NCBI GenBank assembly: GCA_022792535.1
Contig: JAAWBG010000024.1
Span: 1 to 64,000 of the forward strand
Origin: Lachnospiraceae bacterium
Lineage (GTDB): Bacteria; Bacillota; Clostridia; Lachnospirales; Lachnospiraceae
Direction: 5' to 3'
DNA length: 64,000 nt
Shown: positions 1-64,000 of the stretch, one piece after another
Position numbering within the stretch: position 1 is the first letter of the stretch
Layout of the letters: every line of letters starts with the position of its first letter
Made by a program: the position numbers and the translations under genes
Notes under the pieces: model-generated
Told to the model about the DNA's origin: nothing
Seen by the model: only the letters and a program-made list of their open reading frames with translations
Databases searched by the model: none

Positions 1-95
1 ATTGATGTGCAAACTTGTTTGCAATAACTATATATGGGATGAGCGTAGCACCAAAGGTGCTTTTGACACCCGAATCCTTATAGGAAATTCCTCCG
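1..95 (-). repeat. intergenic repeat, copy cut by the window start
   Basis: Read on the minus strand, positions 1-77 match positions 62055-62131 on the plus strand with a single base difference by eye. The copy carries the 16-bp core GGGTGTCAAAAGCACC (56-71, minus strand) followed by a segment with TTGCAAACAAGTTTGCA. The left part lies outside the window. The copy near 62.1 kb shows that the full unit is an imperfect inverted repeat, so this is probably half of one. No coding capacity is seen. Confidence 0.8.
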
Positions 96-175
96 TATCT
101 ACTAATAATATAAAAAAGAATTATTGCACTGTGGCGGATAGGAAATGAACCGCGGGAGCGGCCCGCCGCAGGCGG

Positions 176-203
176 AGAATCCTGCGAAGCAGGATTCTTT
201 CTT
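176..203 (+). terminator. rho-independent terminator upstream of tig
   Basis: A 10-bp perfect stem, AGAATCCTGC (176-185) and GCAGGATTCT (189-198), closes a GAA loop and is followed by TTCTT. It would end a transcript coming from before the window. The bases just upstream (about 151-175) are GC-rich and may lengthen the structure. The rest of 204-330 shows nothing recognisable. Confidence 0.7.
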
Positions 204-332
204 GTATAATGGAAAAACGATGATCACCCCGCCGGGGCAAAAGAAATAAGCCTTCTGCTCAATGAATGCAGGATCTCAATTGAATCCAAGAAAAATTCAG
301 AAGAAAAAATACTGGTATTTTTATAAGAAGTA

Positions 333-341
333 TGTTATAAT
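333..341 (+). promoter_or_regulatory. extended -10 promoter for tig
   Basis: TG-T-TATAAT is a perfect extended -10 element. The -35 hexamer 17 bp upstream (TGGTAT) is weak, which is common for extended -10 promoters. It leaves a leader of about 125 nt before the tig start at 475. No CtsR or CIRCE heat-shock operator was recognised in that leader. Confidence 0.55.
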
Positions 342-474
342 GCTAAAATGATTGTAAGTTTGCAGACAGAATTTTTGTTCGCATGAAAAAAAGTGCGGGA
401 TAGGGCAGTTTCAGTCTGATATAAAATTAGAGTTATAAGGATTAGATAGATAGTTTAAGGAGGAAATAGCAGTA

Positions 475-1791
475 ATGAGTGTACAGGTAGAAAATTTGGA
501 AAAGAATATGGCAAAACTCACCGTTGAGGTTTCAGCAGAGGAATTGGAAAAAGCCATTCAGGAAGCATATATGAAACAGAAGAGCAGAATCAGCCTTCCC
601 GGTTTTCGAAAAGGGAAAGTGCCGAGAAACATGGTTGAGAAAATGTACGGCGTTGAGATTTTTTATGAGGACGCAGTGAACGCTCTTGTTTCACAGGAAT
701 ATCCCAAGGCAGCAGAGGAGTCTGGATTAGATATTGTTTCCCAGCCTTCTATTGATGTAGAACAACTGGAAAAAGGAAAAAGCTTTATCTTCACTGCAGA
801 AGTTGCAGTGAAACCAGAAGTGACCCTGGGAACTTACAAGGGAGTCCAGGTAAAGAAAGTGGATGTGGCAGTGACAGAGGAAGAAGTAGAGAAAGAGATC
901 GAGAAACAGCGTGAAAATAATGCCAGAATGGTAACGGTAGAAGGCAGACCGGTAGAAGACGGGGACACTGCAGTGATTGACTATGAAGGTTTTGTAGACG
1001 GAGAAGCATTTGAAGGCGGAAAGGGAGAGAATCACTCTCTGGTCATCGGTTCTCACTCCTTTATTGATAATTTCGAGGATCAGTTGATTGGCAAAAATGC
1101 TGGAGATGACGTGGAAGTAAATGTAACTTTCCCGGAAGAATACCATGCGCCGGAATTGGCAGGCAAGCCGGCAGTATTTAAAGTGAAGATCAATGAGATC
1201 AAAGCAAAAGAGCTTCCGGAATTGGATGATGAATTTGCACAGGATGTATCAGAGTTTGACACCTTAACTGAGTATAAGGAAAATGTGAAAAACAGCCTGG
1301 CAGACCGTAAGGAAAATGAAGCAAGACGGGCCCAGGAAGAGGAAGCAATTCAGAAGATTGTGGAAGATTCTCAGATGGAGATTCCAGATGCAATGATAGA
1401 GACACAGACACGTTCTATGGTTGATGATTTTGCAAACAGAATTGCACAGCAGGGACTGTCTGTAGAACAGTATATGCAGTTTACCGGAACAACGGTAGAA
1501 CAGCTGATGGAACAGATGAAGCCGGACGCTTTGAAGCGGATTCAGTCCAGCCTGGTATTAGAGGCCATTGCGGAAGCTGAGAAGATTGAGATTACAGAGG
1601 AAGACGTGGACGCAGAACTTAACAATATGGCGGAAATGTACGGTATGGAAGTTGACAAGCTGAAAGAGTACATGGGAGAACGCGAAAAAGAGTCCATGAA
1701 GAAAGATCTGGCAATTCAGAAAGCAGTTGATCTTGTGCGCGAGAGTGCAGAAGAGGTAGAAGTGGAAGAGACAGAGGAGCAGGGAGAATAA
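475..1791 (+). CDS. tig: trigger factor, ribosome-associated chaperone and prolyl isomerase
   Basis: Trigger factor binds near the ribosomal exit tunnel and shields nascent chains; its middle domain is a peptidyl-prolyl isomerase. At 438 residues it has the normal family length. The N-terminal ribosome-binding domain carries the signature GFRKGKVPRNMVEKMYG (about residues 43-59), an FKBP-like domain follows (about 150-245, with DYEGFVDGEAFEGG), and the rest is the helical chaperone cradle with an acidic tail. The start ATG follows AAGGAGG at good spacing. It is the first gene of a tig-clpP-clpX-lon-ysxC run, the usual arrangement in Clostridia, grouping nascent-chain folding with ATP-dependent proteolysis. 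Confidence 0.98.
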   Translation: MSVQVENLEKNMAKLTVEVSAEELEKAIQEAYMKQKSRISLPGFRKGKVPRNMVEKMYGVEIFYEDAVNALVSQEYPKAAEESGLDIVSQPSIDVEQLEKGKSFIFTAEVAVKPEVTLGTYKGVQVKKVDVAVTEEEVEKEIEKQRENNARMVTVEGRPVEDGDTAVIDYEGFVDGEAFEGGKGENHSLVIGSHSFIDNFEDQLIGKNAGDDVEVNVTFPEEYHAPELAGKPAVFKVKINEIKAKELPELDDEFAQDVSEFDTLTEYKENVKNSLADRKENEARRAQEEEAIQKIVEDSQMEIPDAMIETQTRSMVDDFANRIAQQGLSVEQYMQFTGTTVEQLMEQMKPDALKRIQSSLVLEAIAEAEKIEITEEDVDAELNNMAEMYGMEVDKLKEYMGEREKESMKKDLAIQKAVDLVRESAEEVEVEETEEQGE

Positions 1792-1835
1792 ACGGACCTG
1801 CAATAGATGGATAGAGAGGAATAAGGAGGATATAA

Positions 1836-2420
1836 ATGAGTTTAGTACCTTATGTCGTTGAACAGACCAGCAGAGGAGAACGGTCTTATGATATTTATTC
1901 CAGACTGTTAAAAGACAGAATTATTTTTCTGGGAGAAGAGGTAAATGAGACAACAGCCGGGCTGGTAGTCGCACAGCTTTTGTTTTTGGAGTCGGAAGAC
2001 CCAGGCAAAGATATTCATTTATATATCAACTCTCCAGGCGGAATGGTGACAGCCGGACTTGCGATTTATGATACGATGAATTATATCAAATGTGATGTGG
2101 AGACAATCTGTATTGGTCTGGCGGCCAGTATGGGAGCATTTTTGCTGGCAGGAGGAACAAAAGGAAAGCGTTTTGCTCTTCCCAATGCAGAGATTATGAT
2201 TCATCAGCCTTCTGGCGGAGCAAAGGGACAGGCGACAGATATTCAGATTGTGGCAGATAATATTCAGAAGACTAAGCATCGTCTGAATACGATTTTGGCT
2301 GAAAATACCGGAAAACCTTATGAAGTGATTGCGGCAGATACAGAACGTGATAATTATATGTCTGCAGAGGAAGCAAAAGAGTATGGTTTGATTGATGGTG
2401 TAATTACAAACAGAAAGTAG
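1836..2420 (+). CDS. clpP: ATP-dependent Clp protease proteolytic subunit
   Basis: Serine peptidase that forms the tetradecameric barrel fed by ClpX (encoded next) and other Clp ATPases. At 194 residues it has the standard length. The triad is visible: Ser98 in ASMGAF, His123 in MIHQPSGG and Asp172 in ERDNYMS. The start ATG follows AAGGAGG (about 8 nt spacing). It lies 44 bp after tig and about 140 bp before clpX. The gap to clpX holds a short stem-loop (2429-2455) without a T-run, so read-through into clpX is plausible. Confidence 0.98.
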
Positions 2421-2428
2421 AGATACGG

Positions 2429-2455
2429 GGGACAGCGAGCATAAGCTACTGTCCC
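2429..2455 (+). other. stem-loop between clpP and clpX
   Basis: GGGACAG (2429-2435) pairs with CTGTCCC (2449-2455), with a short inner AGC/GCT pairing. There is no run of T after it, so it is not a standard terminator. It may be a processing site or mRNA-end stabiliser between clpP and clpX. The remaining bases of this gap show no other signal. Confidence 0.35.
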
Positions 2456-2561
2456 TTAAGTGCTGAAAACGGGATTTCCAGGGCAGAGTTTTTATTCTGA
2501 ATTTGGCTTATGGAAATCCAATTAGAACATAAATAAATGAAATAACGGGGTGAAGAAAGAA

Positions 2562-3815
2562 ATGGCGAATAGAATGGATGATAGAATCCGCTGCTCTTTT
2601 TGCGGAAAAACAGACGGGCAGGTGCGCAAGCTGATTGCAGGGCCGAACGGGGCCTATATTTGTGATGAATGCGTGGATATCTGTGCAGAGATTATTGAAG
2701 AAGAGCTGGAAGAGGAAGAAACCGTACAGCCGGAAGTGGAAGAGATCAATCTCTTGAAGCCGGTGGAATTGAAAGAATTTTTAGATGAGTACGTGATTGG
2801 ACAGGAAGAAGCCAAAAAGGTGCTCTCCGTTGCAGTTTATAATCATTATAAGAGGATTTTGGCGCCTCCCAATCTGGGTGTGGAGCTGCAGAAAAGTAAT
2901 ATTTTGATGTTAGGGCCTACGGGATGTGGAAAAACATTGCTGGCTCAGACCTTGGCCAGGATTTTGAACGTGCCTTTTGCCATTGCAGATGCAACTGCTT
3001 TGACAGAAGCGGGATATGTGGGAGAAGATGTGGAAAACATTCTTCTTAAAATCATTCAGGCGGCAGAGTATGATATTGAACGGGCTCAGAGAGGGATTAT
3101 TTATATTGATGAGATTGATAAGATTACCCGGAAATCAGAGAATCCTTCCATTACCAGAGACGTGTCCGGCGAGGGCGTACAGCAGGCTCTTTTGAAGATC
3201 CTGGAGGGAACTGTGGCAAGCGTTCCGCCTCAGGGAGGAAGGAAACACCCGCAGCAGGAATTGATTCAGATTGATACTACCAATATTTTGTTTATCTGCG
3301 GCGGCGCCTTTGAAGGACTGGATAAAATCGTAGAGAACAGAATGGATCAAAAGTCCATGGGATTTAATGCAGAAATTGCAGATAAGAGGGAAAAAGATCA
3401 AGGGGTGATTTTAAAACAAGCCCTGCCTCAGGATTTTGTAAAATTCGGCCTGATACCAGAGTTTGTAGGACGTGTGCCTGTTACAGTATCTCTGGACGCT
3501 TTGGATCGGGAGGCTCTGGTACGAATTTTGAAGGAGCCGCGGAATTCTCTGATCAGACAGTATGAAGCGCTGTTTGAACTGGATGGCGTAGTTCTCACCT
3601 TTGAGGAGGAAGCGATTGAGGCGATTGCGGAGAAGACTTTGAAACGGAAAACAGGAGCCAGAGGACTTCGGGCAATTGTAGAAAAAGTATTGATGGATCT
3701 GATGTATCAGGTTCCCTCAGATGAGACGATCACCCACTGTAATATTACGAAAGCAGCCGTGGAAGAACAGGAAGAAGTGGAGATCGCATTTGGCAGTGCA
3801 AGCAAAACTGCCTGA
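2562..3815 (+). CDS. clpX: ATP-dependent Clp protease ATP-binding subunit ClpX
   Basis: AAA+ unfoldase that recognises substrates and threads them into ClpP. The N-terminal zinc-binding domain has four cysteines (C11, C14, C34, C37 from this start). Walker A is [12 protein letters not shown], Walker B is IIYIDEIDK, and the ClpP-docking loop lies around [11 protein letters not shown]. The frame is open from a GTG at 2550, but that GTG sits inside the GGGGTG ribosome binding site, so ATG 2562 is preferred and gives 417 residues, the usual length. It lies 14 bp before lon, so the two are probably cotranscribed. Confidence 0.97.
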
Positions 3816-3829
3816 GGAGAGAGAAAAAC

Positions 3830-6139
3830 ATGGATGAAAAGTACAGGAAAATTCCGGCAGTGGCACTTCGGGGAATGACAATTCTCCCCGGTATGGTGGC
3901 ACATTTTGACGTGAGCAGAAGCAGATCCGTCAAAGCATTGGAAAATGCCATGATGGAAGATCAGAAGGTATTTTTAGTGACTCAAAAAAACGTAGAAAAA
4001 GAAGAGCCGGAAAAAGAAGATTTATATACAGTAGGAATTGTTTCTGTGATCAAGCAAGTGATCAAAATGCAGAATAATATTGTGCGTGTGTTAGTGGAGG
4101 GAGAAAACCGGGCCCGGCTCCTTGCCATGGAGATGGATGAATATCTTATGGCAGAAGTAGAATTGATAGAGCGGGAAGAAGAATTGCTGCCAGTAGAGAT
4201 TCAGGAGGCCATGATACGGGGAATACAGGAGACTTTTACCAGATATTGTCTGCTGAATCCGAAACACGGAAAAGATATTATCCGGCAGATGAATGAACTT
4301 TCTGAGTTGGAAAAGCTGCTGGACTATATCGGAAATAATCTTCCAGTGGGATACGAGGAGAAACAGAAAATTTTAGAGGCTGATTCCCTTCAGGAGCGGT
4401 ATGAGACATTGATGATCATATTGCTGAATGAGATCAATATTATTCAGATCAAAACCGAGTTTCAGACTAAAGTAAAAGAGAAAGTAGACAAGAACCAAAA
4501 AGAATACATTCTCCGGGAGCAGATGAAGATTATCCGGGAAGAGCTGGGAGAGGACAATACTGTCTCAGAGGCAGATCATTATTTAGAAGAGACGAAAAAA
4601 TTAAAAGCTGGCAAAGAAGTAAAAGAAAAGCTGGAAAAAGAGATTGAACGTTTTAAGAATGTCTCAGCCAACTCTTCTGAGAGTGCAGTTATCCGGGGGT
4701 ACATCGAGACCATTTTGGAACTGCCCTGGAACAAGGCTTCCAAAGATAATAAAGATTTGGAGAATGCAGAACAGATTTTGGACGAAGACCACTATGGAAT
4801 GGAAAAGGTGAAGGAACGTATGCTGGAATTTCTGGCGGTCCGAAACTTGACTAAAAAGGGCGACAGTCCGATTATCTGCCTGGTGGGACCTCCTGGTACT
4901 GGTAAGACCAGTATCGCCCGTTCCGTAGCACGGGCCCTGGATAAAAAATATGTCCGCATCAGTTTAGGCGGCGTCCGGGATGAAGCAGAGATCCGGGGAC
5001 ATCGGAAAACTTATGTGGGAGCCATGCCGGGGCGGATTGCCAATGGCCTGAAAAATGCAGGAGTGAGGAATCCTCTGATGCTCTTAGATGAGATTGATAA
5101 AATCAGCAGCGATTACAAGGGAGATACTGCTTCCGCCTTGTTGGAGGTGCTGGACAGTGAGCAGAACAGCAAGTTTCGGGATCACTATGTAGAACTGCCT
5201 TTAGACCTTTCGGAGGTTTTATTTATCGCCACAGCCAATTCTCTCCAGGGAATTCCAAGGCCTCTGTTGGATCGTATGGAGATCATTGAGGTCAGCAGCT
5301 ATACGGAAAATGAGAAGGCCCATATTGCCAGAGAGCACCTGATTGCAAAGCAGATGGAGAAAAACGGTCTGAAAAAAGGACAGTTAACCATCAGCGATCA
5401 TGCCCTTGAAAAATTAATTCGTGGTTATACAAGAGAGGCAGGAGTGCGTAATCTGGAGCGTAAGATTGGAGAGATCTGCCGGAAAGCTGCGAGGGATATC
5501 TATCAGAAAGACAAGAAAGTCGTAAAGGTGACAGAAAACAGCCTAGAAAAACTGCTGGGAAAAGAAAAATATAATTATGATTTAATAAATGAGAGCGACG
5601 AAATCGGGATTGTACGGGGACTTGCCTGGACCAGCGTAGGAGGAGATACCCTTCAGATTGAAGTCAACATAATGCCGGGAAAAGGAGAGTTCCAGCTTAC
5701 GGGCCAGTTAGGAGACGTGATGAAGGAATCGGCAAAGGCCGGCATCAGTTACATTCGTTCCGTCAGTGAAGATTATCAGATTGGCAAAGAATTTTTCCAG
5801 GAATGGGATATTCATATCCACATTCCAGAAGGAGCAGTGCCCAAAGACGGACCCTCTGCAGGGATTACCATGGCCACCGCCATGCTGTCGGCCATTACGA
5901 AACGAAAAGTCAGAAAAGATGTGGCCATGACAGGGGAGATCACACTGCGGGGCAGAGTGCTTCCCATCGGCGGATTGAAAGAAAAAATTTTGGCGGCCAA
6001 AAATGCAGGTATCAAGACCATCTGCGTGCCTAAGAAAAATGAACCAGATGTGGCGGAGATCGCCCAGGAGATAAAAAAAGGCCTGGAGATTGTGTTTGTG
6101 GAACATATGGAGCAGGTGCTGGAGGCAGCATTGGTATAG
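3830..6139 (+). CDS. lon: ATP-dependent endopeptidase La (Lon)
   Basis: Cytoplasmic AAA+ serine protease that degrades damaged and regulatory proteins. At 769 residues it has normal Lon A length. It contains the N-terminal LAN domain (about 1-200), a coiled helical region (about 200-300), the AAA+ module with GPPGTGKTS (near residue 355) and LMLLDEIDKI, and the C-terminal S16 protease domain with the catalytic serine in KDGPSAGITMA and the lysine in GGLKEKILAAK. The start ATG follows GAGGAGAG. It lies 14 bp after clpX. The 140 bp to ysxC contain short tandem duplications described separately. Confidence 0.98.
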   Translation: MDEKYRKIPAVALRGMTILPGMVAHFDVSRSRSVKALENAMMEDQKVFLVTQKNVEKEEPEKEDLYTVGIVSVIKQVIKMQNNIVRVLVEGENRARLLAMEMDEYLMAEVELIEREEELLPVEIQEAMIRGIQETFTRYCLLNPKHGKDIIRQMNELSELEKLLDYIGNNLPVGYEEKQKILEADSLQERYETLMIILLNEINIIQIKTEFQTKVKEKVDKNQKEYILREQMKIIREELGEDNTVSEADHYLEETKKLKAGKEVKEKLEKEIERFKNVSANSSESAVIRGYIETILELPWNKASKDNKDLENAEQILDEDHYGMEKVKERMLEFLAVRNLTKKGDSPIICLVGPPGTGKTSIARSVARALDKKYVRISLGGVRDEAEIRGHRKTYVGAMPGRIANGLKNAGVRNPLMLLDEIDKISSDYKGDTASALLEVLDSEQNSKFRDHYVELPLDLSEVLFIATANSLQGIPRPLLDRMEIIEVSSYTENEKAHIAREHLIAKQMEKNGLKKGQLTISDHALEKLIRGYTREAGVRNLERKIGEICRKAARDIYQKDKKVVKVTENSLEKLLGKEKYNYDLINESDEIGIVRGLAWTSVGGDTLQIEVNIMPGKGEFQLTGQLGDVMKESAKAGISYIRSVSEDYQIGKEFFQEWDIHIHIPEGAVPKDGPSAGITMATAMLSAITKRKVRKDVAMTGEITLRGRVLPIGGLKEKILAAKNAGIKTICVPKKNEPDVAEIAQEIKKGLEIVFVEHMEQVLEAALV

Positions 6140-6147
6140 TATTTACC

Positions 6148-6240
6148 ATGAGGAGGGACCCAGCAGAGCTGGGAGGAGTCCTGATGGTTGATAGGAAGAA
6201 TCCTGATGGTTGACAGGGAATTTCCGAAATGAGGAGGGAT
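6148..6240 (+). repeat. short direct repeats between lon and ysxC
   Basis: ATGAGGAGGGA occurs at 6148-6158 and 6229-6239, and TCCTGATGGTTGAYAGG occurs at 6179-6195 and 6201-6217 (period 22 bp). A small CCAGC/GCTGG hairpin lies near 6160-6175. The repeated AGGAGG-containing motif resembles a ribosome binding site without a gene behind it. Probably local slippage duplication. Confidence 0.6.
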
Positions 6241-6280
6241 CATTCTGCCCTGGTAAAAGGAAATAGAAAGAGAGAATCGT

Positions 6281-6931
6281 ATGGTAATTAAGTCAGTATC
6301 TTTGGAAACAGTGTGCGGCGTCACAAGCAGGCTGCCGGAAACAGATAAGCCGGAGGTGGCATTTGCAGGGAAATCTAATGTGGGCAAATCTTCTCTGATC
6401 AATGGGCTGATGAATCGGAAGTCTTTGGCCAGGACTTCCGCACAGCCAGGAAAAACTCAGACGATCAATTATTATAACATCAATGACTGTATGTATCTGG
6501 TGGATCTTCCTGGGTATGGCTATGCCAAAGTGACGCTTAAGGAAAAAGAAAAGTGGGGGCAGATGACAGAGAATTATCTCCACACTTCCAAACAGCTGCG
6601 GGCGGTGTTTCTGCTGGTGGATATCCGCCATGAGCCTTCTGCAAATGACAGACAGATGTATGAGTGGATTGTTTACCAGGGATATGATCCCATCATCATT
6701 GCCACAAAGCTGGATAAGATCAAGCGAAGCCAGGTACAGAAACAGGTGAAGTTGATTCGGGAAGGGCTGCAGGTAAAGCCCAATACCAAAATTTTTCCCT
6801 ACTCTGCCCAGACAAAGCAGGGAAGAGAAGAGATCTGGAATTTTGTGGACCAGCTGCTGGGATTTGCAGAAAGGCCGGCGGATTCCGGCAGACTGGAAGA
6901 GGAAGGCAGCTTGGAGATGGAAAAATCTTGA
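6281..6931 (+). CDS. ysxC: ribosome biogenesis GTP-binding protein YsxC/EngB
   Basis: TRAFAC-class GTPase needed for late assembly of the large ribosomal subunit. The G1 motif is GKSNVGKSS, G2 is the TSAQPGKTQ region, G3 is DLPGYG and G4 is ATKLDK. The 216 residues include a glutamate-rich C-terminal tail slightly longer than in Bacillus subtilis YsxC. It follows lon, as in many Firmicutes. The next start codon is 80 bp downstream. Confidence 0.95.
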   Translation: MVIKSVSLETVCGVTSRLPETDKPEVAFAGKSNVGKSSLINGLMNRKSLARTSAQPGKTQTINYYNINDCMYLVDLPGYGYAKVTLKEKEKWGQMTENYLHTSKQLRAVFLLVDIRHEPSANDRQMYEWIVYQGYDPIIIATKLDKIKRSQVQKQVKLIREGLQVKPNTKIFPYSAQTKQGREEIWNFVDQLLGFAERPADSGRLEEEGSLEMEKS

Positions 6932-6971
6932 AGAGCCTGAGGAGGCAGGGAAAGAGACGATAATAGAAGAT

Positions 6972-7009
6972 ATCCTGCAGGATTCTTGAAAAATGCAGGA
7001 TATCCTGCA
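6972..7009 (+). promoter_or_regulatory. paired palindromes just before the zinc-type transporter gene
   Basis: ATCCTGCAGGAT (6972-6983) and TGCAGGATATCCTGCA (6994-7009) are perfect palindromes; the second ends 2 bp before the proposed ATG at 7012 and contains the only weak ribosome binding site. In RNA it could hide the start; on DNA it could be an operator. It does not match the Zur consensus known from other Firmicutes. The regulatory function is an inference. Confidence 0.4.
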
Positions 7010-7011
7010 AA

Positions 7012-8046
7012 ATGGAGAAAACGGTGAAGAGAAAGAAATATTTATTTGTATTTTGTATGTTGCTTGCCATCACAGTGGCAGGCACAATTTTTACAAAAAT
7101 TTATTTGAATCTGGAGGAAGGGGAAAAAGACAGTGAGAAAACACATATTGTCACTTCTTTTTATCCTGTCTATATCGGAGCAAAAAATATAGCGGGGGAC
7201 AGTTCCTGGGTGACTTTGGAGAATCTCAGCGAGCCCCAGACTGGATGTATGCACGATTATCAGCTGACGCCTCAAGATATGATCCTTTTATCAAAGGCAG
7301 ATTTATTTTTAGTAAATGGAGGCGGAATAGAAGGATTTTTGGCTGATGTGGGAGAGAGCTATCCTGATCTTGCAATTAAGAAGGCCACGGAAGGTTTGGA
7401 GCTGTCAGAGGCCTTGTCGGAAGAGAAGGTTCATGAAGAGATACATGGAGAAAAGGATCACGAGGAATTAGCAGGCGAGGAAGAACATGTTCATGGGGCA
7501 GAAAATGCTCATGGGTGGATGGACACTAGAATATATCGTAAGATGATAGAAAACATGGCGGGATTTATGGGGGAAGCAGACCCGGAGCATCAATCTTTTT
7601 ATGAAGAACAGGCTCAGGAATACTGTGGGAAGGTTCAGAAACTGACGGAGCAGCTCACAAAGATCAGAGAGGAATGGAGGACAAGGGAACCGGAGAAAAA
7701 GAATGTGGTGATTTTTCACGAGGCCTATGCTTATCTGGCAGAGGAAGCAGGGCTGAATGTGGTCTATTGCCTGAACTTGGATGAGGAACGTCAGGTCAGC
7801 GCCAGAGAAGTGGCAGATGTAATGGAGGAGATTGAAAATCATCAAGTATCTGCAATTTTGGCAGAAGAATTATATGGAAAAGAGATGGGAGAGATGATAG
7901 AAAAGGAGACAGATTGCAAAGTGTATTATCTGGATACTTTGGTGCGGGGAGACTATGACAATGACAGCTATCTGACAGGAATGCAGAAAAATATTGAGAT
8001 TCTGCAGAAGATTTTAGAAGAGGAAGATGAAAAGGGAAAAGATTAA
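7012..8046 (+). CDS. znuA: metal ABC transporter substrate-binding protein (zinc type)
   Basis: Cluster A-I/ZnuA-like extracytoplasmic protein that captures Zn2+ or Mn2+ for the downstream ATPase and permease. The N-terminus is basic followed by a hydrophobic stretch (about residues 8-28); no lipobox cysteine is evident, so it may stay anchored by an uncleaved signal. Metal-ligand histidines are expected in HDYQLTPQD, HGWMD and VIFHEAYAYL. A His/Glu-rich loop at about residues 140-170 is typical of zinc-specific members. 344 residues is near normal. The ribosome binding site is poor and lies inside a palindrome. Zinc is favoured over manganese because of the His-rich loop. Confidence 0.85.
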   Translation: MEKTVKRKKYLFVFCMLLAITVAGTIFTKIYLNLEEGEKDSEKTHIVTSFYPVYIGAKNIAGDSSWVTLENLSEPQTGCMHDYQLTPQDMILLSKADLFLVNGGGIEGFLADVGESYPDLAIKKATEGLELSEALSEEKVHEEIHGEKDHEELAGEEEHVHGAENAHGWMDTRIYRKMIENMAGFMGEADPEHQSFYEEQAQEYCGKVQKLTEQLTKIREEWRTREPEKKNVVIFHEAYAYLAEEAGLNVVYCLNLDEERQVSAREVADVMEEIENHQVSAILAEELYGKEMGEMIEKETDCKVYYLDTLVRGDYDNDSYLTGMQKNIEILQKILEEEDEKGKD

Positions 8047-8098
8047 AAAGTCAAAGATTAGAGATTCCCTTGGATTTGGAAAGAAAAGGTGAAAAGCA

Positions 8099-8851
8099 TT
8101 GCGGAAAATGATAAAGCCCTGCGGGCTGCATTGTATCAAGGTAAATCATTTAGGTGTCACGTTGGGACATCAGGTAATTTTAGAGGACGTGAATCTCCAT
8201 ATTCACTGCGGCAGTCTGAATGTGGTGATCGGCCCCAATGGAGCAGGAAAATCCACCCTGATCCGGGCAATTTTAGGGGAGACGGAACATACGGGGAAAA
8301 TTGAGTTTAAAGACCGGGAAAATGGACGGATTCAGAAATTAAAAATCGGTTATGTGCCCCAATCTTTAAATGTGGAAAAGCAGACGCCGGTCAGCGTTTA
8401 TGATATGATTGCCGCATACCAGAGCAATTGTCCGGTGTTTTTGAGAAAAAGTAAAAAGCTGAGAGAGAGAATTTTGGAACATCTGAAGATTTTTGAGGCG
8501 GATTATCTCTTAGATCAGCAAGTATGCAATCTGTCAGGGGGAGAGCTCCAGAGAGTTCTTCTCTCCATGGCTATTATGGATTCTCCTAATTTACTGCTGC
8601 TGGATGAACCAGTGTCAGGCATTGATAAAAATGGGATGGATCTTTTTTATAAAACTATTTATCAGCTGAAGGAGCATTACGATCTGGCAGTGATCTTGAT
8701 CTCTCATGATCTGGATTATGTGAAACGTTACGCAGATAAAGTGATTCTGCTGAACAAAAGGGTGCTAAAGCAAGGGAGCGTAAAAGAAGTATTTCGAAGC
8801 GATGCTTTTTCAGAGATATTTCGTCAGGAAAAGGAGGAAGAAGATAAATGA
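8099..8851 (+). CDS. znuC: metal ABC transporter ATP-binding protein
   Basis: ATPase subunit of the zinc/manganese-type importer. Walker A is GPNGAGKSTL, the ABC signature is LSGGELQRVLL, Walker B is LLLLDEPVSG, and the switch histidine is in LISHDLDYV. TTG at 8099 is preferred because AAAAGGTGA sits just upstream at good spacing; ATG 8108 is the alternative, three codons later. The stop overlaps the permease start by 4 bp (ATGA), indicating translational coupling. Confidence 0.93.
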   Translation: MRKMIKPCGLHCIKVNHLGVTLGHQVILEDVNLHIHCGSLNVVIGPNGAGKSTLIRAILGETEHTGKIEFKDRENGRIQKLKIGYVPQSLNVEKQTPVSVYDMIAAYQSNCPVFLRKSKKLRERILEHLKIFEADYLLDQQVCNLSGGELQRVLLSMAIMDSPNLLLLDEPVSGIDKNGMDLFYKTIYQLKEHYDLAVILISHDLDYVKRYADKVILLNKRVLKQGSVKEVFRSDAFSEIFRQEKEEEDK

Positions 8852-9660
8852 ATAGTTTCTCCTGGATGCAGTATGATTTTATGAAATATGCTTTTTTAGC
8901 AGTTTTGATTATTGCGCCTTTATTTGGCCTGATGGGAACCATGATTGTCAATCGGAAAATGGCGTTTTTTTCAGATGCGCTGGGACATTCTGCCTTGACG
9001 GGAATTGCAGTGGGGCTTGTGTTTGGCGTGAACAATACAGATCTGTCTATGGTGGTCTTTGCCATTGTCTTTGCCCTGCTTCTAAACCAGATCAGCAGCA
9101 AGGTAGCGTCTTCCACAGATACCGTGATCTCAGTGTTCTCTTCTTTCAGCATAGCGCTGGGACTTGCTATCTTGTCAAAAGGAGGGAATTTCAGCAGATA
9201 TTCCAGCCTTCTGGTGGGGGATATTTTGAGTATTACTGAAGAAGAAATATTATATCTTGTTTTAATTTTTATTATCACAATACTGTTTTGGATTATTTGT
9301 TTTAACAAACTTTTGGCGGTAAGCTTGAATCGGACTTTGGCGGGAAGCCGTCATATTCCGGCAGCCTGGATGGAAAATCTCTTTGCGGTGCTGACTGCGT
9401 TGATTGTGATGGTCTCGATCAAATGGGTGGGAATCTTGATCATCAATGCATTGCTGATTCTGCCGGCGGCGGCCAGCCGCAATATCTCAGAAAATATGCG
9501 GGAATACCATTTCTTTTCCATTTTATTTTCCCTATTTTCCAGTGTGCTGGGATTGTTTATTTCCTATTATGTCAATGTGGCCACAGGGCCCTCCATTGTG
9601 ATTATCGCCTCCTTTATTTATTTTATCACTTATGGATGGGGCAGAAAAAATAACCGATAG
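8848..9660 (+). CDS. znuB: metal ABC transporter permease
   Basis: Integral membrane ABC-3 family permease of 270 residues, with about seven or eight hydrophobic segments. Family features visible are the N-terminal QYDFMKYAFLAV segment, the GLMGTMIVNRKMAFFSDALG region that contacts the ATPase, and the C-terminal ALLILPAAASRN. It overlaps the ATPase gene by 4 bp and completes the three-gene importer. About 80 bp separate it from the following parvulin gene. Confidence 0.93.
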   Translation: MNSFSWMQYDFMKYAFLAVLIIAPLFGLMGTMIVNRKMAFFSDALGHSALTGIAVGLVFGVNNTDLSMVVFAIVFALLLNQISSKVASSTDTVISVFSSFSIALGLAILSKGGNFSRYSSLLVGDILSITEEEILYLVLIFIITILFWIICFNKLLAVSLNRTLAGSRHIPAAWMENLFAVLTALIVMVSIKWVGILIINALLILPAAASRNISENMREYHFFSILFSLFSSVLGLFISYYVNVATGPSIVIIASFIYFITYGWGRKNNR

Positions 9661-9741
9661 GTTGTCTTTCGAAAAGGGGTGTGGTATGGTAATGGAAAGA
9701 TTTTATAGAAAGGATGCGCAGGTGAGCGCAGAAGGAAAACA

Positions 9742-10491
9742 ATGAGTGAAAAAGTTTTAGCAGTGGCGGCAGGCCATGAGATTACCGAGAAAGAGTTGAA
9801 TAATTTGATCAGCAATTATCCGCCGGAACAGCAGGTCTATATGTCAGATCCCCAGGCAAAACAGCAGGTTTTGGAGCAGCTGATCGCCTTCCATTTGTTT
9901 CACAAGATGGCAGTGGAGGAAAAAATCACAGAATCTCAGGAATATGAAGAGTTAGTGGCAAAAGTAAAAGTAGAGCTGGCCAGCCATATGGCAGCTACCA
10001 GTATTATTGAGGGAATCCAGGTAAGCGAGGCAGAGGAAAAGGGTTTTTATGAGCAGAATCCAGAGCTTTTTCAGGCAAAGGCTCAAGTCAGCGCCAAACA
10101 CATTTTAGTGGATTCCAAAGAATTGGCAGATCAGGTGGCAGAAGAGGTAGAAGGAGGCCTTGGATTTGAGGAAGCGGCAAAAAAATATTCCACTTGTCCT
10201 TCTAAGGAAAAAGGCGGAGATCTTGGATACTTTTCCAAAGGACAGATGGTGCCGGAATTTGAAAAAGCGGCTTTTGAGGGAGAAATCGGAAAGGTGCTTG
10301 GCCCGGTGGAAACTCAGTTTGGTTATCATCTGATTTTGGTGGAAGATAAGAAAGAAGAAAAAGCCCTTCCCTTTGAGCAGGTTCAGGCTCAGATTCATCA
10401 GCAGTTGATTCAGGCAAAGCAGCAGGAAGTCTATGATGGGAAAGTAAAGGAGCTGGAAACAGCTTATGGAGTAGAACGCAAAGGTTGGTAA
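9742..10491 (+). CDS. parvulin-type peptidyl-prolyl isomerase, cytoplasmic
   Basis: A rotamase of the PrsA/SurA/NifM superfamily. An N-terminal SurA-like helical segment (about residues 1-105) is followed by a parvulin domain (about 110-205) with AKHILVDS, GGDLGYFSKGQMVPEFE and TQFGYHLI. Unlike PrsA it lacks a signal peptide or lipobox, so a cytosolic role is likely. ATG follows AGAAGGA. The stop is 6 bp before the next gene, suggesting cotranscription with the membrane protein at 10498. The substrate is unknown. Confidence 0.88.
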   Translation: MSEKVLAVAAGHEITEKELNNLISNYPPEQQVYMSDPQAKQQVLEQLIAFHLFHKMAVEEKITESQEYEELVAKVKVELASHMAATSIIEGIQVSEAEEKGFYEQNPELFQAKAQVSAKHILVDSKELADQVAEEVEGGLGFEEAAKKYSTCPSKEKGGDLGYFSKGQMVPEFEKAAFEGEIGKVLGPVETQFGYHLILVEDKKEEKALPFEQVQAQIHQQLIQAKQQEVYDGKVKELETAYGVERKGW

Positions 10492-10497
10492 GATCAT

Positions 10498-11619
10498 ATG
10501 AAACAGTCCGTAAAATACTTGAAAATATTAGTAAATCTTTTGGTGGCATTGTTTGTAATCTTGTTTCTGTGTGTGGTTTTTCCCAGGATCTTGGTATTTT
10601 TCATGCCTTTTGTGATTGGATGGATTATTTCCATGATCGCCAATCCCCTGGTGCGATTCTTAGAACGGAAAGTAAAGATCGTGAGAAAGCACAGCTCTAT
10701 GATGATTATCATCGGAGTATTAGCGGCCGTGGTAGGGCTGGGATATCTGGCAATTTCCCGGATTGTGCTGGAAACGGGAAATTTGATTGCGAATCTGCCT
10801 CAGATTCTGGAAAATTTCCAGGCGGATTTTCAGGAGATCGGGCAGAATCTGCAAGTATTTTATCATCGCCTTCCCAGAGATATGCAGAACACTCTTCAGG
10901 AAGTGGGAGCGAATCTTTCCAGCTATGTCAGCAGTCTGGCTCAGGCCATTGGAGAGCCTACCTTTGAGGCGGCAGGGAATTTTGCCAAAAATGTGCCGGG
11001 AACAGTGATTGCCATCATTATGTGTCTATTATCGGCCTATTTCTTTACTGCAGAGAGAGATGGGATTTTAGCAGGGCTGAAAAAGCATACTCCTGCCGGT
11101 ATCTGGAATCGTGTGGCTGGCGTAATACAAGATTTGAAACGAGTGGTTGGAGGTTATTTCAAAGCCCAGTTTAAGATTATGGGGGTAGTCTATGTAATCT
11201 TGGTGGTGGGACTTTTTATTTTGCAGGTAGATTATGTGCTGCTGGTAGCTTTTTTGATTGCTTTTTTGGATATGCTGCCCTTTTTTGGCACAGGAACGGT
11301 GTTGGGACCCTGGGCCATTATAAAGATTCTCTCAGGGGATTATAAGATTGCGGCAGGCTTAATTATCCTCTATGCGGTAACCCAGATTGTACGTCAGGTG
11401 ATCCAGCCTAAGATTGTGGGAGATACTATTGGTATGAATCCGCTGGCCACCTTGATTTTTATGTATATTGGATATAAATTCAGCAGTATTATTGGAATGA
11501 TCATAGCAGTGCCCATCGGCATGATTTTGATCAATCTGTATCAGGCAGGCGTTTTTGACAATCAGATCCGCTGTGTGCGGGAACTGGTGAATGATATCAA
11601 TGAGTTTCGAAAGTTTTAG
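10498..11619 (+). CDS. AI-2E family transporter (YtvI/PerM-like membrane protein)
   Basis: Integral membrane protein of the UPF0118 / AI-2E transporter family (373 residues). It has the family's layout: two N-terminal membrane segments, a helical extracytoplasmic segment (about 90-150), and a C-terminal cluster of membrane helices with FLDMLPFFGTGTVLGPWA and the conserved QPKIVGDTIGMNPLATL. Members include B. subtilis YtvI, linked to sporulation, and Na+/H+ or Li+ antiporter-like proteins; the substrate cannot be inferred here. It lies 6 bp after the parvulin gene and is convergent with the flippase on the minus strand. Confidence 0.88.
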   Translation: MKQSVKYLKILVNLLVALFVILFLCVVFPRILVFFMPFVIGWIISMIANPLVRFLERKVKIVRKHSSMMIIIGVLAAVVGLGYLAISRIVLETGNLIANLPQILENFQADFQEIGQNLQVFYHRLPRDMQNTLQEVGANLSSYVSSLAQAIGEPTFEAAGNFAKNVPGTVIAIIMCLLSAYFFTAERDGILAGLKKHTPAGIWNRVAGVIQDLKRVVGGYFKAQFKIMGVVYVILVVGLFILQVDYVLLVAFLIAFLDMLPFFGTGTVLGPWAIIKILSGDYKIAAGLIILYAVTQIVRQVIQPKIVGDTIGMNPLATLIFMYIGYKFSSIIGMIIAVPIGMILINLYQAGVFDNQIRCVRELVNDINEFRKF

Positions 11620-11679
11620 GACAACAGTTCGAGTTCCAAAATCAGGGAAAATTGTGTCTATTGATGCGGAAAGAAACTG

Positions 11680-13029
11680 TCACATTTTGGCGTGTCTGCC
11701 TTTTTTCAAAAGCAAAAACAAGGCTCCGGCAGCCATAACTGCCTGGCTGAGTGGAAGTCCCCACAGATAGCCTTTCATGCCTGCAGCAGGAATAACGAAC
11801 AGAACAAAACCAATGCGGATGCCTAATCCCATCACATTTAGGAAAAAGGTAGAGGTAGTTCTTCCCAGTCCATTTAGAATACTGTGCAAGGTGGTGGAGA
11901 GATATAAAAAGGGGCAGATCCATCCTAAGGTGACAATAAAGGTTCCAGCCAGCTCATTTCCAAAGAGAAACCGTCCCATCCATTGGCCCAGAAAGAGAAA
12001 CAGCAAAGTGCAGCCAAAGCCCAGAAGGAGGCTGTAGAAGCAGGTTTTCTTGATCAAAGCCAGGATGTAGCGGTGTTCTCTTTTTTCTTGTGCTTCTGCA
12101 ATGGCTGGAAGCAGCATTACAGACACGGAGTTAGTGAGCACAGAAGGGAAGAGTACCATAGGCAGGGCCATTCCTGTCAGGATTCCATATACGCTTAAAG
12201 ATTCTGAAGTGGTGTAGCCATATTGACGGAGCTGTCCAGGGATCATGACAGCTTCCATGCTCTGCAAAATGTTGACCAATACCCGATTGGCGCTTAAGGG
12301 AAGGGACATGAAAAAAATCTGCCGGACAGCCCTGAGGCGGCTGCCTTGATTTTTTTTATGACGGAGAAAGCTGATAGAAAACAACATAGCGGCGATTTCT
12401 CCGATTACCATGCCCCAGATCACCAGATTCAGAGAGATGGCATTGTGTTTTTCCATAGAAATCTCAAAAAACAGCCATACGCTGGCAACTCTGGCAATCT
12501 GTTCTAACAATTGGGAAGAGGCAGGCACGAAAGCCTTTTTCAGACCATAAAAATAACCGTTGATACAGGCGTGAATGGCTCCAAATGGAATGGTAAAAGC
12601 GAGAATCTGAAGGAGCGGGGCGCACCGGGGCTCTTCCAGAAAATGCAGGGCGATCCAGTCGGAAGAGCGGTATAAAAAGACCGTACAGCAAAAGGAAAGG
12701 GAGAGAGACAGAATCAGCCCGGCAGTTAAATAGCATTTTTCATTGCAGAAGGAGCGATTCCTTTTGGAATCAGATCCCGATCTGGAATCTGAACTGGCAG
12801 CCTGGGCCACAAACCGGGAGATGGCAGTCTGAATGGCGGAGGAAGTCAGAGAGATTGTGAGAATATGAATCGGAAAAGTAAGCTGATAGATTCCCATTCC
12901 TTCGGCACCAATTCGCTGAGAGAGGAATATTCTATAAAAAAAGCCGATCAGCCGGGAGAAAAGCCCTGCCAGTGTTAAAAGTAAAGTGCCAGTGATCAGT
13001 GGATGATCGTCCAGAGATTTTAATTTCAT
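11680..13029 (-). CDS. SpoVB-like oligosaccharide flippase (MATE/MVF superfamily)
   Basis: Polytopic membrane protein of 449 residues with about 12-14 hydrophobic segments. The N-terminal GTLLLTLAGLFSRLIGFFYR and the later YGILTGMALPMVLFPSVLT are typical of stage V sporulation protein B and related lipid-linked precursor flippases. In B. subtilis SpoVB acts in spore cortex peptidoglycan synthesis, but Clostridia carry several paralogues, so a spore role is likely and unproven. It is the only gene on the minus strand between 1 and 18 kb, divergent from the iron-sulfur regulator. Its ribosome binding site is weak. Confidence 0.85.
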   Translation of the reverse strand: MKLKSLDDHPLITGTLLLTLAGLFSRLIGFFYRIFLSQRIGAEGMGIYQLTFPIHILTISLTSSAIQTAISRFVAQAASSDSRSGSDSKRNRSFCNEKCYLTAGLILSLSLSFCCTVFLYRSSDWIALHFLEEPRCAPLLQILAFTIPFGAIHACINGYFYGLKKAFVPASSQLLEQIARVASVWLFFEISMEKHNAISLNLVIWGMVIGEIAAMLFSISFLRHKKNQGSRLRAVRQIFFMSLPLSANRVLVNILQSMEAVMIPGQLRQYGYTTSESLSVYGILTGMALPMVLFPSVLTNSVSVMLLPAIAEAQEKREHRYILALIKKTCFYSLLLGFGCTLLFLFLGQWMGRFLFGNELAGTFIVTLGWICPFLYLSTTLHSILNGLGRTTSTFFLNVMGLGIRIGFVLFVIPAAGMKGYLWGLPLSQAVMAAGALFLLLKKGRHAKM

Positions 13030-13104
13030 AGAGCCACCACAATTTCATACAAGATTATTGTAATGTATGTGAAAAAGGAAGGGGAAATGCATAAAAAAAT
13101 AATC

Positions 13105-13133
13105 TTGACAGCAGAATAAAATCATGATACTAT
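13105..13133 (+). promoter_or_regulatory. promoter of the iron-sulfur regulon
   Basis: TTGACA (13105-13110) is a perfect -35 and TACTAT (13128-13133) is a good -10 at 17 bp spacing. The start point would fall near 13140, immediately before the palindromic operator at 13146-13170. Confidence 0.75.
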
Positions 13134-13145
13134 GCGATTGGATCG

Positions 13146-13170
13146 AATTCCGACTAAAATACTCGGAATT
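13146..13170 (+). promoter_or_regulatory. IscR/Rrf2 operator palindrome
   Basis: AATTCCGA and TCGGAATT are perfect 8-bp inverted arms around a 9-bp centre, so the site reads CCGACTAAAATACTCGG at its core. This closely resembles the type 1 IscR/Rrf2 site built on GACT-AAAT-AGTC. It lies just after the predicted start point and 20 bp before the regulator gene, which fits autorepression by the cluster-bound regulator. Confidence 0.75.
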
Positions 13171-13189
13171 ATTCAAATGAGGTGATCAG

Positions 13190-13618
13190 TTGAAATTATC
13201 GACAAAAGGAAGATACGGACTGCGGGCCTTTATTGATTTGGCAGTCTGCGGGGAAGAGCGGCCGGTTTCCCTGAACAGTATTGCAGAACGCCAAGAGATT
13301 TCTGTCAGTTATTTAGAACAGCTTATGGCAAAATTGAAAAAGGCAGGGTTGGTAAAAAGCGTCCGGGGAGTCAACGGAGGCTACACGGTAGCCAGACCAG
13401 TGGAAGAGATCTCAGTGGGAGACGTGCTTCGGGCTTTAGAAGGAGATTTAACCCCAGTGGAATGCGCGGGAATTGATGACAGCCAGAGAACTCACTGTAC
13501 CGGATCTTCTCAATGTGTCAGCAAAATCGTCTGGAAACGGATCAATGACAGCATCAATGATACGGTGGACAGCATTTATATCGGAGAGCTGGTAAAGGAG
13601 AGCAAACGTCAGACTTAG
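13190..13618 (+). CDS. iscR: Rrf2 family iron-sulfur regulator (IscR-like)
   Basis: Winged-helix regulator that senses iron-sulfur cluster status and represses cluster-assembly genes. It begins MKLSTKGRYGLRAFIDLA, the family hallmark, and the recognition helix region is SVSYLEQLMAKLKKAGLV. Three cysteines (VEC, THC and SQC, spaced C-X9-C-X5-C at about residues 94-110) are placed like the [2Fe-2S] ligands of IscR. 142 residues is normal. The start is TTG, preceded by GAGGTGA. A matching operator lies upstream and nifS-iscU follow, so it probably controls this operon. Confidence 0.92.
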   Translation: MKLSTKGRYGLRAFIDLAVCGEERPVSLNSIAERQEISVSYLEQLMAKLKKAGLVKSVRGVNGGYTVARPVEEISVGDVLRALEGDLTPVECAGIDDSQRTHCTGSSQCVSKIVWKRINDSINDTVDSIYIGELVKESKRQT

Positions 13619-13692
13619 CCCGGCGTAAGGCAGGAGAAAGAATAGGATAGAGAATAGATGCAGGGCAGTCTGCCTTGCGTGGAGCGAAAGGA

Positions 13693-14889
13693 ATGGATAT
13701 TGGTATGAAGAAAATGATATATCTGGACAATGCGGCAACGACAAAGACAGCGCCGGAAGTGGTAGAAGCAATGCTTCCATACTTTTCAGAATTTTATGGA
13801 AATGCCTCTACGGTATATGAGTTTGGCGGAAAGAGCAAGGAGGCGGTTTCTAAGGCAAGAGAGACTATTGCAAATGCCATTGGAGCTAAGGAAAATGAGA
13901 TTTATTTTACTGCCGGAGGAAGCGAGTCAGACAACTGGGCCATCAAAGCCACTGCAGAGGCTTATCAGAATAAGGGAAAACATATTATTACCAGCAAGAT
14001 TGAGCACCATGCAGTACTGCACACCTGTCAATGGCTGGAACAGAATGGATTTGAGGTGACTTATCTGGATGTAGATGAGTTTGGTCTGGTAAAGTTAGAA
14101 GAGCTGAAAAAGGCCATTCGGGAGGATACGATTCTGATCTCTATTATGTTTGCCAATAATGAGATTGGAACTATTGAGCCAGTGGCTGAGATTGGAAAAA
14201 TTGCCAGGGAACATGGGATCTTATTCCATACGGATGCGGTACAGGCCTTCGGACAGGTACCTATAGACGTGGATGAATTAAAGATTGACATGCTCAGCAG
14301 CAGCGGACATAAGTTAAACGGTCCCAAAGGGATTGGTTTCTTATATATCCGCAAGGGCATTAAGATCCGCTCTTTTGTTCATGGCGGTGCTCAGGAGCGG
14401 AAGCGCCGGGCTGGAACGGAGAATGTGCCTGGAATTGTAGGATTTGGAAAGGCTGTGGAGCTTGCGCTGGCCAATATGGAAAGCCGGACTGCAAAGGAAC
14501 GGGAACTGCGGGACTATCTGATGGAACGGGCGCTGAAAGAAATTCCCTTTACCAGAGTCAATGGCGACCGCAAGAATCGTCTGCCTAACAATGTAAACTT
14601 GTGCTTCCAGTTTGTGGAAGGAGAATCTCTGCTGATTATGCTGGATATGAAGGGAATCTGCGGTTCTTCTGGCTCTGCCTGCACTTCTGGTTCTTTAGAT
14701 CCTTCTCATGTGCTTTTGGCCATTGGCCTGCCTCATGAGATTGCCCATGGTTCCCTGCGGCTCACTTTAGGGGAGGATACCACCAGAGAAGATATTGATG
14801 ATACGGTAGACGCAGTCAAGGAGATTGTGGCACAGCTTCGGGAAATGTCTCCCTTATATGAAGATTACATGAAAAAGAATCCAGCCTAA
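13693..14889 (+). CDS. nifS: cysteine desulfurase (NifS/IscS type)
   Basis: Pyridoxal-phosphate enzyme that takes sulfur from cysteine as a persulfide for iron-sulfur clusters and tRNA thiolation. The PLP lysine is in SSSGHKLNGPKG and the persulfide cysteine in GSSGSACTSGSL. The N-terminal MIYLDNAATTKTAPEVVEAM is the family signature. The frame is open from TTG 13675, but GGAG at 13681 fits ATG 13693; ATG 13705 is also possible. About 399 residues, normal. It sits between the regulator and the scaffold gene iscU, with mnmA downstream as a sulfur consumer. Confidence 0.95.
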   Translation: MDIGMKKMIYLDNAATTKTAPEVVEAMLPYFSEFYGNASTVYEFGGKSKEAVSKARETIANAIGAKENEIYFTAGGSESDNWAIKATAEAYQNKGKHIITSKIEHHAVLHTCQWLEQNGFEVTYLDVDEFGLVKLEELKKAIREDTILISIMFANNEIGTIEPVAEIGKIAREHGILFHTDAVQAFGQVPIDVDELKIDMLSSSGHKLNGPKGIGFLYIRKGIKIRSFVHGGAQERKRRAGTENVPGIVGFGKAVELALANMESRTAKERELRDYLMERALKEIPFTRVNGDRKNRLPNNVNLCFQFVEGESLLIMLDMKGICGSSGSACTSGSLDPSHVLLAIGLPHEIAHGSLRLTLGEDTTREDIDDTVDAVKEIVAQLREMSPLYEDYMKKNPA

Positions 14890-14997
14890 GAGGTTCGTGC
14901 AGATAACGGAGTCGTTACAGAAGAATGGACATAATGGACATTCTTTAGAAAGAATGGAAGGACTGTAATTCACAGGAATGATATTGGAGGAAAGACA

Positions 14998-15435
14998 ATG
15001 TATAGTGAAAAAGTAATGGACCATTTTAAAAATCCAAGAAATGTAGGAGAGATTGAAAATGCCAGCGGCGTGGGAACGGTAGGAAACGCCAAATGCGGCG
15101 ACATCATGCGTATTTTTCTGGACATTGATGACAATGGAATCATTCAGGATGTAAAATTTAAGACCTTTGGCTGCGGCGCGGCAGTGGCAACCAGTTCTAT
15201 GGCAACAGAACTGGTAAAAGGAAAAACAGTACAGGAAGCCCTGCAGGTGACCAATAAAGCGGTAATGGAAGCTTTAGACGGACTGCCGCCAGTGAAAGTA
15301 CATTGTTCTCTTTTGGCGGAAGAAGCTATTCATGCGGCCCTTTGGGATTATGCGGAGAAAAACGGGATACAGATTGAAGGTTTGGAAAAACCGAAAAATG
15401 ATATCAGTGAGGAAGAAGAGGAAGAGGATTACTAG
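14998..15435 (+). CDS. iscU: iron-sulfur cluster assembly scaffold (NifU/IscU N-terminal type)
   Basis: Scaffold on which clusters are built with sulfur from NifS. The three cluster-ligand cysteines are in GNAKCGD, TFGCGAA and [11 protein letters not shown], and the aspartate between them (KCGD) is conserved. The 145 residues end in an acidic tail (SEEEEEEDY) beyond the usual fold. GGAGGAAAG precedes ATG. It lies 108 bp after nifS and 8 bp before mnmA. Confidence 0.95.
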
Positions 15436-15443
15436 AATCATTT

Positions 15444-16520
15444 ATGAAAAAAGAAAAAGTAGTAGTGGGAATGTCAGGCGGTGTGGACTCCTCCGTGGCG
15501 GCATGGCTGTTAAAGGAACAGGGATATGAAGTGATCGGCGTTACCATGCAGATCTGGCAGGAAGAGTCGGAACAGATTCAGGAGGAGCAGGGCTGTTGCG
15601 GGCTGTCAGCAGTGGAAGATGCAAGGCGTGTGGCTGCAATGCTGGATATTCCATACTATGTGATGAATTTTAAATCAGAATTTAAGAAAAATGTCATTGA
15701 CTATTTTGTGACAGAGTATTTGCAGGGGCGCACGCCTAATCCCTGTATTGCCTGCAACCGCTATGTAAAATGGGAATCGCTGCTGCAGCGCAGTATGAAA
15801 ATTGGCGCAGACTATATTGCCACTGGCCACTATGCCAGAATTCGAAAACTGCCCAATGGCAGATTTGCCCTGCAGAAATCTGCCACAGATGCAAAAGACC
15901 AGACTTATGCACTGTATAATCTGACCCAGGATCAGTTGTCTCATACTTTAATGCCGGTGGGAGATTACACCAAAGAAGAGATTCGCGGCATGGCGGAAAA
16001 GATTGGTCTTCGAACAGCCAATAAGCCGGACAGCCAGGAGATTTGTTTTATTCCAGATCAGGATTACCCAGGGTTTATAGAACAGGAGAGACAAGGAGAC
16101 GTGCCGCCTCCAGGGAATTTTGTCACAGGAGATGGAAAAATTTTAGGCCGGCACAAAGGAATTACCCACTATACCATTGGCCAGCGGAAAGGGCTCGGAA
16201 TCGCCATGGGATATCCTGTATTTGTGACAGAGATCCGCCCCGAAACCAATGAAGTGGTTTTAGGCAGCAACGAAGAAGTATTTGGAACTATTTTATACGG
16301 CGGCAGGCTGAATTTTATGTCTATTCCAGATCTGGAAAGAGAGATGGAAGTGACAGCTAAGATTCGTTACAATCACAAGGGAGCGTCCTGCAGGATTCGA
16401 AAGGTAGAACAGGACAAGATTCTGTGTCAATTTAAAGAACCAGTGCGTGCCATTACCCCTGGACAGGCAGTGGTGTTTTATGAAGATGATGTGGTAGTAG
16501 GCGGCGGGACTATTTTGTAG
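15444..16520 (+). CDS. mnmA: tRNA 2-thiouridylase MnmA
   Basis: Adds sulfur to uridine 34 of tRNA-Lys, -Glu and -Gln using a persulfide relay from the desulfurase. The PP-loop is [14 protein letters not shown], the catalytic cysteine pair lies in [12 protein letters not shown] and SQEICFIPD, and the C-terminal beta-barrel ends VVGGGTIL. 358 residues is normal. No strong ribosome binding site is visible; with only 8 bp after iscU, coupled translation is likely. A hairpin overlapping the stop codon probably ends the operon. Confidence 0.96.
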
Positions 16521-16533
16521 TTCCGCTGTTTTT
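16502..16533 (+). terminator. terminator overlapping the mnmA stop codon
   Basis: GCGGGAC (16504-16510) pairs with GTTCCGC (16520-16526), one G-U pair, followed by TGTTTTTA. The stop codon TAG lies at the start of the right arm. The next bases, ATCTTATAGGAAATTT, match the start of the palindromic repeat at 49006, suggesting a degenerate copy here. Confidence 0.65.
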
Positions 16534-16703
16534 ATCTTATAGGAAATTTTTTTGGATTTTCGGTAGGGATTTAAAATTTCTGTTTGGAATTGAGCCTTAT
16601 TCTATATTTATAAATTTTTTCAGGAATTCATGCAAATAATATGAGAAAAAACAAAAACCATAAATTGGTATATTTGTCAAGTCTGTTTTATAAAAATATT
16701 TTG

Positions 16704-16712
16704 TGTTATAAT
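16704..16712 (+). promoter_or_regulatory. extended -10 promoter of the SecB-like operon
   Basis: TG-T-TATAAT lies 100 bp upstream of the first gene of the three-gene operon. No good -35 is seen at 17 bp (TGTTTT). The 290-bp gap from 16521 to 16812 is visibly AT-rich and holds nothing else recognisable apart from the terminator and this element. Confidence 0.45.
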
Positions 16713-16812
16713 CCTAAAATAATGAAAGTCAAGACTTGATTTTTTGTCCAATATGTGTTAAATGAGGGAAGCTTTTTAAATAATTGGAAATACAAAAGGG
16801 GATATTGATGGA

Positions 16813-17262
16813 ATGCAGTTAGAGAAAGAATTGTGTATGAAATTTCCGGCTGTTTTGAGAAAAAAATTGTTGGATCATGAAATTGAATTACCAGATACGA
16901 CAATGTTTGAGTACGAAAAGATTTTAGTATACAGAGCTGTTGAACGTAGGAAAGATGATTATAGTAAGATAAATATAGAGGATTTTAAATCTTATTTTGA
17001 ATTAGGAAAGTATCCTAAGGTTCCAAGGGGAGTGAAAAAAGATTTTTTGAAAGATCCTCATTATTATGGAGTATCGGGTTTTTTGAAGAAGGAAATTGTG
17101 GAGCAGAAGATGAGTTTTCCGAATCCGAGGAAAAAAATGGCAGCAGGATATGTGTATCAAGAGGGAGGGCCCCAGGATACAAATGTAAAAGAACAACATG
17201 TATGTTGGTGGTTGTATGAAAATGCAGATATCAGTGGATTTAAATTGATGGAGGATTTATAA
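16813..17262 (+). CDS. uncharacterised protein, first gene of SecB-like operon
   Basis: 149 residues, no signal peptide or membrane segment. I do not recognise a named family. Visible features are an N-terminal helical stretch, then a basic middle (residues about 40-75: AVERRKDDYSKINIEDFKSY, YPKVPRGVKKDF), a conserved-looking YYGVSGFLKKEIVEQKM, a K/R-rich PNPRKKMAAGYVYQEGGP and the aromatic end EQHVCWWLYENADISGFKLM. The look is of a small globular, perhaps nucleic-acid or ligand-binding, protein. The start ATG is 11 bp after an AAAGGGG site; an overlapping ATG at 16808 runs into a stop. It lies 1 bp before the next gene, which has GGAGG within this gene's end. Confidence 0.75.
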   Translation: MQLEKELCMKFPAVLRKKLLDHEIELPDTTMFEYEKILVYRAVERRKDDYSKINIEDFKSYFELGKYPKVPRGVKKDFLKDPHYYGVSGFLKKEIVEQKMSFPNPRKKMAAGYVYQEGGPQDTNVKEQHVCWWLYENADISGFKLMEDL

Positions 17263-17263
17263 A

Positions 17264-17899
17264 ATGGAGAGGGAATTATGTTTTTGCATTGAGAAGAAAG
17301 AATTGTACTTAGAGCAGGTATTAGTTGATTATATGGAGATTCCCATTTTCTTTTTGTGCAAAAATAGTGTGCAGTATTATTTGGCGCTGTGTATAGATAT
17401 AGATGAGTTGAATTATATTGTTACAAAAGCGTCTATTTCTGAGATTTATAATTTATTGCATGGGAAAATTCCTATGAGAGATGTTATTCTGCAGCAAGAA
17501 GGGTATTGGGATGTGCTTTCTGGAGAAGAAGTTTCAATGGATACAGTGACGAAACACCTAATTGGTGAATTGAATAAATCTTTCTTGCCAGAGGAAGGTG
17601 CATGCTTTGAAATACTAACAGAAAAGATGGAGGAATTTGTCAAGAAGTTTGATAATGAGCATGATAAGAGCCAAAAAGAATTTTATGAGGATGGGAGTCT
17701 ATCTATTGATGTGTCTGGATTAAATTTTGAGATTGGAAAATGTTTTGATCTAGGGATTTGCCTTTTAGAACAGCAATTTGCGCCAGAAATAAATTTGTAT
17801 GAGTATTGTATACCATATTATGAAGAACAGGCATTATTAAAAAATTTTAATAATATGGAAAAGTGGAGTAATGATGTATTATCTAGTATAGCGGTGTAG
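17264..17899 (+). CDS. uncharacterised protein, second gene of SecB-like operon
   Basis: 211 residues, acidic, cytosolic by appearance. The N-terminal part has a beta-rich pattern: LVDYMEIPIFFLCKNS, YYLALCIDIDELNYIVTKAS, then an EIYNLLHGKIPMRDV helix. This recalls DUF6575-type proteins, but I cannot confirm that from sequence alone. The second half is helical and charged. GGAGG at 17250 and a 1-bp gap from the previous stop indicate coupled translation. The gene is AT-rich compared with the core genes around it, suggesting acquisition. Function unknown. Confidence 0.75.
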   Translation: MERELCFCIEKKELYLEQVLVDYMEIPIFFLCKNSVQYYLALCIDIDELNYIVTKASISEIYNLLHGKIPMRDVILQQEGYWDVLSGEEVSMDTVTKHLIGELNKSFLPEEGACFEILTEKMEEFVKKFDNEHDKSQKEFYEDGSLSIDVSGLNFEIGKCFDLGICLLEQQFAPEINLYEYCIPYYEEQALLKNFNNMEKWSNDVLSSIAV

Positions 17900-17910
17900 A
17901 GGTGGATATT

Positions 17911-18312
17911 ATGGAAAAAAGAGAAGCGGTATTGAGCGCTTTGAAATTAGAACAGATTGTATTTGACAAAATTGAATTTAAAAGGTTAGGATTCTCTTCC
18001 GAAAAAGAGCTTGAGCTTGGGATTCAATCCAAGATTATGCAGAAAGAAGATGAGGATGTATATAGGGTTACCTTAGAATTGACGGGAAATAAGCCAGAAG
18101 AATATGTTTTTGAAATAAGTTTGACAGGATTCTTTATGATTGAGTCAGAAAATGGTCTAACAGAAGAAATGAAGAATATGTTGATTACGAAAAACTCAAT
18201 TTCCATTTTGATGCCTTATTTGAGAAGCGAGGTCTCTCTTTTGACTGCACAGCCAGGTGTGGAATGTGTGGTTCTTCCAGCATTTAACATTAGTAAAATG
18301 CTGGAAACATAA
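17911..18312 (+). CDS. SecB-like chaperone family protein
   Basis: 133 residues. The pattern aligns end to end with SecB by eye: an N-terminal strand ALKLEQIVFDKIEFKRLGF, a central YRVTLELTG and EEYVFEISLTGFFMIES (compare FEV..GIF in SecB), and a C-terminal ILMPYLRSEVSLLTAQPGVE then VVLPAFNISKMLE (compare LFPYARE and LNLAPVNFDALF in E. coli). The frame opens at GTG 17902, but AGAGGTGG fits ATG 17911. SecB is normally absent from Firmicutes; solitary SecB-like proteins are known as toxin-antitoxin chaperones, for example Rv1957. Here it is the third gene of an operon with two unknown proteins. Fold assignment is fairly confident; the role is inference. Confidence 0.72.
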   Translation: MEKREAVLSALKLEQIVFDKIEFKRLGFSSEKELELGIQSKIMQKEDEDVYRVTLELTGNKPEEYVFEISLTGFFMIESENGLTEEMKNMLITKNSISILMPYLRSEVSLLTAQPGVECVVLPAFNISKMLET

Positions 18313-18327
18313 CAAAAGAGAAAAACA

Positions 18328-18828
18328 TCAAATATACAGCTCCATAAAATAGAACATCCCATTTCTCCGTGTTATAGTACCAACCTCCTGATAGCCGCAG
18401 CTGTGATAAAGTTTTAAGGCGTAAGGATTTTTAGAATAGACGTCTAAACGGATAGATGGAACGCCATGGAGGGAAGCAGTTCGCTCAATCTCTTCCATCG
18501 TCTGCCGGGCAATCCCCTGGTGCTGGAATTTGGGATGTACACAGAGTCTGTGCACAATAAAAAAAGATTTCTCTGGCTGGCTCCAGGATGCGGTTTCATA
18601 TTCCTTGTCGTACTCTTGATTTAAAGTGTAGATTACAGCAATTTCTTGTCCCGCCATCCCCACAAAAAGCTGGCCTTTTTCAATGTCTTCTATAAAATCT
18701 TCCCGGAGAGGGTAATATTGGTTCCATTGATTAATTCCCTGGTGTCTCATCTGTATCACTGCGTTTTTGACAAGCAGTTCAATGGAATCTAAGTCTTCCA
18801 GCGTGGCTGGTCTGTAGATAAGGTTCAC
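18328..18828 (-). CDS. GNAT family N-acetyltransferase
   Basis: Acetyl-CoA-dependent acetyltransferase, 166 residues. Motif A is VHPKFQHQGIARQTM (acetyl-CoA pyrophosphate loop Q-x-x-G-I-A) and motif B is KNPYALKLYHSCGYQEVG. The start is GTG, preceded by AAAGGAGA at 8 nt spacing on the minus strand. Substrate not predictable. It is convergent with the SecB-like operon, 15 bp apart, and divergent from the Panacea gene. It resembles stand-alone metabolic GNATs rather than TacT-type toxins, since it has no adjacent antitoxin-like gene in operon. Confidence 0.85.
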   Translation of the reverse strand: MNLIYRPATLEDLDSIELLVKNAVIQMRHQGINQWNQYYPLREDFIEDIEKGQLFVGMAGQEIAVIYTLNQEYDKEYETASWSQPEKSFFIVHRLCVHPKFQHQGIARQTMEEIERTASLHGVPSIRLDVYSKNPYALKLYHSCGYQEVGTITRRNGMFYFMELYI

Positions 18829-19015
18829 AATTTTTCTCCTTTTCTGGTATGTCTTATTCTCATTCTGATCTTAATATTTTCATTTATCGGTTTTTATGGT
18901 TTTCATTTGATTCATTGAGATTATATACCAATGACAAAAATATGTCCATGATATTTAATGATTTGTGTGGTGTCCTTAAAAAAATCGTTGAACAGAACAT
19001 ATATTCGAAAATGGA

Positions 19016-19044
19016 TTGACTTATGTTTTTGTTTATGGTAGGAT
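19016..19044 (+). promoter_or_regulatory. promoter of the Panacea-domain gene
   Basis: TTGACT (19016-19021) and TAGGAT (19039-19044) are separated by 17 bp and lie about 37 bp before the start codon at 19081. The remaining intergenic sequence (18829-19015) is AT-rich with no further recognisable signal. Confidence 0.6.
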
Positions 19045-19080
19045 GGTAAAAACAATTGATGTATTTAAAGGGGGAAGGCT

Positions 19081-19563
19081 ATGTACCATGTATTAGATGT
19101 ATGCAGACATGTCATTAATTATAGTAATGAGCAGGATTATGGTATTTCTAATTTAAAATTACAGAAAATTTTATACTTTATTCAGGCATTTTTCTTAATC
19201 AATTCTCCAAAAGGAGAAGCTTGTTTTTCTGAGAAAATAGAGGCATGGGATTTTGGACCGGTGGTTCCAGAGGCATATCATGAGTATAAACAATATGGCG
19301 GGGGAGACATCCCCACAATTGATTTCTACTTTAAGTTTGATAGGAAAGATCCATGGAGTTCTGAAAAGATAGCGTATAGCGATGATCAGATTACGGAAGG
19401 AGATCGCAGATTGATGGACGAGGTTGTAGACAGGTTTGCGGATTATACAGCCACAGATCTGGTCAATCTTACACATCGGCAGGCTCCTTGGAAGAATGTT
19501 TATGTGTCAAATGAGAATCGTGAGATAACAGTGGGAGCGATAAGGGATTATTTCAATGAGTAA
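19081..19563 (+). CDS. Panacea-domain protein (DUF4065, SocA/GepA-like antitoxin)
   Basis: 160 residues with the Panacea fold hallmark: YGISNLKLQKILYFIQAFFL, then the conserved WDFGPVVPEAYHEYKQYGGG, and a C-terminal TATDLVNLTHRQAPWKN. Members neutralise many unrelated toxins and are usually encoded next to one; some act as adaptors (SocA). No toxin candidate is directly adjacent in operon: the next gene is a WYL regulator with its own promoter region and the upstream gene is a divergent GNAT. GGGGGAAGG precedes ATG. It may be an orphan antitoxin, or may serve a toxin elsewhere. Confidence 0.85.
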   Translation: MYHVLDVCRHVINYSNEQDYGISNLKLQKILYFIQAFFLINSPKGEACFSEKIEAWDFGPVVPEAYHEYKQYGGGDIPTIDFYFKFDRKDPWSSEKIAYSDDQITEGDRRLMDEVVDRFADYTATDLVNLTHRQAPWKNVYVSNENREITVGAIRDYFNE

Positions 19564-19604
19564 AAAAAGTGATATTGATGTATTGTTAAAAGGTGTAAAA
19601 AATG

Positions 19605-19647
19605 TACCACCAAAACATGACATACTGTTGTCCTGTTTTTGGTGGTA
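19605..19647 (+). promoter_or_regulatory. 43-bp nested palindrome at the WYL regulator promoter
   Basis: TACCACCAAAAC (19605-19616) and GTTTTTGGTGGTA (19635-19647) are inverted arms with one extra T, and the 18-bp centre contains GACA-TACTGT-TGTC (19619-19632), whose axis coincides with that of the outer arms. A -10-like TATAAT (19646-19651) overlaps the right arm, 22 bp before the start at 19673. GACA-N6-TGTC is the kind of site found upstream of YafY/WYL regulators, so autoregulation is likely; a terminator for the Panacea gene is the alternative. Confidence 0.6.
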
Positions 19648-19672
19648 TAATAATATACAGAAAGGAGCGGCC

Positions 19673-20626
19673 ATGAAAATAGACAGACAGATTGGAATTT
19701 TATCCATATTACTGCAGAAAGATGTGGTGACAGCTCCATATCTGGCAGAGCAGTTTGAGGTTTCCAGGCGGACGATCCAGAGAGATATTGAAGATCTTTG
19801 CAAAGCTGGAATTCCAATTGTGACAAGACAGGGGATCAATGGTGGAATTGCCATTATGGAAAACTACAAAATGGACAGAACCTTGTTTACCAGTGCAGAG
19901 ATTCAGGATATTCTGGCAGGCCTTCGCAGTTTGGACAGTGTAAATGGAACAAACCGGTATGGCGCGCTGATGGAAAAATTGTCGGTAGGTTCCTCTGATT
20001 TTATGGTGGGAGATCAGTCTGTGCTGATTGATCTGTCTTCCTGGTACAAAGAAACTCTTGCCCCTAAAATTGAACAGATCCGTATGGCGGTGGAACAGAG
20101 ACGAGAATTGAAGTTCCATTATTATTCACCCAAAGGAGAGGCAGTTCGCTGCATCAAACCATATTATCTGATCTTTCGCTGGTCTGACTGGTATGTGTGG
20201 GGATGGTGCAAAAAGCGAAAAGATTTTCGTCTGTTTAAATTAAACCGTATGGAAAAAATACAGATGTTAACAAAGATGTTTGAGAAAAAGCAGGCGCCAA
20301 TGCCAGACTTGAGAGATGAGAAGATCTTTCCAGGGGGAATCAAAGTGAAAATTCTTTTTGAACCAGAATGCAAGTGGAGATTGGTGGAAGAGTTTGGGAT
20401 GGAGTCTTTTCAGGAGACAGAGGAAGGAAAGCTTTTGTTTCAGGCAGATTATACCAACAAGGAAAATTTGATCACCTGGCTTATGACCTTTCGCCACCAG
20501 GCAGAATTGCTGGAACCAAAGGAGCTGCGGGAGGAGATCAGAGACAGTGCAGAGCGTATCAGAGAGAAATACGTCATAGACAGGAGAAATAACCGGCAGG
20601 CAGGCTTGACTGGAGAAGAGAATTAG
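19673..20626 (+). CDS. YafY-type HTH and WYL domain transcriptional regulator
   Basis: 317 residues. The N-terminal HTH_11 domain reads LLQKDVVTAPYLAEQFEVSR then RTIQRDIEDLCKAGIPIV. The WYL domain starts near residue 140 with RRELKFHYYSPKGEAVRCIK and contains PYYLIFRWSDWYVWGWC, and a WCX extension follows. The frame is open upstream to 19556, but AAAGGAG at 19661 fixes ATG 19673. WYL domains bind ligands, often nucleic-acid fragments or nucleotides, and regulate stress or defence genes. The next two genes (MmcQ-DUF3795 and GyrI-like) form its likely operon, a combination common in Clostridia. Confidence 0.92.
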   Translation: MKIDRQIGILSILLQKDVVTAPYLAEQFEVSRRTIQRDIEDLCKAGIPIVTRQGINGGIAIMENYKMDRTLFTSAEIQDILAGLRSLDSVNGTNRYGALMEKLSVGSSDFMVGDQSVLIDLSSWYKETLAPKIEQIRMAVEQRRELKFHYYSPKGEAVRCIKPYYLIFRWSDWYVWGWCKKRKDFRLFKLNRMEKIQMLTKMFEKKQAPMPDLRDEKIFPGGIKVKILFEPECKWRLVEEFGMESFQETEEGKLLFQADYTNKENLITWLMTFRHQAELLEPKELREEIRDSAERIREKYVIDRRNNRQAGLTGEEN

Positions 20627-20665
20627 ACCAGTGATTGAAAAATATAATCAGAAGGAGGAAAACGT

Positions 20666-21304
20666 ATGAGATATCCATGGCTGGATGAATTTTTATTACA
20701 GAAACCAGGAGTGACCAAAGATTTTAAGGAAGAGTGGAATTGGATCCGTTATCAGATTGGAGGCAAAATGTTTACCGCAGTCTGTCTGGGAGAGGATAAC
20801 GAACCATACTATATTACATTAAAACTGGAACCTGCAGAAGGAGATTTTTTAAGATCCCAATACAAAGATATCATTCCTGGTTACTATATGAATAAAGTCC
20901 ACTGGAATTCTGTTCAGGCAGATGGAGAGGTGCCGGAGGAGCTATTAAAAGATCTGTTAGAGAAATCTTATCAGTTGGTGTTTCAGAGCCTGAGTAAGAA
21001 AAAGCAGAAAGAAATTTTAGAAGGAGCTGCAGGCGAGGAATTAACTTGCTGCGGTACAGTATGTAAGCAATGCGGATGTTATGGAACAATGTGTAAAGGG
21101 TGTAACGAGAGTTTGGGGAAAGTGTTTCATGCACCCAAAGGACAGGCATGCCCAATTTATGAATGCTCCGTGAAACAGAAAGGATGCAGGGATTGTGATT
21201 GTGTTCCTTGTGATATCTGGAAAAAGACAAAGGATCCCTCTCTTTCAGATGAGGAGTTTGAACAAAATGTGAGAGAACGTGTAGAGAGGCTCAGAAAGGG
21301 GTAA
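20666..21304 (+). CDS. MmcQ/YjbR domain fused to cysteine-rich DUF3795-like domain
   Basis: 212 residues in two parts. Residues 1-115 match the MmcQ/YjbR family (MRYPWLDEFLLQKPGV, WNWIRYQIGGKMFTAVCLG, PGYYMNKVHWNSV), a small fold thought to bind DNA in some members. Residues 125-190 are rich in cysteine (CCGTVCKQCGCYGTMCKGC, then ACPIYECSVKQKGCRDCDC), like the DUF3795 zinc-ribbon-type domain. AAGGAGGAAAA precedes ATG. It follows the WYL regulator by 39 bp and precedes the GyrI-like gene by 4 bp, so the three are likely coexpressed. The role is unknown; the cysteine cluster could bind metal. Confidence 0.82.
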   Translation: MRYPWLDEFLLQKPGVTKDFKEEWNWIRYQIGGKMFTAVCLGEDNEPYYITLKLEPAEGDFLRSQYKDIIPGYYMNKVHWNSVQADGEVPEELLKDLLEKSYQLVFQSLSKKKQKEILEGAAGEELTCCGTVCKQCGCYGTMCKGCNESLGKVFHAPKGQACPIYECSVKQKGCRDCDCVPCDIWKKTKDPSLSDEEFEQNVRERVERLRKG

Positions 21305-21308
21305 AAAG

Positions 21309-21944
21309 ATGGCCTTTGATTACAAAAAGGAATACAAGGAATTTTATATGCCCAAAAACAAACCAAGTCTTGTGGAAATACCGCCTGTGAATTACCTGGC
21401 AGTCCGGGGCAAAGGGGATCCCAACCAGGCGGGAGGGGAATATAAGCAGTCCATCGGCCTGCTTTATGCCATTGCATTTACTATCAAAATGAGTAAAAAG
21501 GGAGAACATCAGATGGCGGGATATTTTGATTATGTAGTTCCGCCCTTAGAAGGATTTTGGTGGCAGGATCATATAATTGGCATTGACTATGCCCACAAAG
21601 AGAAGTTTCAGTTTATTTCGGTGATTCGGCTTCCAGATTTTGTGACAGAAGAAGAGTTTGCCTGGGCGGTGGCGGAGGCGGAGAGGAAAAAGAAAGAAGA
21701 TTTCTCGAAAGTAGAGTTTATGACATATAACGAAGGTATGTGCGTGCAGTGTATGCATATTGGCCCTTATGATAACGAACCAGAGACCGTACAGAGAATG
21801 CATGAGTTTATGAAAAAACAGGGATATGAGCTGGATATTACAGAACAGAGACTTCATCATGAGATTTATCTGAGCGATGCAAGAAGGGTGGCGCCAGACA
21901 GGCTGAAAACTGTGGTGCGGCATCCAGTGAAAAAATGTGATTGA
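21309..21944 (+). CDS. GyrI-like small-molecule-binding domain protein
   Basis: 211 residues of the SBM/GyrI-like superfamily: MAFDYKKEYKEFYMPKNKPS, EIPPVNYLAVRGKGDPN, then QCMHIGPYDNEPETVQRMHE, which is the typical signature of the second half. Such stand-alone proteins bind or hydrolyse hydrophobic compounds and often accompany MerR or YafY regulators. It lies 4 bp after the MmcQ-DUF3795 gene. A strong terminator at 21961 closes the operon. Confidence 0.88.
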   Translation: MAFDYKKEYKEFYMPKNKPSLVEIPPVNYLAVRGKGDPNQAGGEYKQSIGLLYAIAFTIKMSKKGEHQMAGYFDYVVPPLEGFWWQDHIIGIDYAHKEKFQFISVIRLPDFVTEEEFAWAVAEAERKKKEDFSKVEFMTYNEGMCVQCMHIGPYDNEPETVQRMHEFMKKQGYELDITEQRLHHEIYLSDARRVAPDRLKTVVRHPVKKCD

Positions 21945-21960
21945 TGATGTAGTTTCTGAA

Positions 21961-22005
21961 AAAAGCATTTCAAAAATCCTTTTAGGATTTTTGAAATGCT
22001 TTTTT
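21961..22005 (+). terminator. strong rho-independent terminator
   Basis: A perfect 20-bp stem (21961-21980 with 21984-22003) around a TTT loop, AAAAGCATTTC...GAAATGCTTTT, flanked by A- and T-runs. It is suited to end the WYL regulator operon and insulates the glucuronide operon that starts at 22111. Confidence 0.93.
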
Positions 22006-22110
22006 CGTTTCTATGAACCATTCGATTTTTATCATGTATAAAAAGCAGCGCATTTTGAAAAAATATTGGCAATAGTACAGAAATTTTCGGAAAGAAAAAG
22101 GAGGAACTGC

Positions 22111-24378
22111 ATGAGAAATAAGATCAACCTCAATCGGGGATGGAAATTTTCGAAAGAGAATACAAAACTTCCAGAATACATGCCCCAGGGATGGGAGGAG
22201 ATAGACCTGCCTCATACCTGGAACGCTGTGGATGGCCATGACGGAAATGGAAATTATGACAGAGGATGCTATTGGTATGTCAAGACTTTTGAGACGCCCA
22301 GACAGCCTTTAAAAGGCGGACGTGTGTTTATTGAGATTCCCGCAGCCGGACAGCAGGCTACCGTATATGTAAATGGAAAGGGAGAATATTACCACGAGGG
22401 AGGTTATTCTGCTTTCCGGGCAGACATTACAGAAGCTTGTAAAGAAGAAGGAGAAAATTTATTAGCCATTGCCTGCAGCAATGAGAACAAGAGCAGCGTT
22501 TATCCCCAGTCGGCAGATTTTACCTTTTATGGGGGGCTTTACCGGGGTGTGAATTTGATCAGTGTTCCAGATGCGCATTTTGATCTGGAGCATTGGGGCA
22601 GCATTGGACTTATGGTGACAGCAGTGCCCTGCGACTGCGGAGCAGAATTTAAGCTGGAATCTTGGCCGGTCAATGCAGATGAGAATTTTACAGTGCTTTA
22701 TCGTATTCAGGATGCCCAGGGACGGGAGGTAGCAGGAGCCCTGCGTCCGGCCCAGGATACGGCAGTGACGGTGTATGTGCCGGATGCGGTCTTGTGGGAC
22801 TGCAGTAATCCTTATTTGTACACTGTGACGGCAGTTTTACAAAGACGCAATGAAGTATATGATGAAGTGTCCACGAGAGCAGGAGTCCGCAGCTTTTCCT
22901 GTGATCCAGATAAGGGATTTATTCTCAATGGAATTCCTACGCCCCTTCGAGGCGTCAGCCGCCATCAGGACATGCTCTATAAAGGAAATGCTCTGACACG
23001 GGAAGATCACTACAAGGATGCCAGAATGATCAAAGAGCTGGGAGCCAATACCATTCGTCTGGCTCACTACCAGCATTCTCAAGATTTTTATGACGCTTGT
23101 GATGAGATGGGATTTGTTGTGTGGGCAGAGATTCCTTTCATCAGTGTGATGAATCAGGATCCGGCGGCTCACCAGAACTGCATTACCCAGTTAAAAGAAC
23201 TGGTGCTCCAGAATTACAATCATCCCAGTATTTGTTTTTGGGGGATTTCCAATGAGATTTTGATCGGCGGTATTTCAGAACAATTGGTAGAAAATCACAA
23301 AGAATTAAACGCGCTGTGTAAAAAGATAGATCCCACCCGCCTGACCACCATTGCTCATGTGTCTATGACCCCTATTGACAGTCCTCTCCATGGAATCACA
23401 GATGTGGAAAGCTACAATCATTATTTTGGATGGTATGGAGGCAAGATGGAAGATAATGGTCCCTGGTTTGACCATTTTCACAAAGTACATCCAGAGATTT
23501 CCGTTGGCGTTTCTGAGTATGGATGCGAAGGAATTCTTACCTATCATGGGCCCAATCCGGCGTGTAAGGATTACAGTGAAGAGTATCAGGCTCTTTATCA
23601 CGAGCATATGGCCAAGGTATTGGAGGAGCGTCCCTGGCTCTGGTCCAGCCACGTATGGAATATGTTTGACTTTGGATGTGCCGCCAGAAATGAAGGCGGG
23701 GTAGCCGGAAGGAATAACAAGGGGCTTGTGACTATGGACCGGAAGATCAAAAAAGACAGTTATTATATTTACCAGGCATATTGGAAAAAAGAATCCATGA
23801 TACACATCTGCGGCAGACGGTATGCACAGCGGGCAGGAGAGACCACTGAGATTCGGGTATATTCGAATCAGCCCACGGTTTCTCTGTTTATAGATGGAAC
23901 CCTAGAGGATGTGCAGCATGCAGAAAAAGTTTTTGTTTTTACCGTTTCTTTAGCTGATGGCTTTCATAAGATTGTTGCAGAGGCAGAAGGATGCAAGGAC
24001 AGCATCACCATTGAAAAAGTAGAAAAAGAGCCGGATATCTATGTGCTTCCAGAGGTAAATGAGCGGGCGGAAGGAGTGGCAAATTGGTTTAAACTGGCAG
24101 GGGATCTGGACCTGAAGGCTCCTATGGAATTTCCAGAAGGAAAATACAACGTGCGGTGCACCATGGAAGAAATCTCCAAATCTCCCCAGGCTATGGAGAT
24201 TACTGCAAAAGCCATCAAACTGGCGACGAATTTTGAGTTGGCGCCGGGAGCAGGCATGTGGGATATGATGAAGGCTATGAAACCAGAAGATATGGCGAAA
24301 ATGGCAGGCACCATGATGCCGGAAGGATTTGTAGAAAGTTTGAACGCTCAGCTGATTCAGATTGATCGAGAAAATTGA
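22111..24378 (+). CDS. GH2 glycoside hydrolase, probable beta-glucuronidase
   Basis: 755 residues in GH2 order: sugar-binding jelly roll (MRNKINLNRGWKFSKENTK, DLPHTWNAVDG), immunoglobulin-like domain, then a TIM barrel with the acid/base in FWGISNEI and the nucleophile in VSEYGCEG. NNKGLVTMDRK aligns with the N-x-K motif that contacts the glucuronate carboxylate in GUS enzymes, although some GH2 galactosidases share it. The segment before the acid/base is short (no long loop 1). A C-terminal extension is rich in Met (MWDMMKAMKPEDMAKMAG). AAGGAGG before ATG 22111 fixes the start. It heads an operon of hexuronate genes, which favours glucuronidase over galactosidase. No signal peptide: the substrate is hydrolysed inside the cell. 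Confidence 0.85.
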   Translation: MRNKINLNRGWKFSKENTKLPEYMPQGWEEIDLPHTWNAVDGHDGNGNYDRGCYWYVKTFETPRQPLKGGRVFIEIPAAGQQATVYVNGKGEYYHEGGYSAFRADITEACKEEGENLLAIACSNENKSSVYPQSADFTFYGGLYRGVNLISVPDAHFDLEHWGSIGLMVTAVPCDCGAEFKLESWPVNADENFTVLYRIQDAQGREVAGALRPAQDTAVTVYVPDAVLWDCSNPYLYTVTAVLQRRNEVYDEVSTRAGVRSFSCDPDKGFILNGIPTPLRGVSRHQDMLYKGNALTREDHYKDARMIKELGANTIRLAHYQHSQDFYDACDEMGFVVWAEIPFISVMNQDPAAHQNCITQLKELVLQNYNHPSICFWGISNEILIGGISEQLVENHKELNALCKKIDPTRLTTIAHVSMTPIDSPLHGITDVESYNHYFGWYGGKMEDNGPWFDHFHKVHPEISVGVSEYGCEGILTYHGPNPACKDYSEEYQALYHEHMAKVLEERPWLWSSHVWNMFDFGCAARNEGGVAGRNNKGLVTMDRKIKKDSYYIYQAYWKKESMIHICGRRYAQRAGETTEIRVYSNQPTVSLFIDGTLEDVQHAEKVFVFTVSLADGFHKIVAEAEGCKDSITIEKVEKEPDIYVLPEVNERAEGVANWFKLAGDLDLKAPMEFPEGKYNVRCTMEEISKSPQAMEITAKAIKLATNFELAPGAGMWDMMKAMKPEDMAKMAGTMMPEGFVESLNAQLIQIDREN

Positions 24379-24471
24379 TTTTGTCCCAGAGATCCTTTCG
24401 AAGCATAATTTAGGGAAAAATAACAAATACTGTTTGAGTATAAAACATTATGGAAAAAGAGAGGAAAAATC

Positions 24472-25863
24472 ATGGAAACAGATTCTAAACCTTCAGTTCG
24501 GCCTTTTGGCATGAGAGACAAATTAGGCTATATGTTTGGTGATTTCGGAAATGATTTCACATTCATCTTGTCTTCCAGCTTTATGTTGAAATTTTATACG
24601 GATGTGATGGGAATCAGTTCTGCGGTGGTAGGAGTTCTGATGATGGCGGCTCGCTTTATTGATGCCTTTACAGATGTAACGATGGGGCAGATCGTAGACC
24701 GCTCTAAACCTACCAAAGATGGGAAGTTTCGTCCCTGGATTAAGCGGATGTGCGGGCCGGTGGCCATCGCTTCTTTTCTGATCTACCAATCGGCTTTTGC
24801 AGATATGGCTTATGGATTCAAGGTATTCTGGATGGCAGTGACCTACATACTGTGGGGCTCCATTTTTTATACCTCCATCAATATTCCTTATGGTTCCATG
24901 GCTTCCGCTATCTCATCAGATCCCAAAGAACGGGCGGAGCTGTCCACCTGGAGAACCATCGGAGCTACCTTGGCAGGACTTGCCATCGGCGTGGGAACGC
25001 CCTTGTTTGCCTTTGAGACAGTTAATGGCAATACGGTGCTCTCAGGTCCCCGCATGACTGTTATTGCAGGGGTGTTTGGAGTACTGGCAATTATCTGTTA
25101 TCTCCTTTGTTTTCATCTGGTACGGGAACGCGTGGACGTGCCGGCCAATAATCAAAAACTTGAAATTGGAAAATTGTTAAAAAGTCTTGGAACCAACCGT
25201 TCTCTATTGGGAATTATTGCGGCAGCCATCGCACTGCTTCTGGCTATGCTGACCATGCAGGGAATGGCAGGGTTTGTATTTCCAAACTTCTATGGAAGCG
25301 CGGCGGCCCAGTCCCTGTCCTCCCTGACTGGTTCCATTGCAGTCCTTGTGATCTGCGCGCCGCTGGCGGTGAAGCTTTCTACGAAATACGGAAAGAAGGA
25401 ACTTTCCATTGTCTCCTGTCTGTCTTCTGCTGTGGTGTTTTTGATCTGCCTGGTTGTTCATCCGGCGAATCCCTATGTGTACGTGGCGTTTTTTACCCTG
25501 GCTTATGTGGGCCTTGGATTTTTCAACACCATTATCTGGGCTATGATTACGGATGTAATTGATGATTCTGAGGTGAAAAACGGAATCCGGGAGGACGGTA
25601 CGATTTATGCAGTCTATTCTTTCGCCAGAAAGATTGGACAGGCATTGTCTTCCGGTCTGACAGGGGCGCTGCTTTCCCTGATTGGCTATACCCAGGCTAC
25701 TGCTTTTGACCCAGATGTTACGGAGGGGATTTTTGTCTTGTCCTGCGTTGCTCCTACCATTGGCTTTGTGCTGGTAGCGCTCTGTCTGTGGTTTATTTAT
25801 CCTTTGAGCAAAAAGCGGGTGGAAGAAAACGTTGCAGAACTGGCCCGCAGGCATAAGGGATAA
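24472..25863 (+). CDS. GPH family sugar symporter (MelB/UidB-like, MFS)
   Basis: 463-residue integral membrane protein of the glycoside-pentoside-hexuronide:cation symporter family. It begins RPFGMRDKLGYMFGDFGNDF, the classic N-terminal signature, and has GQIVDRSKPTKDGKFRPWI in the first cytosolic loop. About 12 membrane segments are visible. It probably imports intact glucuronides or glucuronide-containing oligosaccharides with Na+ or H+, which the cytosolic GH2 and GH3 enzymes then split. GAGAGGAAAAATC precedes ATG. It lies 93 bp after the GH2 gene and 9 bp before the HAD gene. Confidence 0.92.
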   Translation: METDSKPSVRPFGMRDKLGYMFGDFGNDFTFILSSSFMLKFYTDVMGISSAVVGVLMMAARFIDAFTDVTMGQIVDRSKPTKDGKFRPWIKRMCGPVAIASFLIYQSAFADMAYGFKVFWMAVTYILWGSIFYTSINIPYGSMASAISSDPKERAELSTWRTIGATLAGLAIGVGTPLFAFETVNGNTVLSGPRMTVIAGVFGVLAIICYLLCFHLVRERVDVPANNQKLEIGKLLKSLGTNRSLLGIIAAAIALLLAMLTMQGMAGFVFPNFYGSAAAQSLSSLTGSIAVLVICAPLAVKLSTKYGKKELSIVSCLSSAVVFLICLVVHPANPYVYVAFFTLAYVGLGFFNTIIWAMITDVIDDSEVKNGIREDGTIYAVYSFARKIGQALSSGLTGALLSLIGYTQATAFDPDVTEGIFVLSCVAPTIGFVLVALCLWFIYPLSKKRVEENVAELARRHKG

Positions 25864-25872
25864 GGAGAAAAA

Positions 25873-26751
25873 ATGGCAGAGGAATTGTTCAGATATACAA
25901 AACGAAAGGATTTTCTGGTCTGTATCGACAGCGACGGCTGTGCGATGGATACCATGAATATAAAACATTTTCAGTGTTTTGGTCCTTGTATGACAGCAGA
26001 GTGGAAGTTGGAAAAGTGGCAGGAAGAGATTCTGGCCCGTTGGAATGAGATCAATCTTTATACCATCACAAGAGGAATCAATCGTTTTCGGGGATTGGCA
26101 AAAGCCCTTGGGGAAATTCAGGAAAAATACTGCGAGATCGAAGATCTGGAATCTTTAAAGGGGTGGGTGAAAGAGACAAGGGAATTATCCAATGAGGCTT
26201 TGGAGTCAGCAATCCAGAAAAAAGACGGTATCTGTCTTAAGAAAGCTCTTTCTTGGAGCAGAGCGGTGAATCATTCTATCCAAGAGCTGCCGGAAGAAGA
26301 AAAGAAGCCTTTTCCAGGGGTGAAAGAGGCATTGAAAAAAGTATATCAGAAGGCAGATATTGTCATTGTGTCCAGCGCCAATCGTGACGCTGTATTGGAA
26401 GAATGGAAAAAACATGATCTTTTGGAATATACGGATCTGGTTCTTACTCAGGATTCTGGAAGCAAAGCATTCTGCCTAAGTCATCTGGCAGAATGCGGTT
26501 ATCCATCTGGCCATGTACTGATGTGCGGGGATGCAGCAGGGGATCTGGAAGCTTCGGAAGAAGCCGGAGTATTTTTTTATCCTATTTTGGTGGGACAGGA
26601 GGCGGAAAGCTGGAAGGAGTTTCAGGGGATTGGTCTGAAACATTTTTTAGAAGAGAATTACGGCGGACAGTATCAGCAGGAAATGCGGAAACAGTTTCTT
26701 GCAAATCTTGGCGCTGCAGATTATGGGGAAGAAACGAAATCGAGACATTGA
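25873..26751 (+). CDS. HAD superfamily hydrolase in the glucuronide operon
   Basis: 292-residue phosphatase-like protein. HAD motif I appears as CIDSDGCAMDT (D-x-D near the N-terminus), a helical cap follows (about residues 40-150), motif II is VIVSSANRD, and motif IV is MCGDAAGDLEASEEAG. It lacks a signal peptide. It sits 9 bp after the symporter and 32 bp before GH3, so it is part of the operon; a phosphatase step is not required in the hexuronate pathway, so it may relieve sugar-phosphate stress or act on a phosphorylated substrate. The substrate is not predictable. Confidence 0.85.
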   Translation: MAEELFRYTKRKDFLVCIDSDGCAMDTMNIKHFQCFGPCMTAEWKLEKWQEEILARWNEINLYTITRGINRFRGLAKALGEIQEKYCEIEDLESLKGWVKETRELSNEALESAIQKKDGICLKKALSWSRAVNHSIQELPEEEKKPFPGVKEALKKVYQKADIVIVSSANRDAVLEEWKKHDLLEYTDLVLTQDSGSKAFCLSHLAECGYPSGHVLMCGDAAGDLEASEEAGVFFYPILVGQEAESWKEFQGIGLKHFLEENYGGQYQQEMRKQFLANLGAADYGEETKSRH

Positions 26752-26783
26752 TAGAATCCTTTCCCTGATAGGAGGAATGAAAT

Positions 26784-28556
26784 ATGGTAGATATGAGAGC
26801 AAAGCCTTTTTATCTGTCAGAGGAAGACTGCAAGTGGGTGGAAGACACCATTGCAGATATGACGGTAGATGAGAAGATCGGCCAGTTGTTTTTTAATATG
26901 GGTTCCAGCCGGGAGGAAGAGTATCTGAAAATGACAGTGGAAAAGTATCATATTGGAGGAATCCGTTATAATCCGGGAACTGCCGATGAGATCTATGAGC
27001 AGAACCGGATTCTGCAGGAGAACAGCAAGGTTCCGCTGATTATCGCCTGCAATACAGAAAATGGCGGGGATGGCGCCTGCACCGATGGAACGATGATCGG
27101 AAGCCAGACGAAGATTGCCGCCACAGGAAATACAGATTATGCGTATCAGCTTGGATATTTGTCCAATAAGGAGGCGGCGGCAGTTGGATGTAATCTGTCT
27201 TTTGCGCCAGTCAGCGATATTTTATACAACTGGGAAAATCCAGTGATCGGACTGCGCACTTATGGAAATGACCCAAGACGAGTGGCCAAGATGACAAAAG
27301 CCTATCTGAAAGGGGCTCATGAAAATCCTGGATTCTGCTGTGCGGCGAAACATTTTCCTGGAGACGGACTGGATTTTCGCGATCAGCATGTGGCAAACAG
27401 TGTGAACACCATGAGCTGTAAAGAGTGGGACGAGACCTTCGGAATGGTCTATCAGACATTGATTGACGAGGGGCTTGAGGCTGTTATGGCAGGTCATATT
27501 ATGCAGCCGGCGTATGCCCGGTATTTTAATCCAGAGCTTACGGATGAGGAAATGATGCCTGCAACTTTATCCACGGAACTGATCCAGGGTCTCCTTCGAA
27601 AAAAATTAGGCTTTAACGGAATGGTATTGACAGACGCTTCCCACATGGTAGGGCTGACCTGCCGGATGAAACGCAGCGATATGCTTCCGGCCGCCATTGC
27701 CGCAGGGGTAGATATGTTCTTGTTTTTTAATGAGATGGAAGAAGATTTTGCCAGCATGAAACAAGGCTATCTGGATGGACGGATCAGCGAAGAACGCCTT
27801 CAGGACGCCCTGCACCGGATTTTGGCTTTGAAAGCTCATATGGGGCTGCATAAAAAGGCAGAAACAGAACGGATGCCGCCAAAAGAGCAGGTACACGAAA
27901 TCATTGGCTGTGAGACCCATAAAAAAGTACAGCGGGAGATTTCCGAACGGGCGGTTACTCTGGTGAAATATAAGGATAAACATGTGCTTCCTATTACGCC
28001 CAAGCGTTACAAACGAATTATGATCGTGTATGTAAAGGGGTTGTCCGCCCCTGGCTTGGGAGCATTTTTCGCTGCAAAAAAATCTCCGGCAGAAGTGTTG
28101 AGGGAAAAACTATGCGCCAAAGGATTCGACGCATTCTTGTATGAGAGCCCCATTGAAAAAATGCAGCAGCAGATGCAGGCGGGAGAAAAACCAGATCTCA
28201 ATCTGTATTTTGCAGGAAAAACCCCCATCAAAGAATTTCGTGAAAATCAAGATCTGATTCTCACTCTGGTGGATATTCCAGGAGGATTTCAGCCCGTTGC
28301 CCGTCCAGCCTTTGGCATGACAAAAGGAGGCGGAGAGATCCCCTGGTATGTGTTTGAGCTTCCGGTGGTGGTTGTGGGCGTGCAGCACCCCTTTGTGCTG
28401 GCAGATATTCCACAGGCCCGCACCTATATCAACACCTATGACAGCAAAGACGTCACCTTGGATGTGTTGATAGAAAAGCTGATGACAGGAGAGGAGGCCT
28501 TTACCGGAACAGATCCGGTGGATGCTTTCTGCGGCCTCTTTGACACAAAATTGTAA
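26784..28556 (+). CDS. GH3 glycoside hydrolase, hexosaminidase- or glucosidase-like
   Basis: 590 residues. The N-terminal (beta/alpha)8 domain has VDEKIGQLFFNMGSSREEEY, CCAAKHFPGDGLDFRDQH (the NagZ-type KHFPG-D/H-G segment) and the probable nucleophile aspartate in GMVLTDASHMVG. A C-terminal alpha/beta domain (about 380-590) follows. No signal peptide, so cytosolic. AGGAGG lies upstream of ATG. Next to a GH2 glucuronidase and hexuronate catabolism, a beta-N-acetylhexosaminidase would complete breakdown of alternating GlcA-HexNAc fragments from host glycosaminoglycans; that specificity is an inference. Confidence 0.85.
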   Translation: MVDMRAKPFYLSEEDCKWVEDTIADMTVDEKIGQLFFNMGSSREEEYLKMTVEKYHIGGIRYNPGTADEIYEQNRILQENSKVPLIIACNTENGGDGACTDGTMIGSQTKIAATGNTDYAYQLGYLSNKEAAAVGCNLSFAPVSDILYNWENPVIGLRTYGNDPRRVAKMTKAYLKGAHENPGFCCAAKHFPGDGLDFRDQHVANSVNTMSCKEWDETFGMVYQTLIDEGLEAVMAGHIMQPAYARYFNPELTDEEMMPATLSTELIQGLLRKKLGFNGMVLTDASHMVGLTCRMKRSDMLPAAIAAGVDMFLFFNEMEEDFASMKQGYLDGRISEERLQDALHRILALKAHMGLHKKAETERMPPKEQVHEIIGCETHKKVQREISERAVTLVKYKDKHVLPITPKRYKRIMIVYVKGLSAPGLGAFFAAKKSPAEVLREKLCAKGFDAFLYESPIEKMQQQMQAGEKPDLNLYFAGKTPIKEFRENQDLILTLVDIPGGFQPVARPAFGMTKGGGEIPWYVFELPVVVVGVQHPFVLADIPQARTYINTYDSKDVTLDVLIEKLMTGEEAFTGTDPVDAFCGLFDTKL

Positions 28557-28645
28557 TATATAAGATAGGATGCGGGTCCCGCCTTTTAGCACCCAAATTA
28601 AATAAAAGAAAGACAAAAGCGGAGTATTTTATAGGAGGATTTATC

Positions 28646-29716
28646 ATGGAGATGACATTTCGCTGGTATGGGGAGGGAAATGACAGTATTACGCAGGAAC
28701 AGATCAAGCAGATTCCTGGTGTGACAGGTCTCGTCTGGGCCCTGCACGACAAAGCGGCAGGTGAGATTTGGGAAGTGGAGGAGATTGAAAAGGTCCGGCA
28801 GCAGATAGAAAAGTATGGGTTTCACATGGATGTGGTGGAAAGTGTCAATGTCCATGACGATATCAAAATCGGTCTGCCCTCCCGTGACAAATATATTGAA
28901 AATTATAAACAGACTTTGCGCAATCTGGCTGAATTTGGAGTAAAAGTTGTGACATACAATTTTATGCCGATCTTTGACTGGACCAGAACAGATCTGTTTC
29001 ATCCTATGGAGGACGGTTCTACCGCTCTGTTTTATGAGAAGGCTAAGATCCAGGAAGATTACAAAGAGATGGCAGATTATATCCTGAAAAATCTTCATGG
29101 AATGACTTTTCCAGGATGGGAGCCGGAGCGCATGGCGAAATTAGATGAATTGTTCCGGGCCTACCGTCCGGTGACTAAGGAAAAGCTCTGGGAAAACCTG
29201 AAATATTTTCTGGAAGCTTTAATGCCCGTCTGCCAGGAAACAGGTATTAAGATGGCCATTCATCCAGACGATCCGCCCTGGGATATCTTTGGGCTTCCCA
29301 GGCTTTTGGTGGATAAAGGGTCCATTGAGAAATTGCTGTCCATGGTGGATGATGAACACAATTGTCTGTGTCTGTGTTCCGGTTCTCTGGGAGCCGATGT
29401 GGAAAACAATGTGCCGGACATTATCCGCGCCCACTGTGATCGAATCGCCTTTGCCCATATCCGCAATGTAAAACATTTTCCCAATGGAGATTTTATCGAG
29501 GCGTCCCATCGGGACTGCGACGGAGACGTAGGGATTCTGGAAGTGATGCGGGCTTATCATGACTGCGGGTACGAAGGCTATATCCGCCCAGATCATGGAC
29601 GTCATATCTGGGGGGAAAAGTGCCGTCCAGGATATGGTCTGTATGACAGAGCTCTCGGCATTATGTATATGTGGGGATGCTGGGATATGCTGGAACGGGA
29701 AGCTGGGAATATTTAA
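28646..29716 (+). CDS. uxuA: mannonate dehydratase
   Basis: Converts D-mannonate to 2-keto-3-deoxygluconate in the Ashwell pathway. 356 residues, the normal length. Start region MEMTFRWYGEGNDSITQEQI, then the conserved VTYNFMPIFDWTRTDL, a divalent-metal and substrate site with MAIHPDDPPWDIFGLPR, and HIRNVKHFPNGDFIEASH, all typical of UxuA in the xylose-isomerase-like TIM-barrel superfamily. AGGAGG precedes ATG. It lies 45 bp before uxaC. Confidence 0.96.
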   Translation: MEMTFRWYGEGNDSITQEQIKQIPGVTGLVWALHDKAAGEIWEVEEIEKVRQQIEKYGFHMDVVESVNVHDDIKIGLPSRDKYIENYKQTLRNLAEFGVKVVTYNFMPIFDWTRTDLFHPMEDGSTALFYEKAKIQEDYKEMADYILKNLHGMTFPGWEPERMAKLDELFRAYRPVTKEKLWENLKYFLEALMPVCQETGIKMAIHPDDPPWDIFGLPRLLVDKGSIEKLLSMVDDEHNCLCLCSGSLGADVENNVPDIIRAHCDRIAFAHIRNVKHFPNGDFIEASHRDCDGDVGILEVMRAYHDCGYEGYIRPDHGRHIWGEKCRPGYGLYDRALGIMYMWGCWDMLEREAGNI

Positions 29717-29760
29717 AGGAATAGTTATAAAAATGCCAATCTTTCACAGGGAGGTTCAAG

Positions 29761-31164
29761 ATGAGAACATTTATGGATGAAGATTTTCTGCTGTCAACCC
29801 CCACAGCAAGGCAGCTCTATCATGGAACAGCAGAAAAACTGCCGATTATTGATTACCACTGTCATATCAATCCCAAAGAAATCGCAAGAGACCAGAAATT
29901 TGAAAATATTTCCCAGATATGGCTGCAGGGGGATCATTATAAATGGCGTGTGATGCGGGCAGGGGGAATTACCGAAGATAAGATTACCGGAGACGCGCCG
30001 GATCGGGAAAAATTCCGGGCTTTTGCCAGTGTGATGCCGAAATTGATGGGAAATCCCATTTATCACTGGAGCCATTTAGAACTTAAGCGGGTGTTTGGAA
30101 TTCAGGAACCGTTGACGCTGAAAAATGCAGATGAGATCTATGATCACTGCAGCGAGGTCTTAAAAGGGTATTCCGCCCGTTCTCTGATGCGCAGATTTGA
30201 CGTGAGCGTGATCTGTACCACAGATGATCCCATAGACGGACTGCAGTATCATGAACAGATTCAATCAGACCCAGAGATGGAGATTCAGGTGCTTCCGGCC
30301 TTTCGCCCGGATCAGGCGGTCAATATTGAGAAGCCTGGATTTGCCGCCTATATCAAGAATCTGTCGAAGGTCACAGGACGAAAGCTGAATACGCCGGAGG
30401 ACGTGGTGGCAGCCTTGCAGGAGCGGATGGACTATTTTGAAGCTCACGGCTGTCTCTGTGCAGACCATGGGCTGGATTACTGTATGTTTGAAAAACCAGA
30501 TAAAATGGCTGCAAACCGGGCCTTTTCCATGGCGATGGAAGGAAGGTGTCCAGACAGGGAATGGGCGGACGCTTATAAGACTTTTGTGACGATTGCCTGT
30601 GCCAAGAGATATGCCCAGAAAAACTGGGTGATGCAGATTCATTTTGGATGCCTTAGAAATGTCAATCAGATTCAGTTTGATCGTCTTGGTCCTGATACCG
30701 GGTATGACGCAGTCAACAGCCGGTCTGGGGTGGAGCATATGGCTCCTCTTCTAAATGCATTTGCAGAAAACGAAGGACTTCCGAAGATGATTTTATACTC
30801 TTTGAATCCCACAGATAATACGGCATTGGCTACAATTATGGCATGTTTTCAGGGCGGCGGGACTGCCGGGAAGATTCAGCAGGGAAGCGCCTGGTGGTTT
30901 AACGATCACCGTTATGGAATGCGGAATCAATTGACAGAATTGGCCGCCAATGGAGTGCTGGGGTGTTTTGTGGGGATGCTGACAGATTCCCGTTCTTTTT
31001 TAAGTTATACCAGACATGAGTACTTTCGCCGGGTGCTCTGCGAACTGGTGGGAGAATGGGTGGAAAGAGGTCAGTACCCAGAGGACCCAGAGGCGTTAAG
31101 AAAGCTGATTCGAGATCTAAGTTACCAGAATACCTGTGATTTTTTTGGTTTTAAAAACAGGTAA
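29761..31164 (+). CDS. uxaC: glucuronate isomerase
   Basis: Isomerises D-glucuronate to D-fructuronate (and galacturonate to tagaturonate). 467 residues, normal. It belongs to the amidohydrolase-like superfamily: the N-terminal metal site is IDYHCHINPKEIA, and the signatures MQIHFGCLRNVN, GWWFND-like SAWWFNDHRYGM and MLTDSRSFLSYTRHEYFRR are visible. CAGGGAGG precedes ATG. The stop is 1 bp before the edge of the palindromic element at 31166, which separates it from the next pathway gene. Confidence 0.97.
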   Translation: MRTFMDEDFLLSTPTARQLYHGTAEKLPIIDYHCHINPKEIARDQKFENISQIWLQGDHYKWRVMRAGGITEDKITGDAPDREKFRAFASVMPKLMGNPIYHWSHLELKRVFGIQEPLTLKNADEIYDHCSEVLKGYSARSLMRRFDVSVICTTDDPIDGLQYHEQIQSDPEMEIQVLPAFRPDQAVNIEKPGFAAYIKNLSKVTGRKLNTPEDVVAALQERMDYFEAHGCLCADHGLDYCMFEKPDKMAANRAFSMAMEGRCPDREWADAYKTFVTIACAKRYAQKNWVMQIHFGCLRNVNQIQFDRLGPDTGYDAVNSRSGVEHMAPLLNAFAENEGLPKMILYSLNPTDNTALATIMACFQGGGTAGKIQQGSAWWFNDHRYGMRNQLTELAANGVLGCFVGMLTDSRSFLSYTRHEYFRRVLCELVGEWVERGQYPEDPEALRKLIRDLSYQNTCDFFGFKNR

Positions 31165-31165
31165 G

Positions 31166-31431
31166 TAATTGCGAAACGATTAAATGATCAGAATTTCATG
31201 TACAATTCCTACACTTTCTTTTCCATATTTTCATCATACAAAAGGCCGAAATGCTGAACGCACCGAACATTCCAGCGAGCCTCTGACTACAAAGAACCAT
31301 ATTCAGCAGAGGCTTCCATGGTTCTTTGAGTCTCGCTTCCATGGTGCTGGAATGCATTTCTCACCTTTTGTATGAGAAAATATTTATATTCATGTACATG
31401 AAATTTGAAAAAGTATTGAGTTTCGCAATTA
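31166..31431. mobile_element. MITE-like self-complementary element, copy A (266 bp)
   Basis: Terminal inverted repeats TAATTGCGAAAC (31166-31177) and GTTTCGCAATTA (31420-31431) are perfect over 12 bp, with TA at both outer edges as expected for a Tc1/IS630-type target. Nested inverted pairs continue inwards: ATTTCATGTACA / TGTACATGAAAT, a TCATACAAAAGG-type arm with CCTTTTGTATGA, GAAATGC / GCATTTC, ATTCCAGC / GCTGGAAT, and inner AAAGAACCAT / ATGGTTCTTT. It has no coding capacity. A second copy lies at 44003. It sits inside the glucuronide operon, between uxaC and uxuB, with the rest of the gap to 31465 being the uxuB leader. Confidence 0.85.
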
Positions 31432-31465
31432 TCTAGTAAAAACAGGAAATGAAAGGAGCAGCAAG

Positions 31466-32311
31466 ATGTTGGAATTACCATTAAATGTAGATTATACGGG
31501 CAAAGTGGCAGTGGTCACCGGGGCGGGAGGTATCCTCTGCGGTACCATGGCCAGAGCCTTTGCCCAGGCAGGCGCTAAAGTTGCCGCTTTAGATTTGAAT
31601 GAAGAAAGTGTCAAAGAGCTGGCAGAGGAAGTAAAAAGAGAAGGTTATATCTGTCATGGCTATAAGGCGAACGTATTGGATGCAGAAGAATTGGAGGCTG
31701 TTCATCAGCAGATTTTGTCAGATCTGGGACCATGCGATATTTTGGTGAACGGGGCAGGAGGCAATCATCCCCGCGCCACCACAGACAATGAATACCACCA
31801 TGAAAAAAAGGAAGGACAGAAAACATTTTTTGATCTGGAGCCAAAGGGGGTAGACTTTGTGTTCCAATTAAATTTTCAGGGTACGTTGCTGCCGGTTCAA
31901 GTATTTGCAAAGGATATGGCAAAGCGGAAGTCGGGCTGTATCTTAAATGTTTCCTCTATGAACGCCTATATTCCACTGACAAAGATCCCAGCTTATTCTG
32001 CCGCCAAAGCTGCGGTCTCTAATTTTACCCAGTGGCTGGCCACTCATTTTGCCGGAACAGGGATACGCTGTAATGCCATTGCGCCGGGATTTCTAGTGTC
32101 TAACCAGAACCGTACGCTGCTGTTTCAGGAAGACGGCAGTCCCACAGCCCGTTCCAATAAGATCCTGTCTGGTACGCCTATGGGAAGGTTTGTGGAAGGA
32201 GAGGAGCTTTTGGGAGCAGTATTTTTCCTGTGTGATGATCGGGCGGCCAGCGCGATTACAGGGGTGTCCCTTCCGATTGACGCAGGATTTTCCGCTTATT
32301 CTGGTGTATAA
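31466..32311 (+). CDS. uxuB: SDR-type D-mannonate oxidoreductase (fructuronate reductase)
   Basis: 281-residue short-chain dehydrogenase. Cofactor site VVTGAGGILCGTMARAFA (T-G-x3-G-x-G type), DLNEESV after strand 2, LVNGAGGNHPRATT for N-A-G, and the catalytic S...YxxxK in NVSSMN and PAYSAAKAAV. Firmicutes such as B. subtilis use this SDR type for reduction of fructuronate to mannonate, filling the step between UxaC and UxuA here. It starts with ATG after AAAGGAGC, although a TTG lies near. The gap to kdgA is 13 bp. Confidence 0.9.
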   Translation: MLELPLNVDYTGKVAVVTGAGGILCGTMARAFAQAGAKVAALDLNEESVKELAEEVKREGYICHGYKANVLDAEELEAVHQQILSDLGPCDILVNGAGGNHPRATTDNEYHHEKKEGQKTFFDLEPKGVDFVFQLNFQGTLLPVQVFAKDMAKRKSGCILNVSSMNAYIPLTKIPAYSAAKAAVSNFTQWLATHFAGTGIRCNAIAPGFLVSNQNRTLLFQEDGSPTARSNKILSGTPMGRFVEGEELLGAVFFLCDDRAASAITGVSLPIDAGFSAYSGV

Positions 32312-32324
32312 AAGGAGAATGATG

Positions 32325-32978
32325 ATGAATGAATTGAATCAGAAAATATCAGAGATCGGAATCGTACCTGTCATTAAATTAAACCACCCCCAAAGGGATG
32401 CGGCGCCTTTGGCAAGAGCTTTGTGCGCAGGAGGCGTTCCAATTGCAGAAGTAACATTTCGTGCGGCAGGCGCGGACACTGCCATCAGGCTGATGAAAGA
32501 GGCTTGTAAAGAGATGATCGCAGGAGCAGGTACGGTGACCACGAAAGAGCAGATTGATGCAGTGCTGGAAGCAGGGGGTGAATTTATTGTAACCCCTGGA
32601 TATGATCAGGAGCTGGTAGATTATGCGGGGAAAAAGAAAATTTCCATTTTCCCAGGATGCAGTTCGCCTACGGATTATCATGGGGCCTTGAAATCCGGCC
32701 TGGAATTGATCAAATTTTTTCCTGCAGAGCAGTCTGGGGGACTGGACAAGATCAAAGCTATGAGCGGGCCTTTTCCCATGTTCCGGGTGATGCCCACAGG
32801 AGGAATTTCCCTGAAAAATCTGGGAAAATACATGGAATCCCAAGTGATTGCAGCCTGCGGCGGTTCCTATATGGTGACGGAGGAGCTGATCGACGGTCAG
32901 GAATGGGAAGAAATTACAAAATTGTGTAAAAAATCCCGTGAGATTATAAAGGAGGCACGCAAAGAATGGCAAAAGTAG
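32325..32978 (+). CDS. kdgA: 2-keto-3-deoxy-6-phosphogluconate aldolase
   Basis: Class I aldolase that cleaves KDPG to pyruvate and glyceraldehyde-3-phosphate, the last step of the pathway. About 217 residues. It contains IGIVPVIKLNHPQRDAAPLA, EVTFRAAG with the catalytic-site glutamate, MIAGAGTVTTKEQ, and the Schiff-base lysine in ELIKFFPAEQSGG, ending with RVMPTGGISLKN. Three ATGs lie in a row (32319, 32322, 32325); AAAGGAG at 32311 best fits 32325. It overlaps kdgK by 13 bp. Confidence 0.95.
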   Translation: MNELNQKISEIGIVPVIKLNHPQRDAAPLARALCAGGVPIAEVTFRAAGADTAIRLMKEACKEMIAGAGTVTTKEQIDAVLEAGGEFIVTPGYDQELVDYAGKKKISIFPGCSSPTDYHGALKSGLELIKFFPAEQSGGLDKIKAMSGPFPMFRVMPTGGISLKNLGKYMESQVIAACGGSYMVTEELIDGQEWEEITKLCKKSREIIKEARKEWQK

Positions 32979-33988
32979 TTACTTTTGGAGAGATCATGCT
33001 GCGGCTTGCCCCGGAAGGATATGATCGTTTTTTTCAGAATGACAGGATGCGGGCCTCCTTTGGAGGCGGAGAGGCCAACGTAGCGGTGTCTTTGGCAAAT
33101 TATGGAGTTGAGGCGGCATTTGTGACAAAACTGCCGGAACATGCCATTGGACAAGGGGCGGTAAACAGCCTGCGGAGTTATGGAGTGGATACCTCTAAGA
33201 TTGTCCGGGGCGGAGAGCGGGTAGGAATTTATTTTTTGGAAAAAGGCGCGTCTCAACGAGGTTCTGTGTGCATTTATGACCGGGCCCATTCGGCTGTTCA
33301 GGAAGCTTCTCCAGAGGAGTTTGACTGGAACGTTATTTTTCAGGGGGCCCAGTGGTTTCATTTTACAGGCATTACGCCGGCCCTTGGGAAAAATGCAGTG
33401 GAAATCTGCCGGGAAGCCTGCAAAACTGCCAAAAGCCAGGGGGTAAAGATTTCCTGTGATCTCAATTATCGCGGAAAACTCTGGAGCCGGGAAGAAGCCA
33501 GAGCAGCCATGACGGAGCTTTGTCAATATGTGGACGTATGTATTTCCAATGAAGAAGACGCCAAAGACGTGTTTGGCATAGAGGCGGAAAATACAGATAT
33601 TTATGGCGGAAAGCTGAATAAGGAAGGGTATCAGCAGGTGGCAAAACAATTGGCAGATCAATTTGGATTTGAGAAAGTTGCCATTACCCTGCGCACTTCC
33701 ATCACCGCCAGCGACAATGACTGGGCGGCCATGCTGTATGATGGAGAAAATTACTGCTTTTCCAAAGAGTACCATCTTCATATTACAGACCGGGTAGGAG
33801 GGGGAGACAGCTTTGGGGGAGGATTGATTTATGCATTGCTGTCAGGGAAATCCACACAGGAAGCAGTGGATTTTGCAGTGGCGGCTTCTGCGCTGAAACA
33901 CTCTATTGAAGGAGATTATAATCTTGTGACAGTTTCCGAGGTGGAAAAACTGGCGGGAGGAGACGGTTCCGGGAGAGTGCAGAGATAA
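32966..33988 (+). CDS. kdgK: 2-keto-3-deoxygluconate kinase (PfkB family)
   Basis: Phosphorylates KDG to KDPG using ATP. 340 residues of ribokinase/PfkB type: N-terminal VVTFGEIMLRLAPEGYDRFF, FGGGEANVAVSLANYG (G-G sugar lid region), ISCDLNYRGKLW with the KDG-kinase-type D-x-N-x-R, and the C-terminal anion hole and base in DRVGGGDSFGGGLIYALLSG. AAAGGAGG lies inside the end of kdgA, and the genes overlap by 13 bp. It closes the hexuronate operon; a terminator follows at 34027. Confidence 0.96.
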   Translation: MAKVVTFGEIMLRLAPEGYDRFFQNDRMRASFGGGEANVAVSLANYGVEAAFVTKLPEHAIGQGAVNSLRSYGVDTSKIVRGGERVGIYFLEKGASQRGSVCIYDRAHSAVQEASPEEFDWNVIFQGAQWFHFTGITPALGKNAVEICREACKTAKSQGVKISCDLNYRGKLWSREEARAAMTELCQYVDVCISNEEDAKDVFGIEAENTDIYGGKLNKEGYQQVAKQLADQFGFEKVAITLRTSITASDNDWAAMLYDGENYCFSKEYHLHITDRVGGGDSFGGGLIYALLSGKSTQEAVDFAVAASALKHSIEGDYNLVTVSEVEKLAGGDGSGRVQR

Positions 33989-34026
33989 GAAAAGAAAGAG
34001 AAATCACAAGCGGTTTTCCCACTGTA

Positions 34027-34075
34027 AAAGCTGCTGCGCTGGTATATATTACAATATATCAGTGCAGCGGCTTTA
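34027..34075 (+). terminator. terminator of the glucuronide operon
   Basis: AAAGCTGCTGCGCTGGTATAT (34027 onwards) pairs with ATATATCAGTGCAGCGGCTTT through a stem of about 21 bp with four G-U or A-C positions, followed by ATTAAAAAAA. It lies 38 bp after the kdgK stop and before the MarR promoter. Confidence 0.75.
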
Positions 34076-34086
34076 TTAAAAAAATC

Positions 34087-34114
34087 TTGACAATAAAAAA
34101 TTTTTTCTTATAAT
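34087..34114 (+). promoter_or_regulatory. promoter of the MarR-ABC exporter operon
   Basis: TTGACA (34087-34092) and TATAAT (34109-34114) with 16 bp spacing form a near-consensus promoter. Just downstream, GTTTTATATCAAACAG and TTCTATAAC form a loose dyad that could be the MarR operator. The strong promoter implies that repression by the first gene matters. Confidence 0.78.
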
Positions 34115-34179
34115 AGTTTTATATCAAACAGTTCTATAACGAACAAGATATTTGATTCCAGAAGGAGGAGAGTTATGAG

Positions 34180-34806
34180 ATGAAGCGGAAGGACACCATT
34201 GGTTTTCTGATCAAAACCCTGGATAACCTGCTTTTCCGAAATATGGCTGCATATGAGATCAACCAGAAGAAAATGGACGAAGTGACGGTGATGCATGGAT
34301 GGATTCTGGGATTCTTATATGAGAATCAGGGACGGGATATTTTTCAGAAAGATATCGAAACAGAATTTTCCATTGCAAGGTCTACGGTAACCTGTATTGT
34401 AAAGCTGATGGAGAAGAAGGGTTATATCCGAAGAGAATCGGTGGTGGAGGACGCCCGGCTGAAGAAGCTGGTCTTGACGGAACGGGGCGAGAAGATCCAT
34501 GAACAGCATATTGGCTATATTGATCTGTTGGAGGAGAGATGTACCCGGAACATTACGCCGGAAGAAATGAGAGAGTTTCTTGCAACAGCTGAAAAATTAA
34601 AACAAAATCTGGAGGAAGATATCGGCAGATGGCAGAGAAATTCTTCCAGAGAAAACCATAAGAAGGAGGAGATAAGACAAGATGGTAAAGACAATTTTAG
34701 GACAGGTGAAAGAGTACAAGAAAGATTCCCTGCTGACTCCTGTTTTTATGATTCTGGAAGTAATTCTGGAAATGATTATTCCCCTGTTGATGGCGGCGAT
34801 CATTGA
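34180..34806 (+). CDS. MarR family transcriptional regulator with extended C-terminus
   Basis: Winged-helix regulator; residues 1-150 match MarR (FSIARSTVTCIVKLMEKKGY recognition region, wing RRESVVEDARLKKLVLTERG). Related MarR proteins next to ABC pairs usually end near residue 150, but this frame runs on to 208 residues, past the ribosome binding site and 125 bp into the ABC gene. The tail (ENHKKEEIRQDGKDNFRTGE and onwards) looks like out-of-frame translation of the next gene. In the +1 frame a TAA at 34673 falls exactly between the AAGGAGGAGA site and the ABC start, which hints at a small indel in the tail. ATG (34180) follows AGGAGGAGAG. Confidence 0.85.
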   Translation: MKRKDTIGFLIKTLDNLLFRNMAAYEINQKKMDEVTVMHGWILGFLYENQGRDIFQKDIETEFSIARSTVTCIVKLMEKKGYIRRESVVEDARLKKLVLTERGEKIHEQHIGYIDLLEERCTRNITPEEMREFLATAEKLKQNLEEDIGRWQRNSSRENHKKEEIRQDGKDNFRTGERVQERFPADSCFYDSGSNSGNDYSPVDGGDH

Positions 34807-36433
34807 TCAGGGAGTGGAAAAGGGGGATATGAACTATATTTACCAGACAGGGGCAGTGATGGCTCTGATGGCGGTGCTAGGTTTGATCACAGGAGGACTG
34901 GGGGCGAAATACGGCGCCAGCGCTTCCGCCGGTTTGGCAAAGAATCTAAGGAGTACTATGTTTAACAATATTCAGAGTTTTTCCTTTGCCAACATAGACA
35001 AATTTTCTACTGCAGGTTTGGTTACGCGCCTTACCACAGACGTGACTAATATTCAAAACGCCTATCAGATGATATTGCGTATGTGCGTCCGGGCGCCTAT
35101 CAGCATGATCACGGCAATGATTATGGCATTTGTGATCAATGCAAAACTAGCCAGTATTTATCTGATTGCAGTGATCTTATTAGGAGGCTGCCTGTTTTTT
35201 ATTATGAGAAAAGCGACCCGGTATTTTAAACAGATTTTTCCTAAATATGATGATCTGAATGCCAGCGTGCAGGAAAATGTTTCAGCTATTCGAGTAGTGA
35301 AAGCGTATGTCCGGGAAGATTATGAAAATGATAAATTTACCAAAGCCAGCGGAAATATCCGCAAGATGTTTACCAAAGCGGAGAATATTCTGACCTGGAA
35401 TGCGCCGCTGATGCAGATTACGGTGTATGGATGTATTCTGACCATCAGCTGGCTGGGGGCTAAAATGATTGTGCTGGGCAGTCTGAGCACCGGGCAGCTG
35501 ATGAGCCTGCTGGCCTATTGTATGAATATTTTAATGAGCCTTATGATGCTGTCCATGATATTTGTTATGGTTACCATGAGCGCGGCCAGTGCAGAACGTA
35601 TTGCAGAGGTAATCAATGAAGAGAGCAGTCTTACCAATCCCCCAAATCCCATTATGGAAGTGCCGGATGGAAGGATTACCTTTGATCATGTAGATTTTGC
35701 TTACGACAGAAAAAGCGAAGAGCCGGTGCTGAAAGACATTAATCTTGAGATCCGTGCAGGAGAGACTATCGGGATCATTGGAGGAACTGGAAGCGCCAAG
35801 TCCAGTCTGGTAAATCTGATCAGCCGTTTGTACGACGTGACAGAAGGAACGGTATCAGTGGGCGGTATCAATGTAAAGGAATATGATATGGAAGAACTGC
35901 GGAATCAGGTGGCGGTGGTGCTTCAGAAAAACGTACTGTTTTCCGGTACGATTTTAGAAAACCTTCGCTGGGGTGATAAAAATGCCACAAAAGAGGAATG
36001 CGTGCGCGCCTGCAAAATGGCGTGTGCAGATGAGTTTATTGAACAGTTCCCAGATCAGTATGATACTTATATAGAACAGGGAGGAACCAATGTTTCCGGC
36101 GGGCAGAAACAGCGTCTTTGCATTGCAAGGGCTTTGCTGAAAAAACCTAAGATCCTGATCTTGGATGACTCTACCAGTGCGGTGGATACCACCACAGACG
36201 GCAGGATACGAAAAGCCTTTGCCACGGAGATTCCAAACACCACAAAGTTGATTATTGCACAGCGTATCTCCAGTGTGCAGAATGCAGATCGGATCATTGT
36301 TATGGACAATGGACAGGTGACAGATTTCGGAACTCATGAAGAATTGCTGCAGAACAGTGAAATTTACCGCGACGTCTATGAATCTCAGACTGGAGGAAGC
36401 GGAGATTTTGATCAGGATGGAGGTGACAGATAA
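34682..36433 (+). CDS. ABC exporter half-transporter, degenerate ATP site partner
   Basis: 583 residues: six-helix type 1 exporter membrane domain (about 15-300) and a nucleotide-binding domain (about 335-575). Walker A is GGTGSAKSSLVNL (residues 367 onwards), with Ala instead of the last Gly; the signature is NVSGGQKQRLCIARAL; Walker B ends ILILDDSTSAVD, with Asp in place of the catalytic Glu. Such changes mark the non-catalytic site of heterodimeric exporters like BmrCD/LmrCD. AAGGAGGAGA precedes ATG. The stop shares one base with the next start (TAATG). Likely drug or lipid export under MarR control. Confidence 0.93.
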   Translation: MVKTILGQVKEYKKDSLLTPVFMILEVILEMIIPLLMAAIIDQGVEKGDMNYIYQTGAVMALMAVLGLITGGLGAKYGASASAGLAKNLRSTMFNNIQSFSFANIDKFSTAGLVTRLTTDVTNIQNAYQMILRMCVRAPISMITAMIMAFVINAKLASIYLIAVILLGGCLFFIMRKATRYFKQIFPKYDDLNASVQENVSAIRVVKAYVREDYENDKFTKASGNIRKMFTKAENILTWNAPLMQITVYGCILTISWLGAKMIVLGSLSTGQLMSLLAYCMNILMSLMMLSMIFVMVTMSAASAERIAEVINEESSLTNPPNPIMEVPDGRITFDHVDFAYDRKSEEPVLKDINLEIRAGETIGIIGGTGSAKSSLVNLISRLYDVTEGTVSVGGINVKEYDMEELRNQVAVVLQKNVLFSGTILENLRWGDKNATKEECVRACKMACADEFIEQFPDQYDTYIEQGGTNVSGGQKQRLCIARALLKKPKILILDDSTSAVDTTTDGRIRKAFATEIPNTTKLIIAQRISSVQNADRIIVMDNGQVTDFGTHEELLQNSEIYRDVYESQTGGSGDFDQDGGDR

Positions 36434-38418
36434 TGGCGGAACAGAAAAGAGAGGGAACAGAGTTTCCTCAGGAACAGACGAAAAAAACAGGTCCCCAGCC
36501 CAAAGGACCTATGGGAAAAGGAATGAGAGGACCTAAGCCGAAAATCAAGAATCCAGGAAAATTGATGGCAAGATTGATGAAATATATTTTTGCTGGTTAT
36601 AAGTTTCACGTGTTGTTTGTGATAATTGGAATCTTTGTGGGAGTCCTTGCCAATGTACAGGGAACCTTGTTTATGCAGACGTTAATCGACGCGCATATTC
36701 TGCCGATGATTGGAATGGAACATCCTGATTTTGCACCCCTTGGGGCGGCTATCCTGCGGGTGGGCGCTTTTTATGGGATTGGAGTTTGTTCCGTCTGGGC
36801 GTATACCAGGATCATGGTAAAAGTCACTCAAGGTACTTTGCAGAATTTGAGAGATGATATGTTTACCCATATGGAGAGTCTTCCCATCAAATATTTTGAC
36901 ACCCATTCTCATGGAGATATCATGTCCATTTACACCAATGATATTGATACCCTGCGCCAGATGATCAGTCAGAGTATGCCTCAGCTTTTATCCAGTGTAG
37001 TCACTATTGTGAGTATTTTGGCCAGCATGATGATCTTGAACATCCCGCTGACTATCGTAACTCTTGTGATGGTGGGGATTATGTTGTCTGCCACCAAAAC
37101 CTTTGCAGGAAAAAGCGGAAAGTATTTTATTGCTCAGCAGAAGGATATTGGAAAGGTCAATGGTTATATCGAAGAGATGATGGAAGGGCAGAAAGTGGTA
37201 AAAGTATTCTGTCACGAGGAAGAGAGTAAAGAGCGTTTTCAGGAATTGAATGATGAGTTATTTGTAAGCGCCAACAATGCCAATAAATTTGCCAATATGT
37301 TAGGTCCGGTGAATGGACAGTTGGGGAATCTCAGCTATGTAATCTGTGCTGTGGTAGGAGGAATCCTTGCGCTGAATAAAATTGGAGGATTTACTTTGGG
37401 AGGCCTTGCCAGCTTTTTGACTTTTAACCGAAGTTTCAATATGCCCATCAACCAGGTAAGCCAGCAGCTAAACAGTGTGGTGATGGCAATGGCAGGCGCT
37501 GAGCGTGTCTTTGCGCTGTTAGATGAAAAACCGGAAACAGATGAAGGATATGTAACTTTAGTGAATGCCAAAAAAGAAAATGGACGTCTTACAGAATCCA
37601 GCCAGCGGACAGGACTGTGGGCTTGGAAACATTTTCATCAGGCAGAAGGAACCACAGATTATATTGAACTGACGGGAGACGTGGTGTTTGATGATGTGGA
37701 TTTCGGATATAACGAAGAAAAAATCGTGCTCCACAATGTGAAGATGTTTGCCAACGCCGGACAGAAAATCGCCTTTGTAGGTTCCACCGGAGCAGGCAAG
37801 ACCACCATAACGAACCTGATCAACCGATTCTATGATATTCAGGATGGAAAGATCCGCTACGACGGGATCAATGTCAACAAGATCAAAAAGGCAGATTTAA
37901 GGCGTTCTCTTGGAATCGTGCTGCAGGATACGCATTTATTTACCAATACGGTGATGGAAAATATCAGGTATGGAAAGCTGGACGCCACAGATGAGGAAGT
38001 GATTGCAGCGGCAAAACTTGCCAATGCAGATCAGTTTATCCGCAGGCTGCCGGAAGGTTATCAGACGATGCTGACTGGGGACGGGGCCAACTTAAGCCAG
38101 GGACAGCGGCAGCTTTTGGCTATTGCCAGGGCGGCGGTGGCAGATCCGCCGGTTCTGATCCTGGATGAAGCTACCAGTTCCATTGATACCAGAACGGAAC
38201 GTCTAGTACAGGATGGAATGGATAAGCTGATGAAGGGAAGGACTACCTTCGTCATTGCCCACAGGCTTTCTACTGTCCGCAACAGCGATTGCATTATGGT
38301 ATTGGAACAAGGCAGGATCATTGAGCGGGGCACCCACGACGACTTGATTGCGCAGCAGGGGAAATATTATCAGCTGTACACAGGGAAAACACCGGGGCTT
38401 GGCATGGCTGCAGAATAA
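36433..38418 (+). CDS. ABC exporter half-transporter, catalytic partner
   Basis: 661 residues. A basic, proline-rich cytosolic N-terminus (about 1-45) precedes the six-helix membrane domain and the nucleotide-binding domain. Walker A is GSTGAGKTTITNL (residue 450 onwards), the signature is NLSQGQRQLLAIARA, Walker B is VLILDEATSSID with an intact Glu, and the switch His is in FVIAHRLSTV. A 30-40 residue insertion (about 375-420) sits before the NBD, as in other partners of this type. It pairs with the upstream half to form a heterodimer with one active site. Confidence 0.94.
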   Translation: MAEQKREGTEFPQEQTKKTGPQPKGPMGKGMRGPKPKIKNPGKLMARLMKYIFAGYKFHVLFVIIGIFVGVLANVQGTLFMQTLIDAHILPMIGMEHPDFAPLGAAILRVGAFYGIGVCSVWAYTRIMVKVTQGTLQNLRDDMFTHMESLPIKYFDTHSHGDIMSIYTNDIDTLRQMISQSMPQLLSSVVTIVSILASMMILNIPLTIVTLVMVGIMLSATKTFAGKSGKYFIAQQKDIGKVNGYIEEMMEGQKVVKVFCHEEESKERFQELNDELFVSANNANKFANMLGPVNGQLGNLSYVICAVVGGILALNKIGGFTLGGLASFLTFNRSFNMPINQVSQQLNSVVMAMAGAERVFALLDEKPETDEGYVTLVNAKKENGRLTESSQRTGLWAWKHFHQAEGTTDYIELTGDVVFDDVDFGYNEEKIVLHNVKMFANAGQKIAFVGSTGAGKTTITNLINRFYDIQDGKIRYDGINVNKIKKADLRRSLGIVLQDTHLFTNTVMENIRYGKLDATDEEVIAAAKLANADQFIRRLPEGYQTMLTGDGANLSQGQRQLLAIARAAVADPPVLILDEATSSIDTRTERLVQDGMDKLMKGRTTFVIAHRLSTVRNSDCIMVLEQGRIIERGTHDDLIAQQGKYYQLYTGKTPGLGMAAE

Positions 38419-38593
38419 AAGAATGATTCGTAATGCAATCTTTGCATTTTGTAAAAATGTGACAGGAATACAGTGGAAATAGAGGAAAAGATGCAGTATA
38501 ATAGGAAAATAGGATGTATGGAAAGTCTGTGCACTCTATTCCTGGCAGACTGCAGAACGGGGTGTACAAAAGGGAATAAGGGAGGAATTTAAG

Positions 38594-39904
38594 TTGCAGA
38601 AAATAGAAAGAAGTAAAAAATTACTGCTTATATTTACTTGTGTAATTGCGGTATTTGCTGTTGTGATCGGCGGATTATCCGTGACGATTTTACAGCTTGT
38701 ATCGAAAGGGGCTATGTCAGTATTTCAGGGAATGGTCAGTCTGGTGGTTATTGATCTGGTTATTTTGGCAGGTCTGATAGTTGTAGTAAAGAAATTTTTT
38801 AACATGATACACAGCATTATTGGAAATCTGGGAAAGATCGCAGACGGCACCTTGACCTTAGAGGAAAACAAACTGGCAGAGAGAGAAGATGAATTGGGGG
38901 AGATGGTGCGTTCTATGAATGCGCTGGTGGTCTCTTTTGCACAGGTAATCAGCAGTGTGAGAAGTGCTGCAGGTTCCTTGACGGAAGTGTCCGAGGATTT
39001 TAAGGATTCTTTTCAAAATATGACGGCCGCTTTAGAGATTGTGAAAAAAGAAGTGGATTCCATTGGAACTAATACTGCTTCCCAGGCAGAGCGCACCCAG
39101 GATATTGAAACTCAGATTATGGATATGAGCCATGCCATTGATATTATTGCACAAAATGTGGAAATGCTGACGCAGAGTGCAGATATGATGAAAAGATGCA
39201 GTGAAAATGCAGCAGATATTATGGGAGAGCTTGTGTCCATCAACCAGGTCAGCAGCGAAGCAATTTCAGAAGTAAGAGCTCAGACAGATGTTACCAACCA
39301 ATCGGCTATGCAGATCCGCACAGTGACAGAGATTATTGCCGAGATTTCAAATCAGACAAATCTGCTGGCTTTAAATGCCAGTATTGAAGCTGCCAGGGCC
39401 GGCGAGCAGGGCAAAGGTTTTGCAGTTGTGGCAGAGGAGATACGGACGCTGGCAGATCAGTCTAGGGAGTCTTCTGAGCAGATCAATAATATTGTAAATG
39501 AATTGATCCAGAATTCTAACGTGAGTGTGGATATTACCCAAAAGGTGACAGAGGAATTTACCAAGCAGACCGAAAAGATTCGAGAGACCGAAAAGATTTT
39601 TACTTCTCTGGATCAGGAGATTGAGCAGGTGGGCGGAGCCATCAGTGGAATTGCGTCAGAGATTACAGGTTTGAAGAGTTCAAAAGACGTAATAGACGAC
39701 GGTGTTGCCGCTTTGACTCAGGCGGCAGAGGCCAATACAGCCAGCGCCCAGGAAACCCAGGATTCCATGGGAGAGTTCAGAGAGATGGTAGAAAAATGTA
39801 AGACGTCCACAGAGCAGGTTCAAACTGTTTCAGGAGATTTGGTTGAAAATATTCAGAAATTTGATGTCAATAAATTGAGAGAAGAAGTTAGGGATATTTT
39901 ATAG
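38594..39904 (+). CDS. methyl-accepting chemotaxis-like protein without sensor domain
   Basis: 436 residues. Two membrane segments (about 10-32 and 45-68) are separated by only about 12 residues, so there is no extracytoplasmic sensor domain. A HAMP-like segment follows ([19 protein letters not shown] onwards), then a coiled-coil signalling domain with the tip [20 protein letters not shown] and [23 protein letters not shown] start after GGGAGG. No che or flagellar genes are in the window. It may respond to membrane state or pair with another sensor. A terminator follows at 39942. Confidence 0.9.
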
Positions 39905-39941
39905 AACCCTATATTTCAGATCCTTTGATCAGAAAGAATGA

Positions 39942-39995
39942 GAAAGGAGCTGCTGCAAAAGTAGAGGAATGTCTACGGAAGCGGCAGTTTCTTTT
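39942..39995 (+). terminator. terminator after the chemoreceptor-like gene
   Basis: GAAAGGAGCTGCTGC (39942-39956) pairs with GCGGCAGTTTCTTTT (39981-39995), with G-U pairs, enclosing a smaller GTAGA/TCTAC hairpin. The T-rich right arm serves as the release tract. Confidence 0.75.
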
Positions 39996-40000
39996 ATATT

Positions 40001-40028
40001 ATAGGATTAGGGTGTCAAAAGCACCTTA
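40001..40028 (+). repeat. short intergenic repeat with GGGTGTCAAAAGCACC core
   Basis: ATAGGATTAGGGTGTCAAAAGCACC (core 40010-40025) is shared with the element at 62.05 kb, and in reverse orientation with 1-95 and 46554-46569. Here it is a truncated copy, directly after a terminator and before the ECF promoter. Confidence 0.7.
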
Positions 40029-40086
40029 ATCTTTCTGGGAAAGACCTTGTCACGCAAAAGCGTGAGAGTGTGAAAATAAAATTAAT

Positions 40087-40113
40087 TGCAACATTTTGGC
40101 AAGAAAAAGACTC
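40087..40113 (+). promoter_or_regulatory. possible ECF-type autoregulatory promoter
   Basis: TGCAACATTTT (40087-40097) resembles the AAC-containing -35 of ECF sigma factors, and GACTC (40109-40113) lies 16 bp after AAC, like the CGTC-type -10. This would let the sigma factor drive its own operon. The match is by eye only; no consensus sigma-A promoter is seen in the region. Confidence 0.4.
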
Positions 40114-40175
40114 ATAGTAAATAAGTGGAATTAATCATGTGCATAGATCCATTTCGCTTAAGGAGGGAGGCTTAT

Positions 40176-40652
40176 ATGGAAGAGTTTATGCAGTGCTATG
40201 AAAAAATATATCCTCAATTGTATCGGACTGCCTGGCTTTATCTTCAGAACCGCCAAGAGGCGGAAGACGCGGTGCAGGATGCAGTTTTGACTGCTTATGA
40301 AAAATTTTATCAGCTTAAGGATCAAGAAAAATTTGGGCCATGGATGATGCAGATTTTGGCCAATCAGTGTAAGAGAAGAATGAAACGCTGGTTTCGAAAA
40401 GAGGAAGACATTGAAGAGATTTCTCAGTCTCAGAAGAGAAGCCTTTCAAAGGAGGAAGACTTTGCAATGGCTTCTGCAGTGAGACAGGTGTTTTGGGAGC
40501 TGGAGAAAGAAGAGCGTTTGATCGTGGCTTTGTCTTTGTTTTGCGGATATACCAGTGAGGAGATCGCGGATATTTTGGATAAGAACCATAGTACGATTCG
40601 TTCGAAATACCGGAGGGCACTTCAAAAAATGAGAAAGAAATTGGAGGTGTGA
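40176..40652 (+). CDS. ECF-type RNA polymerase sigma factor
   Basis: 158 residues from ATG 40176, chosen because AAGGAGGGAGG lies at 40160-40170; an upstream ATG at 40125 would add 17 residues without a ribosome binding site. Sigma region 2 covers about residues 8-75 (YPQLYRTAWLYLQNRQEAED, then AVQDAVLTAYEKFYQL) and region 4 about 100-155 (LIVALSLFCGYTSEEIADIL, STIRSKYRRALQKMRKKL). Its stop overlaps the ribosome binding region of the next gene, the usual arrangement for an ECF sigma factor and its membrane anti-sigma partner. Signal and regulon are unknown. Confidence 0.93.
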   Translation: MEEFMQCYEKIYPQLYRTAWLYLQNRQEAEDAVQDAVLTAYEKFYQLKDQEKFGPWMMQILANQCKRRMKRWFRKEEDIEEISQSQKRSLSKEEDFAMASAVRQVFWELEKEERLIVALSLFCGYTSEEIADILDKNHSTIRSKYRRALQKMRKKLEV

Positions 40653-40654
40653 GG

Positions 40655-42871
40655 ATGGAACAATATAAAACTGGCAAATGGACAGAAGAGGAGCTCAGAC
40701 AGGGCCTTCAGAAGGCGGCAGAAGCAGAAGAGATACCAGAGAAACTGCAGCCAGAACAGATGGAATTCTGGCTGAGACAGAAGACAAGAAAGAATGGGAA
40801 GGATCAACAGAGGACAAGAGGGAATGGGAGGGATCATATGAAAGAGAAAAGGGATGAAAAGAAAAGAAGTTACCGCAGATGGTGGTGCGGGACAGCGGTT
40901 ACTGCCGCCGCTGCAGCCCTCGTATTGTTTGCAGCAGGACACTCCATAGACTGGAAGCAGGGAATGAAGTTAGAAGAGTCCGTAAAGGAAGAAAAGAAGC
41001 AGGATCTGGCGGCAGAGGGAGAGAACCCGGCAGATCCTGAAAGTGAAAAAACAGAAGGAGTCACCTATCAGGAACTATATCAGGCATTTTCTGATATATG
41101 GAAAGAGCAGGAGGAAATAGAAATTGCCAGCCAGGACAGAGGCGTTATGTTTGAGACAAAGGAAAGTGAGGAGGATACAAAAGACATGGCAGTAGAGGAA
41201 AGCGGCAGCCAATCCTCAACAAGTTCTAAGGAAGCGTCTAAAAGTTATGGAAAGACTAATCAGCAGGAAAAAAATGTGGAGGAAGCAGATATTGTAAAAA
41301 ATGACGGACGGTATCTTTACCAGGTGGTGTATCGAGATCGTGATCACAAATATGCAGTGCAGATCATAGATACTGGAGAAGAGCTGGAAAATGCTGCTAT
41401 GGCAGGGGAATTTGACAATGAGATCAGTGAGATTTATGTATGGAAAGACAAGTTGGTGGTGATCGAAACAGGCTGGATCAATGAAACAGAAGAAGAGGAG
41501 ATTCAGGAAGAGGAAGGAAGCATTTTTGAAATGATAAAAGGGTTTGCGGAGGATGTTTTTGCAGCTCGAAAAGTTGCTGCTCAAGAAACAGCTTACAGCA
41601 GGATTCATGTATATGATATTAAGGACCGCAGGAATCCCAGGGAATACCATACCTTTACCATCAAAGGAAATTATAGGGATTCCAGAATTTCAGACGGGTA
41701 TCTCTATTTCTTCAGCGGATGCAATACCTACAGGCCGCGTCTGGAAAAGAATTATAAGGCATACGTTCCAGAGATGGATGGAGAACCTTTATCCCCAGAC
41801 CGTATTTATCTGCCGGAGAATCCAGATGCAGCTTCTTATCTGGTGATGGCCTCCATCAATATGGCAAAGCCCGATGAATTTACAGATACTGCGGCCATTG
41901 TGACGGCGGCGGACAGATTTTATGTCAGCGAAAGGAGTATCTATGTGGCGGACAGCCAGCATTTCGAATATGGAAAAACGGGAATCCAGAATGATAGTAC
42001 CAGGATTTATCGCTTTTCTTATCAGGATGGCAAGATGAAAAAAGAAGCGGAAGGAACGGTAAAAGGACTCCTTCGGGATGATATGGCCATGAATGAACAG
42101 AATGGATATCTGCGCCTGGTAACTACCGTAGAACAGCAGAAAGTGGAAGAGATCGTAGATGATATTACAGGAGAAGTAATTGGAACTGACAGTGTAGAAT
42201 TTGAGACTTCAAACAGTCTGTATGTACTGGATAAAAAATTGAAGGTGGCAGGAAAGATCGAAAATCTGGCCAGGGAGGAACAGATATATGCGGCAAGGTT
42301 TATGGGAGACATCGGGTACTTTGTCACATTCCGTCAGACGGATCCTCTGTTTTCGGTAGATCTGTCAGATCCAAAACATCCAAGAATTTTAGGCGAACTA
42401 AAGATCAGCGGATTTTCTGAATATCTGCATTTTTATGATAAAGATCTTTTGCTGGGCATTGGAAAGGAAGCAGATGAAAATACAGGGGCCACAGAAGGGT
42501 TAAAACTGTCCATGTTTGATACTTCAGATCCTTCTGATGTAAAAGAAACTGCAAAGTTAAATTTGCCAGAGTACGAGTATGCAGAGGCCCTTTATGATTA
42601 CAAAGCAGTATTTATTGACACAGATAAAAATTTGTTTGGATTTTATGCAGAAGGATATGGAGAAGAATATCTCTGCCGCTACCTGTTGTTTACCTTTCAA
42701 GAGGGAAAGTTCCAGGAAGTGATGAATATTGACTGCAGCGATCAGAGAAAGTATTCTTATCGAGTGAGAGGAACTTACATCGACGACCGATTTTACCTCT
42801 TATGTGAAAATGGGAAAGTGGAAGAATACAGCCTGACAGACGGAGGGAAGCTGAGAGAGTTACTGCCCTAG
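40655..42871 (+). CDS. membrane-anchored beta-propeller protein, likely anti-sigma partner
   Basis: 738 residues. A cytosolic N-terminus of about 75 residues (helical, highly charged) precedes one membrane segment (about 78-96, CGTAVTAAAAALVLFAAG), a Ser/Glu-rich linker, and a large extracytoplasmic beta-propeller (about 200-735: KTNQQEKNVEEADIVKNDG, RYLYQVVYR, then repeated Y-V-x-D-K blade strands such as SLYVLDKKLKVAGKIENLAR). This matches the family of secreted C-terminal beta-propeller proteins. The layout, with sigma gene 2 bp upstream and an inside-to-outside topology, fits an anti-sigma sensor. GGAGGTG precedes ATG 40655. The anti-sigma role is inferred from position. Confidence 0.85.
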   Translation: MEQYKTGKWTEEELRQGLQKAAEAEEIPEKLQPEQMEFWLRQKTRKNGKDQQRTRGNGRDHMKEKRDEKKRSYRRWWCGTAVTAAAAALVLFAAGHSIDWKQGMKLEESVKEEKKQDLAAEGENPADPESEKTEGVTYQELYQAFSDIWKEQEEIEIASQDRGVMFETKESEEDTKDMAVEESGSQSSTSSKEASKSYGKTNQQEKNVEEADIVKNDGRYLYQVVYRDRDHKYAVQIIDTGEELENAAMAGEFDNEISEIYVWKDKLVVIETGWINETEEEEIQEEEGSIFEMIKGFAEDVFAARKVAAQETAYSRIHVYDIKDRRNPREYHTFTIKGNYRDSRISDGYLYFFSGCNTYRPRLEKNYKAYVPEMDGEPLSPDRIYLPENPDAASYLVMASINMAKPDEFTDTAAIVTAADRFYVSERSIYVADSQHFEYGKTGIQNDSTRIYRFSYQDGKMKKEAEGTVKGLLRDDMAMNEQNGYLRLVTTVEQQKVEEIVDDITGEVIGTDSVEFETSNSLYVLDKKLKVAGKIENLAREEQIYAARFMGDIGYFVTFRQTDPLFSVDLSDPKHPRILGELKISGFSEYLHFYDKDLLLGIGKEADENTGATEGLKLSMFDTSDPSDVKETAKLNLPEYEYAEALYDYKAVFIDTDKNLFGFYAEGYGEEYLCRYLLFTFQEGKFQEVMNIDCSDQRKYSYRVRGTYIDDRFYLLCENGKVEEYSLTDGGKLRELLP

Positions 42872-42945
42872 AAAAAGATTTTGATCAGAGAAAATATAAG
42901 ATAAAGATCAGGATAGACCGCTGATTTTTCACGGAAATAATTGCT

Positions 42946-42998
42946 CAAACAGCGGGTACTGCAAAGATGACGATAACATTTGCAGTACCCGCTGTTTG
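42946..42998. terminator. bidirectional hairpin between convergent genes
   Basis: A perfect 20-bp stem, CAAACAGCGGGTACTGCAAA (42946-42965) with its complement at 42979-42998, around a 13-nt loop. It lies between the beta-propeller gene (+) and the PHP gene (-). Neither side has a long T-run, so termination may be partial or it may serve both strands. Confidence 0.7.
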
Positions 42999-43017
42999 GA
43001 TTGTTGATGAGATAATT

Positions 43018-43821
43018 TTACAAAGGATAAAAAACAGGTTTCCGTTTTTTGAATACAGTGTAATATTTAAAACCAGCTTCTTTTAGTATATCCGGTACTT
43101 TTTGAAACTCATAAGCGGTCTGTTCCGGGGTGTGGGCGTCGGAACCGATGGTGATGATTTCACCTCCCATTTCCCGGTAGCGCCGCAGAACGCATTCCGC
43201 AGGATTCGGATGGCCGAGACCCGCCCGAAATCCTCCTGTATTGATCTCGATTCCTTTTCCTTTTTGAATCAGAGTATGTAGAATCTCATCCAGTACGTCG
43301 GAAAACTTGTCGTAAGCATAATAGCGGTTTTTATTTGGGCCATAGCGGACCACGTAATCAATGTGGCCATATACGTCAAAACAGTCAAAGACAGCAAGGT
43401 TCTCTAAGATAGCTTCGAAATATTCCCGGTATGCCTCGTCTTCTGTTTTGCCAAGATAATAATCTGGATAGTAAGGATCTGCCCGATGAACCGCATGAGA
43501 AGAACCGATCACAAAGTCAAAAGGATGACTTTGAATGATATTGATAAGTTTTTCCTTCAAGTGGGGCTGTAATCCCAGTTCCAGACCGATTTGTATGGGG
43601 AATTCATTGTGAAATCTGGTCTGGACTGCCTGCATTTCCTTAAAATAGGCAGGAAAATCAATCAAAAATCTATCGGGCGGCTGTCCGGGCTGGTCTATGT
43701 CCAGATGATCAGTGAAACAGATGCCGTCCACATTTTTGTTTCTGGAAGCTTGGACCATTTCATAAGTATCAGCCTCACTGTCGCCAGAAAAATGCGTATG
43801 CATATGTGTGTCCCAAAGCAT
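43018..43821 (-). CDS. PHP domain histidinol-phosphatase family protein
   Basis: 267 residues of the HisJ/HisK type: N-terminal metal motif DTHMHTHFSGDSEADTYEM, FTDHLDID, the central GLELGLQPHLKE, DFVIGSSHAV, DCFDVYGHIDYVVRYGP and the C-terminal ITIGSDAHTPEQTAYEF. It hydrolyses histidinol phosphate or a related phosphoester with a trinuclear metal site. AAGGAGG lies at 6 nt before ATG. It could be the histidine-pathway phosphatase for the hisH/hisF genes 17 kb away, but PHP phosphatases are often broader. Confidence 0.87.
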   Translation of the reverse strand: MLWDTHMHTHFSGDSEADTYEMVQASRNKNVDGICFTDHLDIDQPGQPPDRFLIDFPAYFKEMQAVQTRFHNEFPIQIGLELGLQPHLKEKLINIIQSHPFDFVIGSSHAVHRADPYYPDYYLGKTEDEAYREYFEAILENLAVFDCFDVYGHIDYVVRYGPNKNRYYAYDKFSDVLDEILHTLIQKGKGIEINTGGFRAGLGHPNPAECVLRRYREMGGEIITIGSDAHTPEQTAYEFQKVPDILKEAGFKYYTVFKKRKPVFYPL

Positions 43822-44002
43822 AAAAAGACCTCCTTGTAAAAATCAAGATGGATTGTTAATGTTTTAACAAAATCATAATACAATTTTCTAAAAATGTCAA
43901 AAGGGAAATGGATCGGTATGTACAAAAAGAGAAAAGTGTACAAAAATGACGTAGGATCTGTTATAATAACAAGAATATCAATTACGAAAAGATATTAATA
44001 GG

Positions 44003-44323
44003 TAATTGCGAAACTGCCTATGTATTTAAATTTCATGTACAATTACCACAGTTTCTCCCAAATATTTTCTTCATACAAAAGACCGAAATGCTGGACGCAC
44101 CGAACATTTCAGCGAGCCTCTAACTACAAAGAATCATGTTCAGCAAAGGCTTCCATGGTTCTTTGAGTCTTTTCCTTATTTTGCCGCATGGCATCAAAGG
44201 ATACTCTTGAGTGCGCTTCCATGGTTCTGGAATGCATTTCTCACCTTTTGTATGAAAAAATATTTCTATTCAAATTTTTTGAATTGTACATGAAATTAAC
44301 ACAATTATTGAGTTTCGCAATTA
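44003..44323. mobile_element. MITE-like self-complementary element, copy B (321 bp)
   Basis: The same 12-bp terminal inverted repeats as copy A, TAATTGCGAAAC (44003-44014) and GTTTCGCAATTA (44312-44323), with matching internal arms (ATTTCATGTACA, TTCATACAAAAG, CCGAAATGCTG, CAGCGAGCCTCT, TTCCATGGTTC, CACCTTTTGTATGA). It differs by an extra stretch near 44170-44213 bounded by TTGAGT copies. It fills most of the 538-bp gap between the PHP and acetyltransferase genes; the remaining 180 bp (43822-44002) are AT-rich with no clear signal. Confidence 0.85.
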
Positions 44324-44359
44324 TTTAAAAGATACCAAAAACAAAAGGAGAAATTAAAA

Positions 44360-44980
44360 ATGAGCAGCATGAAGGAGAAATTGCATACAGGAGAACTTTA
44401 TCTTCCAGGAGATGAAGATATTGTGAGAGAGCAGGTAGTTTATCAAGATAAATTATATGAATATAACACGACAAAGCCATCTGAGACAGAAAAAAGAGCG
44501 GAAATGTTAAAGGAAATGTTAGCTGATTGCGGTGAAGGAGTTTATATTGAGGCGCCTTTTTATGCAAATTTTGGCGGGCACCACTGTCATTTTGGAAAAA
44601 TGGTTTACGCCAATTACCATTTGACCTGTGTGGACGATACCCATATCTATGTGGGAGAATATACCATGTTTGGGCCTAATGTTACCATCGCCACTGCAGG
44701 GCATCCGATTCTGCCGGAACTTCGCGAAAAGATTTATCAGTACAATATGCCGGTTCATATTGGCAGAAATTGCTGGATTGGGGCGGGGGCAGTTATTATG
44801 CCCGGCGTTACCATTGGAGACAATACGGTGATCGGCGCTGGAAGCGTGGTGACAAAAGATATTCCATCAGACGTGGTTGCAGTGGGGAATCCCTGCAGGG
44901 TTATGCGTCCCATCAATGAACATGACAGAGAGTACTATTACAAGGATAGGAAAATAGCGTTTGAGGAGGAAGAGAGATAG
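44360..44980 (+). CDS. sugar O-acetyltransferase (LacA/Maa family)
   Basis: 206-residue left-handed beta-helix acetyltransferase. N-terminal Mac domain KEKLHTGELYLPGDEDIVRE, then hexapeptide repeats with the catalytic His in TIATAGHPILPE, GRNCWIGAGAVIMPGVTIGD and GAGSVVTKDIPSDVVAVGNP. It uses acetyl-CoA to acetylate maltose, galactosides or similar sugars, a detoxification step. AAAGGAG precedes ATG. Its promoter would lie within or next to the palindromic element at 44003-44323. Confidence 0.95.
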   Translation: MSSMKEKLHTGELYLPGDEDIVREQVVYQDKLYEYNTTKPSETEKRAEMLKEMLADCGEGVYIEAPFYANFGGHHCHFGKMVYANYHLTCVDDTHIYVGEYTMFGPNVTIATAGHPILPELREKIYQYNMPVHIGRNCWIGAGAVIMPGVTIGDNTVIGAGSVVTKDIPSDVVAVGNPCRVMRPINEHDREYYYKDRKIAFEEEER

Positions 44981-45348
44981 GGGATCGAAGGTATGTGGTA
45001 AAGATTTGCTGTTTCCGGGTAATAAGGAACATGCGCCTGATAAATGCTGCATTACCTCACAGACATTGAATATATGTTATCCAACTGCAAGAAGCACAGG
45101 ACAGGAAAATGGAGGAATGCAAAGATGGATTTGCCTCTTGGCGTAAGGTATGACAGCAAAATGTAGATGTATTATTGGGAAATCAAGCTATATGGATATG
45201 ATGCACTGTTACGGTTTGAAGTGAAACTGTATGTGGAAGATTGGAATTGATGGATGGTGAATTGCAGCATGAAACAGTTGCTTTACATGTTTGCTGCTTA
45301 TATGGTATATTAGATACATAGAAAGATGGCAAAAGGAATGGTAATGGT
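44981..45348. other. 368-bp gap with a possible decayed gene
   Basis: No intact gene. Short open stretches look protein-like: a 27-codon frame ending near 45250 would read YYWEIKLYGYDALLRFEVKL and an overlapping one DRKMEECKDGFASWRKV. They are in different frames and interrupted by stops, consistent with a decayed gene. I do not recognise the family. The last 70 bp hold the RelBE promoter. Confidence 0.35.
45282..45311 (+). promoter_or_regulatory. promoter of the RelBE-type toxin-antitoxin operon
   Basis: TTTACA (45282-45287) and TATATT (45306-45311) with 18 bp spacing. TATGGTAT and ATACATA around the -10 form a loose dyad that could be the antitoxin operator. The start codon lies 38 bp after the -10. 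Confidence 0.5.
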
Positions 45349-45567
45349 ATGAGTAATAAAGAACGTGTTATGCAGTTAATTGATGATATGCCGGACAGTA
45401 AACTTATATTTGTAGTTAATATGTTGGAATCTTTAAAAGCTTATGCAGGAGAAGAAATAGAACCTGATGAATGGGATTTGAAAATGATTGCAGATGCAAA
45501 AAAAGTGAATGATGGAAATACAATGACAATGGATGAAGTTGCAAAAGAGCTGGGTATAACATTATGA
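45349..45567 (+). CDS. RelB/DinJ-like antitoxin
   Basis: 72-residue acidic protein: KERVMQLIDDMPDSKLIFVV, a hinge, and EWDLKMIADAKKVNDGNTMT then MDEVAKELGITL. The C-terminal TMTMDEVAKELGI pattern is typical of antitoxins of RelE/ParE toxins. It overlaps the toxin gene by 4 bp (ATGA), the usual coupling. No clear DNA-binding domain name can be assigned. The start is a lone ATG after AATGGTA, with a weak ribosome binding site. Confidence 0.82.
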   Translation: MSNKERVMQLIDDMPDSKLIFVVNMLESLKAYAGEEIEPDEWDLKMIADAKKVNDGNTMTMDEVAKELGITL

Positions 45568-45821
45568 ATGGGTACACAGTAACCTTTGAAAAAGCTGCTT
45601 TAAAATTTATGCATAAACAGGACAGGGTTATGCAGGAAAGAATTATGAGTATTATCAAACAATTGCCAAATGGTGCAGATATAAAAAGACTACAGGGGTA
45701 TGAGAATTTATACCGTACAAGAGTTGGAAATGTTAGGATCATATATTCAATTAAGGAAACATTAAAAATAATCAATATTGAAAACATTGATAATCGTGGA
45801 GAGGTATATAAAAGATATTAA
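45564..45821 (+). CDS. RelE/ParE superfamily toxin
   Basis: 85-residue basic protein: YTVTFEKAALKFMHKQDRVM, then IMSIIKQLPNGADIKRLQGY, YRTRVGNVRIIYSIKETL and INIENIDNRGEVYKRY. The core beta-hairpin with R-x-R-V-G-x-x-R-I-I-Y and the C-terminal R-x-x-Y-K-R-Y match RelE-type ribosome-dependent mRNA interferases, more than gyrase-targeting ParE. It overlaps the antitoxin by 4 bp. A strong terminator follows immediately. Confidence 0.88.
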   Translation: MNGYTVTFEKAALKFMHKQDRVMQERIMSIIKQLPNGADIKRLQGYENLYRTRVGNVRIIYSIKETLKIINIENIDNRGEVYKRY

Positions 45822-45827
45822 AGTGAG

Positions 45828-45870
45828 TAAGGCATATCGGATAGGAATATCTGGTGTGCCTTATTTTTTA
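45828..45870 (+). terminator. terminator of the RelBE operon
   Basis: A 16-bp stem, TAAGGCATATCGGATA (45828-45843) with TATCTGGTGTGCCTTA (45848-45863), three G-U pairs, GGAA loop, then TTTTTTA. Confidence 0.88.
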
Positions 45871-46085
45871 CGGGTTTAGTTGATGTGTTTATAGAAGTTG
45901 TATGGATTACCACCTGAAGATATGTGGAAAATAATATTAAATATTGATTTACCATTTTTGCTTTACACAAAAATATTTATTTTTAATAGTAGTAATGATT
46001 TTTTGTATTAGTTATGTGTTTAAATGAAAGAGAAACAAATATTATTACTTTTATAAGGATTATATAAAAATTGCTGAAAAATATG
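45871..46085. other. AT-rich sequence with no recognised feature
   Basis: Strongly AT-rich stretch between the RelBE terminator and the next hairpin. No open frame of note, no repeat and no RNA-like structure was recognised. It looks like decayed accessory DNA. Confidence 0.5.
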
Positions 46086-46130
46086 AAAATATCAGCCATT
46101 AAAAATAGAAATCGGTGGTTGATATTTTTT
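46086..46130 (+). terminator. hairpin with T-run, possible terminator
   Basis: AAAATATCAGCCA (46086-46098) pairs with TGGTTGATATTTT (46116-46128), one mismatch or G-U, followed by more T. There is no gene directly upstream, so it may be the relic of a lost gene's terminator. Confidence 0.5.
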
Positions 46131-46132
46131 AA

Positions 46133-46261
46133 CACTTGGCATCAGAACGTACATTCCACATAATTACCGATATTTATGATACTTCAAATATGGATTACAA
46201 AAATGAAATAGTTTCAAATGTCAACAGGGAAACAGTGATGCTGCATACAATTGCAAGGTAA
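46133..46261 (+). pseudogene. possible C-terminal gene remnant
   Basis: A 42-codon open frame without a start: it reads HLASERTFHIITDIYDTSNM and then DYKNEIVSNVNRETVMLHTI-AR before TAA. The composition is protein-like, unlike the surrounding AT-rich sequence, but I do not recognise a family. It abuts the tRNA-Leu gene, a common insertion point for mobile DNA. Confidence 0.35.
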
Positions 46262-46337
46262 AAAAGTAATCAAAATAATTCAGAACAGAAAAAATGCCAA
46301 ATCCCTTATTTCTAAGGAATTCAGCATTAAAAGGAAC

Positions 46338-46420
46338 TGCCGGCAGCGGGACTTGAACCCGCACGTGGTTGCCCACAACAGATTTTGAGTCTGCCTCGTC
46401 TGCCATTCCGACACGCCGGC
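46338..46420 (-). tRNA. tRNA-Leu (anticodon CAA)
   Basis: 83 nt on the minus strand. The acceptor stem is GCCGGCG with TGCCGGC and discriminator A; the anticodon arm is CAGA-CTCAAAA-TCTG, giving anticodon CAA (codon UUG); a long class II variable arm (TTGTGGGCAACCACG region) and the T-arm GCGGGTTCAAGTCCCGC are present. CCA is not encoded. AT-rich remnants lie downstream of its 3' end (lower coordinates). Confidence 0.95.
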
Positions 46421-46537
46421 ATCTGTTTCAATAATATGATCCGATATTGTTCACTCGAACAAAAACTATATTATCACAAGTGAAAAAAAAAAGCAAGTAT
46501 TTTGTTGAAGGAATTTTTATAATATGATTAGACAACA

Positions 46538-46575
46538 TGATTAGAGCACTAAAGGTGCTTTTGACACCCTAATCA
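46538..46575 (-). repeat. short palindromic repeat with GGGTGTCAAAAGCACC core
   Basis: GATTAGAGCACTAAAGGTGC...GACACCCTAATC. Its minus strand carries the core GGGTGTCAAAAGCACC (46569-46554) seen at 56-71, 40010-40025 and 62061-62076. The ends GATTAG and CTAATC are inverted, so this copy is a short palindrome. It lies between the tRNA and ridA; the rest of 46421-46681 shows only the tRNA upstream region and the ridA leader. Confidence 0.7.
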
Positions 46576-46681
46576 TAACATGATAAAATAATGACATCAT
46601 GCAGACATGTGATTATTTCCGCATGGACGGATGCGTGGACTGCAATAAAAGAATGATCAAAAAGAAAAGAGGAAATACAGA

Positions 46682-47065
46682 ATGAAGAAAACGATTAATG
46701 CGCCAAAGGCGCCGGCGGCGGTAGGGCCTTATGTACATGCAGTGGAAGCACAGGGATTGATTTTTACCTCTGGACAGTTGGGATTGATTCCAGAGAGCGG
46801 AACTTTACCGGAGGGCGTAGAGGCCCAGGCTCATCAGAGTCTAAAGAATCTGGCAGTTGTATTGGAAGCGGCTGGAAGCGATCTGGATCATGTGGTAAAG
46901 ACCAATATATTTTTAGATGATATCAATGATTTTGCAAAAGTGAACGAGATCTATGGACAGTATTTTACGAAAGACACCCCGGCACGTTCCTGTGTGCAGG
47001 CGGCAAAGCTGCCCAAGGGAGGCTTGATTGAGATAGAAATGATTGCGGTGAAAAAGGAAGGGTAA
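46682..47065 (+). CDS. ridA: RidA family enamine/imine deaminase
   Basis: 127 residues; hydrolyses reactive 2-aminoacrylate formed by PLP enzymes. Signatures: APKAPAAVGPYVHAVEAQGL, FTSGQLGLIP and the C-terminal TPARSCVQAAKLPKGGLIEI with the conserved substrate-binding Arg (PARSCV) and Glu. AGAGGAAATACAG precedes ATG. It is 15 bp upstream of the aminopeptidase gene. Confidence 0.95.
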   Translation: MKKTINAPKAPAAVGPYVHAVEAQGLIFTSGQLGLIPESGTLPEGVEAQAHQSLKNLAVVLEAAGSDLDHVVKTNIFLDDINDFAKVNEIYGQYFTKDTPARSCVQAAKLPKGGLIEIEMIAVKKEG

Positions 47066-47080
47066 GAGAAGGAGAAAGAC

Positions 47081-48871
47081 GTGATAGCACAGAGAATAGA
47101 AGCCCTCAGAGCAGAGATGCGGCTGAGAGAGATAGATATGTATATCATACCAACTTCTGATTTTCATGAATCAGAGTATGTGGGAGATTATTTTAAAGCG
47201 AGAAAATATATCACCGGATTTACCGGATCTGCAGGAACAGCGGTGGTTACATTGGAAGAGGCAGGATTGTGGACGGACGGAAGATATTTTATTCAGGCAG
47301 AGCAGCAGCTAGCAGGAAGTCCGGTGGAATTATACCGAATGGGAGAAGAAGGGGTTCCTACGGTCAAGGAATATGTGGAGCAGAATCTGCCTCAGGGAGG
47401 ATGTCTGGGATTTGACGGTCGTGTGATGAATGCCAAGGCAGGAGAAGATTACGAAAGAATAACGGAAGAAAAACAAGGCAGGGTTTATGTAACGGAAGAC
47501 TTGGCGGGAATTATATGGAAAGAGCGGCCGGAACTTCCCAAGAATCCAGTGTTCCTTCTGGAGGAAAAATATGCAGGAGAGAGGGCGGCCGATAAGTTAA
47601 AAAGAGTGAGAGAGAAGATGGCAGAAAAAAATGCAGATATTCATATTCTCACCTCGCTGTATGATATCGCCTGGCTGTTTAATATTAGGGGCGGGGACAT
47701 TGAGCATGTGCCTGTGGTCTTGTCTTTTGCAGCCATTACCTCAGAAGAGAGTCTCTGGTTTGTTCATCCAGAAGTGCTGAATGAGAAACTGCAGGAATAT
47801 TGCAGAGAAAATCATATTACATGCAGAGGATATGAGGAGATTTACGATTATGCAGAAGAGATACCGGCAGGCAAGACAGTGCTGCTGGATAAAAATATTG
47901 TAAATTACCGTATTTTTCACAGTCTGCATAAAGAGGTAAATGTGGTCCAGGATTCCAATCCTACAGAGTGGATGAAGGCTGTCAAAAATGAGACGGAGCT
48001 TTCTAATATTCGAAAAGCCCATGTAAAAGACGGCGTTGCCTTTACCAAATTCATGTATTGGCTGAAGACTAATATTGGCAGACAGAAGATTACAGAGATC
48101 TCTGCTTCCGACTATTTGGAAGCGCGCAGAAGAGAACAGGATTTATTTGTAGACCTGAGTTTTGATACTATCAGCGCTTATGGGGCCAATGGGGCCATGA
48201 TGCATTATACTGCAACGCCGGAATCCGATGCAGAATTGAAACCGGAAGGATTTTTGCTGGTGGATTCTGGCGGACATTATTTGGATGGAAGTACAGATAT
48301 TACCAGAACAATGGCCCTTGGAACGCTTCGGGAAGAAGAAAAACTTCATTTTACTACAGTGTGCCGCTCAAATCTGAATCTGGCAGCGGCAAAGTTCCTG
48401 TATGGATGCCGGGGATTGAATCTGGATATTCTTTCTAGAGGGCCTTTGTGGAATCTGGGATTGGATTACAAATGCGGCACAGGACATGGGATCGGTTATC
48501 TCTTAAATGTGCATGAAGGTCCCAATGGATTCCGCTGGAAAATTGTACCAGAACGGGACGACAGCTGCGTGCTGGAAGAGGGAATGGTAACGACAGATGA
48601 GCCGGGGGTATATCTGGAAGGAAAATATGGAATCCGGACAGAGAATGAACTGGTCTGCAAAAAAGCAGAAAAGAATGAGTATGGACAGTTTATGGAATTT
48701 GAGACGATTACTTATGCTCCCATTGATTTGGATGCAATTCTTCCAGAGGAGATGACGGCTTCGGAACGAAAGCTGCTGAACGATTATCACAAGATGGTGT
48801 ATGAGAAGATTTCTCCATATCTGAATGAAGAAGAGAGAGAATGGCTGAAAACATATACCAGAGCCATCTGA
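47081..48871 (+). CDS. aminopeptidase P family Xaa-Pro peptidase
   Basis: 596-residue M24B metallopeptidase of the long three-domain type: two creatinase-like N-terminal domains (about 1-300) and a pita-bread catalytic domain. Metal ligands appear in LVDSGGHYLDGSTDITRTMA (Asp, Asp), GTGHGIGYLLNVHEGP (His), TTDEPGVYLEG (Glu) and RTENELV (Glu). It removes N-terminal residues before proline. The start is GTG after AAGGAGAAAGAC. Probably cotranscribed with ridA. Confidence 0.95.
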   Translation: MIAQRIEALRAEMRLREIDMYIIPTSDFHESEYVGDYFKARKYITGFTGSAGTAVVTLEEAGLWTDGRYFIQAEQQLAGSPVELYRMGEEGVPTVKEYVEQNLPQGGCLGFDGRVMNAKAGEDYERITEEKQGRVYVTEDLAGIIWKERPELPKNPVFLLEEKYAGERAADKLKRVREKMAEKNADIHILTSLYDIAWLFNIRGGDIEHVPVVLSFAAITSEESLWFVHPEVLNEKLQEYCRENHITCRGYEEIYDYAEEIPAGKTVLLDKNIVNYRIFHSLHKEVNVVQDSNPTEWMKAVKNETELSNIRKAHVKDGVAFTKFMYWLKTNIGRQKITEISASDYLEARRREQDLFVDLSFDTISAYGANGAMMHYTATPESDAELKPEGFLLVDSGGHYLDGSTDITRTMALGTLREEEKLHFTTVCRSNLNLAAAKFLYGCRGLNLDILSRGPLWNLGLDYKCGTGHGIGYLLNVHEGPNGFRWKIVPERDDSCVLEEGMVTTDEPGVYLEGKYGIRTENELVCKKAEKNEYGQFMEFETITYAPIDLDAILPEEMTASERKLLNDYHKMVYEKISPYLNEEEREWLKTYTRAI

Positions 48872-48960
48872 GTAAAATGTGATGAAAGGCAAGGGAAAGA
48901 AATGGTTCTGTCTCTTCAGAGCAGGCATGATAGTTCGTCTTTCATGAGGATAAAATAGAA

Positions 48961-49012
48961 AAAGGACTGTTATAAAGGAGCGTTCTCTCCTTTATGGCAG
49001 TCCTTTTATCTT
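48961..49012 (+). terminator. terminator after the aminopeptidase gene
   Basis: AAAGGACTGTTATAAAGGAG (48961-48980) pairs with CTCCTTTATGGCAGTCCTTT (48987-49006) over 20 bp with two G-U pairs, followed by TATCTTAT. The T-rich end merges with the next palindromic repeat. Confidence 0.85.
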
Positions 49013-49072
49013 ATAGGAAATTCCTTTGGATTTCCTATAAGATAAAAATAATATGCGCACTCGCACAAGAGG
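49006..49072 (+). repeat. intergenic repeat: palindrome plus GCGC-CACAAGAGG box
   Basis: TTATCTTATAGGAAAT (49006-49021) and ATTTCCTATAAGATAA (49030-49045) form a perfect 16-bp palindrome; it is followed by GCGCACTCGCACAAGAGG (49055-49072). Both modules recur near 62.05-62.24 kb, where CTTATAGG flanks the larger element and GCGCGCTTGCACAAGAGG lies at 62225-62242. The sequence from 49073 to 49152 shows nothing else. Confidence 0.7.
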
Positions 49073-49152
49073 TAAAATATTGCTTCGCAATTGTGCTGGA
49101 CACTTTGTTCTAATTGATTATCCTTAAATGGAAAGAGGATTCAAAAGTCAGG

Positions 49153-50232
49153 TCAGACAATCACCACGTTCTTGCCATTGCGCTTTCCGATATATAATTT
49201 CATGTCTGCTTTGGCAATGGTGGATTCCACAGTCTGATTTTTGTGATGGTGAGCAACGCCCATAGTCATGGTATGAGGAATGACAAGGTCTTCGAAAGCA
49301 GTGCTGTTTTCAGCAATGGAGCAGCGAATCTTTTCTGCCAAGGCTGCCGAATCCTCCGAGGTATAGTCGTTCAAAAGGAGTAGGAGCTCTTCTCCTCCCC
49401 AGCGGCATACATAACTGCCTTCTGGAATAAAATCCTGGATGATTTTGGCAATATGTTTCAAGACTTCATCTCCGCATTCATGTCCATAAGTGTCGTTGAT
49501 TTTTTTGAAATCATCAATATCACACATAACCAGACAGAAAGGATGCTCTGTCTGAAAGGCGTCGGAGAGAAATTTTGCCATACTCCAACGGTTGTAAAGG
49601 CCGGTTAAAGCATCAACTCCGGCAATCTGTCCCAGCATTTTGTTTTCTTCAAATAATTTGTTTAAGGAGATACGGATATCTACCATAAATAAAATAGAAA
49701 AAGCAGTAATAAAAATAAATGTGCAAACGGAGTTGAATACGTATAAAAAACAAGCAGATTTCCCGCTGGGCATTGTGTAGACAGGAACCAAAGACTGACT
49801 AAGGAAATAACAGCAGAAATAAGTAATCACAGATAAGGTTCCGCAGACAAAGGGAATGATATATTTATGGTTGGAAAAGGTATAGGAAATATAGAATCCT
49901 CCCGCCACAAGAACAAGTAAAAATAAAGCAAATCCGCTGTCCCAGCCGATGGTATAGGTGGTAAGAATTGTATTCAGAATAATCTCCCCGCAGGCAATAC
50001 AATAAATGGAAGGATAGGCTTCTTTTTGCAGCAGTTTTCTGCAGAACAGATAAACCAGTGTACTAAGCAGGTTGTAAAAAGCCAGAAAGGGAATTCCTAT
50101 CAATAGAAAAAAGAGTGTAAATATTGCATGAACACATGCAAGAGAATAGATTGTCACACAGTATTTTAATTTGTCGGCAATTGGCAGTTCTCCAGAGAGA
50201 AGCCCTTTTAATATATCTTTCAGTTTGTTCAA
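49153..50232 (-). CDS. membrane diguanylate cyclase (GGDEF domain)
   Basis: 359 residues. The first 190 are hydrophobic, with about six membrane segments (CVTIYSLACVHAIFTLFFLL and onwards); the GGDEF domain covers about 200-359: GVDALTGLYNRWSMAKFL, FCLVMCDIDDFKKINDTYGH (metal-binding D) and RWGGEELLLLLND as the active-site loop. The loop is GGEEL rather than GGEEF; the catalytic Glu is kept, so cyclic-di-GMP synthesis is likely. No RxxD inhibitory site is seen upstream of the loop. The start is TTG, preceded by GAGGT. Confidence 0.93.
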   Translation of the reverse strand: MNKLKDILKGLLSGELPIADKLKYCVTIYSLACVHAIFTLFFLLIGIPFLAFYNLLSTLVYLFCRKLLQKEAYPSIYCIACGEIILNTILTTYTIGWDSGFALFLLVLVAGGFYISYTFSNHKYIIPFVCGTLSVITYFCCYFLSQSLVPVYTMPSGKSACFLYVFNSVCTFIFITAFSILFMVDIRISLNKLFEENKMLGQIAGVDALTGLYNRWSMAKFLSDAFQTEHPFCLVMCDIDDFKKINDTYGHECGDEVLKHIAKIIQDFIPEGSYVCRWGGEELLLLLNDYTSEDSAALAEKIRCSIAENSTAFEDLVIPHTMTMGVAHHHKNQTVESTIAKADMKLYIGKRNGKNVVIV

Positions 50233-50479
50233 TGTAAATACCTCTTTTATGATATTAATGTGAATTTGAATTGATTTAAAAGATCAAAAATAAATCAGAT
50301 CATATTCTAAAATTCACATGGCAAAATATAGTAAAACTATATCATATTCCATAAAAAAGGTAAAGAAATATATTTCTTTTTGCGTTTTCTTGCATTTATA
50401 ACTTTTAAATCTTTTCTAGATGGTGTAGAATAAGAATGATTATGTGATGAATAAGGGAGAACAGAAGGAATCGGATCTT

Positions 50480-53209
50480 ATGAGTAAAAAAATAGTATTG
50501 ATTGACGGACACAGTATATTGAACAGAGCATTTTTCGGAATTCCAGATCTGACTAATACAGAAGGAATCCATACCAATGCAATTTATGGATTTCTGAATA
50601 TTTTATTTCGGATCTTAGAAGAGGAGAAACCGGAATATCTCACAGTGGCCTTTGACGTACATGCCCCTACGTTCCGACATAAAATGTATGAAGATTACAA
50701 GGGAACCAGGAAACCTATGGCAGAAGAGTTAAGGCAGCAGGTTCCTATTATGAAAGAAATATTGAAAGCGATGGGCATTGTGATCGTTGAGCAGGAAGGA
50801 TATGAGGCGGACGATATTTTAGGAACTATTGCAAAGCAGAGTGAACAGGCAGGGCTTGAGGTCTCTCTGGTGTCTGGAGACAGAGATTTGCTTCAGCTGG
50901 CCAGTGAACAGATTAAGATCCGTATTCCTAAGACAAAACGGACTGGAACGGAGATTGAAGATTATTACGCGGCAGATGTAAAAGAGAAATACCAGGTGAC
51001 GCCCGCGGAATTTATAGATGTAAAGGCATTGATGGGAGATGCGTCCGATAATATTCCAGGGGTGCCGGGAATCGGAGAGAAAACAGCCACTGCTTTGATT
51101 GCTGCATATGGAAGCATAGAAAATACATTTGCCCATATAGATGAGATCAAGCCTCCGCGGGCTCAGAAAAATCTGCGGGAACATTATGATATGGCTCAGA
51201 TGAGTAAAACTTTGGCCACGATTGAGGTACATGCCCCTGTTGCATACAGTTTGGAACAGGCGGTAATCGGCGATTTGTTTACGCCGGAGGCTTATGTGTG
51301 GATGAAGAAGTTGGAATTAAAGAATATCTTGAATCGTTTTCAGGTGGAGGCTCCAGCAACTTCCACAGAGCAGTATTTTAAGGAAGTGACAGAATATACA
51401 GAAGCGGAACAGATTTTTGAGGAGGCCGGACAGTCGGAATCTGTGGGATTTCAGCTGATTACAGATCCAGAGGCGGACCAGCCGATTGGGCAGCTTACGC
51501 TGGATGGATTTCTTCAGAGTAAAAATCAGAACAGAGAAGAGACCTCTCAACGGGAAAAACAGATTTTAGGATTGGGACTTGCATTTGACAAAGAAAAAAT
51601 ATTTTTTATAAAGACAGGAGAAGCAGTGTCAGGTTCTTATCTTACAGAAAAGATACAGATGCTTCTAAAATATGTAAAAAGTGCGGCAACTTTTGATCTG
51701 AAATCCCAACTGCCCTGGTTTGTGATTGACCCTGGAGACAGGGGAAAGATTAGAGACATACAGATTGCAGCTTATTTGCTGAATCCTTTGAAAAATGATT
51801 ATACCTATGATGATGTATCAAAGGAACATTTAGAACTTTTAATTCCCTCTCAGACAGATCTGATTGGAAAAATGAGTCTGGCACAGGCGGCAGTGGAAAA
51901 GAAAATGGAGTTATTTCAATATGCTTGTTTTGTGGCCTCCACTTCCTGGCAGACAAAAGAGATTCTGGAACAGAAGCTGAAAGACGCAGGAATGTGGGAT
52001 TTGTATCAGGAAATAGAACTGCCGCTGGCGTATACTCTGTATGATATGGAAAGAGAAGGAGTGGGGGTCAACGGAGAAGAGCTAAAGACTTACGGAGAAA
52101 ATCTTTCTCAGAAGATTGCAGAATTAGAACAGGAAATTTATCAGGAGGCCGGAGAGGAATTCAACATCAATTCTCCCAAACAGCTGGGCGTGGTTCTTTT
52201 TGACAAATTGAAAATGCCCTATGGAAAAAAGACTAAGACAGGGTATTCCACTGCGGCGGATGTACTGGACAAATTGGCGGGAGATTATCCTCTGGTATCA
52301 AAGATCTTAGAATACCGTCAGCTGACGAAATTAAAATCTACTTATGCAGAGGGGCTGGCCAATTATATTGGAAAAGATGGAAGGATACATTCTTCTTTTC
52401 ATCAGACGATTACCGCAACGGGAAGAATCAGCAGTACAGACCCCAATCTGCAGAATATCCCCATTCGAATGGAATTGGGCCGGCAGATTCGAAAAGTATT
52501 TATTCCAAGAGAAGGATGCGTGTTGATTGACGCTGATTACTCTCAGATTGAATTAAGGGTTTTGGCTCACATGTCAGGGGATAAAAACTTGATTGAAGCC
52601 TACCGGGAAGCCCAGGATATCCACAGAATTACGGCCTCTCAGGTATTTCACGTGCCTTTTAAGGAGGTGACGTCTCTTCAGAGGAGAAATGCAAAGGCAG
52701 TAAACTTTGGAATCGTCTATGGAATCAGCTCTTTTGGATTGAGTCAGGACCTAAGTATTACCAAAAAAGAGGCGGCTCAGTATATAGAATCTTATTTTGA
52801 GACTTATCCCGGCGTAAAACAATTTCTGGATCAGCAGGTGAAGGACGCCAAAGAACAGGGGTATGTAACGACTATGTTTGGCAGGAGAAGGCCGGTGCCG
52901 GAATTGTCTTCCAGCAGTTTTATGCAGCGGTCCTTTGGGGAGAGAGTGGCCATGAATTCCCCCATTCAGGGAACTGCCGCAGATATTATAAAAATTGCCA
53001 TGATTCGTGTCAATGAAGAATTGAAGAGACAGCAGTTAAGGTCGAGACTGATCTTACAGGTACATGATGAACTTTTGATCGAAACATGGAAAGAAGAAAT
53101 CTTGCAAGTGGAGGAGATCTTGAAAAAAGAGATGGAGACAGCCGCGGCCCTTTCCGTCAAATTAGAAATTGATATGAAACAGGGCAGAAACTGGTATGAG
53201 GCTCATTGA
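50480..53209 (+). CDS. polA: DNA polymerase I
   Basis: 909 residues from ATG 50480 (AGAAGGA upstream); the frame opens at 50444, but that extension has no ribosome binding site. The 5' nuclease domain (1-300) has LIDGHSILNRAFFGIP, DDILGTIA and the helix-hairpin GVPGIGEKTATALI. The middle domain lacks the acidic motifs of the 3'-5' exonuclease (ATFDLKSQLPW in place of the usual D residues), so proofreading is probably absent, as in Bacillus and Thermus. Polymerase motifs A (DADYSQIELRVLAHMSGD), B (RRNAKAVNFGIVYG) and C (QVHDELLIE) are intact. It acts in Okazaki fragment processing and repair. Confidence 0.96.
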   Translation: MSKKIVLIDGHSILNRAFFGIPDLTNTEGIHTNAIYGFLNILFRILEEEKPEYLTVAFDVHAPTFRHKMYEDYKGTRKPMAEELRQQVPIMKEILKAMGIVIVEQEGYEADDILGTIAKQSEQAGLEVSLVSGDRDLLQLASEQIKIRIPKTKRTGTEIEDYYAADVKEKYQVTPAEFIDVKALMGDASDNIPGVPGIGEKTATALIAAYGSIENTFAHIDEIKPPRAQKNLREHYDMAQMSKTLATIEVHAPVAYSLEQAVIGDLFTPEAYVWMKKLELKNILNRFQVEAPATSTEQYFKEVTEYTEAEQIFEEAGQSESVGFQLITDPEADQPIGQLTLDGFLQSKNQNREETSQREKQILGLGLAFDKEKIFFIKTGEAVSGSYLTEKIQMLLKYVKSAATFDLKSQLPWFVIDPGDRGKIRDIQIAAYLLNPLKNDYTYDDVSKEHLELLIPSQTDLIGKMSLAQAAVEKKMELFQYACFVASTSWQTKEILEQKLKDAGMWDLYQEIELPLAYTLYDMEREGVGVNGEELKTYGENLSQKIAELEQEIYQEAGEEFNINSPKQLGVVLFDKLKMPYGKKTKTGYSTAADVLDKLAGDYPLVSKILEYRQLTKLKSTYAEGLANYIGKDGRIHSSFHQTITATGRISSTDPNLQNIPIRMELGRQIRKVFIPREGCVLIDADYSQIELRVLAHMSGDKNLIEAYREAQDIHRITASQVFHVPFKEVTSLQRRNAKAVNFGIVYGISSFGLSQDLSITKKEAAQYIESYFETYPGVKQFLDQQVKDAKEQGYVTTMFGRRRPVPELSSSSFMQRSFGERVAMNSPIQGTAADIIKIAMIRVNEELKRQQLRSRLILQVHDELLIETWKEEILQVEEILKKEMETAAALSVKLEIDMKQGRNWYEAH

Positions 53210-53294
53210 TAATGGATTGCATTTACAAAAGGATTCTGATGTCATCAGGTTTTGATGCCGGGATCTAAAAATCAAGATAAAGGAGTTTTGGCGT

Positions 53295-56200
53295 ATGCAG
53301 GTAATTGGAATTACAGGTGGAGTTGGAGCAGGAAAGTCAGCGATTTTGGAATATTTAGAGCAGAATTACAGGGTGAAAAATCTGGTGGCGGATAAGATTG
53401 CCCGTATGTTGATGGAGCCAGGAAGCGATTGTTACGAGAAGCTGATGAAATTTTTGCCGGTGGAAGTGTACAACGAAGATGAGACCATCAACCGTTCTGC
53501 GTTGGCGGCAGCGCTGTTTAGCTCAGACGATCTGAGAGAGCGGGTTAACAAGGTGATGCATCCTGTGGTCAAGGAATATATTTTAGGACAGATCGAGGAG
53601 CAGAGACGGGTAGGAATCCTGGATTTCGTTATTATAGAAGCAGCTCTTTTGATTGAAGACCACTATGATGAGATCTGCGATGAACTGTGGTATATACATG
53701 CTTCTGAGGAGACCCGGAAACGACGTCTGATGCGGTCCAGAGGCTATTCCCAAGAGCAGGTGGATCAGATGTTTGCCAGCCAGCTCTCAGAGGAAGAATA
53801 CCGCAAACACTGTCAGGTGATCATAGAAAATAATGGAACCAGGGAAGAGACATTTTACCAGGTTGCACAGGCCATCAAAGATAAAAGGGAGTTAAATCGA
53901 ATGGAACAGCAGTTAGAAGGAGTGCCTTTAGTATTCGGATTAGACATTGGTACCAGAAATGTAGTGGGAACCGTTGGATATAAAGAAGAAAATGATTTTT
54001 ATGTAATTGGGCAATGTATGAGGGAGCATGAGACGCGTTCCATGCTGGACGGACAGATTCACGATATCGGACGAGTGGGACGCACCATTAATATTGTGAA
54101 AAAATCCTTAGAAGAACAATGCCACTTATCGCTAAGGGAAGTCTGTATTGCGGCGGCAGGCCGTGTGCTGAAAACAGTTACCACCACAGTGGAATACAGT
54201 TTTCCAGAGGAGATTGTGGTGACGGGAGAAGATGTGCATACCCTGGATCTTTTGGGAATTGAAAAGGCCCAGCAGATTTTAAATGAAAATAACGATACGA
54301 ATTTTAAATTCTATTGCGTGGGATATTCTGTTGTAAAATATTACTTAAACGGAGATGTATTTTCCAATCTGGAAGGCCATAAGGCAGAGGTTGTCAGTGC
54401 AGATATTATCGTAACCTTTTTGCCGGAAGATGTTGTGGATGGTCTGTACGCTGCAGTGGGACTTGCAGGATTGAAAGTGGCAAGTCTTACTTTGGAGCCT
54501 ATTGCAGCGATCAATGTGGCTATTCCAGAGACCTTCCGTATGCTGAATATTGCACTGGTAGACGTAGGGGCAGGAACTAGTGATATTTCTGTCACCAGGG
54601 ATGGCAGCATTATCGCATATGGCATGATCCCCTGTGCTGGAGATGAGATTACCGAGCTGTTGGTACAGCACTATCTGGTGGATTTTAAAACTGCAGAACA
54701 TATTAAACTGAGTTCTACTACAGAGAAAGAAATTGAGTATCAAGATATTATGATGATTAAACATACGGTGACTGCAGAAGAAGTATGGGATTTGATTCAG
54801 CCATTGGTATACAGTTTGACAGAGGACATTGCGGCAAAGATCAAAGAGCTGAATGGCGGAACAACAGTGAGCGCCACCTTTATCGTAGGCGGCGGCGGAA
54901 AGATACATGGATTTGTGGAACATTTAGCAGAAGAGCTGGAACTTCCTTTAGAGCGTGTGGCTCTTCGGGGAGAAGAAGTTTTACAGGAGATTCACTTTGA
55001 ACAGCCGGAGATCAAGAAAGATCCTCTGCTGGTAACGCCTGTCGGTATCTGTATCAGTTACTATGACCAGAAAAATAATTTTGTCTTTGTGCGGTTTAAC
55101 GGAGAGCGGATTAAACTGTACGATAATAATAAGCTGACTATTGTAGACGCGGCTTTAAGAGCAGGCTTTCCTAATGAACAGCTTTTCCCAAGAAGAGGAA
55201 AGGAGATCAATTTCTATGTGAACGGCAAAAAGAGAATTGTCCGGGGAGAACCGGGAGAATCTGCCGTGGTACGGGTGAACGGCAGAGTCACCAGCATCAA
55301 TGCAACCTTAGAGCCAAACAGCGATATTGTGATTGAACCTTCCACAGTGGGGGCAGCGGCAATCTGCCGGTTAGAAGAGTTGGAAGAGTATGGAAGAGTG
55401 GTAATCACCTTTGAAGTCAACGGAAGAATGATTACCTGCCCGAAATTTGCGGAAGTGAATGGAAGCCTGGAACCTCCTTATTATGAGATTCAGGAAAATG
55501 ACTGGGTGGAAATGCGCAGCTTCTATACCGTGGCCCAGATCATAGAATTTATGGACGTGGAAATTGACATGGACAGCGATATTCTGGTGAATAACAAGTT
55601 GGCGGATCTGGACACATTGGTATATGAAAACTTTTCTGTAGAATGGAATGTGATTGCGTATCGGACTCCTCAGTCAGAAATTGAAAATTTCTATAAACAG
55701 CCAGAGCCCTTGCCTGTGGAAGAACCAGAACTGGAACCGGCGCCAGAAAAGGTACTTGAGCCAGCAAAAGAATTAGAACAGCCAGCAGAATCTATAAAAG
55801 AGCCAGAGAAGCCAGCAGAATCCATAAAAGAGCCGGAGAAACCAGCAGAACCAGAGCCGGCAGAAGAAGTGAGACAGTCAGCAGAACCAGAGCCGGAACT
55901 TGAAACCGAGGAACTGAAACAGCCGGCAGAACCGGAGAGAGTATCAGAAACGGTAAGAGGAGAAGAGCGGCCGGCAGTACCAGAACGGATTACAGATATT
56001 GCGCGGGCTTCCAGGCCAGAACGGTCGGCAGAACTGGAACAGCCAGCAAAGCCAGAGCCCTTGGAAGAGCCAGAGTCTGAAATAGAAGAGCCGGAAGAGG
56101 AAATGACCCAGGAAGAATTGGAAGGGAAATTCCTGCGGAATCAAAAGACCAGCATAGATGATATTCGTCCTACCATTATTCGAAAGCCAGAGTCTAAGAC

Positions 56201-56429
56201 TGCAAAGGCAAAACCAGACAATACTTCTCTTCAGGTTATTGTAAATAATGCGGCAGTGACTTTGACCGGAAAACCTTCTTATGTGTTTGTGGATGTATTT
56301 GACGTAATTGGGTTTGATCTGAACAGTGGAAACGGAAGAGCCATCGTCACAAAGCTGAATAACGAGATGCCTTCCTATACTGCTCCTCTACAGTATGGAG
56401 ATGTTATAGAGATCTACTGGGAGGATTGA
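53295..56429 (+). CDS. coaE: dephospho-CoA kinase fused to FtsA-like actin-fold protein
   Basis: One 1044-residue frame. Residues 1-202 are a complete CoaE: P-loop GITGGVGAGKSA, the VADKIAR region, NRSALAAALF, VIIEAALLIE and RRLMRSRGYS. From Met203 (ATG 53901) an FtsA/DUF-like actin-fold ATPase begins: LVFGLDIGTRNVVGTVG (phosphate 1), LVDVGAGTSDIS (phosphate 2, residue 422 on) and FIVGGGGKIHGF (adenosine). Three beta-grasp-like modules (about 615-700, 700-830 and 985-1044) and a Pro/Glu linker with a 30-bp tandem repeat follow. Codon 202 is CGA just before ATG 53901, and AAAAGGGAG lies at proper spacing, so the halves were probably separate genes. Either one bifunctional protein or also a separate FtsA-like product is possible. 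Confidence 0.85.
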   Translation: MQVIGITGGVGAGKSAILEYLEQNYRVKNLVADKIARMLMEPGSDCYEKLMKFLPVEVYNEDETINRSALAAALFSSDDLRERVNKVMHPVVKEYILGQIEEQRRVGILDFVIIEAALLIEDHYDEICDELWYIHASEETRKRRLMRSRGYSQEQVDQMFASQLSEEEYRKHCQVIIENNGTREETFYQVAQAIKDKRELNRMEQQLEGVPLVFGLDIGTRNVVGTVGYKEENDFYVIGQCMREHETRSMLDGQIHDIGRVGRTINIVKKSLEEQCHLSLREVCIAAAGRVLKTVTTTVEYSFPEEIVVTGEDVHTLDLLGIEKAQQILNENNDTNFKFYCVGYSVVKYYLNGDVFSNLEGHKAEVVSADIIVTFLPEDVVDGLYAAVGLAGLKVASLTLEPIAAINVAIPETFRMLNIALVDVGAGTSDISVTRDGSIIAYGMIPCAGDEITELLVQHYLVDFKTAEHIKLSSTTEKEIEYQDIMMIKHTVTAEEVWDLIQPLVYSLTEDIAAKIKELNGGTTVSATFIVGGGGKIHGFVEHLAEELELPLERVALRGEEVLQEIHFEQPEIKKDPLLVTPVGICISYYDQKNNFVFVRFNGERIKLYDNNKLTIVDAALRAGFPNEQLFPRRGKEINFYVNGKKRIVRGEPGESAVVRVNGRVTSINATLEPNSDIVIEPSTVGAAAICRLEELEEYGRVVITFEVNGRMITCPKFAEVNGSLEPPYYEIQENDWVEMRSFYTVAQIIEFMDVEIDMDSDILVNNKLADLDTLVYENFSVEWNVIAYRTPQSEIENFYKQPEPLPVEEPELEPAPEKVLEPAKELEQPAESIKEPEKPAESIKEPEKPAEPEPAEEVRQSAEPEPELETEELKQPAEPERVSETVRGEERPAVPERITDIARASRPERSAELEQPAKPEPLEEPESEIEEPEEEMTQEELEGKFLRNQKTSIDDIRPTIIRKPESKTAKAKPDNTSLQVIVNNAAVTLTGKPSYVFVDVFDVIGFDLNSGNGRAIVTKLNNEMPSYTAPLQYGDVIEIYWED
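55781..55840 (+). repeat. 30-bp tandem repeat in the Pro/Glu-rich linker
   Basis: Two adjacent units (55781-55810 and 55811-55840) differ at two positions and encode PAESIKEPEK twice. A partial third unit follows (CCAGCAGAACCAGAGCCGG). The surrounding linker is a longer P-A-E/E-P-E run, so unit number may vary between strains. Confidence 0.85.
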
Positions 56430-56434
56430 GCAGA

Positions 56435-57232
56435 ATGAAATTATGCAGCATTGCAAGCGGCAGCAGCGGAAATTGTATTTTTGCAGGCACCGATAAAGTC
56501 CGTCTGCTGATAGATACAGGAATCAGCGGAAAACGGATTGAGGAAGGCCTGAATGAGATAGGATATACCACAAAAGAGATAGATGGTATTTTGGTTACTC
56601 ATGAGCATTCAGACCATATCAGTGGTCTGGGAGTTGTATCCAGGCGGTATGGGATACCTATTTATACTACCAGAGGAACAAAGGAAGGCATCTTGAAAAC
56701 GAAGAGTGTTGGAGAGATACCAGAAGAATTATTTCAGGAGATCACACCGGATCAGGATTTTGCCATAGGAGATCTTATGGTAAGCCCGGTGTCCATCTCC
56801 CATGACGCTATGGAGCCAACAGCTTTTATCCTGCGGAAGGAAAAAAAATCTATGGCTGTTATGACAGACTTAGGGCGATACGATCACTATTTGATCCAGC
56901 GTCTGCAGGGACTGGATGTCTTGCTGCTGGAAGCAAATCATGATGTACATATGCTGCAGGTGGGAACGTATCCTTATTATTTGAAACAGCGGATTTTGGG
57001 AGACAAAGGCCATCTGTCCAATGAGCTGTCAGGACAATTTTTAAGTGAGATTCTGCACGACAATTTTAAAATGGTTATTTTAGGACATTTAAGTAAAGAA
57101 AATAATTACGAAAAACTGGCCTATGAGACTGTGCGTCTGGAGATTGATCTGTCAGATAGTCCTTATCGCGCCGGTGATTTTCCCATTCAGGTGGCAAGAC
57201 GGGATATGGTCTCTGATATCATTGAGTTTTAG
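56435..57232 (+). CDS. metallo-beta-lactamase fold hydrolase (YycJ/WalJ-like)
   Basis: 265 residues. Metal site THEHSDHISGL (H-x-H-x-D-H), plus SHDA, LLLEANHDVHML and LGHLSKENN. In Firmicutes WalJ belongs to the WalRK two-component operon and acts in cell-wall and DNA end coordination; here it is not near walRK but after the FtsA-like gene. The frame is open from TTG 56426, but ATG 56435 (KLCSIASGSSGNCIF) is the family start. It overlaps or nearly abuts the preceding stop. Confidence 0.9.
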   Translation: MKLCSIASGSSGNCIFAGTDKVRLLIDTGISGKRIEEGLNEIGYTTKEIDGILVTHEHSDHISGLGVVSRRYGIPIYTTRGTKEGILKTKSVGEIPEELFQEITPDQDFAIGDLMVSPVSISHDAMEPTAFILRKEKKSMAVMTDLGRYDHYLIQRLQGLDVLLLEANHDVHMLQVGTYPYYLKQRILGDKGHLSNELSGQFLSEILHDNFKMVILGHLSKENNYEKLAYETVRLEIDLSDSPYRAGDFPIQVARRDMVSDIIEF

Positions 57233-57268
57233 AAGCTGTCGGTGCATTTACAGAAAGTGGAGGAAAGA

Positions 57269-57553
57269 ATGGAAAAAAAAGTAGATAAAGCAATTATTAC
57301 TGTGGTGGGGAAAGATACTGTTGGAATTATAGCTAAAGTATGTACCTACCTTGCAGAGAATAAGGTCAATGTGCTGGATATCAGTCAGACCATTGTGCAG
57401 GATTTTTTTAATATGATGATGATCGTAGATCTGAAAGAAAAAGTGAAACCTTTTGATCAATGCGCCAAAGAGTTAGAGCAGTTGGGCGAAGAGATCGGTG
57501 TGGCTGTCAAATGTCAAAGGGAAGAAATCTTTAATAAGATGCACAGAATTTAA
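57269..57553 (+). CDS. ACT domain protein (UPF0237)
   Basis: 94-residue single ACT domain: [58 protein letters not shown]. This matches the UPF0237 family of small amino-acid or ligand-binding regulators. ATG 57269 follows GGAGGAAAGA; an upstream GTG at 57242 is less likely. It lies 11 bp before the UPF0210 gene, a pairing that recurs in Clostridia and suggests a joint role, still unknown. Confidence 0.93.
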
Positions 57554-57564
57554 GGAGCGGCGTG

Positions 57565-58929
57565 ATGATAAATATCTGGGAAGTAAATGAGACAAATAAG
57601 ATGATCGAGCAGGAAAATCTGGATGTTCGTACGATTACTTTGGGCATTAGTTTGTTAGATTGTATTGATGCTGATCTGCAGAAATTAAATGAAAACATAT
57701 ATCGTAAAATCACTACAACCGCTGAAAAATTGGTGGAGACAGGGATGGAAATAGAGCGTAATTATTGTATCCCTATTGTAAATAAGCGGATTTCTGTGAC
57801 CCCCATTGCACTGATCGGCCAGGCGGCATGCAAAACGCCGGAGGATTTTGTGACAATTGCAAAGACGCTGGATAAGGCGGCCAAAACAGTGGGAGTAAAT
57901 TTTATCGGCGGATATTCCGCTCTGGTGTCAAAAGGAATGACAAAGGGAGATGAAAATCTGATTCGTTCTATCCCTAAGGCCCTTGCCGATACGGAGCGAG
58001 TGTGCAGTTCCATCAACGTAGGTTCCACCAAAACGGGAATCGACATGGACGCGGTAAAACTTATGGGCGAGATTGTGCTTCAGACGGCAGAATATACAAA
58101 GGAAAATGATTCTCTAGGCTGTGCAAAATTGGTAATCTTCTGTAATGCGCCGGATGACAATCCCTTTATGGCGGGAGCTTTCCATGGAGTGACAGAGACA
58201 GATGCCATTATCAATGTAGGGGTTTCAGGGCCAGGCGTGGTAAAGAAAGCGTTAGAACAGGTACGGGGAGCTAATTTTGAAGTGCTCTGTGAAACGATCA
58301 AAAAGACTGCTTTTAAGATTACCCGTGTGGGTCAGCTTGTGGCTCAGGAAGCCAGTCGGAGAATGGGAATTCCATTTGGAATCATTGATTTGTCTTTGGC
58401 GCCCACGCCGGCTATCGGAGATTCCGTGGCAGAGATTTTAGAAGAGATCGGATTGGAATATGCAGGGGCTCCCGGAACCACAGCGGCTTTAGCCTTATTG
58501 AATGATCAGGTAAAAAAGGGCGGTATTATGGCTTCTTCTTATGTGGGAGGATTAAGCGGAGCTTTTATTCCAGTCAGTGAAGACCAGGGGATGATCGACG
58601 CAGTGGAGGCTGGGGCTTTGACTTTAGAAAAATTAGAGGCTATGACATGCGTATGTTCTGTTGGGCTTGACATGATTGCCATTCCGGGGGATGTGCCGGC
58701 CTCTGTGATTTCTGGTATTATTGCAGATGAAATGGCCATCGGTATGATTAATCAAAAAACCACTGCGGTCCGCCTGATTCCTGTTATTGGAAAAGGAGTA
58801 GGAGAGACTGTGGAATTCGGCGGTTTACTGGGCCATGCGCCAGTTATGCCAGTGAATGTACATGGATGTGAAGCGTTTATCAACCGAGGCGGCAGAATTC
58901 CGGCGCCAGTGCATAGTTTTAAGAATTAA
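57565..58929 (+). CDS. PFL family protein (UPF0210)
   Basis: 454 residues with the typical N-terminus [20 protein letters not shown], then [12 protein letters not shown], the core RVTQ-like [39 protein letters not shown], and C-terminal [20 protein letters not shown]. The fold relates to pyruvate formate-lyase, but residues needed for a glycyl radical are not evident (the conserved R-V-x-G-Y-type loop is not seen), so another activity is likely. AAGGAG precedes ATG 57565. Its function is unknown; it travels with the ACT gene upstream. Confidence 0.92.
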
Positions 58930-58936
58930 AAAAAAT

Positions 58937-58965
58937 TTGTGTAATGGATGCAAATATGGTATAAT
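58937..58965 (+). promoter_or_regulatory. promoter of the acidic membrane protein and hisHF
   Basis: TTGTGT (58937-58942) and the extended -10 TGG-TATAAT (58957-58965) with 17 bp spacing. It lies about 55 bp before the TTG start at 59021, and no further promoter is evident before hisH. Confidence 0.65.
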
Positions 58966-59020
58966 ATCGAAAATATGATGCGCGCTAAGATATGAGAGTA
59001 AATCACCGGAGGTGGAATCT

Positions 59021-60607
59021 TTGAACGAGAGAGAAGATTACCTGGACAGATTGTTACGAGGAGTGGAAGAAAACCCGGAAGAGATTCAGGAGACAGAAGA
59101 TGACTTTTTGGAAGAGTTTAGCACTTCCTTTTCAGAAGACGATGAGAATGACTTTCTGAAAGAATTTGAAAAAAGCAGAAACAAGGCGGAAAAGGACCTT
59201 GATTCAGATTTAGATATGGATATGGACTTTGATATGGATGATATTGACCATATCGTCAGCAATGTGAAAAACAGTACCCTGGATGAGCCGGAGGAAATAG
59301 ATACCTTAGAAGAGGTTAATACATTGGGGGAAGACGATCTGTCTATCGAGGAGTCTCTGCAGAATTTTACAGAGGAATCTGGACTAGATGAAATTGATAC
59401 GCATTTTGACTCTGGCGATCAGGAAGAGTTCATGATCAATACCATGGACGAGGCCGATACCATGGGATTTGATACAGATGAGGATATTCTTGATCCAGCG
59501 GATGTGATGGCTGATATGGAGGAGAATCCTTTGTCAGAAGAGGAAAGTATGCCGGAAGATGAGATAGCATCTATGGCTCAGGAATTGGTAAAGGAGATCA
59601 GCGATCTGGGACTTGAGAGCAACGAGGAGATTGAGAAGAAAAACGACCAGTCAGAGTTGGATCATCTGCTGACAGAGGAAGTGGAAGAAGAAGCTTCAAA
59701 AGGAAAAAAGGGGAAGAAAAAAGGAAAAAAAGAGAAAGACCCAGATGGAAAGAAACCTGGATTTTTCAAAAGGTTATCCCTGGCTCTGTTTGGAGAAGAT
59801 GAAGAGGAACTGGAAGAGGAAGGTTCCAATGAGAAGATTCCAGAGATTGGTGAGATTGACAATATATCAGAAGAGAATATGGATATATTGAGAGAGCTGG
59901 AAGAGAAGAAAAATAAGCCGGAAGAGGACGCTAAGGCAAAGAAAGCTCAGAAAAAGAGGGAAAAGGCAGAAAAGAAAGCTCAGAAGAAGAAAGAAAAGGC
60001 TGAGAAAAAAGAACAGAAGAAGAAAGAAAAGCAGGCGAAACCCAAAAAAGAGAAGAAGGAAAAGAAGCCTAAGGTTGTGGAGAAGACCAAGCCCCTTCCA
60101 AAGGGACCAGTATTTTTAATTCTGCTGATAGGAGCCTCCCTGGTACTTCTGATCAATCTGGTTACCAATCAGGTTGGTTATATCACAGCGGTCAATGAGG
60201 CAGAGAGTTATTACGATCAGGGCGATTATGTAGAGGCTTACACTTGTTTTACCCAAGGCGCTAAAGTAAAGAAAGCAGATGAAGAATTGTATCATAAGGC
60301 CAAATATACCGCATACGTTCAACAGCAGCTTCGAAATTATAAAATGTACCAGGAACAGGAAATGCATACAGAGGCGTTGAACGCTTTGATCTGCGGAGTT
60401 GGAAGATACGATAAAAATGTCTCAGACGCAGTGAAGGCGGGAGCCTCTGCAGAATATGATAAGATGATTGCAGAGTTGGAACAGCTTTTGTCTGAAAATT
60501 ATAAGATGACATTAGATCAGGCAAGGGAACTCTATAGTATTCATGAGAGAGATGATTTTACGTATGCATTGTATGATATTATAGAAGAACTGGGACTTTT
60601 GGAATAA
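59021..60607 (+). CDS. large acidic protein with one membrane segment and TPR-like C-terminus
   Basis: About 528 residues. Residues 1-220 are highly acidic (Asp/Glu-rich with phrases like DLDMDMDFDMDDIDH), residues 220-345 are lysine-rich (KKGKKKGKKEKD and EKAEKKAQKKKEKAEKKEQK), one membrane segment is at about 362-384 (GPVFLILLIGASLVLLINLV), and the extracytoplasmic C-terminus has a TPR-like pattern (SYYDQGDYVEAYTCFTQGAK). The start is TTG 59021 because GGAGGTG lies 6 nt upstream; GTG 59012 falls inside that site. Family not recognised. The charged layout suggests a scaffold at the membrane. hisH follows by 20 bp. Confidence 0.85.
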   Translation: MNEREDYLDRLLRGVEENPEEIQETEDDFLEEFSTSFSEDDENDFLKEFEKSRNKAEKDLDSDLDMDMDFDMDDIDHIVSNVKNSTLDEPEEIDTLEEVNTLGEDDLSIEESLQNFTEESGLDEIDTHFDSGDQEEFMINTMDEADTMGFDTDEDILDPADVMADMEENPLSEEESMPEDEIASMAQELVKEISDLGLESNEEIEKKNDQSELDHLLTEEVEEEASKGKKGKKKGKKEKDPDGKKPGFFKRLSLALFGEDEEELEEEGSNEKIPEIGEIDNISEENMDILRELEEKKNKPEEDAKAKKAQKKREKAEKKAQKKKEKAEKKEQKKKEKQAKPKKEKKEKKPKVVEKTKPLPKGPVFLILLIGASLVLLINLVTNQVGYITAVNEAESYYDQGDYVEAYTCFTQGAKVKKADEELYHKAKYTAYVQQQLRNYKMYQEQEMHTEALNALICGVGRYDKNVSDAVKAGASAEYDKMIAELEQLLSENYKMTLDQARELYSIHERDDFTYALYDIIEELGLLE

Positions 60608-60627
60608 CCGAAAGAAAGGACAGCGGC

Positions 60628-61242
60628 ATGATAGCAATTATTGATTATGATGCGGGCAACCTGAAAAGTGTAGAGAAGGCTTTGAAATTTCTGGGAGAGG
60701 AAAGTTTGATCACCAGAGATTTCAGAGAGATTTTGGCGGCAGATAAGGTAATCCTTCCAGGTGTGGGAGCTTTTGGCGAAGCCATGGATCAGCTGAAAAA
60801 GTTTGAACTGGATAAAGTGATTCATGAGGTGGTGGACAGACAGACTCCTTTTTTAGGAATTTGTTTGGGATTACAGCTGTTGTTTGCAGGAAGTGAGGAA
60901 AACAGCGGTGTAGAGGGCCTGCATGTTCTGGATGGAAAGATTCTTAAGATACCGGATCAGCCTGGCCTTAAGATTCCTCATATCGGCTGGAATTCGCTGC
61001 ATCTTAAGAATCAGGGAAGATTGTTTCAGGGAATTTCAGAGGGCGCTTTTGTATATTTTGTACATTCTTTCTATCTGCAGGCAGAAGAGGAGCGGATTGT
61101 GAAGGCATCTGCAGACTATAGTGTGAACATCCATGCTTCTGTGGAACAGAAGAATGTATTTGCCTGTCAGTTTCATCCAGAAAAAAGCAGCAGGGTAGGT
61201 ATGCAGATTTTACGGAACTTTGCAAAGTTGGAAGAGGTGTGA
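60628..61242 (+). CDS. hisH: imidazole glycerol phosphate synthase glutaminase subunit
   Basis: 204-residue class I glutamine amidotransferase that supplies ammonia to HisF for histidine and AICAR synthesis. [18 protein letters not shown] at the N-terminus, catalytic Cys in [12 protein letters not shown], and the His/Glu pair in [17 protein letters not shown] precedes ATG. It overlaps nothing but lies 1 bp before the hisF start, so the two subunits are made together. Confidence 0.96.
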
Positions 61243-61243
61243 C

Positions 61244-62005
61244 ATGTTTACGAAGAGAATCATTCCCTGTCTGGATGTACATAATGGACGAGTGGTAAAA
61301 GGTGTAAATTTTGTGGACCTAAAAGACGCGGGGGATCCTGTGGCAGTTGCAGCAGCCTATGACAAGGCTGGGGCAGATGAAGTGGTATTTTTAGATATCA
61401 CTGCTTCGTCAGACGCCAGAAACACCGTGGTGGATATGGTGCGCAGAGTGGCAGAGACGGTGTTTATTCCTTTTACCGTAGGCGGAGGTATCCGTACCAC
61501 CGAAGACTTTAAAGCATTGCTGCGGGAAGGGGCAGATAAGATTTCTATCAACTCCTCAGCCATCAATACGCCGGAGCTGATCAGCGACGCTGCAGACAAA
61601 TTTGGAAGCCAATGTGTGGTGGTTGCAATCGACGCCAAAAGGCGGGAAGATGGAAAGGGATGGAATGTCTACAAAAATGGCGGCAGAATTGATACTGGGC
61701 TGGACGCAGTAGAATGGGCAATGCAGGCTGATAAGTTGGGAGCAGGTGAGATTCTGCTGACCAGTATGGATTGTGACGGCACAAAAGGGGGATATGATCT
61801 TGCTCTTACCAGAATGATTTCTGATCATGTTTCCATACCAGTGATTGCATCCGGCGGTGCAGGAACAGAAGAACATTTTTATGAGGCCCTTACAGAAGGC
61901 GGCGCGGATGCAGCTTTGGCAGCGTCCCTTTTTCACTACAAAGAATTGGAAATTATAGAATTAAAAAAATATCTGGCTCAGAGAAAAGTGCCAGTGCGTT
62001 TGTGA
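61244..62005 (+). CDS. hisF: imidazole glycerol phosphate synthase cyclase subunit
   Basis: 253-residue TIM barrel: [20 protein letters not shown] with the catalytic Asp, [38 protein letters not shown] with the second catalytic Asp, and [15 protein letters not shown] phosphate site. It condenses PRFAR with ammonia from HisH. ATG 61244 directly follows the hisH stop (TGAC-ATG). No other his genes are in this window. A terminator follows. Confidence 0.96.
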
Positions 62006-62016
62006 CAGACGAATTG

Positions 62017-62044
62017 CAAATCCTCCGGTTGGGGGATTTGTTTG
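62017..62044 (+). terminator. terminator after hisF
   Basis: CAAATCCTCC (62017-62026) pairs with GGGGGATTTG (62031-62040), GGTT loop, one G-U pair, then TTTGTTAT. It sits directly before the intergenic repeat. Confidence 0.8.
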
Positions 62045-62242
62045 TTATCTTATAGGATTCGGGTGTCAAAAGCACCTTTGGTGCTACGCTCATCCCATAT
62101 ATTGTTATTGCAAACAAGTTTGCACATCAATATATGGGATAGAGCGGGTGCGCCGCACCCTTTTGACACTCGAATCCTTATAGGAAATTTCTTTGGATTT
62201 TTTATAAAATAGCAAAACAGTTGAGCGCGCTTGCACAAGAGG
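62045..62242. repeat. composite intergenic repeat with long inverted ends
   Basis: The most complete copy of the repeat family. TATAGGATTCGGGTGTCAAA (62051 on) and CTTTTGACACTCGAATCCTTATA (62160 on, 20-residue limit: CTTTTGACACTCGAATCCTT) are inverted ends; inside, ATCCCATATATTG and CATCAATATATGGGAT form further arms around TTGCAAACAAGTTTGCA. A second ATAGGAAATTTCTTTGG module and GCGCGCTTGCACAAGAGG (62225-62242) follow. 62055-62131 matches the minus strand of 1-77 with one difference. It fills the hisF-ung gap. Confidence 0.82.
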
Positions 62243-62276
62243 AAAAATTTAACATAAGAAGAAGGGAGAAAATACA

Positions 62277-62951
62277 ATGGGAATGCTGAAAAATGATTGG
62301 GTGGAGGCCATTGGGGAGGAATTTAAAAAGCCTTATTATGCCAAATTATATCAATTTGTGAAGGAGGAGTATAACACAAGGGTAATTTATCCTCCAGCAG
62401 ACGATATTTTTAATGCGCTGCACCTAACGCCTTTAAGTAAAGTAAAAGTGCTGATTTTAGGACAGGACCCCTATCACAACCAGGGGCAGGCTCATGGGCT
62501 CTGCTTTTCCGTGAAACCGGAGGTGGAGATTCCTCCTTCTCTGGAAAATATTTATAAAGAGCTGAAAGAAGATCTAGGCTGTGAGATTCCAAACAATGGT
62601 TATCTTGTGAAATGGGCAGAGCAGGGCGTACTTATGCTGAACACAGTGCTTACTGTTCGGGCGCATCAGGCTAATTCCCATCAAGGCCAGGGATGGGAGC
62701 AGTTTACAGATGCGATTATTCATGCAGTAAATGAGCAGGATAGACCGATTGTATCCATGTTGTGGGGAAGACCGGCACAAAGCAAGAGTTCCATGTTGAC
62801 AAATTCAAAACATTTGATTTTGAAGGCACCTCATCCAAGCCCTTTGTCTGCTTATCGGGGATTCTTTGGATGTAAACATTTCAGTCAGGCCAATGAATTT
62901 TTAAAAGCAAATGGCCAGGAGCCAATTGACTGGCAGATTGAAAACTTATAA
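62277..62951 (+). CDS. ung: uracil-DNA glycosylase
   Basis: 224-residue family 1 UDG that removes uracil from DNA. Catalytic Asp in LGQDPYHNQGQAHGLCF, the Leu/His loop in HPSPLSAYRGFFGCKHF, and MLNTVLTVRAHQANSHQGQG typical of the core. AGAAGGGAG lies upstream of ATG. Length is normal. Its immediate upstream gap contains the repeat element rather than a strong promoter. Confidence 0.97.
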   Translation: MGMLKNDWVEAIGEEFKKPYYAKLYQFVKEEYNTRVIYPPADDIFNALHLTPLSKVKVLILGQDPYHNQGQAHGLCFSVKPEVEIPPSLENIYKELKEDLGCEIPNNGYLVKWAEQGVLMLNTVLTVRAHQANSHQGQGWEQFTDAIIHAVNEQDRPIVSMLWGRPAQSKSSMLTNSKHLILKAPHPSPLSAYRGFFGCKHFSQANEFLKANGQEPIDWQIENL

Positions 62952-62975
62952 AAAGGAAAGAGTGAAAGGTTTAGA

Positions 62976-63080
62976 ATGATTCAACTATTTGAGATTGGTG
63001 AAGAAAATTGGATGGAGGTTGCAGCCCTAAGCGTCAGGGAAGAACAGAAAAAGAAAGTGTTCCCGACTGTCGGAATTTGA
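62976..63080 (+). pseudogene. truncated GNAT acetyltransferase remnant
   Basis: A 34-codon frame reading IQLFEIGEENWMEVAALSVR and EEQKKKVFPTVGI before TGA. This resembles the N-terminus of GNAT acetyltransferases of the PaiA-like group (E-x-x-W...L-x-V...E-E-Q), but everything after about residue 30 is missing. AAAGGAAAG upstream is a usable ribosome binding site. No further GNAT motifs are found before the HD gene at 63120. Confidence 0.6.
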
Positions 63081-63119
63081 TGTACCATTTTGTATCATAA
63101 GATCAGGGAGGGTGAAAGT

Positions 63120-63764
63120 ATGGTAAATGAAAAATATATGGAATATTTAACATATGTGAAGGAATATCTTACCAGAAATCACGGAATTGTTTCGCCAAAT
63201 CCGAAGCATCCTTTTCGTTCTCGGTTTCAGCACACGATCCGGGTTTTGCATTGGTGCTTCCGGCTGGCAGATGATATGGAGAAGATTGATCCAGAGGTTT
63301 TATATACAGCGGCTATTTTTCATGATATTGGATATGCGGATCATGAGAATGATCATCATGCCCTCCGCAGTGGGAGAGCATTTCATGAATATGCAAAAGC
63401 GCACAATATGGAAGAAAATTTTCGAAATAGAGTGGAGCGTCTGATCTATGCCCATTCCAACAAAGAACTGTTAAAAAGATCAGATACGGAATTAGAACTT
63501 GTCTTGCTGCTGGAGGCAGATCTCTTAGATGAAGAAGGCGCTATGGGGGTTGTGTGGGATTGTATGACAATGGGAAATGTTCATGCTTCCAGTTATGCGG
63601 CGGCCTATGATCATATTATGAAAAATTCGAATAAAGAAGAAGAGAATCCAATGGTAACAGAAAAGGCTAAAGCTTTTTGGGAAGAAAAGAAGCAGGTTGC
63701 GGCCAAATTTGCAGAATTACTGGCAAAAGATCTGATGATAGGCAGTCCTTATTTTGATTTGTAG
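63120..63764 (+). CDS. HD domain phosphohydrolase
   Basis: 214 residues. HD motif: AAIFHDIGYADHENDHHALR (His-Asp), an upstream HTIRVLHWCFRLAD helix, the third His in YAHSNKEL and Asp in LLEADLLDEEG. It likely hydrolyses a nucleotide or other phosphate ester; the substrate is unknown. ATG 63120 follows GGGAGGGTGAAAG; an ATG at 63090 would add ten residues without a ribosome binding site. Confidence 0.9.
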   Translation: MVNEKYMEYLTYVKEYLTRNHGIVSPNPKHPFRSRFQHTIRVLHWCFRLADDMEKIDPEVLYTAAIFHDIGYADHENDHHALRSGRAFHEYAKAHNMEENFRNRVERLIYAHSNKELLKRSDTELELVLLLEADLLDEEGAMGVVWDCMTMGNVHASSYAAAYDHIMKNSNKEEENPMVTEKAKAFWEEKKQVAAKFAELLAKDLMIGSPYFDL

Positions 63765-63828
63765 CGGCAGCGCAGGACTTTTCGGCATTATGAAATTGTA
63801 AAAGGCGAAAATTCAAGAAATTAAAAAT

Positions 63829-63857
63829 TTGACAAATAATAAAAAGTGTTATAGCAT
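63829..63857 (+). promoter_or_regulatory. promoter of the Mrp-type ATPase gene
   Basis: TTGACA (63829-63834) is a perfect -35. The -10 is ambiguous: TAGCAT (63852-63857) at 17 bp or TATAGC (63850-63855) at 15 bp. The start codon lies at 63904 after AGGAGGAAT. Confidence 0.55.
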
Positions 63858-63903
63858 AAAAAAATATGATAAGTACTCTTATGATAAAACAGGAGGAATC
63901 GAA

Positions 63904-64000
63904 ATGGCAGAAAATAAGGAATGCAGCAGCGCTTCAAGCTGTTCAAGAGAAAGTTGTGAAGGCTGCCCAAGCCACAATGGAGGAGCGCCTCAAAATTTTC
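63904..64000 (+). CDS. Mrp/NBP35 family ATPase, N-terminal fragment cut by window end
   Basis: Only 32 codons are in the window. The Cys-rich start (ECSSASSCSRESCEGCPSHN) followed by PQNF matches Mrp/ApbC/NBP35 iron-sulfur carrier ATPases of Clostridia, which begin with a cysteine-rich tail and then reach the GKGGVGKS P-loop. That loop is not seen because the window ends. ACAGGAGG precedes ATG. Confidence 0.7.
   Translation, partial: MAENKECSSASSCSRESCEGCPSHNGGAPQNF

Follow-up and report, generated by a model that had tools for sequence, protein, structure and literature searches.

What kind of event joined a dephospho-CoA kinase (CoaE) and an FtsA-like actin-fold protein into one protein in a Lachnospiraceae genome, and what might the two have to do with each other? 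The window analyzed here, 64,000 nucleotides from contig JAAWBG010000024.1 of a Lachnospiraceae bacterium, contains a single stop-free frame of 1044 amino acids (53295-56429, + strand) that is made up of a CoaE part and an FtsA-like part (Table 1). The fused gene is flanked on one side by polA and on the other by a metallo-beta-lactamase-fold gene, an ACT-domain gene and a DUF711 gene.

Table 1. Parts of the fused gene, in positions of the window
Feature	Position	Strand	Basis
Dephospho-CoA kinase (CoaE) domain, aa 1-201	53295..53897	+	PF01121 and TIGR00152 over cut-offs
GGAG core, internal Shine-Dalgarno-like site within the CoaE tail	53888..53891	+	Sequence; -8.1 kcal/mol
CGA codon 202, precedes the internal ATG; proposed lost stop	53898..53900	+	Sequence; sister codons AAA/AAG
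Internal ATG, possible start of a free FtsA-like protein	53901..53903	+	Start kept in 31/34 unique fused loci
FtsA-like actin-fold core, about aa 211-560; DIGT, DVGAGTSD and GGGG motifs	53925..54974	+	PF14450; profile match to FtsA
Conserved extension of the FtsA-like protein, without Pfam match	54975..55664	+	Rough dN/dS 0.05
Pro/Glu-rich stretch, length varies	55692..56204	+	Rough dN/dS 0.27
Conserved C-terminal region, last residues GDVIEIYWED	56217..56426	+	Consensus; rough dN/dS 0.11

The N-terminal part is a full CoaE domain. It scored 132.6 bits against PF01121 (aa 3-183; cut-off 27 bits) and 137.5 bits against TIGR00152 (aa 3-190; cut-off 65.55 bits), and it also matched dephospho-CoA kinases in the PDB with a best E of 6.4e-19. 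The P-loop GITGGVGAGKS and the AD-x-IA, HP and LLIE stretches occur both in this protein and in the consensus of the alignment, and we take them to have catalytic roles in CoaE. A genome search found no second, free CoaE in this genome, where the fused one was the sole match. Among the matches listed, each of eight fused genomes of the family also had one CoaE. Since it is the only CoaE match in its genome, the CoaE part is likely to be an active kinase. Moreover, with no stop between the two parts and no second CoaE found, all CoaE would be made within the long chain, barring proteolytic cleavage.

The second part resembles FtsA but is not the canonical protein. It matched PF14450 (41.5 bits, cut-off 31.8, aa 420-553), while its match to the FtsA model TIGR01174 (aa 213-556) reached 87.4 bits, below the cut-off of 175.85. 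A search of the genome with TIGR01174 gave 91.6 bits, and no FtsA over this cut-off was found there; one SepF was present. None was found over the family cut-off in 120 Lachnospiraceae genomes searched. The profile of the FtsA-like protein gave one continuous alignment with a solved FtsA (positions 1-331, E 2.7e-18), which ranked above EutJ, MreB and PilM. An unbroken alignment of this kind would agree with subdomains ordered as in the actin core of FtsA. Most residues in the columns of the three core motifs were invariant in 19 aligned proteins. These are presumably the phosphate and adenosine motifs of the actin fold, and the FtsA-like protein may be an ATPase. FtsA has a C-terminal amphipathic membrane helix, and the conserved C-terminus of the FtsA-like protein is, by eye, unlike such a helix. 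A weak match to PDZ_2 at this end was under the Pfam cut-off, and a Pfam search of the extension (54999-55694) returned no family up to an E of 5. In the class sample, the FtsA-like gene was present in 90 of 391 genomes.

Selection on the two parts was estimated from 18 loci. The dN/dS values were 0.08 and 0.04 for the two parts and 0.19 for the linker, and they are rough because dS was saturated and only 28 to 108 of the 153 possible pairs, depending on the region, gave a value. The low values indicate that both parts are under purifying selection.

In the genus of the window, the fusion is the rule. A match to the fused protein was found in 28 of 29 genomes; the remaining one, G010, is 63% complete and had no match. 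In 27 of the 28, both parts are read as one stop-free frame (27/27 own-genus loci, L002-L028). Petralouisia muris and Eubacterium sp. 14-2, assigned by identical domains, are among the members of the genus. G022, the 28th, has its gene broken across contigs; the contig that carries CoaE together with the beginning of the FtsA-like domain reads through the junction in frame (L030). Leaving this split genome out, the frame is 928 to 1142 amino acids long. The first-pass annotation had suspected a real CoaE/FtsA-like fusion, and the frame is indeed kept in all 28 matching genomes.

The same annotation had explained the fusion by a recent loss of a single stop codon, in which TGA before the internal ATG became CGA. 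This requires one transition, and a binding site and an ATG come next to the codon. However, all eight other unique loci of the subclade of the window have AAA or AAG in front of the ATG, and the remaining start-keeping unique fused loci of the genus have CAG, CGC, CGG or CAC there. No start-keeping fused locus of the genus has a stop at this position. We therefore infer that the CGA most likely arose from a lysine codon and not from TGA. The arrangement that the proposal presupposed, a stop directly before an in-frame start, was found in two of 69 unfused loci (L104, L130). The second gene is out of frame in 58 of these 69, so that loss of the stop alone would rarely fuse the pair. A sequencing or assembly error in this genome is rejected by its congeners and by the named strains, which all agree. 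Given the sister codons and the fusion throughout the genus, a recent stop loss or an error in this genome has practically no chance of being the explanation. It had also been suggested that fusion in most relatives would point to an old pairing of domains. This is true within the genus, while in the wider family fused genomes are in the minority and the fusion has several origins.

The junctions of fused and unfused loci were compared in 131 loci with both genes, which have 103 unique FtsA-like domains (28 merged), 34 of them fused and 69 unfused. L001, L029-L031 and L089-L094 were left out of one of the junction readings, and L077 is without CoaE. The unfused pairs are arranged head to tail, and 11 of the 69 FtsA-like genes, those not counted above, are in frame with coaE. 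In 59 of the 69 loci, the coaE stop has a candidate start no more than 30 nt away. The nearest candidate start overlaps coaE in 42/69, a proportion that depends on how starts are picked (13/29 overlapped in the operon control described below). Since the nearest start so often overlaps coaE, the ribosome binding site of the second gene is often within the coaE tail, and thus translation of the pair is probably coupled. On the other hand, the two genes are often apart. An FtsA-like gene was absent beside coaE in 32 of 80 coaE loci fetched, CoaE was absent at seven of 20 FtsA-like loci of the family and at all 20 class-level FtsA-like loci outside the family, and the FtsA-like gene was missing in 170 of 299 family genomes at the threshold used. 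A partnership is therefore neither general nor required.

The fusion has occurred more than once in Lachnospiraceae. The FtsA-like gene was found in 129 of the 299 family genomes, and CoaE, among the matches listed, in 290. Eight of the 129 are fused, which corresponds to seven of 128 genera; this is a lower count, since three genomes with a contig end or a partial match (G051, G143, G262) were not judged. Part of these junctions were read directly, and the rest were called unfused from a frame of less than 780 amino acids or, among the matches listed, from a short CoaE frame. A contig scan found four fused loci outside the genus (L050, L051, L054, L060), of which L051 has the same FtsA-like domain as G131. 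Cultured species with the fusion include Petralouisia muris and Eubacterium oxidoreducens. All four genomes in the genus of G077 and both genomes in the genus of G288 are fused, so these are not errors of single genomes. G230 is the only genome of its genus in the sample. The genus of G148 contains both states: the FtsA-like gene was found in 18 of its 21 genomes searched, and of these 18, four are fused and 12 were read as unfused. Two of its members, G712 and G723, were judged unfused by the open frame alone, while the junction of G710 was read.

In trees of the FtsA-like domain, the fused rows fall into five to seven separate groups. Five, six and seven state changes were needed on trees 1, 2 and 3, of which the starred branches force at least four, at least four and at least three, respectively. 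For tree 2, the genus of the window was thinned to 10 rows, L150, L173 and nine near-copies were removed, and 13 of 20 FtsA-like loci of the family and six of 20 from a further locus set were added. For tree 3, up to 14 more rows were removed and 12 loci were added. The deep branches are weakly supported, and the event count shifts with the choice of rows. A single clade of all fused rows was rejected on tree 2 (p-AU 1e-72), where the group had been chosen after the loci were inspected and the tree was a quick one with weak deep branches. A single gain on this tree would cost 24 losses. A single origin of the fusion was thus rejected, and gains and losses cannot be separated firmly on these trees.

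The neighboring genes provide a control for how often adjacent genes of this operon become fused. The coaE/FtsA-like pair is fused in 27 of 56 contig loci. In contrast, polA and coaE are fused in none of 56, though 38 of these pairs are within 30 nt. None of 48 FtsA-like genes is fused to the gene for the metallo-beta-lactamase-fold protein, though all 48 starts are within 30 nt. No fusion was found between the latter and the ACT-domain gene, or between the ACT-domain and DUF711 genes, in 45 contig loci each. The control used contig loci only. Because the fused protein had served as the query for these loci, 27/56 is not a frequency for the family. As the 27 fused loci are also related to each other, the fair statement is that several independent events face none.

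The internal start is the other conserved feature of the junction. The first-pass annotation had pointed out a ribosome binding site in front of the internal ATG, and a GGAG core does lie 9 nt upstream of it. The pairing of this site with the anti-Shine-Dalgarno sequence, computed at -8.1 kcal/mol, was equaled or exceeded at two of 65 other in-frame internal ATGs in four genes of the window. A start codon at the junction with a pairing of -5.7 kcal/mol or stronger was found in 31 of the 34 unique fused loci, of which 24 belong to the genus of the window, and 29 of the 31 reach -8.1 kcal/mol. The median pairing was -8.9 kcal/mol in 32 fused loci and the same at 67 unfused starts. The control medians were -3.0 kcal/mol for the 65 ATGs of the window and -3.3 kcal/mol for 1288 ATGs within FtsA-like domains, 5.4% of which reach -8 kcal/mol; the starts are flattered in this comparison, as the best of several candidates was scored per locus while control ATGs were scored singly. 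An in-frame internal start as strong as true starts and kept in relatives (31/34) is the pattern of a gene with dual starts. In 28 of 32 related loci, the site paired more strongly than the average of its synonymous codon shuffles, and the mean z was -0.66. Much of its strength in the genus therefore appears to follow from the encoded peptide, and selection at the RNA level beyond the peptide gave a weak signal at best.

Three lineages have no internal site or only a weak one. L027, L028 and L030, in the genus of the window, have no start codon before the FtsA-like domain, and in L027 and L028 a GTG or TTG at the first residues of the domain is without a binding site. The site of L099 is weak. 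In the four fused members of the genus of G148, the ATG at the junction pairs weakly (-0.7 to -4.1 kcal/mol), and two of these four have a TTG eight codons further upstream (-5.2 and -5.5 kcal/mol). In these lineages, the FtsA-like protein is probably made mainly within the long chain.

Taken together, we favor the reading that the fusion in the window is long established and one of several independent ones, that the gene gives both a long chain and a free FtsA-like product, and that CoaE and the FtsA-like protein are partners; on balance we consider this probable. Most relatives that have the pair carry the two genes head to tail, with the second binding site often in the coaE tail and with probably coupled translation. 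A short indel or the loss of the stop could then bring them into one frame while the internal site is kept, and indels at the junction could fuse or split the pair with the binding site untouched. One mRNA might thus be translated into two proteins, the long CoaE-FtsA-like chain and an additional supply of free FtsA-like protein. The long chain would be the only source of CoaE, and hence of the last step of CoA synthesis, while the free FtsA-like protein would be optional. Lineages with a weak internal site or none would make the long chain mainly or exclusively. That the same two genes fused repeatedly suggests that their products are partners. A more specific proposal, which we regard as unlikely, is that CoA synthesis in Lachnospiraceae is docked on an actin-like scaffold, with CoaE working alongside a filament-forming, FtsA-like ATPase. 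In fused lineages, the single gene would then supply CoaE-tagged subunits diluted by free ones from the internal start, and CoA supply would be tied to envelope growth or division. The first-pass annotation had likewise proposed tethering to a membrane or division-related filament, which would be speculative for a protein scoring under the FtsA cut-off.

The main and serious rival is that minor sequence changes at the junction fuse and split the overlapping genes although their products have no functional link, CoaE simply tolerating a long C-terminal tail. Since the internal start mostly stays, the supply of the FtsA-like protein would hardly be altered by such changes. This is a real possibility. 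The frequent overlap of the nearest start with coaE in unfused loci, the internal start retained in most fused loci, the mixed genus with four fused members among 18 with the gene, the few fused genera (7/128) and the pairing that is not universal would all be expected from it. What it explains poorly is that four other neighboring pairs of the same loci never fuse, including the tight pair of the FtsA-like and metallo-beta-lactamase-fold genes. Moreover, every one of the 28 matching genomes in one genus has kept the fusion, which is also found in lineages with a weak internal start or none. Another alternative is that the long chain is cut after synthesis into two separate working proteins. 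In its favor, the linker is not only short and variable but also, on the rough dN/dS values, under weaker constraint (0.19 against 0.08 and 0.04 for the domains). However, no cleavage motif common to the fused lineages was seen by eye, and their linkers differ in both length and sequence. We consider such processing quite improbable.

The partnership that we favor would matter beyond this locus. When one pair of genes fuses repeatedly and independently, this is classically taken as evidence that they are functionally linked. If the link is true, coenzyme A supply is connected with an uncharacterized actin-like protein in a major gut family. The mixed genus of G148 and the variants with and without the internal start are natural comparisons, by which the link is directly testable.

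No CoaE-FtsA-like fusion was found in titles and abstract openings on CoaE and FtsA, Lachnospiraceae FtsA, Clostridia FtsA-like proteins or CoaE fusions, and the main text of a gene-fusion survey (PMC4921024) does not contain "coaE" or "dephospho-CoA". Other fusions of CoaE are known. The CoaE-UPF0157 fusion of Actinobacteria, which includes the CoaE of Mycobacterium tuberculosis (PRK03333; PMC2765170), has an N-terminal CoaE and an extra C-terminal part, and is similar to the protein of the window in this respect. The model NF002879 matches only aa 1-192 of the latter, with 98.8 bits against a cut-off of 215. The C-terminal partner in the CoaE-UPF0157 fusion is a domain unrelated to the FtsA-like protein. 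Here, by contrast, CoaE is joined to an actin-fold protein, and most fused loci retain an internal start. The eukaryotic COASY (PPAT-DPCK fusion) also has a dephospho-CoA kinase in a fused chain, and the bifunctional coenzyme A synthase 2f6r in the PDB matches the CoaE part with an E of 7.4e-14. The partner domain in COASY is the preceding enzyme of the same pathway, whereas the partner here is not a CoA enzyme. The profile of the FtsA-like part aligns with FtsA (TIGR01174) over positions 1-331 of the solved protein, but the FtsA-like protein scores below the cut-off, has a long extension and a Pro/Glu-rich tail, is encoded behind polA and coaE, and is fused to CoaE. Finally, tight or overlapping gene pairs on the same strand are reported to be enriched for subunits of complexes (PMC10666635). 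The coaE/FtsA-like pair is like the translationally coupled pairs of that study in being tight or overlapping on the same strand; in contrast to them, it has repeatedly become one frame, with the second start usually kept.

In the genus of genome G148, both fused and unfused members are present. The fused loci (L235, L236, L237, and L238) share a very short junction between CoaE and the FtsA-like part, and the predicted ribosome binding site at the junction ATG, the possible internal start of the FtsA-like protein, is only weak in them. The Pro/Glu-rich stretch of the fused gene in the window differs strongly in length between congeners of the window's own genus. The downstream acidic protein had no match in a Pfam search.

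Features in and downstream of the fused gene
Feature	Window position	Location
Pro/Glu-rich stretch	55692-56204	between FtsA-like extension and conserved end
Acidic, lysine-rich protein, 531 aa	59012-60607	downstream of fused gene

None of the 120 Lachnospiraceae genomes sampled encodes an FtsA above the cut-off of TIGR01174, the NCBIfam FtsA family, and the FtsA-like protein makes up the majority of the top TIGR01174 scorers among the matches listed for this sample. In 20 class-level loci outside the family (L176-L195), CoaE was not found within the 5.5-6 kb examined around the FtsA-like gene. In nine of these 20 loci, the initial part of the upstream frame contains a QCTD stretch resembling endonuclease III.
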